A stretch of 64,000 nucleotides of DNA from Natronorubrum texcoconense (lineage in GTDB: Archaea; Halobacteriota; Halobacteria; Halobacteriales; Natrialbaceae): NCBI RefSeq assembly GCF_900100335.1, contig NZ_FNFE01000001.1, forward strand, positions 930,001-994,000, written 5' to 3'. Below the pieces are notes generated by a model that saw only the letters and a list, made by a program, of their open reading frames with translations, searched no databases and was not told the origin of the DNA. The position numbers were made by a program, and so were the translations under genes. Shown in pieces: positions 1-64,000 of this stretch. Positions within the stretch are counted from its first letter, which is position 1; the number at the start of each line of letters is the position of its first letter.

Positions 1-197
1 CTAATACCGAGGTTGAATCGAGCCTAGAGGAACTAACAACGATCAGCGGTGTACTCGAATCAGATGCAGTCGCTCTCGCTGAGGCAGGGTATACCTCGAG
101 AGAGGCATTAGTAGAAGCCTCTGTCAACGATCTCAAAGAGATAGATGGAATCAGCCTTCAGCTTGCGTTACGAATCAAAGCCGATGTTGAGGAATAG
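1..197 (+). CDS. C-terminal end of a helix-hairpin-helix protein (partial)
   Basis: An open frame enters from the left edge (first full codon at 3) and stops with TAG at 195-197. The visible 64 residues contain a helix-hairpin-helix pair: a first 'L..ISGV' turn, a segment reading 'AEAGYTSREALVEAS', then a second 'L.EIDGIS..LALRIK' turn. This domain type binds DNA non-specifically and often forms the tail of helicases, nucleases and topoisomerases. The rest of the protein lies outside the window, so its identity is unknown. Confidence 0.6.
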   Translation, partial: NTEVESSLEELTTISGVLESDAVALAEAGYTSREALVEASVNDLKEIDGISLQLALRIKADVEE

Positions 198-403
198 TTC
201 TTCTCCTCAAATTTATGGTTATCCACAGCCTGAGAACGGATACACCTCTCAAGAACGGACTGAAAGGCGGTGGCGAATACCTTCTCAGTCGAGATCTGCA
301 CAATCGTCAAGACTTCCTCGCCCATCAGTGACTAAAAGTGTGTTTGATTGGTTCTAACGCTGTTACCTCAAGTAAGGTGACTGAAAATCTGATCCGTCGA
401 TTG

Positions 404-964
404 CTAGTTCGCATGGAGTAACCAGAGTTGCACGTCCTTGAGGCAACCGTCATCAAGCGAAATAATCCGATAGGTGGCCGAGTGACGCAACGTATGGAGA
501 GTGACGTCCTTGAAATCGCCGATATCACCGCCGGCGACATGAGTGCGGACGTCGTCCTCGGTCGCAGGCTTTTCGACCAGGCGCTGGAGCGACCGAGTGG
601 TGAGGCGGTCGCTCGAGCGGGTGGGAAAGAGGGCGTCGGTGTCTTTCCAGCGGTCGCGAAGGTATCGCCGGAGTAGTCGGACAGTGTCGTTCGCGAGGTA
701 CACCGTCCCGGCCTCGAGTTCGACATGGTCGACGTCGAGGGCGCACACTTTGCCGACGCGAAGGCCGGCGTCATAGAGGAGCGCGACTATCGCCTCGTTT
801 CTATCTTGAAAATACGTCGGGACGGAGCCGGATAGGCATATGTCCCGGAGCTGTTCGACCTGTTCGGGTTTCAACCAGGTACTGGCACGCCCGTCGCTAT
901 CGGTGTGTTGAACGTCGGTATGTGTCGTCGATCGTTCACTGGACGGTGTAGCACACTCGGTGTA
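404..964 (-). pseudogene. Decayed tyrosine recombinase (integrase) catalytic domain
   Basis: The frame reads through most of a phage-integrase catalytic domain. The first arginine is in 'DAGLRVGK', the second box is 'HTLRHS', and a late His lies in 'LLHAN', where a TAG stop follows at once. The region that should hold the nucleophilic tyrosine (normally some 8-15 residues further) is missing. At the other end the frame is open to a stop at 965-967, with only a TTG at 872-874 as a possible start, so the N-terminal SAM-like domain is absent too. Intact haloarchaeal integrases are about 300-400 residues. This is best read as a remnant left by an earlier insertion. Confidence 0.7.
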
Positions 965-967
965 TTA

Positions 968-1590
968 CCAAGTTGCCATTTGCAGCAGGGTCGGTCATCG
1001 CGGTCGGGAGTTTGTCGTACTCAGCCTGTTCTAAACGATTGTCAGTTCTTCTCTAGTATTCTGAACCCTCCGAAGATTCTGAACCCACTTCATGTGTATA
1101 ATCTCAAAATAGCGTATTAGCTGGTTAACCTCTCTCCCTTGGAGTTATGACCAAGTTTTTACATAGGTATCGAAGAGACTTCCATTCACAGCCATATTTA
1201 GGATATTATAGTTGTATTCACTTTTCTTCTTCTCGTATTAACTCCGAGAATTTGTATACGTTCCTCCGAAGATTGTAATTATTGTACGCGGCAGAGGGAT
1301 TAGAATGTCTAGTGGGGAGGAGAATGTGCTTATTTGCCGTTTATGGTAGTTTGACAGTTGTAAATAGCGAATTCGCCCTACTGTAGCGAAGAGACAAAGA
1401 TTACACTCTAGACGCACCCATTCCAAAACCTGATTATTTGTTTACAGATGGCCAATCCTGTTCTCTTTGTGACGTATATGAACAAGCCATATCAAAATAA
1501 ACTTGACAGATCCCGCATCCGCGAAAACATCCTTTGTGGGGCCTCTACGGCCTATTATTCCGCCCCCATCCGCCGACATGTCTATAATGG
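968..1590. other. AT-rich gene-free stretch
   Basis: About 620 bases between the broken integrase and the leader of the DUF262 gene. The short frames here have no recognisable protein features and look like chance reading frames in AT-rich DNA. No repeat or RNA gene was seen. Confidence 0.5.
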
Positions 1591-1593
1591 CGA

Positions 1594-1606
1594 AACGTTT
1601 TTATGA
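1594..1606 (+). promoter_or_regulatory. Candidate TATA promoter for structured leader / DUF262 gene
   Basis: The sequence gcgaaacgtttttatgac has the haloarchaeal pattern of a purine-rich BRE-like stretch followed by a T/A box. Transcription from it would start about 25 bases later, near 1628, giving an unusually long leader of roughly 210 nucleotides before the ATG at 1838. Confidence 0.35.
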
Positions 1607-1653
1607 CAAACTGCCCTCTGTTCGAGTAGCTTCTGACATCGAGACGTTCGGTG

Positions 1654-1790
1654 TTAGAAGTGAGGGGCGTAAGCCCCTGAGCAAGTGAGTCCCTCGGACT
1701 GTCCTTGTCGGGGTCCGGTCCGAGGGGCACCCCGGAGGCGTGGACACCTCCTGAGGCTTAGGTGACTCTTTGTGTCCCAGCCTATCAAAG
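1654..1790 (+). ncRNA. Candidate structured RNA or structured 5' leader (four hairpins)
   Basis: Four consecutive hairpins can be drawn by eye. (1) AGGGGC (1663-1668) pairs with GCCCCT (1673-1678) around GTAA, a GNRA-type tetraloop. (2) CCCTCGGAC (1691-1699) pairs perfectly with GTCCGAGGG (1718-1726). (3) GGAGG (1734-1738) pairs with CCTCC (1747-1751). (4) AGGCT (1754-1758) pairs with AGCCT (1779-1783), extended inward by GG-GAC with GTC-CC around a bulge. Haloarchaeal mRNAs are mostly leaderless, so this much structure just before a coding region is unusual. It could be an independent small RNA or a regulatory leader of the gene at 1838. No known RNA family was recognised. Confidence 0.45.
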
Positions 1791-1837
1791 CTATCGCCTC
1801 CGGTGAAGCTCGAATCCACAAATAAAGGAAACAACGT

Positions 1838-3643
1838 ATGAGCTTCACCGCATCCGGATACCACCACGGTATCACGACGGACACAGTTAGCATCGGAACG
1901 CTGCTCGCGCGCGACCAGGTTTACAAGATGGTCGACAACCAGCGTCCTGTCGCCTGGGGCGCCGAGCAGATGCAAGAAAACTTCGACGACGTCGACGCCC
2001 TCCCGGAAGTCAACCGGGGAGATGACGGCCCGGAAGGACACGAAACCCACTTCCTCGGAGTCATCGAGCTCCAAGTCGATAGTCACTACGAGGCTGGCGA
2101 TGGACCAGTCGTCCAATACGTTGTCGATGGGCAGCAGAGGATGGTCGCGGCGAGTCTGCTCGTCGCCTGCCTGACCGAGAAATACCGTGAACTCGGTGAC
2201 CCAGATGCCGCACGGGAACTGACACGGAAGTACCTTGAGACACAGTCCCGCGATGGCACAGAGACGACCGTGCGCCTGACCCAACTCTATGACGATGAGG
2301 AGGAAGACGAGGAGGCGGCCGACCTCTACGACGAGGAGTTCCAGATGCTTCTCGACGACCCGACAACCCCGAAGGACGCAATCACGCACGACAAGCTCGG
2401 TGACCTCATCCACTGCATCCGGACGGAGATCGACGCTCGAGTGAAGGGTCCAAACGACATCGAGCGGCTGGAAGAGCGGTTCCTTCACCGTCAGGTCGTC
2501 GGCGTGTTCAACTTCAGCGAGAGCTACTCACCGTACCGCCTGTCGGAGGGCTGCAACGGTCGCGGCGTCCACTGGGGACCGGTCGACCACATCAAAAACC
2601 GGCTTATGGAGCTGGCCGAAGAGCCGAGCATCGACAAACCGAACGTCGAACGCTCCTGGCGAGAGGCTCGGCGCAATCTGGACGAGGTGAACGAATCTCG
2701 GGCGCTCCGTTACTGGGTGATGGCATACCCCCATGTACCGGTCGAGGACAAGATCACGAACTCCAAACTGTACGACACAGTGAAGGAGATCATGGACGAG
2801 CGCCTGGACGAGGGTGCGTTAACCCTCGAGGACTACGCTGGTGATCTCGCGACCGGAACCGAGTACTACCGGGACGTCGCACTCGCGAACATCACCCACT
2901 ACAGGGATGACGCGGACAATGCCGAAATCAATCGGCATCTCGAGAACCTAAACAAGATCGGGGCGACGCCGCCCCGTATCCTCGTCGTGCGTGCGCTCTA
3001 CACAGGGCTCCCCGCTGACGAGCTGATCTCGATCCTCGAGATGACCGAAAAAATGTCACTCGCACGTCGAGTCGTCGAGCGGCGTGTCCCGCAAGAAGTT
3101 CGGGCGTACATCACTCTCGCACACAGCGCGTTCGAGCCGGGGGTCGATACTGTGGCCGCTGTCCGCGAGGAACTCGAGGACCTGATGCCCTCGAAGCCGG
3201 AGTTCGAACGCGCGTTCGCGCGCATGGAGTGGAACAAAGGCAAAAAGACCCAGTACGTCCTCTCGACGCTCGAGCACGAGCACTTCCGATCGGGGAGCAG
3301 CAGCCGCTTCGGGGGGCGTACTGAGGGTGATGTCGAACACATCGCGCCGCGCGGAAGCTTCGATACCAAGAAGTACTCCGCCTGGGGCGACTCCCTCAGC
3401 GTTACGCAGGAAGAGTTCGAACTCGATGTCGACCGTATCGGGAATCTCACCCTCCTCGAATCGCGGCTCAACATCGCCGCAAGCAACGATCCCTTCGACC
3501 AGAAGGCACCCCACTACGCCGACAGTCAGTACACGATGGCCAACGAGGTCGCCGACAACTACAACGGCTGGTCCATGAACGATATCAATGACCGGTCAGA
3601 AGAGCTGGCCGAAACTGCAGCCGATATCTGGGTGGACCTGTAG
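1838..3643 (+). CDS. GmrSD-like protein: DUF262 NTPase domain plus DUF1524 HNH nuclease
   Basis: A 601-residue protein. The N-terminal DUF262 domain shows 'NQRPVAW' (about residues 34-40) and the signature 'DGQQR' (97-101), the nucleotide-binding ParB-like motif. The C-terminal DUF1524 domain shows 'VEHIAPR' (His 501, HNH-type metal site) and 'IGNLTLLESRLN...SN..F..K' near 534-555. The family includes the type IV restriction enzyme GmrSD, which cuts modified DNA using nucleotide hydrolysis, and BrxU-like defence proteins. ATG 1838 has an AAAGGA element upstream. The gene converges on the Dpd-like operon, and DpdB, also a ParB-like DGQHR protein, is missing there. A role as nuclease or partner of that system is therefore possible but inferred. 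Confidence 0.85.
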   Translation: MSFTASGYHHGITTDTVSIGTLLARDQVYKMVDNQRPVAWGAEQMQENFDDVDALPEVNRGDDGPEGHETHFLGVIELQVDSHYEAGDGPVVQYVVDGQQRMVAASLLVACLTEKYRELGDPDAARELTRKYLETQSRDGTETTVRLTQLYDDEEEDEEAADLYDEEFQMLLDDPTTPKDAITHDKLGDLIHCIRTEIDARVKGPNDIERLEERFLHRQVVGVFNFSESYSPYRLSEGCNGRGVHWGPVDHIKNRLMELAEEPSIDKPNVERSWREARRNLDEVNESRALRYWVMAYPHVPVEDKITNSKLYDTVKEIMDERLDEGALTLEDYAGDLATGTEYYRDVALANITHYRDDADNAEINRHLENLNKIGATPPRILVVRALYTGLPADELISILEMTEKMSLARRVVERRVPQEVRAYITLAHSAFEPGVDTVAAVREELEDLMPSKPEFERAFARMEWNKGKKTQYVLSTLEHEHFRSGSSSRFGGRTEGDVEHIAPRGSFDTKKYSAWGDSLSVTQEEFELDVDRIGNLTLLESRLNIAASNDPFDQKAPHYADSQYTMANEVADNYNGWSMNDINDRSEELAETAADIWVDL

Positions 3644-3995
3644 CCCACACGTTCTATTATTTTTATTTACAATCGTGTAAACAACATATAGGTCGGTAGC
3701 TAATGAACCTTTCTTGATTAAACCTACTGTCTAATTAAATGAGCTTTGAAATTAGTCTCTTTATTGTTATTTAATATAACTACAAATATTTATGATATTT
3801 ACTTACCGTGAGAGAGATATTCTGAAACAGTTTAGCTCTTACTGTGAATAAATTCGAGAGTGTTCATAGTAATATATAGATAATAGATTCCCACACTGCA
3901 AGTTCACCACCTATAGGTTCCGTGATTTTTATACGGGCCTATAAATGTAAATACGTAATATAAGCAGTAAAACAACAAATTCGGAGCTCGTATAC
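3644..3995. other. AT-rich convergent intergenic region
   Basis: About 350 bases lying between the 3' ends of the DUF262 gene (plus strand) and the coiled-coil gene (minus strand). A T-rich run at roughly 3655-3668 just after the plus-strand stop could terminate that transcript. Nothing else was recognised. Confidence 0.45.
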
Positions 3996-4685
3996 TTAGG
4001 ATAGTGAAAGCTTGACGTAGCTTTCTAAATCAGATCTACGGAGTTCCTCAATTTGATTATCTTTTAACGATTCAAGATATAGTGGGTCATCCGATAAGAG
4101 ATCGTCGACAATCGGTTCGATCGGTGTTCCCTCATATGGGCCGAAAATGTCGTCTCGAGCCTCCTCGAAAAACCGTCGCATATCCTGCCCGAACTCTGCA
4201 GCGTGCGATTTGCGAGCCTCGAGGCTCGTATCTTCCCCACGGTACACGTGCCCCTTCCAGTCCCAATTATCGAGAAGCTCATCGATAGCCTCGATCTTCG
4301 CCTCACTGACCCGCTCAACGCGGCTATTGAGTCGCTGCATACCGTTTACCATACTGTTCATGCTGATCCGTTCTTCGTGGATCTTATTGCTGACCCGCCG
4401 TTCTTGATCCGCAACCAGCTCCTCTACGGTATTGATGATCGAATTCAGCTCTCCGTACTCATTGTTCTCGAGGTGGTGGCGAGCATCCTGAACCGCCTCT
4501 TTCGCCTCCTCATCGATTTCAATCGATGTTTGGAGAAACTCCTCGGCGAGGATCTGCTGGAGGACAGTCTCCTCCATGGTTTCGGCGATTTCCTCGAGGC
4601 GACTCTCGAGCTTTTTGTGGCGATACTGCTGGTAGATGTCCTCGACCTGTTCTTCGAACGACTTAGGTTCGGGTTCAGTTGACAT
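3996..4685 (-). CDS. Coiled-coil protein, last gene of Dpd-like operon
   Basis: An acidic protein of 229 residues from the ATG at 4685 (a GTG nine bases upstream is also possible). Most of it is predicted helix with heptad-like spacing, especially residues 20-140 ('LESRLEEIAETMEETVLQQILAEE' type repeats), followed by a short globular tail with 'EPIVDDLLSDDPLYLESL'. There are no catalytic motifs. It overlaps the end of the upstream ATPase gene by 11 bases, so it is translationally coupled to it and probably an accessory or structural subunit acting with the ATPase. No family was recognised. Confidence 0.75.
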   Translation of the reverse strand: MSTEPEPKSFEEQVEDIYQQYRHKKLESRLEEIAETMEETVLQQILAEEFLQTSIEIDEEAKEAVQDARHHLENNEYGELNSIINTVEELVADQERRVSNKIHEERISMNSMVNGMQRLNSRVERVSEAKIEAIDELLDNWDWKGHVYRGEDTSLEARKSHAAEFGQDMRRFFEEARDDIFGPYEGTPIEPIVDDLLSDDPLYLESLKDNQIEELRRSDLESYVKLSLS

Positions 4686-7596
4686 AGTGATCACTCACCT
4701 CGATAAACCGGTCACCAAGACGGTCTATTCCTGCACCACCCTCGTTGATCTCGAGTGGGACCTTCTGATACTGATTGACGACTGGCATTGCCGTCAGCTT
4801 CTGACTGATCAGCGCCGCGCGGATTTGTTCCGCACGATCACCATTTCGGAGTTCCGTCGCACGGGTCGCTGCGTCTACGGATTTATCGATGTCTTCCTGT
4901 GAAAACCGACAGAACTTCCCAAGCTCTTCGATGAAATCGGGGTTCACGTCATCATACGTTTCGAGACCCTCATAGAGGTCCGTGATCCTGTCAAGGTCGA
5001 CGCCAGCGAGCTCTGTAGAGACCGTTTCGACGACATCCTCATCGAACTCGCGTTCGCTGATCTCGTCGAGCTCGCGTCGGACATCGTACATCGCGTCGGC
5101 AAAGTCCTTCAGCGACTTTCTCGTATCGAATCGAACTCGACTTTCGATGTTGTTGATGTACCCGCGTCCAAGCATCGTCAGGACGTCGTATGGCTCAGAA
5201 CGCTCCATCCGTTGGCGGACAGCGGGGACGTCGAGGCTCCCGGCCGAGATTGCGAGGAACTCGCTCATCATCCGCTCGATGTCGTCTGCGTACTCCATCG
5301 CGGATTCGATGTGATCGTACTCTTCCGGCGGCAGTGCCGACTTCAACTGTTTCTTGAGCTGAGAGTCCACGGAGAACTCCTCGTCGCTCTCAAACTGGTC
5401 GTTGAGATTTTCTGGTGTGGGCTCCGTCCACGGCGAGTCTAATAGACACAAGTGAGTGTACGACGCTAGAACGAAGTCGGTGAAGTCGTACTTGGCGTGT
5501 TGTTTGTAGAACACGCTGTCGTCCTCGAGGTACGTGTCGATGATTTTCTGGCGCCACTGGTGGGCGTAATCGGTCAGCTGCGTACCGAGCTTCTGTAACG
5601 TCCCCTCAAGGTCAGCGGTGTTTTTCTTTTCGACTCGCCTGACGCCGAACTCGACAAGCGTTCGAAGGTCCGATCTCCGAAACTCGTGTCGATCAAGGAC
5701 AATCTGATCGGTATCCGGGGATTCAGTCCCGTCCGGGTAAACGAACGGGTATTTCTGGCTACTCAGGTTGTATTCTAGTGGTTGTCCTTCATAGAGACGA
5801 TATTCATCCGTCAGCTCTTCGAGCAAGTCACGGAGAGCGGTCTTAATGTACCGGTCAGTCTCCGGGTGATCGGTCGGACTGTCGAGCCAAGAGTCAATCG
5901 TCGCCTTCTGATCGTCGACCGTCTGCTCAAGAACCGACTTCTCTTCGCCCTGAGTCTCTTTCTTTTTGGTCGTTCCAGTTTTCGTCGTAGTCGTGACTTC
6001 ACCACTGGCTCCGGATTCTGCGACGAGGATCTGCTGAGATTCCTGATCGATTGTTATCTGCTCTGGCAACTTATCCGGGTCTTCGGGGATGAGGCCGAAC
6101 GCATCGGCGAATCGCTTGTCGATGACGATTACTGGCCTCTCGCCGCTCCGGTCGACGGTGCCGTACCACTTCGCGAAGTCGGCGAACTCCTCTGCATCTT
6201 CGTAGACTTCGTCCGCAGCGGAGATTTTGTTCGTCAGACTCCGGAGGACGCTCGCACTCGAGGGGACATCGACGAATCCCTCGTGGTACTCCTCGAGCAC
6301 CTCGAAGACGGTCATAATGAACTCTCGAGGCGATTGCTGGCTCTCATCCAGACCAGTGTACAGCCGGTGCAAGAACGTCTGATTGAACGGGAACAGGTCG
6401 CGGAACGACTCGTCACAGAAGTCGCACCGGGCGCAGATTGAACCGGAGGGAGCTTCTTTAAGCGTCAACCCACCGGAGTCGTCCTCCTCGTACCTGACGC
6501 TGTCGTCGAAAGACTTGATGTAGCCGAGATACGGCCGAACAAAGTCGACGGCGATGTCTTCGTCCAGGAAGAGCACGCTGTTCGAGTTACGCTCGTTCGT
6601 CTGGAAGAACTCGAAGCGATCTTCTGCAGTCCGCGTGTGCAAGACGCTAGTCGAGTCGCGAGTACCGGCGACGATGAAGTCCCAGTTGTCGCTCCCTTTG
6701 TCTCGCTCCATGTAATTTCGGAGCTTCTCGGCTTCCATCGCCGTAATCGAGAAGTCCTCGAAGATGATGACCGGTCGCGTATTGGTGAACTGACTGCCAA
6801 CGTGCTCGAGGACGTCGTCGAGTGACGCGGTGTTGTATCGGTCACGGACCTCCCGCCACAGTTCTTGATTGAACGCATCGACTGCTTCCTCCACACCGAC
6901 TGACTGCTGGAAGATTTGTAGCTCGTCTCGTTGCTTGTATTCGCCCTCAGTGATGAACTTGATCTCGCGGGCGTACTCACCCTTTTCAACGAGCAGCTGT
7001 AACTTTCCTCGAACGAAGTCGCGGATATTGTCTTCCTGATCACCCGTGGGGCTGACCTCGTAACCGCGGCTTCGAAGGTTGAGAATAGCACCCGAGGTTG
7101 CGTTGTTCGCGACCGCCTGAGGGATGTTTTCGATATCATCACGAAGCTGTTTGAACTCCGACGCCCCAGGGAGCTCCTCGCCGAAGTGTTCCTCGTAAAA
7201 CTGGGGAATCCGTTCGGACAGGATTGACATCAGGTCGTCGTCCTTGTCGATGTGGAGCAGCGGGCGGCCATCGTCACGCAGGCGGTGAGAAAGGTATGCA
7301 CAGAGTTCGGACTTCCCTGTCCCAACTTCGCCTTCAATGACGACTGCGAAGTTACCGACGCGGTCAGCTGAGAACAGTCGGTAGACACGTTCCTCACCCC
7401 ATTTTTCTGCGTTAGATGCATTCGTTCCCCGGAACACCTCCATACGACGATGGGTAAAGTCGAACAATCGACGGTCCTCGGATCGAACCGCCGCGACTTT
7501 ACTGAACAACCGCCGGAGGGTCTCTTCATCGATCTGGTCGAAATGCGGACATCGAGCGTCCGCCACGGCCGGAGTCTGGAGTTCGTTCGTTGTCAT
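4675..7596 (-). CDS. dpdH: Large P-loop ATPase, DpdH-like
   Basis: A 973-residue protein with a Walker A motif 'GEVGTGKS' (89-96) and a Walker B-like 'VIIFED' near 277-283. A Cys cluster 'CARCDFC' near residue 390 may bind zinc. An acidic, Gln/Thr-rich linker near 530-560 separates the ATPase from a long helical C-terminal half. Size, single P-loop ATPase domain and position beside a helicase and a TGT-like gene match DpdH of the bacterial dpd restriction modules. The name is given from context and architecture, not from an alignment. The start overlaps the preceding gene's stop (ATGA, 7593-7596). Large AAA-type ATPases of BREX (BrxC/PglY) are an alternative relative. Confidence 0.7.
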   Translation of the reverse strand: MTTNELQTPAVADARCPHFDQIDEETLRRLFSKVAAVRSEDRRLFDFTHRRMEVFRGTNASNAEKWGEERVYRLFSADRVGNFAVVIEGEVGTGKSELCAYLSHRLRDDGRPLLHIDKDDDLMSILSERIPQFYEEHFGEELPGASEFKQLRDDIENIPQAVANNATSGAILNLRSRGYEVSPTGDQEDNIRDFVRGKLQLLVEKGEYAREIKFITEGEYKQRDELQIFQQSVGVEEAVDAFNQELWREVRDRYNTASLDDVLEHVGSQFTNTRPVIIFEDFSITAMEAEKLRNYMERDKGSDNWDFIVAGTRDSTSVLHTRTAEDRFEFFQTNERNSNSVLFLDEDIAVDFVRPYLGYIKSFDDSVRYEEDDSGGLTLKEAPSGSICARCDFCDESFRDLFPFNQTFLHRLYTGLDESQQSPREFIMTVFEVLEEYHEGFVDVPSSASVLRSLTNKISAADEVYEDAEEFADFAKWYGTVDRSGERPVIVIDKRFADAFGLIPEDPDKLPEQITIDQESQQILVAESGASGEVTTTTKTGTTKKKETQGEEKSVLEQTVDDQKATIDSWLDSPTDHPETDRYIKTALRDLLEELTDEYRLYEGQPLEYNLSSQKYPFVYPDGTESPDTDQIVLDRHEFRRSDLRTLVEFGVRRVEKKNTADLEGTLQKLGTQLTDYAHQWRQKIIDTYLEDDSVFYKQHAKYDFTDFVLASYTHLCLLDSPWTEPTPENLNDQFESDEEFSVDSQLKKQLKSALPPEEYDHIESAMEYADDIERMMSEFLAISAGSLDVPAVRQRMERSEPYDVLTMLGRGYINNIESRVRFDTRKSLKDFADAMYDVRRELDEISEREFDEDVVETVSTELAGVDLDRITDLYEGLETYDDVNPDFIEELGKFCRFSQEDIDKSVDAATRATELRNGDRAEQIRAALISQKLTAMPVVNQYQKVPLEINEGGAGIDRLGDRFIEVSDHYVN

Positions 7597-8429
7597 CCAA
7601 CCACCTCGAGTGTGTTCGCTTCTCGGTCGATATCACTGTGGCTCGGCACACGATCAAGACTGATTGCACCTGCGTCACCGCGTTCGACGATTCGTATCGC
7701 ACCATTGCGAACAAGGGTATAGAGCACCCGGGCGAACGGTGCAGGAACGGTACCGTCGGCTGTCAACTCGATCAACAGGAGATTCTGGTTGAGCCAATCG
7801 AAATAGTCCTCGATCGAAATTCGATCGTCCTCACCAAGATCTTCGACGGCAAATCGGATCGAGTGTTCAATCATGTCTAAGTCGGGATAGACTGTGTGTG
7901 ATCGGCCGCTCATTTTGTAGACGAGTCCGAGGGAGTCGACGAGCCGCGTCCAGTTGACGAACTTTGGCTCGTTGAGGACGATCGGGCCCTGACTCGAGCG
8001 AGGCCGATACCCGCGGTCACTCTGTTGCCAGTCGTTAATCTCGTTGAAGAGGACCTCATCGTTACTCTCGAAGTACTGGATATCGTGTTGGAGCAGATAC
8101 TGGTAGTTCAAAAGGACGACTGACTGTTTGCCCCAGTCACCGGGTTCCGCTCGTGTCGCCAGCTGGTTGAGCGCGGTCATGCGGAAGTCGAGTCCGCGAT
8201 CACCGGTCTCCCAGGTATACTCGATCGTATAGTAGTCCGGTTCTTCGCGACCGATCATACCGAGCTGCTGGAGGCCATTGAGGCCTTGCTTGAGCAGATC
8301 GGCGGGTAGGTCGGTGTCGTCACGTAGCTCCTCAGACGTCGTATGACCCCTGCGGATCGATTCGAACACGGTCCGTAGTGGACCGGGCGTCTGTACCGTG
8401 TTGAGGATGTAGCCTTGATTTTTACTCAT
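7593..8429 (-). CDS. dpdG: Winged-helix protein, DpdG-like
   Basis: A 278-residue protein. Residues about 15-75 look like a winged helix ('PGPLRTVFESI...TTSEELRDDTDLPADLLKQGLNGLQQLGMI'). A second possible winged-helix segment near 205-255 includes 'PFARVLYTLVRNGAIRIVERG'. There are no catalytic residues. It is the gene immediately before the DpdH-like ATPase and overlaps it by four bases; in bacterial dpd clusters a protein of this size, DpdG, precedes DpdH. A DNA-binding specificity or adaptor role is inferred. The symbol rests on gene order and size and should be confirmed by a profile search. Confidence 0.6.
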   Translation of the reverse strand: MSKNQGYILNTVQTPGPLRTVFESIRRGHTTSEELRDDTDLPADLLKQGLNGLQQLGMIGREEPDYYTIEYTWETGDRGLDFRMTALNQLATRAEPGDWGKQSVVLLNYQYLLQHDIQYFESNDEVLFNEINDWQQSDRGYRPRSSQGPIVLNEPKFVNWTRLVDSLGLVYKMSGRSHTVYPDLDMIEHSIRFAVEDLGEDDRISIEDYFDWLNQNLLLIELTADGTVPAPFARVLYTLVRNGAIRIVERGDAGAISLDRVPSHSDIDREANTLEVVG

Positions 8430-8443
8430 CGTTGGTCAGTTCG

Positions 8444-9352
8444 TTAGTTGATGTCAGAGAGCCAATCGTAATAACGTGCATCGATCCGGCTCTCTTCGGG
8501 TGCTAATCGTCGTCGGGCGGTTCGTGCGTCGCGAAGTTTTGGGGATCGCTTGGCATAGGAGGGGTCGAACGTACTCCCATCGTCAGAGACCGTACGGTTC
8601 AACGTTTTGGCCACGTCGATCGCAGTTTTCCGATCCCACTCGATACGTCGACGAAGCCAGTTGCCTAGGGCTGGTACTTGATCATCCGAATCTAGCGGAA
8701 CACTCCCGTATTCGTTCGGACGAGCAAACACGTCACAGAACACCCAGTACAGCGGGAGATATGGTGCCTCGGGAAGCCGATCGAATAACTCGGTTGTCTT
8801 CGAGAGGTCTTCACCGGTCACGAGTGAGTAGAGTGACGCGTTATCTTGGACGAACAGGTTCTGCGTGTCAGTTAGCGGCAGCTCCCAGCCTTCCTGATCG
8901 TAATAGTTGCTGAACGCCTCGTGGATGCGATCTGCGGGGCCAACGCGGGTCGCAAACTGCTCCTGTGAAAGCGGTCGCTGTCCACCGTCGGGTGTGAACC
9001 GTTCGTTCTCGGTGAGGACGACAAGCGTGCCTTCCCCTGTCGAGAACTCCGTGACCAATGGTTGAATCGAGTACTGCGTCTGGAATTCGTAATACTCGTT
9101 CGTCAGAACACAGAGGTCAGACCCCTCTTCGAGTTCGATACCCCCGAGAACGTGGTAATTGTAGCCGGGGAACTGGTACTGTTGGCCACCGTCGAGTTGT
9201 CGCCACGACGTGGGGAACGTACACTGATCGACTCCCAGATACGAGATTGCTGGCAACGTCCGTAGCAGCCACCATCTGGAGTCGGGGACGTCATCGTAGA
9301 TAACCGCAACACCCGGTTGTGTCAACCGGTGTCGGATCATCTCGAGGCTCAT
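8444..9352 (-). CDS. Unrecognised 302-residue protein in Dpd-like operon
   Basis: The protein is acidic, globular and lacks a signal peptide or membrane segments. The beginning reads 'VAVIYDDVPDSRWWLLRTLPAISYLGVDQ' in pieces, and the middle has 'GTLVVLTENERF', a strand pattern that could belong to an alpha/beta domain. The C-terminal 60 residues are basic and may touch nucleic acid. No HxK motif of phospholipase D enzymes is present, so it is not an obvious DpdK. It lies between the helicase and the winged-helix gene, with 14 bases before the next start, so it is surely co-transcribed. It may occupy the DpdI place, but this cannot be shown here. Confidence 0.7.
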   Translation of the reverse strand: MSLEMIRHRLTQPGVAVIYDDVPDSRWWLLRTLPAISYLGVDQCTFPTSWRQLDGGQQYQFPGYNYHVLGGIELEEGSDLCVLTNEYYEFQTQYSIQPLVTEFSTGEGTLVVLTENERFTPDGGQRPLSQEQFATRVGPADRIHEAFSNYYDQEGWELPLTDTQNLFVQDNASLYSLVTGEDLSKTTELFDRLPEAPYLPLYWVFCDVFARPNEYGSVPLDSDDQVPALGNWLRRRIEWDRKTAIDVAKTLNRTVSDDGSTFDPSYAKRSPKLRDARTARRRLAPEESRIDARYYDWLSDIN

Positions 9353-9380
9353 CTATATCACCCCGCTTTGAGCGCTCACG

Positions 9381-12300
9381 TCAGTCACCACCCTCGTTTC
9401 CAACGATGCCAGCGAGTGTTCGCCGGTCCAGGAGGTCGTTCTCGAGATAGTAGGCAGGCGTCCGGGAGAGTAAAAGACACTCATCACAGTAGCTGTGGCA
9501 CCGCTTGCAGCTTGCGATATCTATGACGTGCTCTTCGAGCCTGTCTACCTCTTCGAACACTTGCCAGGTGATTCCGTTACCTCCCTGTCGACCGTCGACG
9601 ATGAAGATATCTAACGTTTCGTCGGTCGTACTCGTCTTCACGTTGAAGTCGGATCGGTCACAGTTGGCGACGATTGCGACCGCCTTCTCGAGCGATTGCT
9701 CGAGGCTAACCAGCGCCTGTGGCCAGGACTTCCCGTCGTGGACCACACCATCGTATCGGTCCTGCACGCTCGCGAGATCAACACGGAAGTGAAGCCCCTG
9801 TGTATGGTACTGCTGGCCGACGGGACGGTACGTTTCTTTCTCGACATCGTCTAACTGATCGAGCCACGAGTCTCCAGTCGAACTTGACTCGTTCTCATCA
9901 CGCTCGACAAGAGCCTCTGACCGCAGGACCTTCTTTTTCGGGCTACTCGAGTGACGGCGCTCGAACGCGTAGACGAAGTTGGTCAGTTCGAACTGCCCGT
10001 AGCTGACGGTTGCTGGCAGGTCGAACAGCGTGATTTCTTCCGACTCATGGAAGTCTTCCGTGGCGCGACGAACGTGCGTCGTCATGAGCCCACGAGTGCT
10101 GTAGCCGCGTTGGCCACCAACTGCCGACTTGCACTCGACACTGCTTACGCCATGGATGTCCGTTATCTCGAGTGACTCATCGCAGTGAGGACAGAACTCC
10201 TGATCCGTCTCATAGCTCTCGAACGGACGGTCACAGTCTTCATTTGTACACACGGCAAGTTCTACGACCGGCGAGGAAGTCGCTCGAACGTCGTCTACGA
10301 TGTAATCCGTTCCATGGAGTGTGAGTACCGCACCCAGATCGTTCTCCTCACCGGGGTACATGTCGTATAGGCGCCCGGACGACTCGAAGCTGATGTGGTC
10401 CCTGCGGCCGCTGAATTTCACCGGGAACGTCTGACCGAAGTTGCGGTAGTTCGCCAGGTACCCCAGCCGTGAGAGCCACTGATCGAGTCGGCTATTCGTC
10501 TCCGTGAGATTCTTGTTCGCATCAGCCCCGCTCGACATCGACGTAAGCCGTGAGAACGTTTGCTCTGTTCGCGTCGACAGCGAGAGCGGCCCCTCCTCGA
10601 AGAAGACCTCCTCATAGACCTCGACACCACGGTAACCGAACACCGACTCGACATGTTCATGAAGCGGGTCGTCCATCTCCTCGCTGATGAAATTACGGAG
10701 GATTGAGAGGTGCTTCTCGACCGCTGAAACATAGCTGGACAGGTTCTCTCGCTGAGGCTCCGAAAGGGTGAAAACGCGCTCGAAGACGTTTGATTCGTGT
10801 GGGTTCCGGGCCAGATAGGCAAACACCTCCGTTACGACATGGCCGGCGAGTAGTTCGTCGAATTCGTACGGGTCCGGCACTCGGATTGGTTCGAAATCTG
10901 CGAGATATTGCTCGAGGTTTCCGTAGTAGTGTCCGTCGACCGGATGAGTCCCTCGAGCGACGGTCATCACGAGCGACGAACTACCACGGGTACGGCCCGT
11001 TCGCCCCGACCGCTGCACGTAGTTCGTCAACGTCGGCGGGATCCCCACCTGGGCTACCGTGTCGAGAGTCCCGATGTCGACCCCAAGTTCCATCGTCGGC
11101 GTCGCACTGACGACATTGACGTCCGGGTCGTCTTTTCGGAACCCTTCCTCAATCGCCCCACGGAGCGTATGGGGGATGTCCCCCTTGTGTATGCCGACAG
11201 TTATGAACTCAGGCTCTTTGCCGTCGTGTAGCGGCCGCGTGACGTCGTGGGCCCAGTGGTCGATTGCGTACGGCCAACCAGAGTCCACCCTTGCGTAGCC
11301 GGGATCGGCCCTGAGCGTATCACCTTCACGGGTGAATCGGTCATACGTCTCGAGTGTGTCACCACAGTTCTGGCATTCATGGATCCCATCTCCCTTATCA
11401 GGGATTGGATAGGACGAGTAACAAGAAGAACAGAACGCAGCGCTCGGAAGTAACACGATCGTCGACTCATCACGCCGAGTCGTTCTGATGAAGACCCCGC
11501 TATCCGCTGGTTCGTCCTGAAGAGAGGCTTCGTTAACTGTCTCCCGTGCGTCTTCGAGATACGCGTGTACCTCATCGCGTGCAGGCTCGTCAATTCCAGC
11601 CATCTGGACGGCGTTTTGAACTTCTTCCCAAGACTGCAGCGAAATAATCCCCTCCGCGAGGAACGCTTCGAGGATATCGTCGAGCACTTCGTCAATCTGC
11701 TTTCTCGAGATTTTCATTCGACTGTCGAGACGGTCAGTCATTTTCTCTCTCGTCAGGCCATCGAAAGCGACCTTGTTGTACCGGAACGCATTGCTTTTGC
11801 CCAGCACGAACATCGTATACAGTTCGTGAGCAACGACGAGCGCTTCGGGATCTTCGAAGGACGTCACCGGCTCAGCGGTTATTATCGCACTCTCGATGAG
11901 GTTCTCACACCGGCTCAACATCGCATGTGCCTCAATATCGTCGAGAAGCGTCCGAAGGAAGTTGTAGGCCGTCCCGTCTTCGTCGATTTCGTTCTGGATA
12001 AGCGGCTGCCAGTACTCCTCGCGTAGACGGTCCGACACGGTACGGAACAGCTCGTAGTTGTCCATCTCGCCGCCAGCCTCGATGAGTTCCTGGACGTAGA
12101 GCGTCTCTGCCATCAGCCCGTACTCGGTTTCGATAATCTGGTCACCGACGCTTTCAGCAGCACTTCGAGAATCAGAGAAGACGAGGGTCTTCTTCGACGG
12201 AGTCACCCGGCAGATTTCGGTCAGCATGTACGACAGCAGCGAAGATGTCGGCACGCCAACGTCGGTGGTTTTGATCCAGCCCTCACAACCCGGACATTCG

Positions 12301-14111
12301 TCAGCTGGCCCATCAGCGCTGATCGGCGCGAACACCGTTTCATCGCCGTCGTCGTCCCACTCAATATACGGTTCGTGACAACGTCGGCAAAACTGCATCT
12401 CCGGAAGCGCACTGTTACACTCCGGGCACTTGCTGTCACGGGTCACGAGGTCACACTCTTGACACCAGTAGACCTTGTGCGGCGGCTTCAAGAAGACGTG
12501 ATACTTTTCGGTGATGATCCCAGCGAGCTGACCGAACGCCATTACGGTCTCGAGGATTCCCTCCGGATCTTCGAGGCCGAGTTCGGTTGCTTCGGCGATC
12601 AAGTCGTCGTAGGCTTTAAATTCGACTTCACCCGTCGTTCCCGAATCAAACCACGAGGTGAACGCAGGGACTTCGGGGACGGCACTGATGACGAACTCGT
12701 ACCAGCCACTGAAGAACCCGCTATCCTCAATGACGGCTTCGACAACGGCGTTTCGTCCCTCTACCGAGGCAAGGATTTCGAGTTCGTCCTTCTCTTCGTG
12801 CTCGAGTAACAGTTTGTCCAGAGCGTCGACGATGGGCTCGATCATCCACTCCTCAGCCCGGGGTCCGAGCTGAAGGTCATCTGTCGCGATGAGCCTGATG
12901 GAACGAAGTGTCGCGAGTGCGCCCTCGAGTTCGAACTGTGTGATCTGTGTTTCAGCAGGCCCGTCTACCTGTGTCAGCGCCAGTGTGTGAATGATTTCCT
13001 CGAGTGTGGCTGGTTCGAACCGGCCGAAATTTGGCGTATCCTGAACCGGGAACTCACGTGCAGTGAAAGAAATGTCGTTGATTTCTCCTTTCGGAGTTCC
13101 CGTTAGATCGCTAGCCAATGAACGTGGGTCCTCGACCGTCGCCGAAACCATCGTAACCTGTGGGTCCCGATCGGCATAGAACGCTTTGAGTCGTCGGGAG
13201 AGAAGCGAGACTGCCGATCCTTGGATTCCGCTCCAGACGTGGGCCTCGTCAAAGACGATGTGCTTGACTGGCTGGTCGTTTGGCTCGGTGCCAAGGATTT
13301 CCCGGGTCTCCGGGTTGTTCGAGACAAACATATAATCAAGCGCCTCTGGAACCGTTAGTAGAATGTCAACACCGCGGCGGATTCCGTCACGGGTGACCCG
13401 TACCCATGAGTATGTGATGTCGTCGGTCCCAACGGACGTCTCATCGAATATACGGAGCTTTTCCGAGTCATCGCGTGGGTCGACGAGACCACGAACGTAA
13501 GATCCTGCTTCAACCTCATAGTCTCGAGTTCCTACACGCGTTGGCGTGTCAGAGTCCCAGATACCAATGGTTATTCGATCTTCAGGATCTCGGTATCGGT
13601 TAATTTGATCGAGATACGTCAGAAACCGATTGAGCTGGTCGACGCCGAGGGTCTTCATCGGATAGACGACGATCGATTTTAGCCCCTCTTCGTCCGTCGA
13701 CAGACAATCGTTGAGAATCGGCAAAAAGAACGCCTCCGTCTTTCCAGAGGCCGTCGGAACCGCTAGGATGCTATCTCGGTTGGTCGTTTCGATAGCTTCG
13801 ATCGTCTCAGCCTGATGCTGATATAGTGAGCCTTTCGTATCCCCTGCGAATAGCTCCTCTACAATTGCGTTTGTGATCGCTTCATCGTAATCCAGATCCG
13901 CAAGGAATTCTGCAGCGGATTGATCGTGGAACTGCGGTGCGTCGACAAACTCAACGAAGGGGCCTTTCTGTTCGATTAAATCATCCGCTACGAACGATGT
14001 GGCGTTACTGACGCCGTCGACTTCGTTGAGTTTGGTCATCGCACGGTTCCACCAGGTAATTTCTGCAGCACGGGCCTTTGCGCTTTCAAGTGTGTCGTGT
14101 GGTGTGTGCAT
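9381..14111 (-). CDS. dpdJ: Giant SF2 helicase with zinc clusters and DUF1998-type end, DpdJ-like
   Basis: A 1576-residue DEAD/DEAH helicase. Motif I 'VPTASGKT' is near residue 118-125, 'DEAH' near 285-288, and helicase-C motifs near 1000-1040 include 'QRSGRTGR'. Cys-rich clusters that probably bind zinc lie near 547-605 (CQEC...CPEC, CRRC, CPGC), 893-915 (CSSC...CQNC) and 1290-1312 (C..DC...CPHC). The final 60 residues read 'DGRQGGNG', then 'CKRCHSYCDEC', as in the DUF1998 ends of MrfA- and DrmB-type helicases. In dpd clusters this architecture is DpdJ, needed for restriction. DISARM helicases are the main alternative, but the neighbouring TGT-like gene points to Dpd. Confidence 0.75.
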   Translation of the reverse strand: MHTPHDTLESAKARAAEITWWNRAMTKLNEVDGVSNATSFVADDLIEQKGPFVEFVDAPQFHDQSAAEFLADLDYDEAITNAIVEELFAGDTKGSLYQHQAETIEAIETTNRDSILAVPTASGKTEAFFLPILNDCLSTDEEGLKSIVVYPMKTLGVDQLNRFLTYLDQINRYRDPEDRITIGIWDSDTPTRVGTRDYEVEAGSYVRGLVDPRDDSEKLRIFDETSVGTDDITYSWVRVTRDGIRRGVDILLTVPEALDYMFVSNNPETREILGTEPNDQPVKHIVFDEAHVWSGIQGSAVSLLSRRLKAFYADRDPQVTMVSATVEDPRSLASDLTGTPKGEINDISFTAREFPVQDTPNFGRFEPATLEEIIHTLALTQVDGPAETQITQFELEGALATLRSIRLIATDDLQLGPRAEEWMIEPIVDALDKLLLEHEEKDELEILASVEGRNAVVEAVIEDSGFFSGWYEFVISAVPEVPAFTSWFDSGTTGEVEFKAYDDLIAEATELGLEDPEGILETVMAFGQLAGIITEKYHVFLKPPHKVYWCQECDLVTRDSKCPECNSALPEMQFCRRCHEPYIEWDDDGDETVFAPISADGPADECPGCEGWIKTTDVGVPTSSLLSYMLTEICRVTPSKKTLVFSDSRSAAESVGDQIIETEYGLMAETLYVQELIEAGGEMDNYELFRTVSDRLREEYWQPLIQNEIDEDGTAYNFLRTLLDDIEAHAMLSRCENLIESAIITAEPVTSFEDPEALVVAHELYTMFVLGKSNAFRYNKVAFDGLTREKMTDRLDSRMKISRKQIDEVLDDILEAFLAEGIISLQSWEEVQNAVQMAGIDEPARDEVHAYLEDARETVNEASLQDEPADSGVFIRTTRRDESTIVLLPSAAFCSSCYSSYPIPDKGDGIHECQNCGDTLETYDRFTREGDTLRADPGYARVDSGWPYAIDHWAHDVTRPLHDGKEPEFITVGIHKGDIPHTLRGAIEEGFRKDDPDVNVVSATPTMELGVDIGTLDTVAQVGIPPTLTNYVQRSGRTGRTRGSSSLVMTVARGTHPVDGHYYGNLEQYLADFEPIRVPDPYEFDELLAGHVVTEVFAYLARNPHESNVFERVFTLSEPQRENLSSYVSAVEKHLSILRNFISEEMDDPLHEHVESVFGYRGVEVYEEVFFEEGPLSLSTRTEQTFSRLTSMSSGADANKNLTETNSRLDQWLSRLGYLANYRNFGQTFPVKFSGRRDHISFESSGRLYDMYPGEENDLGAVLTLHGTDYIVDDVRATSSPVVELAVCTNEDCDRPFESYETDQEFCPHCDESLEITDIHGVSSVECKSAVGGQRGYSTRGLMTTHVRRATEDFHESEEITLFDLPATVSYGQFELTNFVYAFERRHSSSPKKKVLRSEALVERDENESSSTGDSWLDQLDDVEKETYRPVGQQYHTQGLHFRVDLASVQDRYDGVVHDGKSWPQALVSLEQSLEKAVAIVANCDRSDFNVKTSTTDETLDIFIVDGRQGGNGITWQVFEEVDRLEEHVIDIASCKRCHSYCDECLLLSRTPAYYLENDLLDRRTLAGIVGNEGGD

Positions 14112-14153
14112 CGTGTAAAGTATGGTCAGTCAGTTTGTCATTGTGTTTCAGTT

Positions 14154-14161
14154 CTTATAAG
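14154..14161 (-). promoter_or_regulatory. Promoter of helicase operon (TATA box)
   Basis: On the minus strand a BRE-like CGAAAC is followed after ATC by TTATAAG, about 43 bases upstream of the helicase ATG (14111). This gives a short leader of roughly 15-20 nucleotides, so the helicase and the following genes can be transcribed apart from the transglycosylase gene. Confidence 0.55.
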
Positions 14162-14227
14162 ATGTTTCGACTGGATATCACCGCATGTTATTCATGTCTA
14201 TATCTGTTGTACACCTCAACAGAGTCA

Positions 14228-14254
14228 CATTCCATGTAGTATAAATCTGGAATG
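14228..14254. repeat. Inverted repeat near helicase promoter
   Basis: CATTCCA (14228-14234) and TGGAATG (14248-14254) form perfect seven-base arms around a short AT-rich centre containing TATAAAT. It could be a regulator site or a hairpin in the transcript from dpdA. No bound protein is known. Confidence 0.4.
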
Positions 14255-14280
14255 AAAAATTGATAAGCACCACAGTCTCG

Positions 14281-14311
14281 AGCGTGGATGCATCCGAGGT
14301 GCGTCCACGCT
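14281..14311 (-). terminator. Strong hairpin after dpdA stop
   Basis: AGCGTGGATGCA (14281-14292) pairs with TGCGTCCACGCT (14300-14311) over 12 positions with one G-U wobble and a seven-base loop. It sits about 40 bases past the transglycosylase stop codon. A T-run follows only about 25 bases further (14255-14260 region), so it may be a terminator or an mRNA-stabilising or processing hairpin separating dpdA from the helicase operon. Confidence 0.45.
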
Positions 14312-14349
14312 TTGGTAAAGATTGCTGAATAATCTCTATATCCAGAATA

Positions 14350-16338
14350 TTAGTCTAAGTAGTCTATCAGTTCTTGGATGTTCGTATTCCGGAAATGTTC
14401 AGTGAGCTGGAATGATTTTGGGTTCTGCGGGAAGACAATCTCATCACTTGCACCCACACCAGACTCGTCGAGAGCTGTTTCGATAACACCCCGGTATTGT
14501 GCGCTAGCGACATATGCTACGACCTCATCATAGTGATCCTCATACGTTTCCAGATATGTTTGTAACCGTTTCGTGACCAGGTCAATCTGCTCGGTATCTT
14601 CGCTTGTGAGCATATACTCGTACCCGAGGACAGGGTCCTCCCTCTCTTTCTCCTCTGGTACAGGACCGTACATACCCGACAAAGTTACTTTATGAATATG
14701 GTCACGTTTGTCCTCGAGTTTCGTCTCCAGAACTGAGTGAGTTCGGGACTCCGAGTAGGGCTTTTTTTGACTACATGGAACGAGCAACAGCACTCGTTTG
14801 TCAGCGGGTGGCTCATACCGTTGGGTGAGGATATTAAAACTACTTGGATTATACTTTAGCGAGATGCTTCGTGTCTCAGTGCTCTCGTCGACACCACCAC
14901 CCCATTTTGAGAGTTTTGTCTGATCACTGGTCAAATCCGGACCTGCAACCAAATCGTACGCTTCTTTCTTTTCGAGATCGCGACAAAGTTTCTTGTTCCG
15001 AACCTGTGCTTGTTTCAGTCCTTTTTTAATATCGGGGTTATTCCGAGCGAAGTCGATCACATATTCGAGAAGTGTGCCCTCGCGAATCCGATCGCGAACT
15101 CGATGGAGTTCAGAATTGTAGACCTCGAAGTTATGCCTCGCAAGCGCTGCATAGTAATCGCTCTTGATCGGCTCACCGTTGCTCTTGCGCTCTTGACGCT
15201 GATCGTAGCTCAAGTCCATGTTGAGCTCATCAACGAGAGTCTGGTAGTCGACATCACTCTCTGAACCACACAGCGTACAGTGTTCGAGCGTGCAAGGGAA
15301 GTCGCCGTCTTCTAAGTACGGTTCAAGCTCGTTGACGTGAATTGTCTCCCACGTATCTGGGATGGTGTATTTCGCATAGGTTGCTGTCTGGACGTGCGTT
15401 GAACAGTCAAAGGTATCGACACCGAGCAACGCTAAGAGGGATACCTGCTTTCCGCCGACACCGAAAACATGGAGCCCGATCTCATCTGCTCGAGAGCTCG
15501 GGATCGCATCGGTTGCTCCTTGTACAATATCGATCAGAACATCGATGCTACTCCGGAGGGGAACGAGCGACCCGATGGCAAATCCTTCAAACGACTGTTC
15601 TACGTTTGCTTCTTCAATTCGTTCGAGGAACGTTCCGACGTACCAGTTGACCGTTTCGTAATCGTGCCCGTGAAGCGCTACGTAAACACCCGGTTCGTTA
15701 CCATCGCTCTTTTGTTGTTTCAGCCGCTCAGCTGCATTTTCGTTTGTCGGGAATCCATCGCTAAGGGTGTCGGGGTCTTCAATAATCTGGAGACATTCAA
15801 CTGCGCTGTCGATACTACGCTCCATTCGTTCTACCTTCTCTTCCTCGTTTAATTTCGGAGGAATGGGATAATCAAGAGTTGCGATAATGTCCGATCCAAA
15901 ATCAATCTGAAGTCCAAGAATACTCTTTGGGTTTGTATATAGCCCCCACTCATTTTCGGCTCCACCTTCGACTGGTGCTTGACCGAAAGTATTCGAGTTC
16001 ATCAGCTTGAATCCACCCGAATCTATGAATACGGGTGCATCAAGACTGTCGAAGCGCTCGTGGAAGGTTTGCGATCGCCAAAAGTCGTTGAGATTCGCTG
16101 GGGAGACACCATAGTCCGTGAAGCTCATCGCCTGAAACATGATCCCGTCCAAATGGGAACCATCAATGAGATTATCTCGTATGCGCCGCCAAATTCCTCC
16201 AGACTTCTCTGTTGTACCTCCAATAAAGTTGATAACAGGAAAAAGCGCGGGTGTAGAAACTGGACCGTGTGGAACGCAGAGCTCGCCGAGGCGACCATAT
16301 CCATCGTCACCTTTCTCCTCAACTCGAAACTCCGCCAT
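14350..16338 (-). CDS. dpdA: DpdA-like DNA 7-deazaguanine transglycosylase fused to an ArcS-type domain
   Basis: A 662-residue protein. Residues 1-410 have the TGT fold with intact catalytic parts: 'FIDSGGF' (Asp 106), 'TLDYP' (Asp 156), 'FAIGSLVPLR' (253-262), 'DTFDCS' with the likely nucleophile Asp 311, and a zinc site made of Cys 349, Cys 354, Cys 357 and His 402. TGT enzymes swap guanine for a 7-deazaguanine; the DpdA branch acts on DNA. Residues 515-662 match the archaeosine synthase core (DUF5591) and show the exact PC-X3-KPY-X2-S-X2-H signature ('PCSQKKPYSESRTH', 521-534). The RNA-binding PUA domain of tRNA enzymes is not evident. It is inferred to insert preQ0 or a derivative into DNA and then modify it. 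An atypical tRNA enzyme is the alternative. Confidence 0.8.
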   Translation of the reverse strand: MAEFRVEEKGDDGYGRLGELCVPHGPVSTPALFPVINFIGGTTEKSGGIWRRIRDNLIDGSHLDGIMFQAMSFTDYGVSPANLNDFWRSQTFHERFDSLDAPVFIDSGGFKLMNSNTFGQAPVEGGAENEWGLYTNPKSILGLQIDFGSDIIATLDYPIPPKLNEEEKVERMERSIDSAVECLQIIEDPDTLSDGFPTNENAAERLKQQKSDGNEPGVYVALHGHDYETVNWYVGTFLERIEEANVEQSFEGFAIGSLVPLRSSIDVLIDIVQGATDAIPSSRADEIGLHVFGVGGKQVSLLALLGVDTFDCSTHVQTATYAKYTIPDTWETIHVNELEPYLEDGDFPCTLEHCTLCGSESDVDYQTLVDELNMDLSYDQRQERKSNGEPIKSDYYAALARHNFEVYNSELHRVRDRIREGTLLEYVIDFARNNPDIKKGLKQAQVRNKKLCRDLEKKEAYDLVAGPDLTSDQTKLSKWGGGVDESTETRSISLKYNPSSFNILTQRYEPPADKRVLLLVPCSQKKPYSESRTHSVLETKLEDKRDHIHKVTLSGMYGPVPEEKEREDPVLGYEYMLTSEDTEQIDLVTKRLQTYLETYEDHYDEVVAYVASAQYRGVIETALDESGVGASDEIVFPQNPKSFQLTEHFRNTNIQELIDYLD

Positions 16339-16589
16339 TGGTTACTGCTCTATGAAGGATATATGGTGAAATATCTTCTTTATTCTCTTTCTGGAGATGT
16401 AGTGTTCAACAGGGAGATGGCCAGTAAACCAATATGTGGGTTCTGTTATAATGGTTTTCGGCGGCAAATCACGCTTGTGAGGCTGGTCGTAATCCAGTAC
16501 GTTGTAATCGTTGCTGCACTCAATACTCTGGTGTTGTTTATTTTAGGTTCTAAACAGCTATCTTAGAGTCCGATGAAGGAGGATCTGTA

Positions 16590-16835
16590 TCATTCACCTT
16601 CTTCTTCCAGGCTATCACAGACGATTTCACGTAATTCATCATACAGTTCTGGATGATGCTCTTGGAGGACTTCTATATCTCTTGGCAGTTCTTCATTAAT
16701 ACGGCCTCTCACACGTGAGATCGCTTGATATCGGTTATTTTCGTCGACATGCTCTCCACCTGTAATCTGCTTCCTATCGGTCTTAGTCATTAGCGCACGT
16801 GTCCGTGCCATCTCATCCGTAATTTCGTTGGGCAT
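16590..16835 (-). CDS. Small hypothetical protein
   Basis: The ATG at 16835 gives 81 residues. The frame runs further upstream, but that part crosses the repeat-rich promoter and has Cys/Phe-rich unlikely composition. The product is charged and helical ('MARTRALMTKTDRKQI', 'RYQAISRVRGRI', 'LQEHHPELYDELREIV'). It has no recognised domain. It is divergent from the gene at 17013, and the shared control region holds repeated TGCAAATA sites, so it may regulate itself and its neighbour. Confidence 0.65.
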   Translation of the reverse strand: MPNEITDEMARTRALMTKTDRKQITGGEHVDENNRYQAISRVRGRINEELPRDIEVLQEHHPELYDELREIVCDSLEEEGE

Positions 16836-16901
16836 TGCAAATATACCTACTATGTGCAAATATACAAACTTTGTGCATTTGCATACGTTTGCGTATTTGC
16901 A
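16836..16901. promoter_or_regulatory. Operator array in divergent promoter region
   Basis: TGCAAATATAC occurs twice in direct orientation (16836-16846 and 16855-16865, 19 bases apart). An inverted copy, GCGTATTTGCA, lies at 16891-16901, and TGCATTTGCATAC at 16874-16886 resembles it. Repeated half-sites between two divergent genes are typical of binding sites for a local regulator. Confidence 0.55.
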
Positions 16902-17012
16902 AACCATTAAGATGTACGGAGTGAAAGAGGATAGTGAGAACTCGTCGTCAAGAAGAAAATCACGGCGGGTAGGGCCGCCGAGACGGGTTCTCATCAAAAA
17001 GGCCAAGAACCC

Positions 17013-17405
17013 ATGACAGAATCAATACCACCCGATAAAGAAGTTGTCGCTAAGCAGTTGACTGGAAACATATCAAAAATAAATAAAATAGCTCTTAGGG
17101 ACGGCTACGAACTGCAACTCAACGGCGCGCGTAACTTCGGCACAGGAATCGCAGACGTCCAGATCATCAATCTGCTATACACAGAACAGGAACTTCCGCA
17201 GCTGTACAATCGCAGCCAGAGTGCAACGGCGGCGATGGAGGAGAAAGACGAACGCTGGCATGAACAGTATCGTGGCAAGTTCGCCCGCATGCTCCAGTAT
17301 CGAATCCTAATTCGAGATGATGCTTCCCCGGTGAATGCCGACGTGACGACGCCCAATGGCCGCTTCACGGGCAGTGAGCATAACGCTGGAACGGAGGCCA
17401 CATGA
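17013..17405 (+). CDS. Hypothetical protein, first gene of a five-gene overlapping set
   Basis: A 130-residue soluble protein with no recognised domain. The middle ('ALRDGYELQLNGARNFGTGIADVQIINLLYTEQELP') looks like a beta strand-rich core followed by a charged helix. The ATG is preceded by a run of purines. Its stop overlaps the start of the next gene, so the set is probably translated together. Confidence 0.65.
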   Translation: MTESIPPDKEVVAKQLTGNISKINKIALRDGYELQLNGARNFGTGIADVQIINLLYTEQELPQLYNRSQSATAAMEEKDERWHEQYRGKFARMLQYRILIRDDASPVNADVTTPNGRFTGSEHNAGTEAT

Positions 17406-17869
17406 TGAGCGAAATCTGCCTCCAGTGGTCGCCCGAACACGGGCCGCGCCGCAAACTCACCATCACACCAACCGACAGCGGCTGGGCCAAAATCGCGGCC
17501 GTCTGGGACGGTTCGCAGTGGCACGAAACGAGCTACGACCTGATCCAGGCCCCAACCATCTCCGCGCCCGATCACGCTGACGAGAACCCGACTCCGCGAA
17601 TACTCGAGACACTCATCGAACAGATTAACCACACGTGGGACTCCGACACGCCGCAGGTCCTCGCGTTCGACAGCCCGAACCCGATCGTCATCGCAGCCAG
17701 AGACGAGATATTGCGCTCCTACAGTGCCCGATCGACCTGCTGGCAGCCGATCGAAAAACCGGCACTCGAGCCACTCATTCGTGATCACGGACTGCCATCG
17801 GTGACCCCACTCGCTGAAACACCGTACAGTCGCAGCCAACTCGAGCGAGGTGAGCCAAATGGCCGATAG
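17402..17869 (+). CDS. Hypothetical protein, second gene of overlapping set
   Basis: A 155-residue protein starting within the stop of the previous gene (a second ATG directly follows). The N-terminus reads 'CLQWSPEHGPRRKLTI' and 'VWDGSQWHETSYDLI', a strand-rich pattern, and the end has 'SRSQLERGEPNGR'. No family was recognised. The stop lies 10 bases beyond the next ATG, giving another overlap. Confidence 0.65.
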   Translation: MMSEICLQWSPEHGPRRKLTITPTDSGWAKIAAVWDGSQWHETSYDLIQAPTISAPDHADENPTPRILETLIEQINHTWDSDTPQVLAFDSPNPIVIAARDEILRSYSARSTCWQPIEKPALEPLIRDHGLPSVTPLAETPYSRSQLERGEPNGR

Positions 17870-18875
17870 GAAGCTCAAGAAGCGACTCCAAATGATCGCA
17901 CCGGACTCGAGAGTTACGCTCACTTGGATGGCAGACGGAGACACCGTCCACAGTCGAGGAATCATTGGGTGCGACAACCAACCGATCCGATCCAGACGGA
18001 TCGAAGCTCCCGACCGAGACCTCCTGCTGACGCCAACAGCTGACGGAATTTCGGTCTCGAAGATCACCGCGACGGACACGGAGCCCCTTGGAACATTGAA
18101 CTCCATCCACCCGCGCGAGCAACCGACTGAGACGCTCCGAATTACCGACGCCGGCATCGACGTCCCACCCACACTCGTCGGCTACACCGGCTCGCTGATA
18201 CTCAGAACACACGCTGACAGTAGGTACATCACAATCGACGAACCAGGGCTCCAACAGTACTCGCGCCGCTTCCTCGTCGAACTCCACCCGCTGTATCCAG
18301 TGTTTGTTCACGAGAAGCCGTTGTGGATCCGTCCGTCATCGGGTTCAGAACGTAAATACGAACTCGTCGACGACCGAAGCCACAGCGAAACGCCAGAGCC
18401 GACCAGCAACCAGCAGCGATACGGTGATCTCCAGCGGGTCGCCAACACAGTCCATACCCTTTCGACGGCGGTCTTCGCTGACGACAGGCTCGACGAACGC
18501 GCGAGCGATCGTATCGGGCGGAAACTCCATGCGTTGCAATCGCAACTGCTGGACGCTCGGACAGTGTTAGTCGAACCATCGCCACGAGAAATGCCCTTGA
18601 CGACCGACAAAGCGGCCAGATACTCGTGGGAAAAGTATACCGACGCCCTCGAGTGGATCGACACCCAGATAGACACTCTTCAACAGCGGATCGAAACGGA
18701 CGACGAACTCCCGCTCGAGCGCAAATTGGCAGCCAAAACCCGCCTCTCTCAGCTCACCGAACTCGACGCGATCCGCCAAACACTTGCCGAGTCGCATGAC
18801 GTCCCGGCATCGATGACCGACGAGCAGCCGTCGAAGGACAACCGACCACAATTGACTGTCTACAGAGGACCATGA
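17859..18875 (+). CDS. Hypothetical protein with C-terminal helical region
   Basis: A 338-residue protein from the ATG at 17859 (a GTG three codons upstream is possible). The first 170 residues are strand-rich with repeated 'TDAGIDVPPTLVGYTGSLIL'-like segments. The C-terminal 130 residues are mostly charged helix, including 'YTDALEWIDTQIDTLQQRIE'. No catalytic motif or signal peptide was seen. Its stop overlaps the short frame that follows (ATGA at 18872-18875). Confidence 0.65.
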   Translation: MADRKLKKRLQMIAPDSRVTLTWMADGDTVHSRGIIGCDNQPIRSRRIEAPDRDLLLTPTADGISVSKITATDTEPLGTLNSIHPREQPTETLRITDAGIDVPPTLVGYTGSLILRTHADSRYITIDEPGLQQYSRRFLVELHPLYPVFVHEKPLWIRPSSGSERKYELVDDRSHSETPEPTSNQQRYGDLQRVANTVHTLSTAVFADDRLDERASDRIGRKLHALQSQLLDARTVLVEPSPREMPLTTDKAARYSWEKYTDALEWIDTQIDTLQQRIETDDELPLERKLAAKTRLSQLTELDAIRQTLAESHDVPASMTDEQPSKDNRPQLTVYRGP

Positions 18876-18985
18876 CCGACAGCACCGAGCTTCCCACCAG
18901 CACCGAACGGAACAGTTGTACAGAGATCACTGCCGAAGTCCAAGCCACAATCCACGACGGGACAGGAGGTGAGCGAGATGAGTGA
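18872..18985 (+). CDS. Short coupled ORF of 37 residues
   Basis: This starts on the ATGA shared with the previous gene's stop and ends inside the next gene's start region. The product begins 'MTDSTELPTSTERN' and ends 'GERDE'; it is acidic and Ser/Thr-rich. The tight overlap on both sides suggests real coupled translation, but the sequence has no known relatives that can be recognised. Confidence 0.4.
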   Translation: MTDSTELPTSTERNSCTEITAEVQATIHDGTGGERDE

Positions 18986-19607
18986 GGATCAGTCGCCAAC
19001 TGACGCCGAGCGAGAGTTCACTCGAGATATCGAAGGGCGCGGCAAAGGCGACGGCCGCTGGCTCGAGTTCCAACTCTCGCGCGCACTCAAACAGTGGGGC
19101 TACGTAACGGACATGCGTGAGACAGCCTACGGTCTCGAGATCGACGTCGTCGCCAAGCGGAAAGAACCACGGAACAGACCAACTGACTACATCGTCGCCG
19201 AATGCAAAGACTGGGAGAATCGCTCGATCACCCCAAACGTCATCTATCGACTCTGCATGCTCGCATTCAGCTGTCGAGCAATGCCAGTGTTGTGCCACAC
19301 GACGACGCTGACACCGAAGGCCCGAGAAATCGCCCAGAAATGGGAAGTTCGAGTCCTCACGCTCGAGGATTTACATCGTGGTGCACTGCCAGCACCGAAC
19401 GTGAGTGCACCGATCGAGGAACTGTGCATGCATCGAAGACAATGCACTCCTCGCGAGGGACGGGGGACACTGCCAGTGATGCTCACCTACGAGCGCGAGC
19501 GGCACTTCTCCTACGTTCCTGGCTTCAAAGCCAAGGGGCGACTCTGTGAGTATCAGCCGATCGAGAATGCTGACGAATCCCACTCGTCCGAAGACAGTGG
19601 TGAGTAG
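18978..19607 (+). CDS. PD-(D/E)XK nuclease-like protein (Mrr/RecB type)
   Basis: A 209-residue protein. The motif order Glu 30, 'EIDVVA' with Asp 56, and 'AECK' with Glu 75 and Lys 77 fits a PD-(D/E)XK endonuclease core of the kind found in Mrr-like restriction enzymes and resolvase-type nucleases. ATG 18978 is chosen because GGAGGT (18965-18970) stands seven bases before it; a GTG at 18969 would lie on top of that ribosome-binding site. The C-terminal half carries several Cys residues and 'YERERHFSYVPGF'. It is the last of five overlapping genes, so it likely acts with the unknown proteins before it. Confidence 0.75.
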   Translation: MSEDQSPTDAEREFTRDIEGRGKGDGRWLEFQLSRALKQWGYVTDMRETAYGLEIDVVAKRKEPRNRPTDYIVAECKDWENRSITPNVIYRLCMLAFSCRAMPVLCHTTTLTPKAREIAQKWEVRVLTLEDLHRGALPAPNVSAPIEELCMHRRQCTPREGRGTLPVMLTYERERHFSYVPGFKAKGRLCEYQPIENADESHSSEDSGE

Positions 19608-20567
19608 GGCGGCTCACAACCGAGATACAATGCAGCCACCGATACTCGCTCGCAATCGACTCGAGGTTTTCAAGTTGGTTCGAACAGCCTCGTTGCTAAC
19701 TCGCTGAGCGAGACGGAGAGACACCAGCTACACAGTTGACGAGTGGCCTGCTACATGAAGGCGACCCCCGTTCTCGCCCGTAGCTGACTGTATGCGGCGT
19801 CACGGCCCGCTACCTCGATTTTTCTGAACAACAGCGCTTCCGGATCCAACCAGACGATACTGAACTCCTCGAGAGAAGTCGTCTCTCTCCCACACGTACC
19901 GAAATCGGTCGCTGCGCCGCTGGTTATCCGGCCTGTTAGCTGTGGGTATTTCTTCGAGGTGTCTCTCGGTAGTCTATAGAGCCGACAGCTACACATCTGA
20001 GACCGGTACGACAGCTGTCTCTTGGGCTATGAATCTCCGTGGAAAAGGACGTTAGTAGATCTAACTACGTCTCGACTCGATAGTATACTGAAGAATCCGC
20101 CCTATACATCCGTAGTGCAATTTGCACAGTTCATTTCAACCGTTATTGTATGCAACAGGCGGTTATTACACTGACAGCGCTATCAGCCCCGACACAGAGA
20201 GAAACAGATCGCTCGAATCAGGCAACTCCCCTGCACGCAGTGGGTTTTGGAGCGCTGGAAAGAAGACAACTCTCACATCATAGAGTCATCACCCTGTCAA
20301 GTGGTGCTTCCGGTCTGGTGGTCTTCGGTGTTGTAACATGGACAAAAAACGCACATTCTTCGTCGTAATAGATGACGGAGCAGTCTTGCGATTTCTCACG
20401 GGGGCGGAATAGGACGAGATCGATGTCGCGCCACCACCCACCAGACGGCGTCGGGGTGGTTGTTTTGATTGGTACAATAAAAACTGCCACCAGTGTATTC
20501 AGTTGTGCGTGTCCAATAACTCATACCACCAGTAGTATTTTACAAACTCACCAGTAGAATTGTCTAT
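19608..20567. other. Gene-poor stretch before integrase
   Basis: About 960 bases. Short frames of up to 81 codons exist, but none has a convincing protein pattern or ribosome-binding site. A perfect 13-base palindrome, GTGCAATTTGCAC, lies at 20115-20127. No RNA gene was recognised. Confidence 0.45.
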
Positions 20568-22232
20568 ATGACGGCTCTGAAATGGACTTCGGAATACGTC
20601 CAACGAAAGTTTCCCGACGACGTTCGCGAGGTTCGGCGCGCGGAAGGGGAAAACCCAGACGTGAAACCGACCCACAAATGGCTCCGTGAACATGGTTTGA
20701 TCGGCATCCAAGGATACGCAGAACGCCACGACAAGACTGTGGATGATGTCCTCTTGAACGAATGTGGGTTCGACTCTCGAAAGCGCAAGCCGCTCCCCGG
20801 AACGCACGGTGAGACGAAGCAGTTGGTCCGCAAGTGGCTCGAAGACGAGGATACGGCATTTAGCCGCCTTGGTGACACATCTATCAAAAGCGCTTGGTCG
20901 CACATGCGCAAGCTAATGGAGATCTCTCAAGACGCTCTCGGCTCGAGCAACCTCCTCCGGCCAGCCCGTGCTCCTAAGGGGAAAAACATCCGCCTCACGC
21001 TCGACCTTTTCCGAGCGATGAACGAGGAATTAGAGTCCGAGGGATCCCGATATAACTACGCCTCAACGCTGAAGTCATTTTACGGCTATCTGGAGATGAC
21101 CGGCGAAGTCGATTCGAATCCGGCTGAAGCAGTCCTCCCGCGAATGGGCTGGTCGTACACCCGCGAATCTCCTGAAATCGCTCTCAAACCAGCGCAGGTC
21201 CGGAAGTGCTGGGAAGCAACTGAGTCCGTCGACGAAGATACTCTCGAGGAACTCGGCAGCGCGGAGTTACGCGAACTGCTCACCCAAAAGATACTCTTGC
21301 TCTGCCTCGCCGGCTGTGGACAGCGGACCAGTGACCCACTAATCACGCACGCTAAGGAAGATATCATCCTTGACCCAGCTGATCCCCGGATCTGCTTCGA
21401 CGAGGAGCGTAAGAACGGTCAAGGCACTACACCGATCATGGCAGGTCTAGACTACTTTGAGGAGTACATCGGGTTACTCGAAGAGGAAGGCTACGAGATG
21501 TTGTTCCCAAGTGAGGATTCGGAGGACGGTACCCGATCTGATGGTTGGGTACGCAACGAGGTCGAGAAAATCGTCGATCGAGCCGACATTCGACTGCCTG
21601 ATGGATCGAGGCCGACGCCAAAGCATTTCCGCCAATTCTGGTACAACGAGTACTTTGATGCCTATGAGGCGTACATCGCCAAGGTCGAGGACGTTGCAGC
21701 GGCTCAGTCAAGCGCCTCGGCGGAGATCGTTGACAAACACTATCTTGCCAGCCATCGCGCTCGAGACCACTTTCGCCGCTTCGCGAACGCTCACTTCGAA
21801 ACGGCGTTCCCAACCGATGTCGTGATTTCGCCAGAGGAGATCGCTGAAGCTCGAAATACAGGGGACGAGGATGACCAGAGTTCGCTCACGGACTTCGTGA
21901 CGAGGCCAAAGACAGACAGCAACTCGACACACGCGATCGTCGGCGCTATGGCAGTCCTTCCAATCGTGAGGTGGAATACGGAACTTGCGACCTCTCGAGC
22001 TGTTCGTGAGTTCGCGGCGATGAAACACGACGAGGAAGTGATCGATCCAACGTCTGTGCACGGAATATCGCAGTTCCTCGTTGGTGTTGTGGCAATTTCA
22101 GTCATGGCGTTGGTATTGATTACGGTCGGGTATCCAATGTGGTCGATCGCCGTGATGCTGCTTGCTGCGTGGGCATTCACGACCTCGTCAATCGATATGG
22201 CGGAGCCCCGCCCGGTTGCTGCGAGTAGCTGA
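20568..22232 (+). CDS. Tyrosine recombinase-like integrase with C-terminal membrane segment
   Basis: A 554-residue protein. The N-terminal 190 residues contain charged helices and a core-binding (SAM-like) domain, including 'NEELESEGSRYNYASTLKSFYGYL'. The catalytic domain shows Arg in 'GCGQRTSD', a second box 'PKHFRQFW' where Lys replaces the usual His, and the Tyr in 'DKHYLASH'. After residue 480 a hydrophobic stretch of about 40 residues ('FLVGVVAISVMALVLITV', then 'IAVMLLAAWAF') predicts two membrane helices. This arrangement is known among haloarchaeal recombinase-like proteins, whose membrane tail is unexplained. Whether it is still an active integrase is uncertain because of the altered box. 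Confidence 0.75.
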   Translation: MTALKWTSEYVQRKFPDDVREVRRAEGENPDVKPTHKWLREHGLIGIQGYAERHDKTVDDVLLNECGFDSRKRKPLPGTHGETKQLVRKWLEDEDTAFSRLGDTSIKSAWSHMRKLMEISQDALGSSNLLRPARAPKGKNIRLTLDLFRAMNEELESEGSRYNYASTLKSFYGYLEMTGEVDSNPAEAVLPRMGWSYTRESPEIALKPAQVRKCWEATESVDEDTLEELGSAELRELLTQKILLLCLAGCGQRTSDPLITHAKEDIILDPADPRICFDEERKNGQGTTPIMAGLDYFEEYIGLLEEEGYEMLFPSEDSEDGTRSDGWVRNEVEKIVDRADIRLPDGSRPTPKHFRQFWYNEYFDAYEAYIAKVEDVAAAQSSASAEIVDKHYLASHRARDHFRRFANAHFETAFPTDVVISPEEIAEARNTGDEDDQSSLTDFVTRPKTDSNSTHAIVGAMAVLPIVRWNTELATSRAVREFAAMKHDEEVIDPTSVHGISQFLVGVVAISVMALVLITVGYPMWSIAVMLLAAWAFTTSSIDMAEPRPVAASS

Positions 22233-22367
22233 ATTGCTACAGGCCAGTATACTCGCTGGCATATTCGTTAGTCAGCCAGTCAACCTTCCTACCAGCCGTC
22301 TTTTCAGTCAGCCATACAGTTAACGGGTAGAGAAGAGAACGAACCTGCTACGGGCCGAATTGAGTCC

Positions 22368-22520
22368 TCAAAGGATACAGGGAAAGAGTTCAGCGCATGG
22401 TTTCATGCCGGAGTCAATGTCAGTCGCCCCATCGACTTTATTCATCACACGATCGACGACTTGTGCGTCGAGGTTCTCGAGGTGACCGATCACTTGTTCA
22501 GTGTACGCGACGTCAGTCAT
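22368..22520 (-). pseudogene. Truncated RelE/ParE-type toxin
   Basis: The ATG at 22520 overlaps the end of the antitoxin gene by eight bases. The first 32 residues ('EQVIGHLENLDAQVVDRVMNKVD') match the start of RelE/ParE toxins, but the frame then loses similarity and stops after 50 residues. Full toxins have about 85-95 residues, and the catalytic basic C-terminal half is missing. The toxin is therefore probably inactive. Confidence 0.6.
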
Positions 22521-22800
22521 CTAAGCTAAGGCGCTCGCGAACGTCGTTAGCCGACTGCGTGTCACCCTGTTCCCGCTGCTCATGGCTCGTTTTGAGTTCT
22601 TTGAGCGTCTCTTCCGAGAGCCTCGTCGGTGGATCGATCCAGTCACGGAGTGCGTCGCGGATCGCCTCTGACCGCGAGGTGTACCCGCGACGCTCGTACT
22701 TCTCGTCGATCTCCTCGAGGAGGTGATTTGGAACCCGGACGTCGATTTTGGAGGTGCCGTCACCATTTCCTTCACCGCCATCATTGGTGTCAGTACTCAT
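22513..22800 (-). CDS. Ribbon-helix-helix (CopG-type) antitoxin
   Basis: A 95-residue protein from the ATG at 22800 (the frame continues eight codons upstream). The ribbon-helix-helix motif 'KIDVRVPNHLLEEIDEKYER', then 'YTSRSEAIRDALRDWI', covers residues 18-56. The rest is an acidic tail that would hold the toxin. Its 3' end overlaps the truncated toxin, the usual order of an antitoxin-toxin pair. It may still repress its own promoter: GTGAGACGTGCGTCTCAC just upstream (22805-22822) is an inverted repeat suited to a ribbon-helix-helix dimer. Confidence 0.75.
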   Translation of the reverse strand: MSTDTNDGGEGNGDGTSKIDVRVPNHLLEEIDEKYERRGYTSRSEAIRDALRDWIDPPTRLSEETLKELKTSHEQREQGDTQSANDVRERLSLDD

Positions 22801-22804
22801 TATT

Positions 22805-22822
22805 GTGTGAGACGTGCGTCTC
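22805..22822. promoter_or_regulatory. Palindromic operator upstream of antitoxin
   Basis: GTGAGACGTGCGTCTCAC is an inverted repeat with eight-base arms GTGAGACG/CGTCTCAC around two bases, directly upstream of the antitoxin start. It fits autoregulation by the ribbon-helix-helix protein. Confidence 0.55.
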
Positions 22823-22887
22823 ACAGATGACTATTTGCCCTGTACTGAGCAGTAACTACATCTGAGAATGTATCGGCGGATAACCTA

Positions 22888-22948
22888 CCAGCTGCGATAG
22901 ATGTTCCGATCGTCGTGCAAGATACACAGCGCAAATGTGGCATAGACT
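22888..22948. repeat. Diverged direct repeat, copy A
   Basis: This segment resembles 24004-24064 in the same orientation. The core at 22914-22937 differs from 24031-24054 at only two of 24 bases. The two copies flank the membrane protein gene at 23002-23775. Confidence 0.45.
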
Positions 22949-23001
22949 GGTGATCGTTCAGACAGAAAGCATATGCCAATATATTAGAGATTTGAAAGAG
23001 T

Positions 23002-23775
23002 ATGCTTGAAGAGCGGGGTGGTCGCGTCTTGTGGTACTCTGTCGGAGTGGCAGTTCTACTGATTGTCTGTATCCTGTACTCTGGGGCACTCGCAGCACCG
23101 TACAATACGAATGGACCGTCGTATGCTGTCGCCCATGAGTCAACTGAGGCGTTCGAGAACTACGTCGAAGACAACGAAGAATTGCAAGAAATGTCGGCCG
23201 TTCCCGTAGCCGACCTTTCGCCGGAGACTCAACGAGCGTTCGGCGAGATGCAGAGCAAACAACCGAGGGCCGGTAACCAATATGAACACGGCGGATGGCA
23301 ACGAATCGGACCCGTCTCAGTCTGCCACTCATCGCTCATTTATTGTGACGAGTATACCGATTGGCCCGATTTCCCCACAGAACACTATATTGGCGGTGGT
23401 TCCTATACCACATATGGACTCGTAGAGAACGACGGGGACGAATACCTTGTCCGGACGACATCCGGACCTCGGTTAGACTTTGGTCCACTCCTTCATTTGG
23501 TCATAAAAGTACTAACCTTAGGCCCGTATGCCGTTTTTCTTCTTTTGACGGGGTTTACACGAAAGGAGGGTACGAATGGAAACCAGACCACGTACGCTAC
23601 GGTCGGGCTTGGATTAGCAGGAGCAGTGTTGGTACATCCCTATATTCTCATGTGGGCCGGACCTTCCTCGAGACTGTTCTTTTTATCCCTTGGTATCCTC
23701 GCGTTCGTTTCGTGGGGAACTATGCTGGCTTGGTCATATCTTCGTCTCACGAGTGACAGAGCGCCACCAAGGTAG
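23002..23775 (+). CDS. Membrane protein of unknown function
   Basis: A 257-residue protein. An N-terminal membrane helix ('VLWYSVGVAVLLIVCILYSG') is followed by an extracytoplasmic domain of about 135 residues with a Cys pair ('SVCHSSLIYCDEY') that may form a disulfide. Three more hydrophobic segments end the protein ('LLHLVIKVLTLGPYAVFLLL', 'ATVGLGLAGAVLVHPYILM', 'LFFLSLGILAFVSWGTML'). Haloarchaeal genomes carry many such proteins with this layout. Function is unknown. It stands alone between two copies of a diverged repeat. Confidence 0.75.
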   Translation: MLEERGGRVLWYSVGVAVLLIVCILYSGALAAPYNTNGPSYAVAHESTEAFENYVEDNEELQEMSAVPVADLSPETQRAFGEMQSKQPRAGNQYEHGGWQRIGPVSVCHSSLIYCDEYTDWPDFPTEHYIGGGSYTTYGLVENDGDEYLVRTTSGPRLDFGPLLHLVIKVLTLGPYAVFLLLTGFTRKEGTNGNQTTYATVGLGLAGAVLVHPYILMWAGPSSRLFFLSLGILAFVSWGTMLAWSYLRLTSDRAPPR

Positions 23776-24537
23776 ACGGAAGCGTTTCCTGCGAGAACGA
23801 GTATTTCGATCTGATCTCCGGGCATCGAGTGATAGTAGAGATTCGTCAATTTTCGTGCGTTGTACGGAGCAAACGGTACGATTTGTGTGGTCAGCAGGTG
23901 ACCGTGCTAGTCAAGCCTGTCGTAGGAGCTACCCTCGCCATCCACAGCGGTTTCTCACTGGCGGGCGCGTGCCATGTAACGCGTACTGACCGCTGGACTT
24001 TCTGCCAGTTGCATTAGATGCTCTCGCTGCCGTGCAAGATACAGAGCGCGAATGCCGCACGAGAGTCGGCTTAAGTTGCGACAGTGGAGATCGCTCAGCA
24101 CAGGCAGAGAAGCTATCGAACTCAAAAAATAGGTGAAGACCAAATTCTGAGTCTAACCGTTTTAGTTCGCACGTGTAGTGAGCGGATGGTTCACTTCTAT
24201 CCGTGTGAAACAAGTGAAGCCAACGTACTGCCTCATCCTCTATATTCAGTAGGTCGTTTCTGACGTCTATCCAAGAGGTGGGTAGCTGCTCCGGTAACGC
24301 CTCCGCTCATACTGACCAATCATCAACCCTCGCAGATCGCCTCTCAGTCTGTGTCACATTCGCACCTTGTATCCAGCATGACTCCTGAAACCAATCTCCG
24401 TTTTAGGGTTTCAACAGAGTTAGTGAAGCCAAGTAGTGACTGGTACCGAACCGAGCAAGCAACAGTTCGGACAACGACCTCAAATTAGACGCTGACCCTT
24501 CAGCTCAACCCATGGGACGAGTTCTCCCCTGTGGCGA
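23776..24537. other. Gene-free stretch with repeat copy B
   Basis: About 760 bases with no convincing gene. It contains copy B of the diverged repeat (24004-24064). Short minus-strand frames here have features of decayed coding DNA but could not be assigned. Confidence 0.4.
24004..24064. repeat. Diverged direct repeat, copy B
   Basis: This matches copy A at 22888-22948 over about 60 bases with roughly two thirds or more identity. The best-kept part is CGTGCAAGATACA, also present in copy A. Confidence 0.45.
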
Positions 24538-24915
24538 TTATTTCCAGTTGGTAGTTATACTGCTCCCTCCGGGAGCGTCTGTATGGCCACCGTCGTTCGA
24601 AGAATTGTTGAGATCATCTCTATGGATTTCACGGGAGTGCGTATATGGGAGAAGTTCCTTGAAATATATCGGTGGGATGTGCTCTCTGGGGTTAAAACCA
24701 TCAGCAAGTCTGTACCTACTACTCGAGGAAACTGTTGCAACTGGTTCGATTACACCTAGTCGCCTACCTTCTTCGAGCCGATTATCGATAGCCGATTCCG
24801 ATGCCCTGATTCCGCGAATTAGCTCTTGTCGCTGTCTCTCTGACTCCGACAGCAAAACTACAATCTCTATACTACCTGCACGGTCTCGGTATTGATTGAG
24901 GTCGATATCGTTCAT
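24538..24915 (-). CDS. Hypothetical winged-helix-like protein
   Basis: A 125-residue protein. Residues about 10-75 ('SIEIVVLLSESERQRQELIRGI', 'DNRLEEGRRLGVIEPV', 'SSSSRYRLADG') read like a winged helix: helices, then a wing ending in a strand. The C-terminal part is polar and low in structure. It could be a small DNA-binding regulator. No family was named with confidence, and there is no partner gene close by. Confidence 0.55.
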   Translation of the reverse strand: MNDIDLNQYRDRAGSIEIVVLLSESERQRQELIRGIRASESAIDNRLEEGRRLGVIEPVATVSSSSRYRLADGFNPREHIPPIYFKELLPYTHSREIHRDDLNNSSNDGGHTDAPGGSSITTNWK

Positions 24916-25110
24916 GGATCTGAACCGTGTCGACGTGTTAAAATAATCCTTTGGGGAGAGGGGGTGTAGAGAATTATCGTACTTTAATTTTGGCGTGTTA
25001 CTACCAAGGAGTGGACGTCAGCCCGTTTAAGACCTCCCTCCGTATCGACGCCTATGCTCAACTAAGAAAACTGCAGCCACCCGCACACTCCCCAACGTGT
25101 GACTAGAGTG

Positions 25111-26337
25111 ATGAACCGCACCGAAACCAGTGAACTGACGATCTCAAAAATGTCTAATAGAAAACCACCCACCGCTGCCGCGAAGAACAGTCAAACAGAT
25201 GCGTCCTTTGACGTCCGCGAGCTCATCCGAGCAGAAACGATTGACGAACTCGGCCCTCGACAGGCTATAGACTTTGTATCGGAGTTGTCCGACTGGTATC
25301 GCTGGATGCGCAAACAGGGCATAAGTAGAGACGAATGGCAATTGGAAGGACACAGTCGGAGTACAGCGAATAACTACGTTCAACGACTCTGCCGTATTCT
25401 TCCGGAGCTCTGGAACGAGTTTCGTGGCTATACGATGCAGATCTCCCCCGAGATGGGAGACTGGTACCTCGAGCAGCTACGAGACGACGAGATCCGAAAG
25501 GAAAACGGTCAGCCATACGCAGGAAGCTCAAAGAAAAAACAGGTCTGCACCCTGTTGAGTTTCTTCCGATTTCGATCGAGCCAGCGAAATGGAAAGGAGT
25601 GGGAACCGGCCACGCTTTTTCAGGCAGATGCCGGTACTCGAGTGGCAGATCCGATCAAACGAGATGAGAGAAGTCTCATTCGTGAAGCTGTACTCGAGTA
25701 CAAAACGGTAAAGCGCTACAACAACTGCACTCCCGAAGAGAGAGACCGAATCAAGGGCGAACTCGCTCAACGTCTTGGGAAGCCGAAAGAGGAAGTTACG
25801 AAAAGCGATTGGGAAGACGTGAACCGATGCTGGATGTGGCCATCGATCATCATGGTTACTCTCGATATCGGTGCCCGACCGGTTGAAATAGAGAGAGCCA
25901 GTACAGAGTGGCTTAAGCTCTCGGCACCGGAAATCGAGATCCCGAAGGATGACGCCGCTAAGAACGATCAAACGTGGACCAATACGATTACGGAGCGGAC
26001 GGCAAAGGTGCTGCGACGCTGGCTCCAGCAACGAAACTCCCTGCCGAAATACGACGATACTGATGCTCTCTGGCTCACTCGAGAAGGCAACCCATATTCT
26101 CCGGGTCCGCTCGGCCGAAACCTTCGGAACATCATGGATGAAGCCGGGATCGATCACAGTGACCGAAATATCTCATGGTACAGTCTGCGATACTCACTGG
26201 CCACATCTCTCGCCAAAGAAGCCGACAGTCACGAGGAAGTCCGTAAACAAATGCGTCACAAACGGCCTGAATCGACTATGCGCTACATCCATCCGCCCGA
26301 CGAAGATGTCCGTAATCATCTCCGACGTATCGCCTAA
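25111..26337 (+). CDS. Tyrosine recombinase / integrase
   Basis: 408 residues from the ATG at 25111 (an in-frame GTG at 25099 adds four). An N-terminal helical core-binding domain includes 'WYRWMRKQGISRDEW' and 'SRSTANNYVQRL'. The catalytic domain has Arg in 'GARPVEIE', the second box 'WYSLRYS' with Tyr in place of the common His, His in 'MRHKRPEST', and the nucleophile in 'STMRYIHP'. The central segment 'YNN.TPEERDRIK...LAQR.GKPK' is shared with the integrase at 27413, so the two are paralogues. It is probably the recombinase of one of the elements stacked here; its attachment site was not found. Confidence 0.85.
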   Translation: MNRTETSELTISKMSNRKPPTAAAKNSQTDASFDVRELIRAETIDELGPRQAIDFVSELSDWYRWMRKQGISRDEWQLEGHSRSTANNYVQRLCRILPELWNEFRGYTMQISPEMGDWYLEQLRDDEIRKENGQPYAGSSKKKQVCTLLSFFRFRSSQRNGKEWEPATLFQADAGTRVADPIKRDERSLIREAVLEYKTVKRYNNCTPEERDRIKGELAQRLGKPKEEVTKSDWEDVNRCWMWPSIIMVTLDIGARPVEIERASTEWLKLSAPEIEIPKDDAAKNDQTWTNTITERTAKVLRRWLQQRNSLPKYDDTDALWLTREGNPYSPGPLGRNLRNIMDEAGIDHSDRNISWYSLRYSLATSLAKEADSHEEVRKQMRHKRPESTMRYIHPPDEDVRNHLRRIA

Positions 26338-26669
26338 AATTCTACCACTGAGGTATTGTCGTGGCGTGCTTTCCTATGCTAAATCCGTAGATCTCTACGC
26401 TATTGCTGTCTCACTTAGTGGGGTACGCCCCGTACATAAACTCTGATCAGATAATCATGGGACGTAATAGAGATAGCTCGACTAACGTACACTGTCGGTG
26501 CACATGTACACTGCAGGTGTACACTGAAAAGAGTAGGGACAGACCGGCTACAGTCGATCACACCCGATGGCGTCGATGCCGCGCTCAGCGTGGTCCGGAT
26601 CGAGGTCGCCGGATCAGACAATAAGGGAATTGACCGTGTTGAGAGTTAGTTTAGTCATCTTTCCCCCAG
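26338..26669. other. Intergenic region with operator-like repeats
   Basis: About 330 bases. The repeat at 26487-26523 is listed separately. Downstream of it a short plus-strand frame (about 26525-26650) reads 'DRLQSITPDGVDAALSVVRIE', which looks like the remains of a coding region but has no start codon and no recognisable family. Confidence 0.4.
26487..26523. promoter_or_regulatory. Paired GTACACTG repeats with palindrome
   Basis: GTACACTG occurs at 26487-26494 and again at 26506-26513, 19 bases apart. The second copy is part of an inverted repeat with arms TGTACAC (26505-26511) and GTGTACA (26517-26523). It looks like a tandem operator, but the gene it once controlled seems lost. Confidence 0.45.
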
Positions 26670-27140
26670 TTACAGGTCATCAGTCGGGCTGTTATAGGTA
26701 CGATCAAACCGCTTAGCATGTGAGAGTGCCTTTCGTTCAATTTCAGCAAGAAATGTTTTTGCGGTCAAGACTGCGTTGTCAAGTTCATCTTTATCACAAG
26801 TAAAGTAAACATCTCTCAAGTGGTAGTTTGGGTTATTAGATTTATATTCGGATGTTTCCCATTCGTAGTCAGTGAACATTTCCGTTGTCTCCTCCACAAT
26901 CCATTCTGCGACTGTGTGGCGTCGCATGTTTTCCTCGTCCTCTAAGTTCTCCGGATAATTCCTGTCAAGGTTGTAGCCGGATGGTTCTGGGATATTGCCT
27001 ACGATTACCTCTACTTCGTCGTCATTCTGTTCTATAAGAAGTATCTCGGAGTCACGACTTGAGAACGGCATATCAATATCGTACTTGATGTCCGCTTCGT
27101 CTCGAAGTTTGGCTGACCGATTCGAACTTCTGTTAGCCAT
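26670..27140 (-). CDS. Hypothetical acidic protein
   Basis: A 156-residue protein that is highly acidic and soluble. The pattern 'DSEILLIEQNDDEVEVIVGNIPEP' suggests strands at the start, and 'VAEWIVEETTEMFTDYEWETS' and 'DNAVLTAKTFLAEIERKALSHAKRF' suggest helices later. No domain was recognised. Low GC and isolation from other genes indicate recent acquisition. Confidence 0.6.
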   Translation of the reverse strand: MANRSSNRSAKLRDEADIKYDIDMPFSSRDSEILLIEQNDDEVEVIVGNIPEPSGYNLDRNYPENLEDEENMRRHTVAEWIVEETTEMFTDYEWETSEYKSNNPNYHLRDVYFTCDKDELDNAVLTAKTFLAEIERKALSHAKRFDRTYNSPTDDL

Positions 27141-27412
27141 GGAGAATTATAACGAGTTGTAGTACTTGGTTCTTGTCTGTGAAACAGCTTGAGCAGATTC
27201 TAAGCTCTGTTATTTGATGATGTGGTTTGAGCTGGCGTTGATCGAAACTGAACTGCTGAATACATTCTCTAAGTCTTGCACGCTGTTTTTCATGATAGCT
27301 GAAGGATGACGTCCTTTCCGGTAACTCCCTCCCCATATTGAACCCGACCCTCTCGCCGCACTCTGAATAAAGAGATCGTATTACAACTAATGGTATATCA
27401 TACGAGCCAACC

Positions 27413-28516
27413 TTACCCCATGCGGTTCAAAGCATCTTGCCTATCCTCGACAGGTGCCTGATCGTATTTCATCGTCGTCTCGGGGCTCTTGTGACGCAAC
27501 TGTGCCTGTGCTGCTGCCAGATCCTCCTCTCGAGTCATGTACGTGCCTGTCGAGTGGCGAATCGTGTACCAGCTCATCTGCCGGTCTTCGTAGTCGATGC
27601 CGGCGAGGTCACACAGGTCGTGAAGCAGCCGCCGAAGCGTCGACGATCCGTAGGTGTTCCCCTCTCGAGTCAACCAGAGCTCGTCACGACCGTCGTACAA
27701 CTCGTGCGTCGCTCGTTGATCTAACCAGCGGTCGAGCATCTTGATCGTTCGGTCGCTCAGACTGACACGCCAGTGTCCTTCGTTCTTCGAGCTCTCTTCT
27801 TTCGGAATACGAAAGATTCCGTTCTCGAGGTCGACCCACGAGGTCACTGCACGACCGACTTCGATCGGCCGGAGGCCGGCGTCAAGGCTGGCACCAACGA
27901 GGCTCGGAATCTTCCAGCCGTTGGCACGGTCCCAGTCCGCTTTCGTGACGTCTGTCTTTGGCTTCTCGAATCGCTGTGCCAGATACGCTTTCATACGATC
28001 GCGTTCGTCTGGCGTGACGTTGTTGTAGTGTGGAACGCTACCGTGCTCGAGCGAAGCTTCCCGAACGAGCTTCCGTTCGTCTCGAGTGAGAAAGTCCCTC
28101 GGTACGGTCGTCTTGCTGCCGGAGCTGAACCGTATCTCGGGGTCCCATTCGTCGCCACCGCGCTCGTGCGCGCGCCATTTGAACAGCATCATCACGGCCT
28201 TCTGGCAGCAGTCTCGGTGGGCATCGCTGTAGTCGTCGTATGCGAGTTCTCGCATCCACGCATCGGCGTGGTCGTGAGTGATGCTGGTGGTGTAGTGGTC
28301 TTGCTCGTCCCACACGTACCGGTAGAAATGATCCATCCGGTAGATACGTGAGCCAACGGTGGTCTCGGCGTACCCCTCTGCCTTCTCGGGATCCTTGCCG
28401 AACGAGAGGAGCCATCGGAGACAGTCCTCACGTTCACTGCGATAGTCTACCAGCTGGCGCTGCCCGAGTCGCTGTTCGGTCGGCCCGGGAACGAGGGCGA
28501 AGTCGCTCAGATCCAT
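27413..28516 (-). CDS. Tyrosine integrase next to tRNA-Glu
   Basis: A 367-residue protein. The core-binding domain covers roughly residues 20-120 ('ETTVGSRIYRMDHFYRYVW'). The catalytic residues are Arg in 'AGLRPIEV', the box 'WYTIRHS' (Tyr in place of His, Arg kept), His in 'LRHKSPETTMKY' and the Tyr nucleophile in the same motif. It resembles the integrase at 25111 along its length. It is transcribed away from the tRNA-Glu gene, whose 3' end lies about 170 bases upstream of the start codon. This makes it the likely recombinase that joined the island to the chromosome at that tRNA. Confidence 0.88.
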   Translation of the reverse strand: MDLSDFALVPGPTEQRLGQRQLVDYRSEREDCLRWLLSFGKDPEKAEGYAETTVGSRIYRMDHFYRYVWDEQDHYTTSITHDHADAWMRELAYDDYSDAHRDCCQKAVMMLFKWRAHERGGDEWDPEIRFSSGSKTTVPRDFLTRDERKLVREASLEHGSVPHYNNVTPDERDRMKAYLAQRFEKPKTDVTKADWDRANGWKIPSLVGASLDAGLRPIEVGRAVTSWVDLENGIFRIPKEESSKNEGHWRVSLSDRTIKMLDRWLDQRATHELYDGRDELWLTREGNTYGSSTLRRLLHDLCDLAGIDYEDRQMSWYTIRHSTGTYMTREEDLAAAQAQLRHKSPETTMKYDQAPVEDRQDALNRMG

Positions 28517-28682
28517 CTCTGGACCCTCGTATCGAGCAATGCTAATCGGATTGCCTGTCCAAATTCGCTAATCGCAAGACGGCGCCGGGATGGCCCGACT
28601 ATGTGAATCGAATTGACTTCGAGTCCCATGGTTACTTGAGGTTAGCACGGGCTCAAAATCACGGGACGGCGTCGGGGAGAAG

Positions 28683-28757
28683 TGCTCCGTCAGGGATTTG
28701 AACCCTAGTCATTGCCGTGAGAGGGCAATATGATTGGCCGGACTACACCAACGGAGC
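28683..28757 (-). tRNA. tRNA-Glu (CTC)
   Basis: Read on the minus strand, the acceptor strands GCTCCGT and ACGGAGC pair perfectly. The anticodon stem TTGCC/GGCAA encloses the loop CTCTCAC, with anticodon CTC for GAG (glutamate). The T-loop TTCAAAT is closed by AGGG/CCCT. The discriminator base is A and no CCA is encoded. The 3' end points toward the integrase at 27413-28516, which marks this gene as the probable attachment site of the island. Confidence 0.92.
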
Positions 28758-28854
28758 GTGCGACATCAGATAATTGTGTGGAGGACAGTTTAAGGATTCC
28801 GTTTCGATCCGTCACTGTCCCGACGTACCACAGATATGAACGGTGACACGACTG

Positions 28855-30144
28855 TCACTCCTCGAAGGGAGATTTAGTTGCCTCGGGTTCGAATCCTTCG
28901 AGGCTGATGATGTTCTCGCGGCCGACGCGAAGCTTGCTGATAGTCCCCTCCTCTTCCATATCGGAGAGGAGCATGCTGACCTTGGACTTCGACCAGCCCG
29001 TTTCCTCGACGATGTTGACCTGCTTCATTCGGCCACCGTTCTCGCGAATGAGTCTGACGACTCGATCCTCGTCGGTGAGCAGTTCTTCGTTGGTCAGCGG
29101 GCTGGCACCGTTCGTCGAGTCGTCGCCATGGCTCTCGCCTGCGGACGGCGGCGCTGTGTCCAAATCCGTCTGCTCGGCTGACGTGACGTTCGACTGCGTC
29201 GTGGCGCCGGCGGCGGCCGTGCGATCGTCGGTCCCGGATCCAGAGTGTTGACGTCGGTACCAGACGGCGGCGCCACCGACCCCCAGTACGACGAGGGCGC
29301 CGAGAGCCAGGTGCCACGCCGCGTCGTCGCTGTTCGTGATCGCCGAAACGGCCGAGCCAGTCTCATCGTTTCCGCCGCCCGCACCCTCCGTGACGAAGAC
29401 GGCGCGCGGATTGCCGTCGAGGAACTGCTGTTCGCCCTGCCATAGCACCGAGTCGGCGTTCTCGAGCGTGTTGTGTGAGGGCCGGGCCTCGTCTTCGGGC
29501 CCGATACGATCGAACGTGAGGCCGTCGCCGGCGATGATCACGATCGACTGATCCGAGCCGATATACATCCCTTCGAAGACGTCGCCGACTTCGACGGTCC
29601 CGTCTTCGGCCTTCGCGAAACCGTTCCAGGTGAACGACATCTCGACGATCCCTCGAGTTCCGAACCGATCATCGACCGTCGCGGACCGATTGAAGTTCGT
29701 CGCCTCCATCTCCCGGTCGGTCGTCTCGGCGCCGCTTTCGGTCATCCCGTGGGTCCGCGTGACGAATCGCTCGTACAGTCCGGTCTCTTCTTCCTCGAAC
29801 TCCTCGGCAAACTCTTCGAAGGCCGCGCGCTCTTCGGACTCGTTTTCGGTGTCGAAGCGCTGTTCGTGCTGGAAGGTCCACGTTGCACTGCCGTTTTCGT
29901 GAACGGTGATCTGGAACGTCGTCGTGTCGAAGTCCTGTGAGTCACCGGCGATCGACTCGTCAGCCATCGTGTCGGTTGTACTCGAGCCCTGAACGGTCGA
30001 CTGCGTCGCTGGGACCGACTGAGACGAGGCGCTCTCGCCGACACCGGCGACGGACATCGCCATCGGAACCCCGACACCGGTGCTGCCGGCGAGAAAACCG
30101 ATAACGACGAGGGCGACAATGGCGACGGAAACCGACCGGTTCAT
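28855..30144 (-). CDS. Membrane-anchored winged-helix regulator
   Basis: 429 residues from the ATG at 30144. An N-terminal signal or membrane segment ('VAIVALVVIGFLAGSTGVGV') precedes a large external domain with 'TTTFQITVHENGSATWTF'. A membrane helix follows near residue 300 ('LALGALVVLGVGGAAVWY'), then a polar linker and a cytoplasmic winged helix at the end ('DEDRVVRLIRENGGRMKQVNIVEE', 'SKSKVSMLLSDMEEEGTISK'). Haloarchaea have many such proteins, thought to carry signals from the cell surface to DNA. The target genes are unknown. The frame extends far upstream, but the segment before 30144 is antisense to the MBL gene and not coding. Confidence 0.8.
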   Translation of the reverse strand: MNRSVSVAIVALVVIGFLAGSTGVGVPMAMSVAGVGESASSQSVPATQSTVQGSSTTDTMADESIAGDSQDFDTTTFQITVHENGSATWTFQHEQRFDTENESEERAAFEEFAEEFEEEETGLYERFVTRTHGMTESGAETTDREMEATNFNRSATVDDRFGTRGIVEMSFTWNGFAKAEDGTVEVGDVFEGMYIGSDQSIVIIAGDGLTFDRIGPEDEARPSHNTLENADSVLWQGEQQFLDGNPRAVFVTEGAGGGNDETGSAVSAITNSDDAAWHLALGALVVLGVGGAAVWYRRQHSGSGTDDRTAAAGATTQSNVTSAEQTDLDTAPPSAGESHGDDSTNGASPLTNEELLTDEDRVVRLIRENGGRMKQVNIVEETGWSKSKVSMLLSDMEEEGTISKLRVGRENIISLEGFEPEATKSPFEE

Positions 30145-30291
30145 TCGTCTACCACTACGTGGCGGAGCTAAAAATGCTTGTGAATACCGGAACCCGTCAT
30201 CGGTCATCGGGAGATCGTCGATCGAGAGCGGAGATACCGCTGGTCGAAGCGTGTCGATACGCACAAACCAGTCGATAGCGTAGCCACGGCC

Positions 30292-30870
30292 ATGATCGCC
30301 AATCTCGCGCAGGGCGTCCAGGTGTTCACGAGCAACGTCTACCTCGTCGACGGCGAGCGAACCGTGCTGGTCGATCCGGGGGCGAACTTCGACGTCGTTA
30401 GCGCCGTTCGCGATCGAGTCGACGACCTCGACGCCGTCGTGCTCACGCACACGCACCGGGACCACGTCGGCAACCTCGAGGCCGTTACAGACGCCTTCGA
30501 CGTCGACGCGTGGGGATACGACATCTCGTTCGACGGCGTCGATCACGCTATCGAGGACGAGGAGACGATCCGACTCGGGGACGACGAGTACGTCGCCCTC
30601 CACACGCCGGGGCACAAGAACGACCACCTCTGTTTCTACGCGGCCGACGCGGGCATCCTCTTCGCGGGCGACCTCGTCTTCCAGAACGGGAGTTTCGGGC
30701 GCACCGACCTCGAGGAGGGCGACCGCGAGCAATTGATCGAGAGCATCGATCGGCTGCTCGAGCGGATCGACGAGGGACTCGCGGAGATGCACACGGGACA
30801 CGGCCCGAGCGTGACGAACAACCCGTACGATCACGTCGAATTGTCGGCCCGAATGGCCCGGCAGGCCTGA
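30292..30870 (+). CDS. MBL-fold metallo-hydrolase
   Basis: A 192-residue protein. The metal motif 'THTHRDH' (residues about 51-57) gives the HxHxDH site; further ligands are in 'HTPGHKND' (His near 106), 'FAGDLVF' (Asp) and 'HTGHGP' near the end. This is the short, single-domain form similar to glyoxalase II-like hydrolases and may hydrolyse thioesters or other small substrates. It is monocistronic and divergent from the regulator at 28855-30144. Confidence 0.85.
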   Translation: MIANLAQGVQVFTSNVYLVDGERTVLVDPGANFDVVSAVRDRVDDLDAVVLTHTHRDHVGNLEAVTDAFDVDAWGYDISFDGVDHAIEDEETIRLGDDEYVALHTPGHKNDHLCFYAADAGILFAGDLVFQNGSFGRTDLEEGDREQLIESIDRLLERIDEGLAEMHTGHGPSVTNNPYDHVELSARMARQA

Positions 30871-30964
30871 GTCGCGGACCGCCGAAACAGCGTCCATCCG
30901 CCGGCATCGAATTGGGCTCGACGCCACGGCCGAACTCGATCAGTTCGTTCCGACTGCGGGACCG

Positions 30965-32014
30965 TCACGGTTCCAGCACGTGCACACTCGAGGGCTCGAA
31001 TCCGACAGTGATCTCGTCCGCTGGACTCTCCTCGAGCTGTAACACGATCGGAACGCCGTTCCACCGGCCGTACGCGCGGACGGTCTCCCCGCGGAATTCG
31101 CTGGTCTCGACGGAGACCGATAACTGATTCTGCTCGACGGCGGGCGACAACGCGGCCGCTCGGACGCAAAAGTGCACCCGCTCCGCCCCGTTCGAAACCG
31201 CCGGGATCGCGATCGTTTTCCCGCCGACGTCGACCGAGCAGCGGTCGCCGTCTCGAGCGACGACGGTCCCCTCGAAGACGTTGTTGTCGCCGACGAACTC
31301 GGCGACGAATCGGGTTTCCGGCTCGCGGTAGATCGTCTGCGGCGAGGCGACCTGTTCGATCCGCCCGTCGTTCATCACCGCGAGCCGGTCCGAAATTGCT
31401 AACGCCTCCTCCTGATCGTGCGTGACGTAGATGGTCGTGATATCGAGTCGCGATTGGATCCGCGTAAGCTGGCGGCGCAACGACTCCCGGAGGCGGGCGT
31501 CGAGCGCGCTCATCGGCTCGTCGAGCAGGAGCAAGTCGGGTGCCGGCGCGAGCGCGCGAGCGAGGGCGACCCGCTGTTGTTGCCCTCCTGATAGCTGGTC
31601 GGGTGCTCGGTCGCCCATCCCCTCGAGGTCGACGAGTTCGAGCAATTCCGCGACGCGCTCGTCGACGCTCACCCCGCCCGGCGGATCCCGGAACCGGAGC
31701 CCGTAGCCGACGTTTTCGGCGACGCTCAGGTGCGGGAAGAGCCCGTAACTCTGGAAGACGACGCCGACATCGCGATCCTCGGGCGGCACACCGGCCATCG
31801 GTTCGTCGTCGAAGGAGACGGTCCCGTCGGTCGGCTCTTCGAAGCCCGCGATCGTTCTGAGCGTGGTCGTCTTCCCGCAGCCCGAGGGGCCGACGAGCGT
31901 GAAGAACTCGCCGTCCCTGACGGTGAGGTCGACATCTGTTAGCGCGGCCGTCGTGGTCTCGTCCGTTCCTGCCCTGTAGCGTTTCGAGACCCCCTCGAGT
32001 CGGAGCTCGGTCAC
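30965..32014 (-). CDS. thiQ: ABC transporter ATP-binding protein, thiamine type
   Basis: 349 residues. The start is taken as the GTG at 32014, which overlaps the permease stop by four bases; the open frame extends upstream antisense to the permease and is not coding. Walker A is 'GPSGCGKTT', the signature 'LSGGQQQR', Walker B 'LLLLDEP', and the H-loop 'VTHD'. After the ATPase domain (about residue 240) there is a TOBE-like regulatory domain. The place behind a thiamine-type binding protein and permease suggests thiamine import. Iron or spermidine uptake by the same ATPase class is possible. Confidence 0.85.
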   Translation of the reverse strand: MTELRLEGVSKRYRAGTDETTTAALTDVDLTVRDGEFFTLVGPSGCGKTTTLRTIAGFEEPTDGTVSFDDEPMAGVPPEDRDVGVVFQSYGLFPHLSVAENVGYGLRFRDPPGGVSVDERVAELLELVDLEGMGDRAPDQLSGGQQQRVALARALAPAPDLLLLDEPMSALDARLRESLRRQLTRIQSRLDITTIYVTHDQEEALAISDRLAVMNDGRIEQVASPQTIYREPETRFVAEFVGDNNVFEGTVVARDGDRCSVDVGGKTIAIPAVSNGAERVHFCVRAAALSPAVEQNQLSVSVETSEFRGETVRAYGRWNGVPIVLQLEESPADEITVGFEPSSVHVLEP

Positions 32015-33900
32015 AGTTCGTACCTCCCGCCAACACGGTCGATGACGACGAAACTCGCTGCGGTCACGGCCAATAGCAGCGTTCCCATGGCGATGGCGGG
32101 ACCGGATCGGCGGCCCAGGTAGCGTTCGACGGCGACGGGCATGGTGTAGCTCTCGCCCCCGCTGGCCAAAATTACCGTCGAAGAGAACTCGCCGATCGAG
32201 ATGGCGAAGGCGAACGCCGCGCCGGCGACGATGCCGTTCGCGACTAGGGGCAGCTCGACGTCGAACAGCGCCCGGAATCGCGAGGCGCCGAGCGCGCGAG
32301 CGGATTCGGTCATCGCCGGATCGAGATTCGTCAGCAGCGGCGAGACGTTCCGCGTCACGAACGGATAGGCCGCGACTGCGTGCGCGACGACGATCGCGAC
32401 GGCGCCGGTCACCTGGAAGCGCCAGCCGCCCGGCAGCGGGATGCCGAACACGAGCCCCTGCAGGAGCCCGATCCCGAAGACGATGCCGCTGACGGCGAGC
32501 GGAAGCATCGCGAGGGTGTCGACGATCGTCCCGCTGCGGCCGGTTCGGGCCGTCAACACCGAGATGACGACGCCCATCGGTACGGCGATCAGGAGCGTCG
32601 CAACCCCGAATAGCAGCGAGTTCCGGATCGCCGGCAGCGGGAGCGTCTGGAAACTCGCGCCCTCGAGTTGGCGCTCGAGTAAAAATGAGTAGTTGCGAAG
32701 CGTGAGGCCGGAGCCGTCGGTAAACCCGCCGACGACGAGACTCGCCATCGGACCGACGAAAAGCACCAGTGCGACGAGCCCATAGCCGAAGATCGCAAGG
32801 CGGCGCGGAGAGAGAGCGGTCCGCAGGTCGGGGACGAGTCGCTCCTTCGGCGGCGGCGACGGCGCCCGTGCGAACCCCGTCTGTGCGGACTCGTAGCGAA
32901 GGTAAGCGTAGGTCAGCCCGAGCGAGAGGATCGTCTCGAGGATCGCGAGCGTCGCGGCTTCGGCGTAGTCGAGTCGCTGGATACGGTCGTAGATCCAGAC
33001 CTCGACGGTCGCGAGCTGCAGCCCACCGAGGGCGAGCACGATCGGGAAGGTCATGAACGTGAAGATGAAGGTCAACAGCGCGCCGGTGAGGACGGCCGGG
33101 GCGAGTTGCGGGACGACGACGTCCCGAAAGGCCCGACGCTCGCTCGCACCGAGGCTGCGAGCCGTTTCGACGGTACGCGCGTCGACGGACTCCCAGGCGG
33201 CGACGGTGAGCCGGGCGACCAGCGGCGCGTTGTAGAACGCGTGGGCGAGGATCACGATCGCCAGGGGACTCGTCTCGATGAACGCGTACGGTCCCAGACC
33301 GACCGTCCCGAGAAGTCCGTTGAGCGTCCCTGCTCGCCCGAACATCGCGTAGAAGCCGACCGCGACCAGAATCCCGGGCATCACGAACGGGAGGATCGTC
33401 AGCGATCGGAGCGTTCGCCGGCCGTAGAACTCGTAGTTCGCGAGGACGTACGCGGCCGGCAACCCGAGCACGACGCTCGCGACCGTCGAGAGCGCGGCCT
33501 GATAGGCCGTAAAGCCGAACAGCCCCTTCCGAACGCCGGGCGTGTCGACGGCGAGCCACGGCACCGGGAGGTCGACGCCGGGGAGCGGATACTCGAGCGT
33601 CAGCGAGATCGAAATCGCGGCGAGCCAGCCCGCGAGGGAGCCGAGATGCGTGCCGATCGCCAGCGGCTCTGCGAAGACGTCCGCGAGAATCCCGAAGTAG
33701 AACGGATCCGTCAGCACGTCGGCGAAGTGGCCCAGCGTGGGCGTTCCGTCCTCGAGGACGGCCTCGACGAAGACGACGCCGACGGGGAGGTACAGCATGA
33801 CGACGAGGATTCCCGCCGTCACGAGCGCGGTCAGTCCGATTGCGTGGCGCTCGAGCCACGCGCGGACGCGACCCGCTGCGACGCGACCTGTGGCGGACAC
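32011..33900 (-). CDS. thiP: ABC transporter permease, thiamine type (double-length)
   Basis: A 629-residue protein with about twelve membrane segments, formed by two fused permease halves as in ThiP and FbpB. Each half carries an EAA-like loop, for example 'ETARSLGASERRAFRDVVVPQLAPAVLTG' in the first and 'ESARALGASRFRALFDVELPLV' in the second. It is the middle gene of the operon: nine bases separate it from the binding protein stop, and it overlaps the ATPase start. Confidence 0.88.
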   Translation of the reverse strand: MSATGRVAAGRVRAWLERHAIGLTALVTAGILVVMLYLPVGVVFVEAVLEDGTPTLGHFADVLTDPFYFGILADVFAEPLAIGTHLGSLAGWLAAISISLTLEYPLPGVDLPVPWLAVDTPGVRKGLFGFTAYQAALSTVASVVLGLPAAYVLANYEFYGRRTLRSLTILPFVMPGILVAVGFYAMFGRAGTLNGLLGTVGLGPYAFIETSPLAIVILAHAFYNAPLVARLTVAAWESVDARTVETARSLGASERRAFRDVVVPQLAPAVLTGALLTFIFTFMTFPIVLALGGLQLATVEVWIYDRIQRLDYAEAATLAILETILSLGLTYAYLRYESAQTGFARAPSPPPKERLVPDLRTALSPRRLAIFGYGLVALVLFVGPMASLVVGGFTDGSGLTLRNYSFLLERQLEGASFQTLPLPAIRNSLLFGVATLLIAVPMGVVISVLTARTGRSGTIVDTLAMLPLAVSGIVFGIGLLQGLVFGIPLPGGWRFQVTGAVAIVVAHAVAAYPFVTRNVSPLLTNLDPAMTESARALGASRFRALFDVELPLVANGIVAGAAFAFAISIGEFSSTVILASGGESYTMPVAVERYLGRRSGPAIAMGTLLLAVTAASFVVIDRVGGRYEL

Positions 33901-33909
33901 GGCCGGCGA

Positions 33910-35028
33910 TTACTGGCTGGCGAACTCGCGCGCCCAGTCGTCGACCCACTCGTCGAGGTTCCCGCGGAGGTCGTCGTAGCCGACCGTCACCGCCTCCGGC
34001 GGGACGTGTGCGTACTGATCGAACTCGTCGTCCAGATCGACGTACTCGTCTTCGACCGCGGGGAACTGGACGTTTCGCTCGGCGATCTCGGCCTGGGCGT
34101 CGTTCGAGAGGACGAAGTCGAGGAACTCGTAGGCGAGATCGACGCTGTCGGCATCCTCGAAGATCGCCATCCCCTCCGGGTTCGCATAGCCCTGGTCGTT
34201 CAGGAAGCCGATTTGATGGCGCGAGAGGTCGTTCCCTTCCGCGCTGGCGAACACCTGATCGGTCGAGTAGGAGACGACCATCGGCCGTTCCTCGTTCATG
34301 TACGCGCCGTAGTAGGACTCCGACCAGTCCTCGATGGCCCGGACGCCGTTCTCCCGGAGGTCCCGCCAGTAGTCGAGGTAGCCGTCCTCGCCGAACGCGT
34401 CGATCGTCCACAGCAAGAACGCCTGTCCGGGATCCGAGGTCTGGGCGTTTTGAGCGATCAGGGCGTCCTCGTACGCCGCTTCGGTCAGGTCCTCGAAGGT
34501 CTCGGGCTCGTCGACCTCGGTCTCGTCGAAGACGAGGCTGATGTATCCGGTGTCGTAGGCGAGCACGCGGTCGTGTGGGTCACCCATGTCGAGCCCGTCG
34601 CGAATCCGACTCGAGCGCTCGATCCGATCCGCGTTGAGTCCGCGGAAGAGCCCTCCTTCCTCGAGGTTATCATCGACGCTCACGAGATCGTCGATGTTCA
34701 GCCCGAAGTACACGTCGGCGTCGATTTCCTGCCCACCTTGTGCCTGATTGATGTAGTGTCCGATTCCCTGATCCGGAAGCTGTACCCACTCGAGTTCGGC
34801 GTCGGGGTACTCCTCCTCGAACGCCTCCTTGAGCCACGGGCCGGCGGGGTTGTCGCCATCGATCATCGACTCGTAGGTGACGACCTCGAGCGTTCCCTCC
34901 AGATCCAACTCCTCAGGTTCGGGATCGCCGTTCGAATCGTCTGATTCGTCACCGTCCTGCGTCAGACACCCGGCGAGTCCGAGCGCGGCCCCACTACCGA
35001 TTGCACCGACGAACGTTCGTCGTCTCAT
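33910..35028 (-). CDS. thiB: Tat-exported substrate-binding lipoprotein, thiamine type
   Basis: A 372-residue protein. It begins 'RRRTFVGAIGSG', a twin-arginine signal, and ends its signal with 'LAGC', a lipobox that anchors the protein through Cys 21. The mature part reads 'LEVVTYESM' and 'ADVYFGLNIDDL', typical of the thiamine/TbpA branch of class II binding proteins. Downstream permease and ATPase complete the importer. Thiamine as ligand is inferred from family resemblance; no TPP riboswitch could be seen upstream. Confidence 0.85.
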   Translation of the reverse strand: MRRRTFVGAIGSGAALGLAGCLTQDGDESDDSNGDPEPEELDLEGTLEVVTYESMIDGDNPAGPWLKEAFEEEYPDAELEWVQLPDQGIGHYINQAQGGQEIDADVYFGLNIDDLVSVDDNLEEGGLFRGLNADRIERSSRIRDGLDMGDPHDRVLAYDTGYISLVFDETEVDEPETFEDLTEAAYEDALIAQNAQTSDPGQAFLLWTIDAFGEDGYLDYWRDLRENGVRAIEDWSESYYGAYMNEERPMVVSYSTDQVFASAEGNDLSRHQIGFLNDQGYANPEGMAIFEDADSVDLAYEFLDFVLSNDAQAEIAERNVQFPAVEDEYVDLDDEFDQYAHVPPEAVTVGYDDLRGNLDEWVDDWAREFASQ

Positions 35029-35206
35029 TACACGGTTGTTTCACTGGGTGGTTTTAACCCCTCTGATACTGAAATTGCTTCTTCTGGCACCGGAACCGAC
35101 GGGTTTCGACGGTACTGGATAACGAAGATACGAGGGCGTTCCGTGAGAATTGATCCGATAACGGGCCTCACACGGTGAAACAGCTGTTCGGCAGTGCCAC
35201 CCCTTC

Positions 35207-36046
35207 TCAGACCCGCTGGGCCGCCTCGAGCATCGCGTCGTAGGCCTCTTCGTATGCCCGCGCGATCTGCGCCGGATCGTCCCGCGCCTCGCCCCCGAGC
35301 GCCGGCAGCCGAACCCGCTCGAGCGGTTCGAGGTAGTCGAGCACGTCGGGCACGCGTTTCTCGAGCGCGCCGTCTTTCGGGCTCGAACTGGCGATCTCGC
35401 AGGCGCGGCAGTACCGATCGCCGTCGTAGATCCGCGCCTGTCCGGGTTCGACGGCCGCGACGGCGCTGATCGCCGCGTGCTCGAGCGACTGGAGCGGCTG
35501 GGCGATGTCGCCGTAGGATTCGACGACGGCGACGTCGGTCGATTCGATCTCGGCCGCCAGTCGTTCGAACGCAGGGACGTACCGTTCCTCGGCGAGCTCG
35601 TTGAACTCGCCGACGGTCTCGACGGGGATGGCGTCCTCGAGCGGGAGCGCGTCGGCGACGACGTCCGGAATCTCCGCGGTCGCGTTGCGGACGTACGTCG
35701 GTACACTATCGCCGTCACTCGGCCGGCCGACGCGGTCGACGAGGAACTCCCGATCTGACCTGCCGAGGAGTCCGGTTCCGCCGTCCGGCGTGGGCCGCCA
35801 CAGACGGTGGGCCGGGTTGAGCCGTTCGGGCTCGCGACCGCGTGCTTCGGCCCGTGCGAGCCGTTTGGCGTCCTTACCGTAGAGCCGACCGTGGGCGAGC
35901 GCCGACCGGCAGTCGTCGTGGTCGAACCAGTAGTCGTTGCCCGCGCGCGGCTTGTAGCCGACGGCCCCGGTTCGCTCGAGGAGCCCCGCCGAGAACGTGG
36001 TCTTGCCGGCGTCGACGCGGTCGGCACCGACCACGAGGAGGATCAT
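35207..36046 (-). CDS. P-loop ATPase with dethiobiotin-synthase-like fold
   Basis: A 279-residue protein. The P-loop 'GADRVDAGKTT' (residues 7-17) has the spacing of dethiobiotin synthetase and related enzymes. Later elements are 'VAVVESYGDIAQPLQ' (near residue 185) and a Cys pair 'CRAC' that could bind metal. The rest does not match biotin enzymes closely, so no reaction is assigned. It overlaps the preceding small gene by four bases. Confidence 0.75.
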   Translation of the reverse strand: MILLVVGADRVDAGKTTFSAGLLERTGAVGYKPRAGNDYWFDHDDCRSALAHGRLYGKDAKRLARAEARGREPERLNPAHRLWRPTPDGGTGLLGRSDREFLVDRVGRPSDGDSVPTYVRNATAEIPDVVADALPLEDAIPVETVGEFNELAEERYVPAFERLAAEIESTDVAVVESYGDIAQPLQSLEHAAISAVAAVEPGQARIYDGDRYCRACEIASSSPKDGALEKRVPDVLDYLEPLERVRLPALGGEARDDPAQIARAYEEAYDAMLEAAQRV

Positions 36047-36411
36047 TCGGTGTCGTCGTCGGCGTCGGTATCGTCGCCGTTGCTCTCGTCAGCGGCCGTT
36101 TTGTCACCGTCACTTTCGTCGGCGTCGGCTCTGTCGCTCTCCTCTTCCTCTTTCAGCCCGTAATGGGCGGGTTCGTCGTCTGAACGCGGTTCGGCGACGA
36201 CGAGATCGTCGGCGTTGGTCATGATCCACGGGATCGTCCAGTCGAGCAGGACGTCCTCGGTCCCCTGGTCGATCTCCGCGTCGGGATCGAGCCCCTGGAG
36301 GAGACGGGCGATCTCGTAGACGGTGTACATCTGGTCGGCCTCGAGCAACTCCGCGGGCGTGTAGAAGTCACACGGCGGCAGGCTGTCGAACTCGGACTTG
36401 GAAACGGGCAT
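36043..36411 (-). CDS. Small acidic hypothetical protein
   Basis: A 122-residue protein. The first 80 residues form a compact domain conserved in haloarchaea ('FYTPAELLEADQMYTVYEIARLLQGLDP'). The last 40 are an extremely acidic tail of Asp, Glu and Ser repeats. Its end overlaps the start of the P-loop ATPase gene, so the two probably work together. Function is unknown. Confidence 0.75.
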   Translation of the reverse strand: MPVSKSEFDSLPPCDFYTPAELLEADQMYTVYEIARLLQGLDPDAEIDQGTEDVLLDWTIPWIMTNADDLVVAEPRSDDEPAHYGLKEEEESDRADADESDGDKTAADESNGDDTDADDDTE

Positions 36412-36717
36412 CTACTGGGTGCTATCGGTCTCGGACGCCTAAATCGTTCGTTCCCGATCCGTCGACGCGGCCGTCGGTTGGTAGTATCCCTGTGGCATCG
36501 AAGTTGTGGGATCCCGGAAAACCGGCGTGAACGAGCCTTCGAAGGAGGGTACAGCAGAGAAGACGAGGGCACCGGGTTCGGGCTCAGTATCGTCCAGCAA
36601 ATCGCCGACCTCGAGTCGTCCGATTCGCTCGATTCGCTCAACTCATTCGACCCGCTCGGTCGCTCTACCGCTCCGCTGATTCGTCGTAACCGGACGAGTG
36701 CACCCGCGGAGACAACG
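36412..36717. other. Intergenic region containing a kinase remnant
   Basis: About 306 bases between the small acidic gene and the dehydrogenase stop. It holds the histidine kinase fragment listed separately; nothing else was recognised. Confidence 0.5.
36505..36609 (+). pseudogene. Histidine kinase ATPase-domain fragment
   Basis: A plus-strand frame reads 'CGIPENRRERAFEGGYSRED', then 'EGTGFGLSIVQQIAD'. These are the G1 and G2 ATP-binding boxes of a sensor histidine kinase, in correct order and spacing. No kinase start, H-box or C-terminal end flanks them. It is a short remnant of a deleted kinase gene. Confidence 0.65.
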
Positions 36718-39700
36718 TTAGGCCTCGAGCGCGGCGTCGAGCAGTTCGATCGGATGCGGCGGTCGGTCGTACGACTCGAAGTCGCCGATCTGGGTGCGAC
36801 AGGAGGTCCCCGGTGCGACGACCCTGGTTCCATCCCCGTTCGCCGTCCCCGCCTCGGCCGCGCTCGCCTCGAGTTGCTCGCGGAGCAGGTCACCGATCGC
36901 CCGCGAGAGGTCGTAGTGTTCGGCCTCGTAGCCGAAGGAGCCAGCCATCCCGCAGCAGCCCGAATCGACGGGGTCGACGGCGTAGCCCGCGCGCCTGAGC
37001 AGGCCGACCGCGTGGTGGTCCGCGCCGCGAGCCTTCTCGTGGCAGTGGCCGTGGTAGGTCACTCGCTCGCGTGCGTCCCCGTGGTCGACCGGAAGCCGCT
37101 CGTCTAACCGATGCGTGTCCAGATACTCGCAGACGCCGTAGGCGTTCGAGACGAGTCGCTCGAGTCGCTCGTCGTCGACGCGGTCCGGGAGCAGCGACCG
37201 GTACTCGTCGACGACCATCGAGGCGTCCGAGGGTTCGACGAAGCAGACCGACCAGCCTCGCTCGAGGGCGGGTTCGAGGCTCTCGAGCAGCGCTTCGCCG
37301 TGATCGGCGGCGTCGTCGAGCAACCCCTTCGAGTACGCCGCTCTGCCGGTCGGTCCGAGATCGGGGACTGCAACGCGAACGCCCGCGGCCTCGAGGACCC
37401 GAACGGCGGCCTTGCCGGGGGCGGGGTTCGAGTAGTTCGTGTCCGTGTCGGGGAAGAGGACGACGCCCGCGTCGGCCGTTTCGGCGTCGACGGTCGACTC
37501 TCGGTCGGCGAACCAGTCGACCAGCGTCTTCCGCTGAAACTCCGGGAGCGTTCGCTCGGACGCGATTCCCACCGTCTTCTCGAGAGCCGTCCGTGCACCC
37601 GGCAGGTTCGTGGCGCGGTTGGCGACCGGCGCCGCGGCGCTCCCGGCCGCGGCGAGTCGATCGACGTTCGAAAAGAGGCGCTCGCGGAGCGTCGTTCCGT
37701 TGCGCTCGTGGGACTGGTGTTTCACCTCGGCTTTGAGTTTCGCGAGGTCGACGCCGGTTGGACAGTCGCTCTGACAGCCCTTGCAGCCGATACAGAGGTC
37801 GAGCACCTCCTCCTGAAACCGGTCGCTGTAGAGCTCCTCGGGATCGATCTCGCCGCTGATCGCCGCTCGGAGCAGGTTGGCCCGCCCGCGGGTCGTCGCG
37901 ATCTCCTCCTCGGTCGCCCGGTAGGTTGGACACATCACGTCGCCGTCGGTCTGGCGACAGGTTCCACAGCCGTTACAGAGTTCGACGAGGTGAGAGAAGC
38001 CGCCGTCGTCGTCGAAATCGAGTGCGGTTTTGGGCTCGAGCGAGGCGTAGTCGGGGCCGTAGCGGAGGTGCTCTCTGATATCCGTGGGGTCATCGTCGCG
38101 GTAGACGACCTTCCCCGGGTTCATCCGCCAATCCGGATCGAAGGCGGATTTCACGTCCTTGAACGCCTGCCAGAGCGTGGGGCCGTACAGCTTCGGGTTG
38201 AACTCCGTCCGCGCCAGCCCGTCGCCGTGCTCGCCCGAGAACGCGCCGTTGTGCTCGAGCGCGAGGTCGGTGACGTCCTCGGCGATGGAGCGCATTTTTT
38301 CGACGCCGTCTCCGTCCTTTAAATTGAGGACCGGCCGGATGTGCAGCGTGCCGACGCCGGCGTGTGCGAAGTAGGCCGCCGTCGTGTCGTGATCCGCGAG
38401 GATCTCCTGAAAGCTCGCGACGTACTCGGCGAGCTCCTCGGGCGGCACCGAGGCGTCCTCGACGAACGGGTACGGCTTCGGATCGCCGTCCATGCTCATC
38501 AGGAGCGGAATCGACGCCTTGCGAAGCTTCCAGAGTCGGTCCTGCGTCTCGGGCTCGAGCGCCTCGATCGAGTCGAACGCGGTCCCGTCGTCGACGAGGC
38601 GAGCCGTCGCGTTCGACAGTGCTTCACCGAGATCGTCGACCACCTCCGAGTCGAACTCGACCATCAGGACCGCCGCGGTGCCGTCGGGAATCGGCTCCGC
38701 GTACTCGGCGTACTCCGGCGACTCCGCGGCCAGCCGGAACACCTCGTCGTCCATCAGCTCGACCGCGCTGGTATCGAGGGAGAGCGCCTCGGGCACCGCG
38801 GCCAGCGCCTCGAGTAAGTCGTCGTAACAGCAGACTGCGAGCGCTGTCTTCTCGGGGCGCGTGACGAGCGAGAGTTCGGCCTCGACGACGACGCCCAGCG
38901 TCCCCTCCGCGCCGACGATGAGCTTCGAGAGGTTGAGCACGTCCTCGCCTGCTTCGTTCTCTCGCAGCACCTTCTGCAGATTGTAACCGCTGACACAGCG
39001 TTTGAGGGTCGGATACCGCTCCTCGATCTCGTCGGCGTTGTCCTCGACGATCGACCGGACAGTTCGGTAGATCTCGGCCTCGCGGTCGTCTTTCGAGACG
39101 ATCTCGTTCCACTCCGGGCCGTCGAGGACGACGTCCCGCGTGCGAATCAGCGAGCCGTCCGCGAGAACGACCTCGCACTCCTCGACGTAGGCGTCCGTGA
39201 TGCCGTAGCGGACCGAGTGGGCACCCGTCGAGTTGTTGCCGATGCCGCCGCCGATAGTCGCCCGGTTCGACGACGCCGGGTCGGGCGCGAAGCGAAGGCC
39301 GTGAGTCTCGAGCGCGTCGTCGAGATCGTCCTGAACGACCCCGGGCTGGACGGTGGCGCGCCGGTCGTCCGGATCGATCTCGAGGATGTCGTTCATGTGC
39401 CGGGACAGGTCGAGGACGATACAGCCCGGGCCGACCGCCTGGCCGGCGAGCGAAGAGCCGGCGCCGCGAGGGAGGACGGGTGCGCCGTAGTCCGCCGCGA
39501 CGCGGAGCGCCGAACGGACGTCGTCGCCGTCCCGCGGGAAGACGACGCCGGCCGGCTGGGCGCCGTAGATGCTCCCGTCGGTCGCGTACAGCACTCTGGT
39601 GTACTCGTCGAAGCGGACGTCGCCGTCGACCGCGACCGCGAGGGCGGCCGCGAGGTCGCTCTCCGCGCTGGTCGCCCCGCCGTCGACCTCGCTCGCGTCC

Positions 39701-39756
39701 GCGCTCGACGTGTGCTCGAGTAGCCGGTCCTCGCCGCCGACTCGTTCCGTAGCCAT
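36718..39756 (-). CDS. dld: Fused FAD/Fe-S dehydrogenase (D-lactate / glycolate type)
   Basis: 1012 residues from the ATG at 39756. The N-terminal FAD domain shows 'PRGAGSSLAGQAVGPGCIVLDLSRHM' in parts and 'GGGIGNNSTGAHS', as in FAD-linked oxidases. The middle has two ferredoxin-type clusters: 'CNGCGTC...CPTYR' and 'CIGCKGCQSDCP'. The C-terminal third contains CCG-type elements ('GHCHEK', 'GCCGMAGSFG'). This is the GlcD-GlcF fusion known as the haloarchaeal D-lactate dehydrogenase. It oxidises D-lactate or a similar 2-hydroxyacid and passes electrons to the respiratory chain at the membrane. Substrate is inferred. Confidence 0.88.
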   Translation of the reverse strand: MATERVGGEDRLLEHTSSADASEVDGGATSAESDLAAALAVAVDGDVRFDEYTRVLYATDGSIYGAQPAGVVFPRDGDDVRSALRVAADYGAPVLPRGAGSSLAGQAVGPGCIVLDLSRHMNDILEIDPDDRRATVQPGVVQDDLDDALETHGLRFAPDPASSNRATIGGGIGNNSTGAHSVRYGITDAYVEECEVVLADGSLIRTRDVVLDGPEWNEIVSKDDREAEIYRTVRSIVEDNADEIEERYPTLKRCVSGYNLQKVLRENEAGEDVLNLSKLIVGAEGTLGVVVEAELSLVTRPEKTALAVCCYDDLLEALAAVPEALSLDTSAVELMDDEVFRLAAESPEYAEYAEPIPDGTAAVLMVEFDSEVVDDLGEALSNATARLVDDGTAFDSIEALEPETQDRLWKLRKASIPLLMSMDGDPKPYPFVEDASVPPEELAEYVASFQEILADHDTTAAYFAHAGVGTLHIRPVLNLKDGDGVEKMRSIAEDVTDLALEHNGAFSGEHGDGLARTEFNPKLYGPTLWQAFKDVKSAFDPDWRMNPGKVVYRDDDPTDIREHLRYGPDYASLEPKTALDFDDDGGFSHLVELCNGCGTCRQTDGDVMCPTYRATEEEIATTRGRANLLRAAISGEIDPEELYSDRFQEEVLDLCIGCKGCQSDCPTGVDLAKLKAEVKHQSHERNGTTLRERLFSNVDRLAAAGSAAAPVANRATNLPGARTALEKTVGIASERTLPEFQRKTLVDWFADRESTVDAETADAGVVLFPDTDTNYSNPAPGKAAVRVLEAAGVRVAVPDLGPTGRAAYSKGLLDDAADHGEALLESLEPALERGWSVCFVEPSDASMVVDEYRSLLPDRVDDERLERLVSNAYGVCEYLDTHRLDERLPVDHGDARERVTYHGHCHEKARGADHHAVGLLRRAGYAVDPVDSGCCGMAGSFGYEAEHYDLSRAIGDLLREQLEASAAEAGTANGDGTRVVAPGTSCRTQIGDFESYDRPPHPIELLDAALEA

Positions 39757-39903
39757 ACGGGCACTCGACCACCGAGAACCAAAACAGTGCGTGTGATCCT
39801 CACTCGATGTCGCCGGCTGCGACCGACTAGCGGCGCGGCTACCGGGAACGTGTCTCAAAAAAACGTCGAGATTGCCGAGTCGTCGCGTCTCCGGGCAGCT
39901 ACG

Positions 39904-40506
39904 TTACTCGAAGTGGTCGAGGCACTTCTGGTACTCCTCGGCGGCCGAGTCCCAGTTGACGACCTCGAAGAAGCCGTCGATGAACTCGCCGCGGTCCGGA
40001 CCGTAGTCGTAGTAGTAGGAGTGCTCCCAGACGTCCAGCGCCAGGATTGGGTGGGAGCCCCAGAGTGCGCCCTGGTCGTGCTTGTCGACCGCGACGTTAC
40101 GCAGCTGCTTGGCAACCGGGTCGTAGACCAGCAGAGCCCAGCCACCGGCGGCGCCGGCGGCGGCCTCGAACTCGCCTTTCCAACCCTCGTAAGAGCCGAA
40201 GTCCTCCTCGATGCGGTCGGCGAGGTCGCCCTCGGGTTCGCCGCCGCCGTTCGGCGACATGTTCTCCCAGAACAGCGTGTGGAGATAGTGTCCACAGCCG
40301 TTGTGGGTGACGTTCGAGAGGGCGCCGGGCGTCGAGCCGAAATCGCCCGACTCGCGGTTCTCTTGAAGGGTCTCCTCGGCGGAGTTGAGACCGTTGACGT
40401 AGCCCTGATGATGGGTGTCGTGATGCCAGGTCACGACCTGTTCGGAGATCGATGGCTCCAGTGCGTCATAATCGTACGGTAGTGGTGGAAGTTCGTGGTC
40501 AGTCAT
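39904..40506 (-). CDS. sod: Superoxide dismutase (Mn/Fe family)
   Basis: A 200-residue protein. The N-terminal helices carry 'WHHDTHHQGYV' with the first metal His residues, the middle has 'HTLFWENMSPNGGG', and the C-terminal signature 'DVWEHSYYYDYG' gives the Asp and His ligands. Length is normal for the family. It converts superoxide to peroxide and oxygen in the cytoplasm; in haloarchaea the metal is usually manganese. It is monocistronic. Confidence 0.97.
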   Translation of the reverse strand: MTDHELPPLPYDYDALEPSISEQVVTWHHDTHHQGYVNGLNSAEETLQENRESGDFGSTPGALSNVTHNGCGHYLHTLFWENMSPNGGGEPEGDLADRIEEDFGSYEGWKGEFEAAAGAAGGWALLVYDPVAKQLRNVAVDKHDQGALWGSHPILALDVWEHSYYYDYGPDRGEFIDGFFEVVNWDSAAEEYQKCLDHFE

Positions 40507-40702
40507 TGGAATTCACCTGTAGTGTTGTATCTGCATCTCGCCTGTTAAGTTTTGAGGAGAGAAACGGTATCACACCGCACAGGCGAACGGGCTCCCCTCG
40601 TGTGGTTCGTTTCGTGTGAGACGCCGCCACCGATGGTTCCACCACGGGTCGAGGGTTAAAGCTTTCAGCAACGTCGGAGATCGAGATCTGGGCGACAGCG
40701 AG

Positions 40703-41125
40703 CTACGAGCGTTCCTTGTGCTTTGCGTGCTCGAGCCACTCCTCGAGCGAGGGCTGGTTCCAGTATCGAACGGTCTCGCTGCGCCGGTCGTGGTCGAGGA
40801 TTCCGGCATCCTCGAGTTTTGGCAGGTGCGTGTGCTTCAGTTCCGTTCGGATTCGCAGTTGCCGCTGGTCGTAGTTCGCTTCGGAGTCGGTTTCGTCGCC
40901 CGTGTCGGTTTCGTCTGGTATCGCCGCCTCCTCGCTCGAGTCCGCCTGCTGGAGGGCGACGATGGCGGTCACGAGTTCGCCGAGTGTCGCGACGCCGTCC
41001 GGTTGGTCGTGCATGTAGTAAAGCGCGTACCGCCGACGGCGGTTCGAGAGGAGATCGAAGATCAGATCGAGCGACGGCGTCACCTCGGCCGTGATCTTCG
41101 TCGACTCTCGCTCGGTTTCACGCAT
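40703..41125 (-). CDS. Haloarchaeal winged-helix protein (DUF7344 type)
   Basis: A 140-residue protein. 'DLIFDLLSNRRRRYALYYMHDQ' starts the typical haloarchaeal winged-helix domain, and 'RIRTELKHTHLPKLEDAGILDHDRR' ends it with recognition helix and wing. An acidic insertion lies between (residues about 60-85). Proteins of this type are local transcription regulators without known ligands. It faces no obvious target gene; sod lies next to it in the same direction. Confidence 0.8.
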   Translation of the reverse strand: MRETERESTKITAEVTPSLDLIFDLLSNRRRRYALYYMHDQPDGVATLGELVTAIVALQQADSSEEAAIPDETDTGDETDSEANYDQRQLRIRTELKHTHLPKLEDAGILDHDRRSETVRYWNQPSLEEWLEHAKHKERS

Positions 41126-41392
41126 CCACGAACCACCTACCGTGTATTACCATTCGAAACCACCAACCGTCCCTTCTACAGCCGTCACATTAGATGTTAC
41201 GTCTACCTAGAAAAACACATGTACATTCTCCGCAATATAATATCGAGTATAATTACTGAGTGGTGGCCGCCCCAACGGGATCGCGGGGGCTCTCGACCGT
41301 CTCCGTTTCGTGTCGACTGTCCACGATACGCGAGAAAACGAAGAAATCAACCGTCCGAATCGCTGCGTTCGATCCGAGACGAGGTCGACGTC

Positions 41393-41857
41393 CTACTCGT
41401 AGAGCCACTCGGCGTCGTGCTGATCGTAGTCGATCAGTTCGTCGTCGTCGAAGTGAATCGCGATTTCGCGTTCGTTCGCGCCCTCGTCCTCGTGGTCGGC
41501 GGCGTGAACGACGTTTCGACCGAGATCAAGCGCGTAGTCGCCGCGGATCGTTCCCGGCGCTGCCTCGAGCGGATCGGTCTCGCCGATCATCTGGCGGACC
41601 TGACGGGTCGCGTCCTGGCCCTCCCAGACCATCGGGACGACCGGACCGCCGGTAATGAACTCGATGAGGCCGTCGAAGAACGGCTTGTCCTCGTGTTCAC
41701 TGTAGTGTTCTTGAGCCCGCTCCTCGGGCATGTTGATCACTTTGATCCCGACGAGTTTGAGGCCGCGGTCCTCGAGTCGGGAGATAACTTCGCCGACGAG
41801 CCCGCGCGCGAATGCGTCGGGCTTGACCATGACGAAGGTCCGCTCGTGGTCGCTCAT
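41393..41857 (-). CDS. ndk: Nucleoside diphosphate kinase
   Basis: A 154-residue protein. It transfers the terminal phosphate between nucleoside triphosphates and diphosphates through a phosphohistidine. 'TFVMVKPDAFARGLVGEVISR' in parts marks the N-terminus, and the active-site histidine is in 'RNVVHAAD' near residue 119. It overlaps the ribosomal protein L24e gene by four bases and is the last gene of the conserved archaeal rpl7ae-rps28e-rpl24e-ndk operon. Confidence 0.97.
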   Translation of the reverse strand: MSDHERTFVMVKPDAFARGLVGEVISRLEDRGLKLVGIKVINMPEERAQEHYSEHEDKPFFDGLIEFITGGPVVPMVWEGQDATRQVRQMIGETDPLEAAPGTIRGDYALDLGRNVVHAADHEDEGANEREIAIHFDDDELIDYDQHDAEWLYE

Positions 41858-42294
41858 TGTTCGGCCTCGGTCTCTTCGGCTTCGCCGTCGTCTTCCTGTC
41901 CGTCCTCGGCGTCCTCGAGGTCGCCTTCCGCGGCGTCCTCGGCCTCGCCTTCGACATCCTCGTCCTCGGCGACGTCCTCGTCACCGGCGGGTTCGGAGTC
42001 GTCGTCTTCGTCGACGGCTTCCTCCTCGGTCTCGAGGTCGTCGTCAGCTTCGGCGTCGGCGACCTCGTCCTGATCGTCGTCCTCGGCAGCGGGAGTGGTT
42101 TCCTCGGCGGGCCCCTTGTTACGGCGACCGTCCTCGGTCCACTCCAGATCGCGCGGTTCGCGACCGAGCTTGTAGTTTTTCTCCGCCTTCGAGTCGACGA
42201 AGTGGAGCACACTACCGTTCTTTCGGACGTACATGATGCCCGTGCCGGGCTCGATCTCTTCGCCCGTGTAGTCGCACGTACGTTTCTCGACCAT
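41854..42294 (-). CDS. rpl24e: Ribosomal protein eL24 with long acidic tail
   Basis: A 146-residue protein. Residues 1-60 are the normal L24e domain ('CDYTGEEIEPGTGIMYVRKNG', 'HFVDSKAEKNYKLGREPRDLEW'), a large-subunit ribosomal protein. Archaeal forms commonly end near residue 60. Here some 85 further residues follow, made almost only of Asp, Glu, Ala and Thr. The frame is open and coupled to ndk (ATGA), so the tail is real and not a sequencing artefact by appearance. Confidence 0.95.
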   Translation of the reverse strand: MVEKRTCDYTGEEIEPGTGIMYVRKNGSVLHFVDSKAEKNYKLGREPRDLEWTEDGRRNKGPAEETTPAAEDDDQDEVADAEADDDLETEEEAVDEDDDSEPAGDEDVAEDEDVEGEAEDAAEGDLEDAEDGQEDDGEAEETEAEQ

Positions 42295-42297
42295 TGG

Positions 42298-42522
42298 TTA
42301 TTGTCCTCCGATGGAGTCCGCCTCACGAGCGGTCTCGCGAAGCTGCAACACGTCGCCTTCACGGACCGGCCCGAGGCAGTTTCGGGTGATGATTCGTCCC
42401 TGGTTCTCGCCCTCCTTGATTCGGCATTTGACCTGCATGGCTTCGCCGTGCATGCCGGTCTTGCCGACGATCTCGATGACCTCGGCGGGCGTAGAGCCGC
42501 TTTCTTCCTCTTCAGCACTCAT
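42298..42522 (-). CDS. rps28e: Ribosomal protein eS28
   Basis: A 74-residue protein. The family core reads '[22 protein letters not shown]' in parts and ends '[18 protein letters not shown]'. It is a small-subunit ribosomal protein near the mRNA exit/decoding region. It has a short acidic N-terminal extension common in haloarchaea. Three bases separate it from rpl24e and 11 from rpl7ae. Confidence 0.97.
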
Positions 42523-42533
42523 CTCTGATCACC

Positions 42534-42896
42534 TCAGTCGAGGTCCTCGACCTTGCCGGCGATATCTTCGACGTCGTCGCCCGCCTCGCCGGCGTCGACG
42601 ATCGCCGCGGCGGCGCTTCCGACCTCGAGGCCGGCGGCGTGGCCGACGTCGTCCTGGGTCTCGATGAAGACGACCGGGATGCCCTTCTCGTCGGCGAGTT
42701 CGGGCAGGTGCATGACGATCTCCTCGGGGGAGACGTCTTCGGCGACGTAGACGAGATCGGCGTTGCCGCGCTCGATCGCTTTCGTCGTTTCGTTCGTTCC
42801 TTTCTTTACGCGTCCTGTGTCTCGTGCGACCTCGAGTGCCTCGAGGGCATCGTCTGCGAGGTCGGCCGGGATGTCGGTTGTTACGTAGACTGACAT
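42534..42896 (-). CDS. rpl7ae: Ribosomal protein eL8 / L7Ae
   Basis: 120 residues from the ATG at 42896; the frame extends upstream into the leader but lacks family similarity there. '[25 protein letters not shown]' in parts is the kink-turn-binding signature. L7Ae is a large-subunit ribosomal protein and also a core component of box C/D and H/ACA RNPs and archaeal RNase P. It is the first gene of the operon and is preceded by a leader of about 125 nucleotides, unusual for haloarchaea, which may contain a kink-turn for self-control. Confidence 0.97.
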
Positions 42897-43047
42897 TGGT
42901 TGTTCACCTCTCCTACACGTGGGCTCGCGCTCCCCTGCCGTCCGGGTGCTGGGCACCCGTGCCGAACTGATTCCGGCGGAAGTCCTGTGAGGCTAGGAGC
43001 ATCATCAACCCCGCGTAGGGTGTACTACGCCAGTAGCGTTGCCCCCC

Positions 43048-43053
43048 TTAAAA
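43048..43053 (-). promoter_or_regulatory. Promoter of ribosomal operon
   Basis: On the minus strand the box GCTTTTAAGG lies about 155 bases before the L7Ae start. Transcription would begin near 43022 and leave a leader of roughly 125 nucleotides containing TGATGATG and a GC-rich hairpin (CGGGTGCC/GGCACCCG type, near 42943-42962). Confidence 0.4.
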
Positions 43054-43277
43054 GCGTGTTCAAACGACTGGGGCTGTGAGACGGGTCCACACGGGCCGAT
43101 TAGACAGGATACAGACAATCGTGACTGTGTGACGAACCGACCAATCCACGCGCGGCGTCCGGTGGTTCGGGTTGTCGATTGTGGTCGAACGGAGCGCTTC
43201 GCCGATCACCCCTCCAGACGACTCGCTCGTCGATTGCACTCCGGTGCCTATTACTCTCGAGCCCCCAATTTGGCCAC

Positions 43278-45677
43278 ATGGACGTGGATGTCGTCGAACT
43301 CGCCGAGTCGCTGTTCGACGAGGCGACGGGGACGAACGAGCGACGGCTGCTGGTCCTCGCCGGCGACCGGGAGGAGGGATACGGCAACCTCGAGTCGATC
43401 CTCGACAGCCTTCCGGTCGCGATCACGGCCACCACGCTCGTCGGCCCCGACGACCGCCTGCGCTGTGAACACCTCCCGCAGGCCAACGCGAGCGACCTCC
43501 TCGGAACGACTCGGGACGTGATCGCGCTCGATGTCCACGACGGACTCCGGCCGAACGCGCTCGGCAAAGTCGTCGGTGCGGTCGACGGCGGCGGCCTGCT
43601 GGTCCTGCTCACGCCACGCCTCGAGGACTGGCCCGATCGCCGCGGCGGCGAGTTCGACGAGTCGCTCGCCGTCCCGCCGTTCTCGCTGGCGGACGTTACC
43701 GGACGGTTCAGACGGCGCCTCGTCGAAACGCTTCGCGCACATCGCGGCATCGGAATCGTCGACCTCGAGGCCGAGCAAATCGTCGACGACGGACTGACGA
43801 ACCCGGCACCGCGATGCAGCCGCAAGCAGGAACCGTCGCTCGAGGCGCCGACGAACGCCCGGTTCCCCGGCGAAACGTACGAAGCCTGTCTCACGGGCGA
43901 CCAGGTCGACGCGGTGGCTGCGTTCGAGTCGCTGCTGACAGGCACTGAAGCGACCGAAGCGACCGGAACACCAGAAGCGACCGAAAGCAACCAGCCACGA
44001 GCCGTCGTCCTCGAGGCCGACCGCGGCCGCGGCAAATCGAGCGCCGCGGGGCTGGCTGCGGGTGCGATGGCCGCGACTGGACTGGACGTTCTCGTTACCG
44101 CGCCTCGATCGCGGAACGCAGCCGAGATCTTCGACCGTGCGAGGGAGCTCTGCGGGACGCTCACAGACGTCGACGCAGCCGTCGACACTGCTCGGCGTCT
44201 CGAGACCGCTGTCGGCGGCCGTGTCCGGTTTTTCGAGCCGACCGATGCCGTGGCCCGACTCGAGACTGCGGACGTCGTCATCGTCGACGAGGCCGCCGCG
44301 CTCCCGGTTGCGATGCTCGAGTCGCTGCTCGAAGCCGACAACGTCGCGTTCGCGACGACGATCCACGGCTACGAGGGGGCCGGCCGCGGCTTTTCGGTCC
44401 GGTTCCGTGATCGACTCGCGGAGAGCGACCACGAGGTAGCCGAGCGAACGCTCGTCGAGCCGATTCGGTACGCCGCGGGCGACCCCGTCGAGGTCTGGGC
44501 CTTTCGCGCCCTGTTGCTCGACGCCCGGCCGCCGGTCGAGTCGGTGGTCGCCGACGCGACAGCCGACTCCGTCGAGTATCGCTCTCTCGAGCCGGACGAT
44601 CTGCTCGCGGACGAACACCTGCTCAGGGAGGCGTTCGGCTTGCTCGTGCTCGCCCACTACCGCACCGAGCCGAACGACCTCGCGCGGCTGCTCGACGCGC
44701 CGAATCTCGAGGCTCGAGCGCTGGTCCACCACGGCGCCGGCGATACTGACGATTCCGACGGCGGCCGCGTCGTCAGCGTCGCGCTGCTGGCTCGCGAGGG
44801 GAACCTCTCGCCGGAGACGCGAGCGATGATGTACGACGGCGGTCGCGTTCGCGGAAACATGCTCCCGGACGTGCTCACGAGCCAGTTACGCGACGAGTCC
44901 GCGGGCGAACCCGCGGGGCTCCGCGTCGTTCGCATCGCGACCCACCACGCGGTGCGCTCGCGCGGACTGGGATCGCGGCTGCTCGAGTGTATCCGCGAGG
45001 AGTTCTCGAGCGAGACGCCAGGCGTCTCGGACGTCGAACGGGATCGGCGATCGCGCGAGACGGTCGACTGGCTCGGCACCGGGTTCGGCGCAACGCCCGA
45101 TTTGCTCGAGTTCTGGCGCGAAAACGGCTACCGAACGGTTCACGTCTCGACGACTCGCAACGACGCCAGCGGCGAGTACTCGGCGCTCATGCTCGCCCCG
45201 ACGACCGAGTCGGGAGCCGACCTCTACGACCGCCACGCGGACTGGTTCGCCCGCCGGTTCCCGGCGCTCTGTACGGACGCCCTGTCGGACCTCGATCCCG
45301 ACGTGGCCCGTCGACTCCTGCGGTCCGTCGACGACGCGCCAGCGCCGCCGCTCGAGCTATCCGAGCACGACTGGCGGGTCGTCGCCGGCGCGGCCTACGG
45401 TCCCGGACTGTTCGACGTCGATCCCGCCCCGTTCCGCCGACTCGTCGTCCGCTACTTCGTCGAGAATCCGCCCGACATCGATCTAACCGACCGCGAGGAA
45501 CGGCTGCTCGTGCTGCGCGCGCTCCAGGGTCGCGACGTCTCGACCGTCGCGGAGCGACTCGCGTACCACTCGACGGGCCAGTGCATGCGCGCGCTCGGCA
45601 CCGCACTCCGTCCGCTAGTCGATCGGTACGGGGGAGATGCGGCGCTCAAGGAGCGAGCGCGGTTCGCTGATAAGTGA
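43278..45677 (+). CDS. tmcA: tRNA(Met) cytidine acetyltransferase
   Basis: 799 residues from the ATG at 43278. The N-terminal part is the TmcA-specific domain, followed by a RecD-like helicase module with Walker A 'EADRGRGKSS' (near residue 250) and 'VIVDEAAALP' as Walker B. A GNAT acetyltransferase domain follows near 520-680 ('RVVRIATHHAVRSRGLGSRLLE'). The enzyme uses acetyl-CoA and ATP to make N4-acetylcytidine; bacterial TmcA acts on elongator tRNA-Met and the archaeal/eukaryal relatives also on rRNA. It is divergent from the ribosomal operon. Confidence 0.93.
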   Translation: MDVDVVELAESLFDEATGTNERRLLVLAGDREEGYGNLESILDSLPVAITATTLVGPDDRLRCEHLPQANASDLLGTTRDVIALDVHDGLRPNALGKVVGAVDGGGLLVLLTPRLEDWPDRRGGEFDESLAVPPFSLADVTGRFRRRLVETLRAHRGIGIVDLEAEQIVDDGLTNPAPRCSRKQEPSLEAPTNARFPGETYEACLTGDQVDAVAAFESLLTGTEATEATGTPEATESNQPRAVVLEADRGRGKSSAAGLAAGAMAATGLDVLVTAPRSRNAAEIFDRARELCGTLTDVDAAVDTARRLETAVGGRVRFFEPTDAVARLETADVVIVDEAAALPVAMLESLLEADNVAFATTIHGYEGAGRGFSVRFRDRLAESDHEVAERTLVEPIRYAAGDPVEVWAFRALLLDARPPVESVVADATADSVEYRSLEPDDLLADEHLLREAFGLLVLAHYRTEPNDLARLLDAPNLEARALVHHGAGDTDDSDGGRVVSVALLAREGNLSPETRAMMYDGGRVRGNMLPDVLTSQLRDESAGEPAGLRVVRIATHHAVRSRGLGSRLLECIREEFSSETPGVSDVERDRRSRETVDWLGTGFGATPDLLEFWRENGYRTVHVSTTRNDASGEYSALMLAPTTESGADLYDRHADWFARRFPALCTDALSDLDPDVARRLLRSVDDAPAPPLELSEHDWRVVAGAAYGPGLFDVDPAPFRRLVVRYFVENPPDIDLTDREERLLVLRALQGRDVSTVAERLAYHSTGQCMRALGTALRPLVDRYGGDAALKERARFADK

Positions 45678-45867
45678 GCGTGTTCGCCGAGCGCCGGTTG
45701 GGAGCCGACTTCGGGCGCCAGCTGCCTACCGATTCCCGGTCGGTCGCATCGTGACCACACGTTCTCGCTCCAGATGCTGGGGAACGAACACCGCCGCTAT
45801 CACGCCTCAATGGTCGGATGCGCGGTGGCGAGTCCATTCGGTCACGGTGTGGTCGCGATACCGGTAG

Positions 45868-46407
45868 TCACGCCGCCGTCCTCGTCGACCGGCCGACGAA
45901 CGCTTCGAGTTTGTCCAGGCTCTCGCTCCATCCCTGCTCCATTCCGTCGAGCGCCTCGGCCACTTCGAGCGTGGCCGTGAGGACCTCCGCCTCGAGCGTG
46001 AGTTCCGTCGCGCCGTCGCGATCGGCGAACGTCACGGTCTGGCGAACCTCGAGTTGGAACTCGCCGTCGTCGTCCTCGAAGGCGCGACTGGTGACGACGA
46101 GTCGTTCGGGTTCGTCGACCTCGTGAAAAACCCCTTCGTCCGGGTAGATGGTTCCGTCCGGAGCTTCCATGTCGATACTGAAGGAACCGCCCGGTCGAAC
46201 GTCCATCTCGCAGTTGGGTACGGTGAACCCCTTCGGACCCCACCACTGAGCGACCTGGTCGGGGTCGGTCCAGGCCTCCCAAACGCGATCGCGTGGCGCG
46301 TCGAACGTCCGCTCGATGGTCAGGTCGTACTCGCTCGGTTCGAACTCGCGGGATTCGCTCTCCTCGGGTTCGAACTCGGTATCGTCGGCCGTCTCGTACT
46401 CTGTCAT
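45868..46407 (-). CDS. SRPBCC / AHSA1-family protein
   Basis: A 179-residue protein. After an acidic N-terminus, 'YDLTIERTFDAPRDRVWEAWTDPDQVAQWWGPKGF' in parts is the typical start of the AHSA1 (START-like) hydrophobic-pocket fold, and the end shows 'EALDGMEQGWSESLDKLEAF'. Proteins like this bind small hydrophobic ligands or act as chaperone-like factors. It overlaps the ArsR gene by four bases; ArsR-AHSA1 pairs are common in bacteria and archaea. Confidence 0.88.
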   Translation of the reverse strand: MTEYETADDTEFEPEESESREFEPSEYDLTIERTFDAPRDRVWEAWTDPDQVAQWWGPKGFTVPNCEMDVRPGGSFSIDMEAPDGTIYPDEGVFHEVDEPERLVVTSRAFEDDDGEFQLEVRQTVTFADRDGATELTLEAEVLTATLEVAEALDGMEQGWSESLDKLEAFVGRSTRTAA

Positions 46408-46742
46408 TGATCTTCGTCCTCCAAATGGTCTGCGAGCGCGTCGAATCGATCCTCCCAGAACACGCGGTACCGAGTCAGCCAGCCGAAGACGTCGGAAAGC
46501 GGTGTGGCGTCTAGGTAACAGCGGCGGACGCGGCCGTCCTGCTCGACTTCGATGAGGCCCGCGTCCTCGAGCACCTGCAAGTGCTTTGACACTGCCGCCA
46601 GGGACACGTCGTGGGGCTCCGCGAGATCGCCGACGCTCTTGGGACCGCCGGCCAGTTGCTCGATGAGTGTCCGTCGAGTCGGGTGGGCTAACGCCCCGAA
46701 GATCGCATCGAGGTCCGGATCGTTCGACTGTCGTTCAACCAT
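46404..46742 (-). CDS. ArsR-family winged-helix regulator
   Basis: 112 residues from the ATG at 46742. The helix-turn-helix reads 'GALAHPTRRTLIEQL', 'VSLAAVSKHLQVLEDAGLIEV' and 'QDGRVRRCYLD'. It lacks the Cys metal sites of classical arsenic sensors, as is usual when the partner is an AHSA1 protein. A nine-base palindrome lies just before the start codon, so it very likely represses its own two-gene operon. Confidence 0.9.
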   Translation of the reverse strand: MVERQSNDPDLDAIFGALAHPTRRTLIEQLAGGPKSVGDLAEPHDVSLAAVSKHLQVLEDAGLIEVEQDGRVRRCYLDATPLSDVFGWLTRYRVFWEDRFDALADHLEDEDQ

Positions 46743-46743
46743 C

Positions 46744-46787
46744 CGGTTAAATGTACGCCGCACACGTATTTAACCGTTCAGTTAAAT
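46744..46787. promoter_or_regulatory. ArsR operator: perfect inverted repeat plus third half-site
   Basis: CGGTTAAAT (46744-46752) and ATTTAACCG (46768-46776) are perfect nine-base arms. GTTAAAT recurs at 46781-46787. The element begins two bases upstream of the regulator start and covers where a leaderless transcript would initiate. Confidence 0.7.
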
Positions 46788-46789
46788 AG

Positions 46790-47230
46790 CTGAGAATGAC
46801 TGTATAAACGGGTTGAGATCCCATTCACGGCTCTTCTGAGCACGGTCATCATTGACAGTCATCGGAGCGTCCACGTCTAGAATTCGACCGCAAACGCAGA
46901 CGTGGGTGTCGGCCGAATCGCCGACGACCGTTTCCGAATCGAGGGTGAACCGGCCGTCGAATGCGACGTCCGAGACGCAGCCAATCGGTCCCTGCGAAAG
47001 TGTCTCGAGGAGACCCGTATCGGGACGTTACGGCCACCTCAAGGCTTCACTTGACTACTTTCGCTCTGCACGTGGCGCAAGTATATCCGCTCTGGTAGCG
47101 TCTGAAACAATGAGGAGAGCGCGATGATCAATTGTCACTCGGTCACCATACCGTTAGCTCGTCGTATCGCCCACAACCGATCAAGAACAGTCTACAACCG
47201 ACTACGTACCGTCCCCGCGGAGGTGGGGCC
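46790..47230. other. Intergenic region with possible coding remnant
   Basis: About 440 bases between the ArsR operator and the ABC ATPase. A minus-strand frame from about 47030 to 46790 has no start codon but reads 'GPIGCVSDVAFDGRFTLDS' and 'HVCVCGRILDVDAP'. It resembles the end of a Fur-like metal regulator only weakly and may be a remnant. Confidence 0.35.
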
Positions 47231-48361
47231 GTGACGGAACGTTGGTCGACGAGTAGTGCCACGGACCTCGCGGAACCGTCGAGCCTCGAGGGGCCGTCTT
47301 CGACGGAGGAAAGTCGGACCAGTGTCGCGTCGGCGGACGGCACTCGAGACCGACTCGAGAGCGCGGGAGCGGACGGGAACCGCGACGGCAAAGCGACGCT
47401 CGCCGTCGAAACCGAGGGACTCGTCAAGCACTTCGGCGAGACGAAAGCCGTCGACGGAGTCGACCTGACGATCCCCGCGGGCGGCATCTACGGCCTTCTC
47501 GGACCGAACGGCGCCGGCAAGACCACCGTCATCCGACTGCTCGCGACGCTGTTGCGCCCCGACGCGGGTACGGCTCGAGTCTTCGGCCACGACGTGGTGA
47601 CCGACGCCGACGCGGTGCGCAGCCGGGTGAGCATGACCGGCCAGTTCGCGTCGGTGGACGAGGATCTCACCGGCCGCGAGAATCTCGTCCTGCTGGCTCG
47701 GCTGCTCGGCTACTCGCGAGCGCAGGCAAAAGCGAGAGCGACGGAGCTGCTCGAGGCGTTCGGACTGACCGAAGCGGCGCCGCGACAGGTGAAGACGTAC
47801 TCGGGCGGGATGCGCCGCCGACTGGATATCGCGGCGAGCATCGTCGTCACCCCAGAATTGCTGTTTCTCGACGAGCCGACCACCGGGCTCGACCCGCGGA
47901 ACCGCACGCAGGTCTGGGAGATCATCCGGGCGCTCGTCGCCAACGGAACGACGGTGGTACTGACGACGCAGTACCTGGAGGAGGCCGATCAGCTCGCCGA
48001 CCGAATCGCCGTCATCGATGCCGGGCAGATCATCGCCGAGGGGACGCCGGGCGACCTCAAGGCCTCGATCGGCTCGGGCATCCTGAACGTCCGCGTACAC
48101 GATCCCGACCAGCGCGAGGAAGCCAGCCGCGCGTTGAGCCGGATTCTCGACGTCCCCGTGGATCTCGAGGCCGATCCAACGGCGCTCTCGGCTCACGTGA
48201 CAGAAACCGACCGCATCGCCCACGCGTTCGTGGAGCTCTCACAGAGCGGGATCGAGGTCACGGAGTTCGCGCTCGGCCAACCCAGCCTCGACGAAGTGTT
48301 CCTCGCGCTGACCGACCAGCCGGCAGACGAGAACGCGGTTCCCGAAGAGGGGTCCCGATGA
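47231..48361 (+). CDS. ABC exporter ATP-binding protein (DrrA type)
   Basis: 376 residues from the GTG at 47231, chosen because GGAGGTGGGG stands just before it. An acidic linker of about 55 residues precedes the ATPase domain: Walker A 'GPNGAGKTT', signature 'YSGGMRRR', Walker B 'LLFLDEP', H-loop region 'TTQYLEEAD'. The C-terminal extension is typical of the daunorubicin-resistance exporter branch. With the permease that follows it forms an export pump of unknown substrate. Confidence 0.88.
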
Positions 48362-49194
48362 GCGACGAACGCACGGCGGCTGAGCCCGACGCCGAGGCCC
48401 TGCGAGCGGCGGTGTCGAACCAGCCGCGACCGCCTCGAGCGAACGCCCTATCCACGTCGCTCACCTTCGGCTGGCGCGCGCTGCTGAAGATCAAGCACGT
48501 CCCCGAGCAGCTGTTCGACGTCACCGCCTTCCCGATCATGTTCCTGTTGCTGTTCACCTACCTGTTCGGCGGGGCGCTCGCGGGATCGACGAGCGCGTAC
48601 CTGCAGGAACTCCTGCCGGGGATCCTCGCCATGACGGTCGTGTTCATCACCATCTACACGGGCGTCACGTTGAACGACGATATCGATGAGGGCGTCTTCG
48701 ATCGGTTCCGAACGCTGCCGGTCTGGCAGCCCTCGGTCGTCGTCGGCGCGCTGCTCGGCGACGCCGTGCGGTACACGATCGCCTCGACGATAGTGATCGT
48801 TCTCGGACTGCTCCTCGGGTTCCGTCCGGAGGGCGGAGCCGTTGGCGTTCTGGCGGCGGTGGCGCTCCTGCTCGTGTTCTCGTTCAGTCTCTCGTGGATC
48901 TGGACGGCACTCGGGTTCGTCGTGCGAAGCCCAGAATCGCTCATGGGCGTAAGCATGCTGCTCCTGTTCCCGCTGACGTTCGTCAGCAACGTGTTCGTCG
49001 ATCCGGAGACGATGCCCGGCTGGCTCGAGGCGTTCGTCGCCGTCAACCCGGTCAGCCACCTCGTCACCGCGATGCGCGGGCTGATGCACGGCACCGCGAC
49101 GGTCGGCGAGGTCGGGATCGTCCTGCTCATGTCCGCCGCACTCGTCGCCGTGTTCGGTCCCGTGACGATGTACCTGTTCCGTACGCATCAATAA
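48358..49194 (+). CDS. ABC-2 type permease (DrrB type)
   Basis: A 278-residue protein. Six membrane helices are visible, starting with '[20 protein letters not shown]'. The ABC-2 permease pattern '[22 protein letters not shown]' lies between helices, and the end reads '[21 protein letters not shown]'. The start overlaps the ATPase stop (ATGA). The pair likely exports a drug-like or lipid substrate. Confidence 0.9.
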
Positions 49195-49207
49195 CGGGCG
49201 TCGACAG

Positions 49208-49954
49208 CTACAACAGCCGGCGAAGGAGCCAGTTGGGCGTCAGATCGAGGGCCCACGCGACGACCCGCCAGCGCCGCGTGACGTAAACGTGTGTTTTCTC
49301 CTTCTGAATCGCTCGAGCGATCTGTTTCGCGGCGGTCTCGGGCGAACACTCCCAGAAGTCGCCCATCGAGAGCTCGGTGTCGACGTAGCCGGGTTCGACG
49401 GTCGTAATCGAGACGTTCGAGTCCGCGCCGCGCTGACGGGCCCGGAGTCCCTCGAGATACGTCGAGACGAACGCCTTCGACGCACAGTAGGCCTGTACCC
49501 CGCCGCCACCGAAGTGGGCCGCGACGGACGAAATGCCGACGAGCTGGCCGTCCAGTTCGCTCGAGTGATCCTCCCGACCCACGGTCTCGAAGTACTCCAT
49601 AGCGGCCGTCGCGAGCGCGACGAATCCGCGGACGTTGACGTCGATCGCCCGCCGTTCGGGCTCCCACTCGAGTTTCGGGTTGAACGGACCGACGCCGGCG
49701 TTGAGCACGACCAGGTCGACCGATCCCATCGCCTCTGCGAGTTCGAAAAAGCCCGCTCGAGCGTCCTCGGTGTCGGTGACGTCCATCGTCGCGACGTACG
49801 ATTTGGTCGGTAATTCGTTTCCGATCTCTCGCATCCGTTCCGTCCGACGGGCGGCGAGTCCGATCTCGTAGCCCTCGTCGGCGAGTTGCCGTGCGAGCGC
49901 TTCGCCGATTCCCGACGATGCGCCGACGATGATCGCCCCGCGTGTCTGCGTCAT
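49208..49954 (-). CDS. Short-chain dehydrogenase/reductase
   Basis: 248 residues from the ATG at 49954 (another ATG two codons upstream). The cofactor site is 'GASSGIGEAL' (residues about 10-19), 'NAG' follows near 88, the catalytic Ser is in 'VGISSVAAHF' and Tyr/Lys in 'YCASK'. It is a classical SDR using NAD(P)H; the substrate cannot be told. It converges on the exporter permease gene and is divergent from the DUF456 gene. Confidence 0.9.
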   Translation of the reverse strand: MTQTRGAIIVGASSGIGEALARQLADEGYEIGLAARRTERMREIGNELPTKSYVATMDVTDTEDARAGFFELAEAMGSVDLVVLNAGVGPFNPKLEWEPERRAIDVNVRGFVALATAAMEYFETVGREDHSSELDGQLVGISSVAAHFGGGGVQAYCASKAFVSTYLEGLRARQRGADSNVSITTVEPGYVDTELSMGDFWECSPETAAKQIARAIQKEKTHVYVTRRWRVVAWALDLTPNWLLRRLL

Positions 49955-50103
49955 ATCCACTCGTTCGGATGCGAGTACGTAAGAATACGGGAGGCGGAAC
50001 CGGTCACCGACGCCGCGGGAATCACACGCCGGACACCGACCGATCTCTCATTGACTGCACCGAAGACCGTACGCCTTTTGCCGGGCCGGCCGTCGGAGTC
50101 GGT

Positions 50104-50589
50104 ATGGTCGATGCGATCACGATCCTCGCAGTCGCGTTGCTCGTCGGCGGCGTCGTCGGGACGCTCGTCCCGCTCGTCCCCGGCGGGCTGCTCTCGCTGT
50201 CGGGGATCTACCTCTACTGGTGGCACTCCGGCTTCGCCGAACCCGGAACGATCACGCTCGCCGTCCTCACGCTGCTCGGGCTGTTGACGCTCTTCGCCGA
50301 GTTCTTCGCCGGCTCGCTCGCGGCTCGAGTCGGCGGCGCGTCGTGGACGACGACCACCATCGCCGCCGTCGTGGCCATCACGCTGCTCCTCGTCGTCGGA
50401 CCCCTCGGCCTGCTCGTCGGCCTGTTCGGGACGGTCTTCCTCCTCGAGTACTTCCGGCGCGGCGACGCCGCCCACAGCACTCGGTCCGCGCTCTTCGCGA
50501 CCGTCGGCACCCTCGCGTCGACGGCGATTCAGGCGTTGCTGACGGCGACGATCCTGTTCGTCTTCGTCCTCGCCGTCTTCGCGTTCTGA
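50104..50589 (+). CDS. DUF456 membrane protein
   Basis: 161 residues from the ATG at 50104. Four or five membrane helices with Gly-rich turns ('VGTLVPLVPGGLLSLSGIYLYWW', 'FFAGSLAARVGGAS') identify the DUF456 family, widespread and of unknown function. Confidence 0.85.
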   Translation: MVDAITILAVALLVGGVVGTLVPLVPGGLLSLSGIYLYWWHSGFAEPGTITLAVLTLLGLLTLFAEFFAGSLAARVGGASWTTTTIAAVVAITLLLVVGPLGLLVGLFGTVFLLEYFRRGDAAHSTRSALFATVGTLASTAIQALLTATILFVFVLAVFAF

Positions 50590-50669
50590 CGGCTCGACCG
50601 TCTCGTTGGTCTCTATCCGACCCGCTCGAAGAGCACAAACACTGAGTCGGCCGCCGGCGTAGAGCATCT

Positions 50670-50843
50670 ATGGACTGCACCGAGGACGACTGTGACCGGC
50701 CCGCCGCCGTCGAACTCCACATCCCCTGGACCGACAACCGGCTGGTCTGTGCCGCCCACGCGCGAGTGCTGGGTCGGCGGGACGGCGTCGTCGCCGATCC
50801 GATCGTCGACACCGGAGACGACCTCCTCGAACGCGGCGAGTGA
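50670..50843 (+). CDS. Small zinc-finger-like protein (57 residues)
   Basis: A short frame with Cys 3, Cys 8, Cys 27 and His 30 arranged as C-x4-C...C-x2-H, a likely zinc site, followed by 'GRRDGVVADPIVD'. Haloarchaea encode many such minimal zinc proteins. The start codon lies one gene spacing after the DUF456 gene. Confidence 0.7.
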   Translation: MDCTEDDCDRPAAVELHIPWTDNRLVCAAHARVLGRRDGVVADPIVDTGDDLLERGE

Positions 50844-50985
50844 GTGCGGGCTCGAGCCGTCGACGGTCGCCAACCGCACGTAAACTATATCGATACATTC
50901 GTGCTTTAGAGACGTTATCGAGGCTGTAAACGACGGTTTCCAGAAGAGATATGACGGGATGACGGCTTGCTCACCACAGCATCCC

Positions 50986-51879
50986 ATGCACTCCGATCGA
51001 CGAACCTTCATTCAGCGCTCGAGTCTCGTCACCGCAGGGCTTCTCGCCACTGCCGGCACCACGAACGCCGTCGGAGCCACGTCCCAGTCCGAGGAGACGG
51101 GGCGAGTCGAGGGCCGACTCGCGTACGGTGGAACCCCCGTCGAGGACGTCACGGTGACGTTCGACGGGGAACACGACACCGACAGCGCGAGCAACGGCTC
51201 GTACGAGCGGGAACTCGTGCCCGGTACGTACACGCTCGCGGTTGACTCGAACGGCTACGTCGCGGATTCCGAAGAGATCAACCTCGAGGCAGGCGAGACG
51301 GTCACCGCCGATTTCGACCTTCGCCGCGAGTGGGGGCCGGACAAGGGCGAACTCGAGGTCGCCGTTATCGAAGACGGCGGCGGGTCGACCATCGACTCTC
51401 GAGTGACCATCTACGGGAACGGCGAGGAACACAGCGTGATCGCGCCGGGCGGCCGGGTGCCGGACAACGATCGCTGGCGACGCGGCTTCGTCGTCGCCGA
51501 GGGCTGGTGGGAGGTTCGCGCCTCGGACGCCGACGGCTACGGCGACGGCTACGACGAGGTGTACGTCGAGGCCGACGAGAGCGTTCGGTCGCTGGTCGAA
51601 CTCCCCGACGACGAGCGGACGATCCACCCCGACGGGTGGGTTTCGGGCACGGTCGCCGACGAGTCGGGCGAACCGATTCCGAACGCGATGGTTCGACTCA
51701 AGAGCGACCGGTCGACGATGATCGAACGGACGTCAGAGACGGGCGAGTTTACCGTCGAACTCCCGCACGGTCAGTACACGCTGGACGTCTCGGAATCGGG
51801 TTACGAGCGCCTCGAGACCGACGTCGCCGTTCGGTTCGGCCGCGTGACGGAACAGGACGTGACGCTCGAAGCGGAGTAA
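50986..51879 (+). CDS. Tat-secreted protein with carboxypeptidase-regulatory-like domains
   Basis: 297 residues from the ATG at 50986. 'SDRRTFIQRSSLVTAGLLAT' is a twin-arginine signal. Two beta-sandwich repeats of the carboxypeptidase regulatory type follow: 'GRVEGRLAYGGTPVEDVTVTF' near residue 40 and 'GWVSGTVADESGEPIPNAMV' near 215, each ending in 'G.YTL.V...GY'. A different strand-rich domain lies between. These domains serve as surface or adhesion modules; no enzyme motif was seen. Confidence 0.82.
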   Translation: MHSDRRTFIQRSSLVTAGLLATAGTTNAVGATSQSEETGRVEGRLAYGGTPVEDVTVTFDGEHDTDSASNGSYERELVPGTYTLAVDSNGYVADSEEINLEAGETVTADFDLRREWGPDKGELEVAVIEDGGGSTIDSRVTIYGNGEEHSVIAPGGRVPDNDRWRRGFVVAEGWWEVRASDADGYGDGYDEVYVEADESVRSLVELPDDERTIHPDGWVSGTVADESGEPIPNAMVRLKSDRSTMIERTSETGEFTVELPHGQYTLDVSESGYERLETDVAVRFGRVTEQDVTLEAE

Positions 51880-52045
51880 TCGAACCTCGTCCGGGAGCGT
51901 ACCCAACTCACCCGTTCGATCGCGCTCCCGCGACGGTAATGCGAGCGAATAATGGTGTTCGGACGCTCTCTGGTCCTTCGACCCGCGATTCAGCTCATTT
52001 GTTCTACCGACGGAATTTATCTGTCTGTGGAACCATCTCGCGACT

Positions 52046-52372
52046 ATGGGAATGTTCGAGCGGCTTGGCGAGAAGGTCGAGCGATTCAAACAGGAGGCGG
52101 TGTCCGCTCGAGACGAGAGCGCCGACTATCGGTGCCGAAACTGCGGATCCGAAATCTTCAGCGAACAGGAGCAGTGTCCGGAGTGTGGCAGCAGCGAAAT
52201 CGAGCGCGTGACGGAACCCGAGACAACTACGGAGACCGCGGACGGTGAAGACGATACGGAACCCGACGAAACCGTTTCGGCCGAAACCATCGACGAGTCT
52301 GAGGACACCGAAGACACCGATCCCGACGTGCTCATCGAGGAAGCAGAGCACGACGAAGACACCGAAGCGTAA
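52046..52372 (+). CDS. Small zinc-ribbon protein with acidic tail
   Basis: A 108-residue protein. 'YRCRNCGSEIFSEQEQCPECGS' gives a CxxC...CxxC zinc ribbon in the middle, after a short amphipathic helix. The last 55 residues are rich in Glu, Asp and Thr. It may bind nucleic acid or another protein. No partner gene is adjacent. Confidence 0.78.
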   Translation: MGMFERLGEKVERFKQEAVSARDESADYRCRNCGSEIFSEQEQCPECGSSEIERVTEPETTTETADGEDDTEPDETVSAETIDESEDTEDTDPDVLIEEAEHDEDTEA

Positions 52373-52405
52373 CCGAACTCGAGTGCCGACCAGTCGCCCT
52401 CTGAC

Positions 52406-54124
52406 TCAGTCGTGTGTGTAGTAGACGACGGTCTCGTCCTCGTCGTAACGGTCTATTCTCGCGAAGCCGACGCGCTCGAACTGCACGACCTCGTCGGGTT
52501 CGAGGTCGCCGACGCCCGGTTCGGCATGCCCCCGAACGTCGCCGTCGGGCGTTCGCATACGAACCGCGACGCTCTCGTCTGCGGGCACCCAGTGGACGAC
52601 GTCGACGTCGCCCTCGCGGACCACGTCGATGTCCTCGCCCGTGTACTGGAGCACGTCCCGCGTGAATTGGAAACAACCCAGTCCCTTGAGCCAGATGCGA
52701 TCCTCGCGCTGGGGGAGGTCGTCCTCCTCGAGCATCACGGAGGCGCCGACGGGGATCTCGCGGACGCCGCGCTCCTCGTGGTTGGGATGGAGCGGCGGGT
52801 TCGCCTCGTCCGGCGGGCTGCCGCCCAGCGGAACCTGATTGCCGTCGCGAACGAAAAAGCGCCGGTCCGTCTCCTCGTCGATCAGGTCGCGGTTGTTCGC
52901 GTAGATCGCGCTCATCGCGAGGTCGACGTCGCTGGTCGAGGTGCCGAGTCCGGCCATCGCCTCGACGATGGCATCGCCGCGAATCCCGCGCCGACGGAGG
53001 CTCTTGAGCGTCGGGGCGCGCGGGTCGTCCCAACCGTCGAGCTCGCCCCGTTCGATCAGTTCCGCGATCGTCGACGTACTCATCTTCACGTCGTAGGCGT
53101 CGATCTGGACGTGGCCCCAGTGGACCACCTCGGGATACTCCCAGCCGAAGTAGTCGTAGACGAACTGCTGGCGTTTGGCGGAGTCCTGTAAGTCGATGCC
53201 GCGGATGATGTGAGTGACCTCGAGCAGATAGTCGTCGACCCCCGACTGAAAGTCGAGCATCGGCCAGCAGCGGTACTCGCTGGCCGCTTCGCGCGGGTGA
53301 GGCGTGTCGATCATCCGGAAGGCGACCCAGTCGCGCAGTGCGGGGTTCTTGTGCTCGATGTCCGTTTTGACGCGAAGGACCATCTCGCCGCTCTCGTACT
53401 CGCCGTCGATCATGGCCTCGAACTCCTCGAGGACCGTCTCCTGGTCCTTATCGCGGTGGGGACACGGCTCGCCGCTGTTCTTCAGTTCCGAGAACGCCTC
53501 GCCCGAACAGGAGCAGGTGTAGGCCCCGCCCAGTTCGATCAGTTCGCGGGCGTGTTCGTAGTAGGTCTCGAGACGGTCGCTCGCTCTGTAAACGTCGTCG
53601 GGCTCGAAGCCGAGGTAGTCCAGATCCTCGAGGATCGCGTCGTAGGCCTCGAGGTCCGGCCGCTTCGTCTCGGGGTCGGTGTCGTCGAAGCGGACGCAGA
53701 ACCAGCCGTCGTACCGTTCCTTGTAGCTGCCGATGACGGCGGGCATCCGGGCGTGGCCGACGTGCCACGGTCCGTTGGGGTTCGGCGCGACGCGCATTCG
53801 GACCTCGTCGTAGTCGTCCGCGTTGGGCAGGTCGGGGAGGTCGTGTTCGTCTGCCTCGTCCTCGGCTTCGATTTCGGCGAGTTCCTCGGGGGCGAGGTCC
53901 TCGAGTCGCTCCCGCTTTTCCTCGTAAGAGAGGTCGTTGATCCGGCCGATGACGCCGCCCGCGATACCCGGAACCTCGCCGCCGTGCTCGCGGAAATCGG
54001 GGTTGTCACCCATCAGCGGCCCCATGATCGCCCCGACGTCTGCGTCGCTCTCGTGTTTGACGGCGTTCAACAGCGCGTGCTTTTCCGCCTCGCGCTCGAT
54101 CCGCTCGCGTAGATCGTCGTCCAT
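52406..54124 (-). CDS. gltX: Glutamyl-tRNA synthetase (archaeal type)
   Basis: A 572-residue protein. The N-terminal helical extension (about 100 residues) is typical of archaeal GluRS. The class I motifs are 'PWHVGHAR' (HIGH box, near 118) and 'VKMSTST' (KMSKS box, near 345), with 'FRMIDTPHPRE' between. The C-terminal part is the archaeal/eukaryal all-beta anticodon-binding domain. It charges tRNA-Glu and, in haloarchaea, also tRNA-Gln before amidation. It lies beside idsA and rnj. Confidence 0.96.
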   Translation of the reverse strand: MDDDLRERIEREAEKHALLNAVKHESDADVGAIMGPLMGDNPDFREHGGEVPGIAGGVIGRINDLSYEEKRERLEDLAPEELAEIEAEDEADEHDLPDLPNADDYDEVRMRVAPNPNGPWHVGHARMPAVIGSYKERYDGWFCVRFDDTDPETKRPDLEAYDAILEDLDYLGFEPDDVYRASDRLETYYEHARELIELGGAYTCSCSGEAFSELKNSGEPCPHRDKDQETVLEEFEAMIDGEYESGEMVLRVKTDIEHKNPALRDWVAFRMIDTPHPREAASEYRCWPMLDFQSGVDDYLLEVTHIIRGIDLQDSAKRQQFVYDYFGWEYPEVVHWGHVQIDAYDVKMSTSTIAELIERGELDGWDDPRAPTLKSLRRRGIRGDAIVEAMAGLGTSTSDVDLAMSAIYANNRDLIDEETDRRFFVRDGNQVPLGGSPPDEANPPLHPNHEERGVREIPVGASVMLEEDDLPQREDRIWLKGLGCFQFTRDVLQYTGEDIDVVREGDVDVVHWVPADESVAVRMRTPDGDVRGHAEPGVGDLEPDEVVQFERVGFARIDRYDEDETVVYYTHD

Positions 54125-54305
54125 TGGTGAGCGCTATTCGTGCCCGGACCAAAACCCTCGCGGTGTTCGCTCGCGGGGCCGGATTCGGCTCGGCCGAGTT
54201 TCGGGAGCGTCTCGAAGCGGTGGACGACGGGGACGACGAACTCCCGGCTGGATTGCTTGTGCTGCCAAGGACAGCCACTACCCGTTTCGGGATCGAAAGC
54301 TCCGT

Positions 54306-54791
54306 ATGGAAACCCGCGTCGGACGCCTCGAGATACGGGAACTGCTCGGCGGCCTCGCCATTATACTCGGTGTCAACCTGCTCGGATCGTCGCCGGCGTT
54401 CGTCGTCGGCTCCGATACGTCCTGGTTCGCGGAGCCGTGGTTCTTCCCGCCGGGCTACGTCTTCTCGATCGTCTGGACGCTGCTGTTTACGCTCATGGGT
54501 GTCTCGCTCGTACTCGTCTGGCAGCGGTGGACGAGCCGGCGTGCGGTCACGCTCGCACTCGCCGCGTTCGCGCTCCAGTTCGCACTCAATCTCGCGTGGA
54601 CGCCCGTTTTCTTCGGACTCCAACGCGCCGATCTGGGACTGCTCATCATCGGTGCCCTCTGGGTTGCGATCGTCGCCACGATCGTCGCATTCGACCGCAT
54701 CAGCCGCCTTGCAGCCGCGTTGCTCGTGCCGTATCTCGCCTGGGTGAGCTTCGCTATCGTACTCAACTACACGATTTACGTCGGCGGCTGA
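54306..54791 (+). CDS. tspO: TspO/MBR family membrane protein
   Basis: 161 residues from the ATG at 54306. Five membrane helices carry the family motifs 'WFFPPGYVFSIVWT', 'ALNLAWTPVFFGL' and 'PYLAWVSFAIVLNYTIY'. TspO binds porphyrins and related ligands and takes part in stress responses. It is a single gene between gltX and idsA. Confidence 0.92.
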   Translation: METRVGRLEIRELLGGLAIILGVNLLGSSPAFVVGSDTSWFAEPWFFPPGYVFSIVWTLLFTLMGVSLVLVWQRWTSRRAVTLALAAFALQFALNLAWTPVFFGLQRADLGLLIIGALWVAIVATIVAFDRISRLAAALLVPYLAWVSFAIVLNYTIYVGG

Positions 54792-54855
54792 TCAGTACAG
54801 CGTCGCGTCAGGATCGACCGCCACAGAAAAATCGACTCGACTCGGGTGAGTCGTC

Positions 54856-55905
54856 TTAGTAGCCGCGTTCGATCAGGTAATCCGCCAGCTCGCAGAGCAG
54901 GTCGCGGGCCTCGTTGTCCGGGAGGACCTCGAGTCGTGCCTTCCCCTGATCGACGAGATCGCGTGCCTTCTCGTTCGCGTAGCTGATCGAGCCGGCCGCC
55001 TCGAGTTCGGCGACGGCGTCGTCGATCTCGGCCTCGGTGACCGCCTCGACGTCGGTCGTATCGACCAGCCCTTCGATGTCGACACCCTGATCGCGGGCGT
55101 GGACGGTGATCAGCGTCTGTTTGTTCTCGACGAGGTCGCTGCCGCGTTGCTTCCCGAGTTTTTCGCTCGGGACGGTCAGATCGAGGACGTCGTCCTGAAT
55201 CTGGAACGCGCGGCCGATATCGAGTCCGTAGCCGTAGAGCGCGTCGATGGTCTCGTCGTCGGCTCCGAGCAAGATCGCGGGGAGACACGCGGACGCCGCG
55301 TACAGCACGGCCGTCTTCTGTTCGACCATCTCGAGGTACTCCTCGGGCGTGACGTCGGTTCGGTTCTCGAAGGTGACGTCCAGCGACTGGCCCTCGCAGA
55401 TTTTCGTACAGGTCGTCGCGAGGATGCCGAGCGCGTCGACGGTCCGAGAGGGATCGGCTCCCGTCTCGAGCATGATCTCGAACGCCTTCGAGTAGAGCGT
55501 GTCGCCGGCGAGAATCGCCGTCTCGAGGTCGTACTCCTTGTGGACGGCCGGCACGCCGCGCCGGAGGTCGTCGTCGTCCATGATGTCGTCGTGGATCAGC
55601 GTGAACGACTGGATGACCTCGACGCTGACGGCGGCGTCCATGAGATCGATCGTGTCTCCATCGATCGTGGGAAACGCGCGGTAGTCCTCGCTGAGCGGCT
55701 CGACGTCGACGAGCGCCTCTCCCGTGGCGAGCAGCACCGTCGGCCGGAGCCGCTTTCCGCCGGCGTCGAGCAGATACCGCGACGCCTCGTAGAGCCGTTC
55801 GGGTCGTTGGATCGGTAACTCCTCGGGAATGGCCTCGTTGACCTGCTCGCGGCGCTTCCGAACGGCCTCGAGCACCGCCTCTTCTCGTGCCTCTGGGGTC
55901 GTCAT
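54856..55905 (-). CDS. idsA: Isoprenyl (geranylgeranyl/geranylfarnesyl) diphosphate synthase
   Basis: 349 residues from the ATG at 55905 (a TTG four codons earlier is less likely). The first Asp-rich motif 'DDIMDDDDLRRG' (near residue 100) and the second 'FQIQDDVLD' mark the trans-prenyl synthase active site, with 'GGKRLRP' near 50. The product, probably C20 with possible C25 chains, is the side-chain precursor of archaeal membrane lipids. The start codon overlaps the end of rnj by a few bases, so the two are cotranslated. Confidence 0.93.
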   Translation of the reverse strand: MTTPEAREEAVLEAVRKRREQVNEAIPEELPIQRPERLYEASRYLLDAGGKRLRPTVLLATGEALVDVEPLSEDYRAFPTIDGDTIDLMDAAVSVEVIQSFTLIHDDIMDDDDLRRGVPAVHKEYDLETAILAGDTLYSKAFEIMLETGADPSRTVDALGILATTCTKICEGQSLDVTFENRTDVTPEEYLEMVEQKTAVLYAASACLPAILLGADDETIDALYGYGLDIGRAFQIQDDVLDLTVPSEKLGKQRGSDLVENKQTLITVHARDQGVDIEGLVDTTDVEAVTEAEIDDAVAELEAAGSISYANEKARDLVDQGKARLEVLPDNEARDLLCELADYLIERGY

Positions 55906-55906
55906 A

Positions 55907-57259
55907 TCAGTCGACAAGCTGGATGAGGTTACCGTTGCGCGTTACGTGAACGTCCCGGCCCATCTGGTAGCCTTCGCTCTCACAGAGGTTGACGTAGCCG
56001 GAGAAGCCTTTCAGATCCTGGTGAGCGGGGATGATGTTCTGTGGCTGGAGTGCGTCGAGCATCTCGTAGTGGCCCTCTTGGTTGAGGTGGCCGGAGACGT
56101 GGATGTCGTCGTAGATGCGGGCGCCCTGCATGCCGAGCAGTTTCTCGGCCTGGTAGCGCTGGCCCTCGTTGGTCGGCTCCGGAATAACGCGGGCGGAGAA
56201 GACGACCTTGTCGCCGTCGTCCAGTTCGTACGGCGTCTCGCCGCGGGCCATCCGGGTGAGCATCGCGCGTGGCTCGCCCTGGTGGCCGGTGACGACGGGC
56301 AGGAAGTTCTCCTTGCCCTCGTTCATGATCCGTTTGAACGTGCGGTCGACCGACTTCCGGTGGCCGAACATTCCGAGGTCGTCCGGGAAGTCGACGAAGT
56401 CGAGTCGCTCCGCGGTCCCGGAGTACTTCTCCATCGAGCGACCGAGGAGGACGGGCTGTCGGCCGATGTCCTTTGCGAACTCGACCAGCGAGGTCACGCG
56501 CGAGATGTGACTCGAGAACGTAGTTGCGACGATCCCGCCGTCGTAGTCCTCCATGCTGTAGAGGACGTCCCGGAGGTGTTCGCGGGCGACGTTTTCGCTG
56601 GGCGTTCGGCCCTTCTTGTTCGCGTTCGTACAGTCCTCGATGTAACAGAGGACGCCGTTGCCCTCGCGACCGATCTCGCGGAAGCGCTTCATGTCGATCG
56701 GGTCGCCGATGACGGGCGTGTGGTCCATCCGCTTGTCCAGTCCGTAGACGATGGCCCCTTCGGGCGTGTGGAGGACCGGGTTGATCGCGTCGATGATCGA
56801 GTGGGTGACGTTGACGAACTCTAAGTCGACGTTACCGCTGTCGCCGATCGACATCGTCTCGCCGGCGTCCATCTTGATCAGGTCGTTCTCGACGCCGAAC
56901 TTCTGTTCGCCCTCGATCTGCTGTTTGACGAGTTCGATCGTAAACGGCGTCGCGACGATCGGGGCGTCGTATCGGTGGGCCAGTTTCGAGATGGCGCCGA
57001 TGTGGTCCAAGTGGCCGTGGGTCGGAACGATCGCCTGCACGTCGCCCTCGAGATCGGACATGATCCGGTCGTCCGGAATCGCACCCATGTCGATCAGATC
57101 GAGGCTGTGCATCCGTTCGGTTTCGACGTTGTCGTGGATCAGAACCTGCGAGAGGTTCAGCCCCATGTCGAAGATAACGACGTCTTCACCGGCGCGGACG
57201 GCAGTCATCTGCCGGCCGACTTCTTCGTAGCCGCCAATTGTTGCAATTTCGATTTCCAT
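55907..57259 (-). CDS. rnj: Ribonuclease J (beta-CASP metallo-nuclease)
   Basis: 450 residues from the ATG at 57259; the open frame continues upstream without similarity. 'THGHLDHIG' is the metal site of the beta-lactamase fold, followed by the beta-CASP elements around 'TTFSSHISR' and '[13 protein letters not shown]', and ending '[11 protein letters not shown]'. Archaeal RNase J degrades RNA from the 5' end. Linkage to idsA, ipk and mvk is a long-known archaeal gene neighbourhood. Confidence 0.94.
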
Positions 57260-57655
57260 AGTTCGTTGTACTGAAAGCCGCGTGGTGGACTCTCGTCGAA
57301 ACGGTCCGCGGACTCCCGGTTCGCACGGCCCCGGCGTCTTACAGCGCGTCGGCCATCCCGCTATGCGAACGGGGAGACACTTCGTCTCCGATTCGGCCCA
57401 CGACACCGTCGTGAGCCCCGAACGCACTTGCCCGCGGGTTTCGCTACGTGACTCTACACACCGGTACGGTATAAACTCCGTGGGTTTTCCGCCCGCGACA
57501 GCACGAGCGATACCGGCCGAACGAATTCGGGAAGATTGGTGCGGGGGCCGCCGATCCGTTCGGTTTCGTACCGATCCGAACGCGCGGATTCGTCGGATAG
57601 CTGGCACTCGTATTGACGACGTTCCGCAGACGGACCACTCGCCTTTCATCTATCG
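57260..57655. other. Divergent intergenic region between rnj and the hydrolase
   Basis: About 400 bases. A minus-strand TATA-like AGTTTATACC near 57466-57475 could serve rnj with a leader of about 185 nucleotides. No gene is apparent. Confidence 0.4.
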
Positions 57656-57667
57656 AAATAGTATAAA
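57654..57667 (+). promoter_or_regulatory. Promoter of the Tat-exported hydrolase
   Basis: CGAAATAGTATAAAG has the BRE-TATA arrangement, with the TATA box at 57662-57667 and the ATG at 57702, giving a short leader of about 10-15 bases. Confidence 0.6.
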
Positions 57668-57701
57668 GATTCATTACTTCGTTTAGTGAGTAAAAAATTG
57701 T

Positions 57702-58610
57702 ATGCCAACACAACCCACGAATGGCAGTAACAGGCACGAGTCAGTCGTCTCGAGACGAACCGTGCTCCGAACGTCGGGGGCCGCCGTCGTCGGGGCGGGG
57801 GCGATCGTCGGCGGTGCGTCGACCGCGACCGCGGGCGAAAAGGGCGACGGCTGTGACGATCCGCCGTGGTCGATTCCGCGCGTAACGACGCGCGGCCACT
57901 TCGCCACGTCGGGCGGCGTCCACCTCACCGACGGAAACGACGTCCACAACGTCGAGTACGCCGGCGGTGATCTCCCCGGCGTCCACGGCTCCGCCCCGTC
58001 GGAACTCGTCGTGTTCGTCCACGGCTGGGACAACAGTCCGGAAGGTGCCGTCTGCACCTTCGGCACCGCGGCGTCGACGTTCGCTGCCGAAGACTACGGA
58101 CACCCGGTCGTCGGCTACACGTGGGATTCGGACCACGGTTGGTACGATTCGACCGAGATCGCCGAACAGAACGGCGCCAAACTCGCCAACTTCACCTATG
58201 CGTACAAAAATGAGAACCCTGGCGTACAGGTCCGATACGTCGCACACTCCCTCGGCGCCCGCGTCGTCCTGATGGCGCTGAAAAACCTCCACGCCTGGGA
58301 TCGGCTTTCGGACGTCGCATCCGTCTCGCTTCTCGGCGGGGCGGCCGACGACGATTCGGTCTCGATGGCGGGGACCTACGGCGAAGACATCGCCGCTGCG
58401 GCCGGCCGCGTCGACAACTATTGGATGGACGACGATAGCGTGCTCAACTGGGCGTACGGGTTCGCCGAGTGGGGGAACGCCGTCGGCAACGCCGGCTGCG
58501 ACGGAACGCCTCCGGGGAACTACACCGACCACGACGTCGGCTACGTCTCCGGCCACAGCGGCTACTACGGAAGCGATGGCTGTCTCCACGAGGTCGTCGC
58601 GAACTTCTAA
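57702..58610 (+). CDS. Tat-exported alpha/beta hydrolase (lipase/esterase-like)
   Basis: A 302-residue protein. 'SRRTVLRTSGAAVVGAGAIVGG' in parts is a twin-arginine signal with cleavage near residue 45. 'LVVFVHGWDNSPEG' provides the oxyanion region, and 'VRYVAHSLGAR' holds the nucleophilic Ser (here Ala-His-Ser-Leu-Gly). Asp and His candidates follow ('DNYWMDDDSV', 'YVSGHSGYYG'). Several Cys residues may form disulfides outside the cell. The substrate is unknown. Confidence 0.85.
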   Translation: MPTQPTNGSNRHESVVSRRTVLRTSGAAVVGAGAIVGGASTATAGEKGDGCDDPPWSIPRVTTRGHFATSGGVHLTDGNDVHNVEYAGGDLPGVHGSAPSELVVFVHGWDNSPEGAVCTFGTAASTFAAEDYGHPVVGYTWDSDHGWYDSTEIAEQNGAKLANFTYAYKNENPGVQVRYVAHSLGARVVLMALKNLHAWDRLSDVASVSLLGGAADDDSVSMAGTYGEDIAAAAGRVDNYWMDDDSVLNWAYGFAEWGNAVGNAGCDGTPPGNYTDHDVGYVSGHSGYYGSDGCLHEVVANF

Positions 58611-58741
58611 GCCGGTAAAAATCTCCCAAATGTACGATTATTGCCGCCATTTATTTCTATATTAGCTTCCACCACGAGTTTATGAGACTGACGGCACCAA
58701 AATGGGAAGTTTTCTAAACCCCCGTTTAGAACGGGCCGGTA

Positions 58742-61075
58742 ATGGCGAAAGATCTCGAGCGCGACCTGGGGCTGTTTGCCGTGATCGCGATCAGTATGGG
58801 AGCGATGATCGGGAGCGGGATCTTCATCCTCCCTGGCGTCGCGATGGCCGAAGCGGGACCGGCCGTGATCCTCGCGTTCGTAATCGCGGCGATTCTGGTC
58901 GTGCCGGCGGCGCTCTCCATCGCCGAACTCGGCACGGCGATGCCCGAAGCGGGCGGTGACTACGTTTTTATCGAGCGCGGACTGGGGCCGACGTTCGGAA
59001 CCATAGCGGGCCTCGGGACGTGGCTCATGCTGATGCTCAAAGGATCGCTCGCGCTGTACGGCGGCATGTTCTACATCAACTTCGTCTACCAGCTTCCGAC
59101 GTGGGATCTCGCCGTTCCCGCGGTCGAATCGACGCTTACGATCCCCGGCGTCCGCGCGCTCGGAATTACGTTCGCGATCGTGCTCATCGCGGTCAACCTC
59201 TTCGGCGTGAAACAGACCGGGGGGCTCCAGCTGATCATGGTCATCGTTATGCTCGCGATCCTCTCGGCGTTCGTCGCCGGCTCGATCATTCAGGTCGAAG
59301 GCGCGAACTTCGACGGCTTCTTCGACGAGGGGATCGATGGGATCCTCAGTGCGACGGCGCTCGTGCTGGTCTCCTACGCCGGCGTGACGAAAGTCGCTGC
59401 CGTCGCCGAAGAGATCGAGAACCCCGGCCGGAACCTCCCGCTCGGCCTGCTCGTCTCGCTGATCGCCACGGCCTTCCTCTACGCCCTGCTCGTGTTCGTC
59501 CTCGTCGGCGTCGTCGAGGGTGAAGCGCTGACCGGCACGGAGGAGCCGATGGCCGAGGCGACGGAGCTCCTCTTCGGCGAGGTGACGATCTGGGGCGGCA
59601 TCCCACTCGGGACACTCGCCGTCGGTGCGATCGTCCTCGCTGCCCTGCTTGCCCTCATCAGCACCGCCAACGCGGGCATTTTGACCGCCTCTCGCTACCC
59701 GCTCGCGCTCAGCCGCGACAACCTCTTCCTCTCGAAGTTCGAGTATATCCACCCGCGGTTCTCGACGCCGTTCGTCGCCATCCTCACCACCGGTGCGATC
59801 ATCATCTTCATCGTCGCCACCCAGGAGGTCGACGAGATCGCCAAGATGGCCGGCGCGTTCCAGATCCTCGTCTACATCCTCGTCTGCGGGGCGCTGATCG
59901 CCTTCCGCGAACGTGACCTCGAGTGGTACAACCCCGACTTCCACACGCCGGGCTACCCCTGGGTCCAGCTGTTCGGCATCTTCTCGGGAATCTTCATCAT
60001 CTCCCAGATGGACGTCCAGGAGATCGTCGGCTCGATCGTCATCGTGATCTTCGGCTTCGTCTGGTTCCGCTGGTACGCAAAGGAGAAGGTCGAACGCGAA
60101 GGCGTCGCCAAGGGACTCGCTCGTCGGGAAGCTAGCAAGCAGTTCGTTCGCGACACCGAAGCGCAACTCGAGGAAGGAGCGGACTCCCCACAACCCGCCC
60201 GCGCTACCGACCAGTACGAACTGTTGATCCCGATCCGACAGGACGTCTCCCGTGAACAGGAGGACGCCCTGATCCAGATGGCCGCACCGATCGTCAGCCG
60301 TCGGAACGGCCGGATTCGCGTCGTTCGGTTCGACGAGGTGCCCGATCAGGTGCCTCTCGATACGGCCGCCGAGGAGCTCTCCGAAGCCGACATCGAGTTC
60401 GAGGAGCGAACCGACGAACTGGTCCGCTACCTCGAGGTGCCCGTCGAAGTCGGCGAGATTGTCAGTCACGACACGCGACACGCGGTCGTCAACTTCGCGG
60501 ACCGAATCGGCGCGGATCTCATCCTCGCCCGCCAGGAGGCGACCAGCCGCCTCGGAACCCTCCTCGGGCGGGACACCGACTGGATCATGGACCACGCGCC
60601 CTGCGACGTCGTCTTCGTCCAGCACGAACAGCGGGTGCAGGTCGACGAGATCGCCATCGTCACCGACCGGAGTCCGTTCAACGATCCGCTCAAGGTCGAA
60701 CTCGCGGACGCGATGGCGGACGTCCTCGGCGCACGCATCCGGTTCTGCTACGCCGTTTCCGAGAACGCTCCCGAGGAACTCACCGAGACGATCGAAGAGT
60801 ACCACGCCGAGTTGGACGATCTCTGTACGGTGCCCGTCGACTCGACCATCGTCCGCGCGAACGACTCCGTCGAGGGTCTCTCGCGGGCGCTCGAGTCCGC
60901 CGATATCGTCATCCTGAGTACGGTGACTCACCGCAGGCTCCCGGACCTGGTGATCGAACAGCGATCCGACCGTCTCGCCGCCGCTATCGACCAACCGGTG
61001 TTGCTCGTCCACTCCAAGCAAACGCGTCGGGGCTCGTTCCTGCGGCCGATCCTCGACCGGGTGCTGTTCGACTGA
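58742..61075 (+). CDS. APC-family amino acid permease fused to two UspA domains
   Basis: A 777-residue protein. Residues 1 to about 440 form a twelve-helix APC transporter; the first helix has 'IGSGIFILPG', the usual substrate-binding turn. After a charged linker, residues about 490-630 and 640-777 are two universal stress protein-like domains ('YELLIPIRQDVSREQEDAL', 'DLILARQEATSRLGTLLGRDTDWIM' and 'IAIVTDRSPFNDP'). Such fusions are common in haloarchaea and may sense nucleotides to gate the transporter. Its substrate is likely a cationic or neutral amino acid. Confidence 0.92.
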   Translation: MAKDLERDLGLFAVIAISMGAMIGSGIFILPGVAMAEAGPAVILAFVIAAILVVPAALSIAELGTAMPEAGGDYVFIERGLGPTFGTIAGLGTWLMLMLKGSLALYGGMFYINFVYQLPTWDLAVPAVESTLTIPGVRALGITFAIVLIAVNLFGVKQTGGLQLIMVIVMLAILSAFVAGSIIQVEGANFDGFFDEGIDGILSATALVLVSYAGVTKVAAVAEEIENPGRNLPLGLLVSLIATAFLYALLVFVLVGVVEGEALTGTEEPMAEATELLFGEVTIWGGIPLGTLAVGAIVLAALLALISTANAGILTASRYPLALSRDNLFLSKFEYIHPRFSTPFVAILTTGAIIIFIVATQEVDEIAKMAGAFQILVYILVCGALIAFRERDLEWYNPDFHTPGYPWVQLFGIFSGIFIISQMDVQEIVGSIVIVIFGFVWFRWYAKEKVEREGVAKGLARREASKQFVRDTEAQLEEGADSPQPARATDQYELLIPIRQDVSREQEDALIQMAAPIVSRRNGRIRVVRFDEVPDQVPLDTAAEELSEADIEFEERTDELVRYLEVPVEVGEIVSHDTRHAVVNFADRIGADLILARQEATSRLGTLLGRDTDWIMDHAPCDVVFVQHEQRVQVDEIAIVTDRSPFNDPLKVELADAMADVLGARIRFCYAVSENAPEELTETIEEYHAELDDLCTVPVDSTIVRANDSVEGLSRALESADIVILSTVTHRRLPDLVIEQRSDRLAAAIDQPVLLVHSKQTRRGSFLRPILDRVLFD

Positions 61076-61283
61076 CTCGGTCCGTCCAATTCGGCGGCGC
61101 GGATCGACACGTCCCAAAACCCAGATCGCGCCGTCGAGCGTTCGGCCGAATCGACCGCGATATCGCTCGTGTGGTCTCGAGTGCGACACTCACAATGGAT
61201 CGCCGGCGACACGAAACGCGAGTCGAGTGCTGAGTCGACACGTACGTTCTTCCCACGAGGGATTCTACACGACAACCACAGTT

Positions 61284-61415
61284 ATGACTCCACGATCGGC
61301 GACACGCGACCTGGCAACCTCACTTTCGCCGGTCGTCGGCGTCGGTCTCACGGTCGCGATAACACTGGTAGCCGGGATCGCCGTCGGTTTCGTTGCAATA
61401 GCAATCGTCGGGTGA
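61284..61415 (+). CDS. Very small pilin-N-terminus-like membrane peptide
   Basis: A 43-residue frame. 'LSPVVGVGLTVAITLVAGIAVG' in parts looks like the N-terminal hydrophobic helix of haloarchaeal type IV pilins, but no head domain follows. It could be a minimal pilin-like protein, a membrane peptide or a truncated pilin gene. Confidence 0.5.
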   Translation: MTPRSATRDLATSLSPVVGVGLTVAITLVAGIAVGFVAIAIVG

Positions 61416-61438
61416 ACGGTCCCTCTACGTCCTGCAGA

Positions 61439-62179
61439 TCACGCTATCGTCGTCCCCGGTTCGTCGCCCCCGAGGAACGCATCCAACTCTTCGAGACCGA
61501 AAATAGACGCTTCAGCCTCGAGTGCGAGCAACGCTCGCACCTTCGCGACCATCCCGCCGGTCACGTCGGTCGAATCGCTGGCACCCAGCACGCTTTCGAC
61601 GTCCTCGTAGGCCAAAATTCGCTCGATGACCGCCTCGTCGTCGTCCAGTACGCCCGGCACCGTCGAACAGAGGCCGATTCGGTCGGCCGCGAGGTCGCGA
61701 GCCAGTTCGGCCACCAGTTCGTCGCCGCTGACGACGGTCGCGCCCGAGCCCGCGTGGGCGATCATATCGCCGTGGAGGACGGGGACGAACCCCTCTCCGA
61801 GCAGCGTCTCGACCTGCCCGGTCGGGAGTTCGAGACGGCCCTCCTCGTCGCGGTGGCCCGCCGAGAACGGGTGGACCGGAACGGCCTGCACATCGCGCTC
61901 GAGCAGCCGCGTCAGCACGAACTGGTTCAGCGTTGTCATCGCGCCGTGGATCTCGAGCGCCGCGGTCGCGTCGTGCGTTCCATCAGTCGTGGAGACGCCG
62001 TGCTCGCTGGCGTTGTGGTGGCCGAAACTGCCGCCGCCGTGGACGATCACGAGGTCCGTCGATCCGTCTTCAACCGCGCTCGCGACGGCGTCGGCGGCCC
62101 GCTCGAGCGCCTCCCCGTCGAGCGTCTCCGGTCGATCCTTGTCCGTGATGACGCTGCCGCCGAGTTTCAGGACGATCAT
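61439..62179 (-). CDS. ipk: Isopentenyl phosphate kinase
   Basis: A 246-residue protein of the amino acid kinase fold. 'LKLGGSVITDK' at the start and 'HGGGSFGHHNA' (with the catalytic His) near residue 50 identify the enzyme; 'DVTGGM' lies near 205. It phosphorylates isopentenyl phosphate in the archaeal mevalonate pathway. The start overlaps the stop of mvk by four bases. Confidence 0.94.
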   Translation of the reverse strand: MIVLKLGGSVITDKDRPETLDGEALERAADAVASAVEDGSTDLVIVHGGGSFGHHNASEHGVSTTDGTHDATAALEIHGAMTTLNQFVLTRLLERDVQAVPVHPFSAGHRDEEGRLELPTGQVETLLGEGFVPVLHGDMIAHAGSGATVVSGDELVAELARDLAADRIGLCSTVPGVLDDDEAVIERILAYEDVESVLGASDSTDVTGGMVAKVRALLALEAEASIFGLEELDAFLGGDEPGTTIA

Positions 62180-63162
62180 TCGAGTCGTTCCACCCCGGTT
62201 TCGGAGAGTTCGGCGCGGAAGGTGTCCTCACAGCCCGGCGTGTACGACAGCGCCGTCTCGGTCTCGTCGGTCGGATCGAGGGCGACGATACAGCCGCCGC
62301 CGCCAGCGCCCGTCAGCTTCGCGCCGTGGGCGCCGGCGTTTCTGGCCGCCCAGACCATCGAATCAAGCGAGCGCGAGGAGACGCCCAGCGCCGACAGCAG
62401 GCCGTGATTGAAGTTCATCAGTCGACCGAGCTCCTCGACGTCCGCCGCGGCGAGCGCCTCCTCGCCGTTTCGGACGATGTCGCCGATCGATTCGACCGTG
62501 TCCGCGGCGAACTCGTACTCCTCGCGGAGGTCGCGAACGCCGGCGACGAGTTTCCCGGTGTCGCCGGCCCCGCCGTCGAAGCCGACCACGATCGGGAGGT
62601 CGGGTGCCTCGAGCGAGCGACAGTCGGCATCCTCGACGCGGACGGCCCCGCCCGTGGCCGAACAGAACGTATCGGCTCGAGACGCCTGTCCGCCCTGGAC
62701 CTCGTACTCCGTCTGATAGGCCCGCTCGGCGAGTTCCGCGGTCTCGAGCGTCGTGCCGAGTTCGCGAGTGCCGGCGTCGATCGCGGCGACGGCGACGGCC
62801 GCCGACGATCCCAGCCCCGCACCGAGCGGGATGTCGCTCTCGATCGTCACGTCGAAGCCGACCTCGTCCTCGCCGGTGACGTCCCGGACCTGCTCGATCG
62901 CGCCGTCGACGTACCCCATCGCCGCGGTGAGTAGCGACTCCTGGACGTCCACGTCCGGCGGTCCGTCGGCCGTCCCGCCGTACTCGACGGTGAAGCCGTC
63001 CAGACTGAGATCCTCGGCGTGAATGCGCAGTTTGCTGTCCGCCCGTTGCTCAACGCCGACCCGCGCCCGCACCTCGATGGCGCACGGAACCGCGGGCTCG
63101 CCGTAGACCACCGCGTGCTCCCCGAACAAGTACACCTTCCCGGGAGCGCTCGAGACTGCCAT
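62176..63162 (-). CDS. mvk: Mevalonate kinase
   Basis: A 328-residue GHMP kinase. 'PGKVYLFGEHAVVYG' opens the protein, 'PLGAGLGSSAA' (near 112) is the ATP loop, and 'KLTGAGGGGC' near 285 the third motif. It makes phosphomevalonate, the first phosphorylation step toward isopentenyl diphosphate. It leads the mvk-ipk pair. Confidence 0.95.
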   Translation of the reverse strand: MAVSSAPGKVYLFGEHAVVYGEPAVPCAIEVRARVGVEQRADSKLRIHAEDLSLDGFTVEYGGTADGPPDVDVQESLLTAAMGYVDGAIEQVRDVTGEDEVGFDVTIESDIPLGAGLGSSAAVAVAAIDAGTRELGTTLETAELAERAYQTEYEVQGGQASRADTFCSATGGAVRVEDADCRSLEAPDLPIVVGFDGGAGDTGKLVAGVRDLREEYEFAADTVESIGDIVRNGEEALAAADVEELGRLMNFNHGLLSALGVSSRSLDSMVWAARNAGAHGAKLTGAGGGGCIVALDPTDETETALSYTPGCEDTFRAELSETGVERLE

Positions 63163-63292
63163 GGCCGGCCGTTCGCACGACGACGGTTAATAGCTATCTT
63201 CTCGGGACGATGGCCGCTCCGATCGTGATAGCCAGTTGACTCCCGACGGTGGTATTCGTGAGTGTTAACCAGCGGTGGTACCCAGTTCGTCT

Positions 63293-64000
63293 ATGAACCG
63301 GAGAACGTATCTCGGCGCAGTGACAGGAAGTCTCACAGCGGGTGCAGCGGGCTGTCTCGACGGCTTCGCCGGCTCGGATATCGACGACGACGAACACCCC
63401 GTCGGCGCGTGGGCCGACGGCAGTATCGAGTTCGGTCTGCCGCCGTTTCAGAGCCAGGAGGAACTCGAAGAACAGTACGCGGGCACGTTCGAGTGGCTCG
63501 CGGACGGTTTCGAAGAAATCGACAGCGTCGACGGCGTGCCGACGACGAACTACAGCGGCGTCGTCGAAAGCGTCGTCAACGGCCACACCGAACTGGCGAA
63601 CCTCTCGCCGTTCATCTTCGTCCTCGCTCAAGAGGACGACGTCCACCCGCTGGCGATCAACTGGTCGCACGGCTCGGACTCCTACCACACGTACATCGCG
63701 ACCAGAGCCGACACCGACGTCGAGGAGATCGGGGACCTCGAGGGGAAGACCGTCGCGATGGTCGACCCGATGTCCGCCAGCGGCGGGATGTTCCCCCGCC
63801 ACCGGCTCTCTCAGGAGGGACTGCACGCGGGCGACCTCGAGACCGACCCTGAGGACTTCGACATCCAGTGGGCCGGGAGCCACGACGCCGCGCTCCGCGT
63901 GCTCGAGGAGGGTCACGTCGACGCCGCAGCCTACGGCGACTTTCAACACCCCGACGACGACGAAATCGTCAAAATCGCCGAGAGCGATCCGATCCCGTTC
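63293..64000 (+). CDS. phnD: Phosphonate/phosphate-type binding lipoprotein (partial)
   Basis: The first 236 residues are present and the gene runs off the window. 'NRRTYLGAVTGSLTAGAAGC' is a twin-arginine signal ending in a lipobox Cys. The mature part has 'IEFGLPPFQS', 'DLEGKTVAMVDPMSASGGMFP' in parts and 'HDAALRVLEEGHVDAAAYG', the pattern of PhnD-type binding proteins for phosphonate, phosphite or phosphate. Permease and ATPase genes are expected just beyond the window. Confidence 0.82.
   Translation, partial: MNRRTYLGAVTGSLTAGAAGCLDGFAGSDIDDDEHPVGAWADGSIEFGLPPFQSQEELEEQYAGTFEWLADGFEEIDSVDGVPTTNYSGVVESVVNGHTELANLSPFIFVLAQEDDVHPLAINWSHGSDSYHTYIATRADTDVEEIGDLEGKTVAMVDPMSASGGMFPRHRLSQEGLHAGDLETDPEDFDIQWAGSHDAALRVLEEGHVDAAAYGDFQHPDDDEIVKIAESDPIPF

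Follow-up and report, generated by a model that had tools for sequence, protein, structure and literature searches.

A transglycosylase-ArcS fusion on an integrated island of Natronorubrum texcoconense: probable half of a DNA modification-restriction system resembling BRIGADE Type I

In the 4.6-Mb genome of Natronorubrum texcoconense a gene that joins a transglycosylase (TGT) domain to an ArcS core lies together with genes for a helicase, a P-loop ATPase and three further proteins, which raises the question whether enzymes resembling those of tRNA archaeosine synthesis can be part of a system that acts on DNA. The window analyzed here is the whole stretch of 64,000 nucleotides at contig positions 930001-994000, for which an initial annotation, made from the sequence alone, had proposed a Dpd-like system on a mobile island. 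Our analysis suggests, with a probability of roughly 0.78, that the locus represents one half of a modification-restriction system for DNA, similar to BRIGADE Type I and located on an integrated island. The reading as DNA restriction is supported by the identities of DpdG, DpdH, DpdJ and DpdK, which were obtained from profile comparison.

Gene content and borders of the island

All six minus-strand open reading frames of the initial annotation were found, with the same coordinates and lengths. In detail, the window contains (window positions):

14350-16338, minus strand: TGT-ArcS fusion, 662 aa (TGT PF01702, E 8e-25; DUF5591, E 1e-21)
9381-14111, minus strand: YprA helicase, ARMADA/Druantia-like, 1576 aa (DEAD, Helicase_C and a C-terminal MZB, a DUF1998-type zinc domain, E 4e-9)
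8444-9352, minus strand: 302-aa protein, second gene of the five-gene module, conserved in position
7593-8429, minus strand: DpdG homologue, winged helix, 278 aa (hhalign to bacterial DpdG)
4675-7596, minus strand: DpdH homologue, P-loop ATPase, 973 aa (NCBIfam DpdH, E 1.9e-5, and hhalign)
3996-4694, minus strand: coiled-coil protein, 232 aa, in the place of bacterial DpdI (after DpdH)
1838-3643, plus strand: GmrSD-type nuclease (DUF262/DUF1524; PF07510, PF03235; PADLOC Orf5/HEC-06), convergent neighbour

The fusion gene is followed by a gap of 238 nt and the subsequent gaps are +28, +14, -4 and -20 nt, which agrees with the earlier description of all genes but the first as tightly coupled; the domains then claimed (TGT and DUF5591, helicase and MZB, P-loop ATPase) were likewise recovered by domain search. 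The same order of the five-gene block is kept in many other haloarchaeal genomes and is therefore far beyond chance. The GmrSD-type neighbour is probably an accessory, its membership being unsure.

For the assignment of these proteins, alignments of the haloarchaeal homologues were compared by hhalign with small alignments built from Dpd proteins annotated in the bacteria Enterobacter, Agrobacterium, Nostoc, Deinococcus and Paenibacillus. The winged-helix protein matched DpdG (P 96.7, E 3.7e-10, 228 columns) and the 973-aa ATPase, which is also P-loop/nSTAND-like by domain search, matched DpdH (P 98.7, E 2.8e-16). As an internal control, the queries other than the helicases were compared with the remaining Dpd families and gave no signal of similar strength. 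The 1576-aa helicase scored 154.9 bits with PADLOC DruE3 versus 95.8 bits with DpdJ, Druantia DruE being the top model, and matched the helicases of BRIGADE Type II-like loci with P 100. No Pfam, PADLOC or NCBIfam match was obtained for the 302-aa protein, whose only profile match was a weak one (P 52.6, E 1e-4) to the gene that opens the Type II-like module. The coiled-coil protein was considered as a DpdI and rejected, as the hhalign comparison to DpdI was not significant and only its position matches.

The island has a length of about 54 kb and is bounded by a pair of exact 47-bp repeats:

window 28677-28723, no strand: candidate att site, one copy of the 47-bp exact repeat, overlapping the 3' end of tRNA-Glu
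window 27413-28516, minus strand: tyrosine integrase of the island (PF00589, E 1e-15), adjoining tRNA-Glu
contig 904280-904326, outside the window: other copy of the 47-bp repeat, at the left end of the island

The GC content changes from about 0.51 in the island to about 0.65 beyond the tRNA. Together with the DpdG and DpdH matches, the integrase and the repeat at tRNA-Glu bear out the proposed mobile island with a Dpd-like system. A clean empty site was not seen in the nearest relative (G634), where the site is variable, lacks these TGTs and has the same two flanks separated by about 162 kb instead of joined. At window positions 18969-19607 the same island also contains a weak Mrr-type restriction endonuclease domain (PF04471).

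The start of the window (contig 930001) falls inside the island, by which the system is split in two. To the left of it the island continues with genes for a DUF6884 protein, a second TGT, a GHKL ATPase, a PLD protein and a DpdJ-type helicase:

contig 914578-915039: DUF6884 protein (DpdC-type), first of three overlapping genes
contig 915039-916277: second TGT, 412 aa (TGT412), in one operon with DUF6884 and the GHKL ATPase
contig 916277-917842: GHKL ATPase, overlapping the TGT412 gene
contig 918368-922456 (L006:368-4456): DpdJ-type helicase, 1362 aa, the second YprA helicase
left of the window: PLD-type protein, 150 aa, DpdK-type, adjoining the DpdJ-type helicase
left of the window, same island: a 156-aa protein, a PbeA-like helicase and two HNH-repeat proteins

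In the host genome the two halves are at least 16 kb apart and do not form a single operon. The 1362-aa helicase scored higher with DpdJ (145.6 bits) than with all other models and aligned to DpdJ over 522 columns (P 100, E 1e-41). The 150-aa protein matched DpdK (P 99.1, E 1e-18), and its counterparts in two other loci (L111, L113) are annotated as PLD. DUF6884, the domain given for DpdC (PMC11888242), was compared with the upstream neighbour of Enterobacter dpdA (P 69) and with the corresponding domain of a Deinococcus protein in which DUF6884 is joined to a TGT (P 91).

The profile searches against the Dpd families that the initial annotation had proposed thus returned homologues of DpdG, DpdH, DpdJ and DpdK. 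Its list of missing components (DpdB, C, D, E, F and K) holds in part: no match to PF14072 (DndB/DGQHR family), and hence no DpdB, was found genome-wide and no homologue of DpdD or DpdF was recognised among the proteins scanned, but DpdC-type and DpdK-type genes lie at contig 914578-922456. The description of the system as reduced is partly an artefact of where the window stops, since the island continues beyond it with DpdC-, DpdJ- and DpdK-type genes and a second TGT.

The stretch from the left repeat to the DUF6884 operon contains, at L005:5924-11519, hydantoinase/caprolactamase-like genes and one resembling methylisocitrate lyase; they may have come as cargo with the island or with an earlier element.

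The two transglycosylases

In the fusion protein the TGT domain occupies residues 1-450 and the ArcS core (DUF5591) residues 504-645, approximately. The catalytic aspartate pair, Asp106 and Asp311, is invariant among the aligned members, and so are the catalytic residues of both domains in 29 aligned proteins; taking fusion and TGT412 together, the two TGT aspartates are present in all aligned members and the zinc ligands in nearly all. The C-terminal part matched ArcS (P 98.3, E 1e-14) with an invariant PCSxxKPYxxS motif, and no PUA or other tRNA-binding domain was found in the fusion by domain search. Its closest named relative is from Natrinema salsiterrestre S1CR25-10 (91% identity).

The best family scores of both TGTs were to archaeal tRNA TGT or ArcS. 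The fusion scored 117.5 bits with ArcS (NF040592, cut-off 440) and 101.5 bits with arcTGT (TIGR00432, cut-off 350), and TGT412 scored 21 bits with the NCBIfam DpdA model (cut-off 200). The predicted structures (an AlphaFold model for the fusion) are TGT folds and their PDB fold matches are tRNA TGTs. In the trees, fusion and TGT412 form separate well-supported clades, both close to the small TGT found at Type II-like loci and apart from DpdA, arcTGT, ArcS and E. coli TGT. The initial annotation had treated the TGT as the counterpart of DpdA and had named a clustering with tRNA TGT/ArcS as evidence against its proposal. The enzyme clusters with neither, and its assignment as a DpdA was given up, since the trees separate the two clades by a 100/100 branch, although a grouping with DpdA is not formally rejected by the AU test (p 0.14); because of the latter, "not a DpdA orthologue" is the best reading of these sequences rather than proof. 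A grouping of the fusion with ArcS was rejected (p-AU 0.021), whereas for a clade with arcTGT and ArcS the value of p-AU 0.079 falls short of a strong rejection.

The host possesses its own arcTGT (630 bits; L007:6695-8203), ArcS (844 bits; L007:10432-12189), QueC and RaSEA (TIGR01210), all of them away from the island, and the island enzymes should therefore be dispensable for tRNA archaeosine. The eukaryotic proteins QTRT1 and QTRT2 form a TGT heterodimer and by analogy a heterodimer of fusion and TGT412 is possible; it would not be essential because loci with one TGT exist. Relatives of either TGT were absent from the viral contigs, and the phage records gave no match for TGT412. Our search of the literature on TGT-ArcS fusions, and on DUF6884 together with a TGT, yielded nothing further.

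Loci with two TGTs were also observed in bacteria, namely in Paenibacillus (pART37, L110) and on a plasmid of Picosynechococcus PCC 73109 (L199), where a large DpdA of 689-691 aa is paired with a 307-aa TGT. The large DpdA of Paenibacillus has an N-terminal DUF6884 domain and the 307-aa TGT of Picosynechococcus is flanked by two DEAD helicases. In addition, DUF6884 is fused N-terminally to a TGT on a Deinococcus plasmid (L115:27206-29176) and is found at the C-terminus of a 964-aa TGT in Haloferax (L117:8364-11258).

Distribution and relation to known systems

Co-occurrence was analyzed across 392 genomes of Halobacteriales, of which 35 contain the fusion and 39 contain TGT412, 34 having both (hypergeometric P ~2e-42, with shared ancestry ignored), and in 28 of these 34 the two genes lie within 6 kb. 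A DpdH-like gene occurs in 25 of the 392 genomes, every one of which has an island-type TGT, i.e. the fusion in 23 and Type II-like TGTs in the other two. Among 295 genomes of the phylum the full-length fusion is restricted to Halobacteriales, the bacterial search having covered plasmid records only; the sole match outside this order (G480) is weak and covers profile positions 393-645 only.

TGT412 is present without the fusion in five genomes (L205-L209), each of which encodes a second DUF6884 protein together with an 829-aa GmrSD protein; in the stretch examined, this second DUF6884 gene was absent from all 35 fusion loci. Two TGTs are therefore not always needed, because in these five genomes the cassette has one TGT only. 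In other genomes, too, genes for GmrSD proteins are found next to the modification cassette, and in four genomes the DUF6884-TGT412-GHKL cassette lies beside PglZ-, HerA- and AAA-type genes. At L057 and the loci of G022, G161 and G292 its neighbours are a PglZ-type gene, an AAA gene, a winged-helix gene and a HerA-like ATPase, an arrangement similar to BREX-Related Capture (BRC, PMC12839542). That some haloarchaeal copies of cassette and fusion adjoin PglZ- or HerA-type genes is a likeness to BRC resting on family matches, whereas the island described here has neither PglZ nor HerA.

The initial annotation could not place the class in the literature. It corresponds to BRIGADE, a system named in a 2025 preprint (Bell et al., PMC12458937), according to which it is found only in halophilic archaea and its Type I combines an ARMADA-like with a Dpd-branch YprA helicase, a predicted deazaguanine cluster and a PLD protein. 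On the island, the scores of the 1576-aa protein point to a YprA helicase of the ARMADA/Druantia branch with DUF1998, the 1362-aa protein is the second, Dpd-branch helicase, the two TGTs, the ArcS core and DUF6884 constitute a predicted 7-deazaguanine cluster, and the 150-aa DpdK-type protein is the nearby nuclease for which Type I has either PLD or PD-(D/E)xK; the confinement of the full-length fusion to Halobacteriales agrees with the reported host range. The main text of the preprint is silent on the transglycosylases, the ArcS fusion and the GHKL ATPase. The system class is thus already known as an uncharacterised prediction, to which, judged by the main text of the preprint, the details of the TGTs and the swapping of modules are added here.

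The BRIGADE Type II-like loci of Salinigranum (L112) and Haloferax (L117) resemble the island in having DpdG/DpdH-type genes, helicases, PLD and two TGTs, but their two helicases are of one type, they possess a large DpdA-like TGT with a DCGA motif and have their own or partly their own preQ0 genes.

Proposed function and alternative explanations

Most likely, the system labels DNA as self by introducing dPreQ0, which it then turns into dADG or dG+. In the modification half, TGT412 and/or the fusion would replace guanine in the host DNA by preQ0 from the host's own synthesis, and the ArcS core and/or DUF6884 would convert the nitrile to the amide or amidine (dADG or dG+); RaSEA of the host, which normally acts last in tRNA archaeosine, may complete an ArcS-type reaction. 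In the restriction half, the ARMADA-like and DpdJ-like YprA helicases, DpdG, DpdH and the coiled-coil protein would inspect and translocate DNA, and unmarked DNA would be cut by the PLD nuclease, possibly with HNH or GmrSD neighbours. The GHKL ATPase may take the place of DpdB. Against this reading stand the missing DpdB, the position of the TGTs outside DpdA in the trees, the distance between the two halves and the loci with a single TGT, and the best family scores to tRNA enzymes leave room for an RNA substrate.

The TGTs could instead modify RNA, either tRNA or that of an invader or virus, and merely adjoin an unrelated helicase/ATPase defence module. The fold matches, the scores with TIGR00432 and NF040592 rather than DpdA and the weak rejection of a clade with arcTGT and ArcS all fit such a role. 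The TGT fold and the ArcS core with its PCSxxKPY motif are shared by the fusion with the tRNA enzymes arcTGT and ArcS, from which it differs in that a single chain carries both, the TGT site is intact and the gene lies on a mobile defence island. However, a PUA domain is lacking and the host is already equipped with arcTGT and ArcS; the top PDB matches are uninformative if DpdA structures are few among those compared, and the linkage to DpdG, DpdH, DpdJ and PLD, families known from DNA restriction, is near absolute from the side of DpdH. We therefore regard an RNA substrate as unlikely. If the fusion were a housekeeping ArcS that had been duplicated, had retained or reacquired a TGT domain and was drifting with no role in defence, this would explain the ArcS-like C-terminal domain and the ArcS-like domain order, but the scores below cut-off, the separation of its TGT domain from ArcS, the invariant catalytic residues and the TGT412 operon in 34 of the 35 fusion genomes make this the least credible explanation, and the fusion was not retained as a housekeeping ArcS.

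A canonical cluster of the bacterial type that moved into archaea would account for the homologues of DpdG, DpdH, DpdJ and DpdK and the DpdC-type DUF6884. It is already disfavoured by gene content, as DpdB and a recognised DpdD or DpdF are missing, an ARMADA-like helicase and the coiled-coil protein are added, and there are two TGTs instead of one, both outside DpdA in the trees and one with an ArcS core; even with the tolerance of the AU test for a DpdA grouping we consider such a transfer very improbable.

Beyond the preferred reading of the locus as half of a BRIGADE Type I-like system, a wider proposal can be put forward tentatively, which we hold to be somewhat less probable than its opposite. 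DUF6884, TGT412 and GHKL, usually with the TGT-ArcS fusion, might form a portable archaeal self-mark cassette that needs neither DpdA nor DpdB to mark chromosomal DNA with an archaeosine-type base and has been joined to at least three restriction modules (Dpd/ARMADA-like, PglZ/HerA-like and GmrSD), with the second DUF6884 replacing the fusion in the five fusion-less loci.

If the main reading is true, 7-deazaguanine restriction-modification would exist on archaeal chromosomes with enzymes other than DpdA, and the chemistry of tRNA archaeosine (ArcS and perhaps RaSEA) would have been recruited for the marking of DNA. Self/non-self discrimination of the Dpd type would then be directly testable in culturable haloarchaea. 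Such a system in the hosts would also provide one reason why tailed viruses of haloarchaea encode a deazaguanine pathway of their own (PMC8651126).
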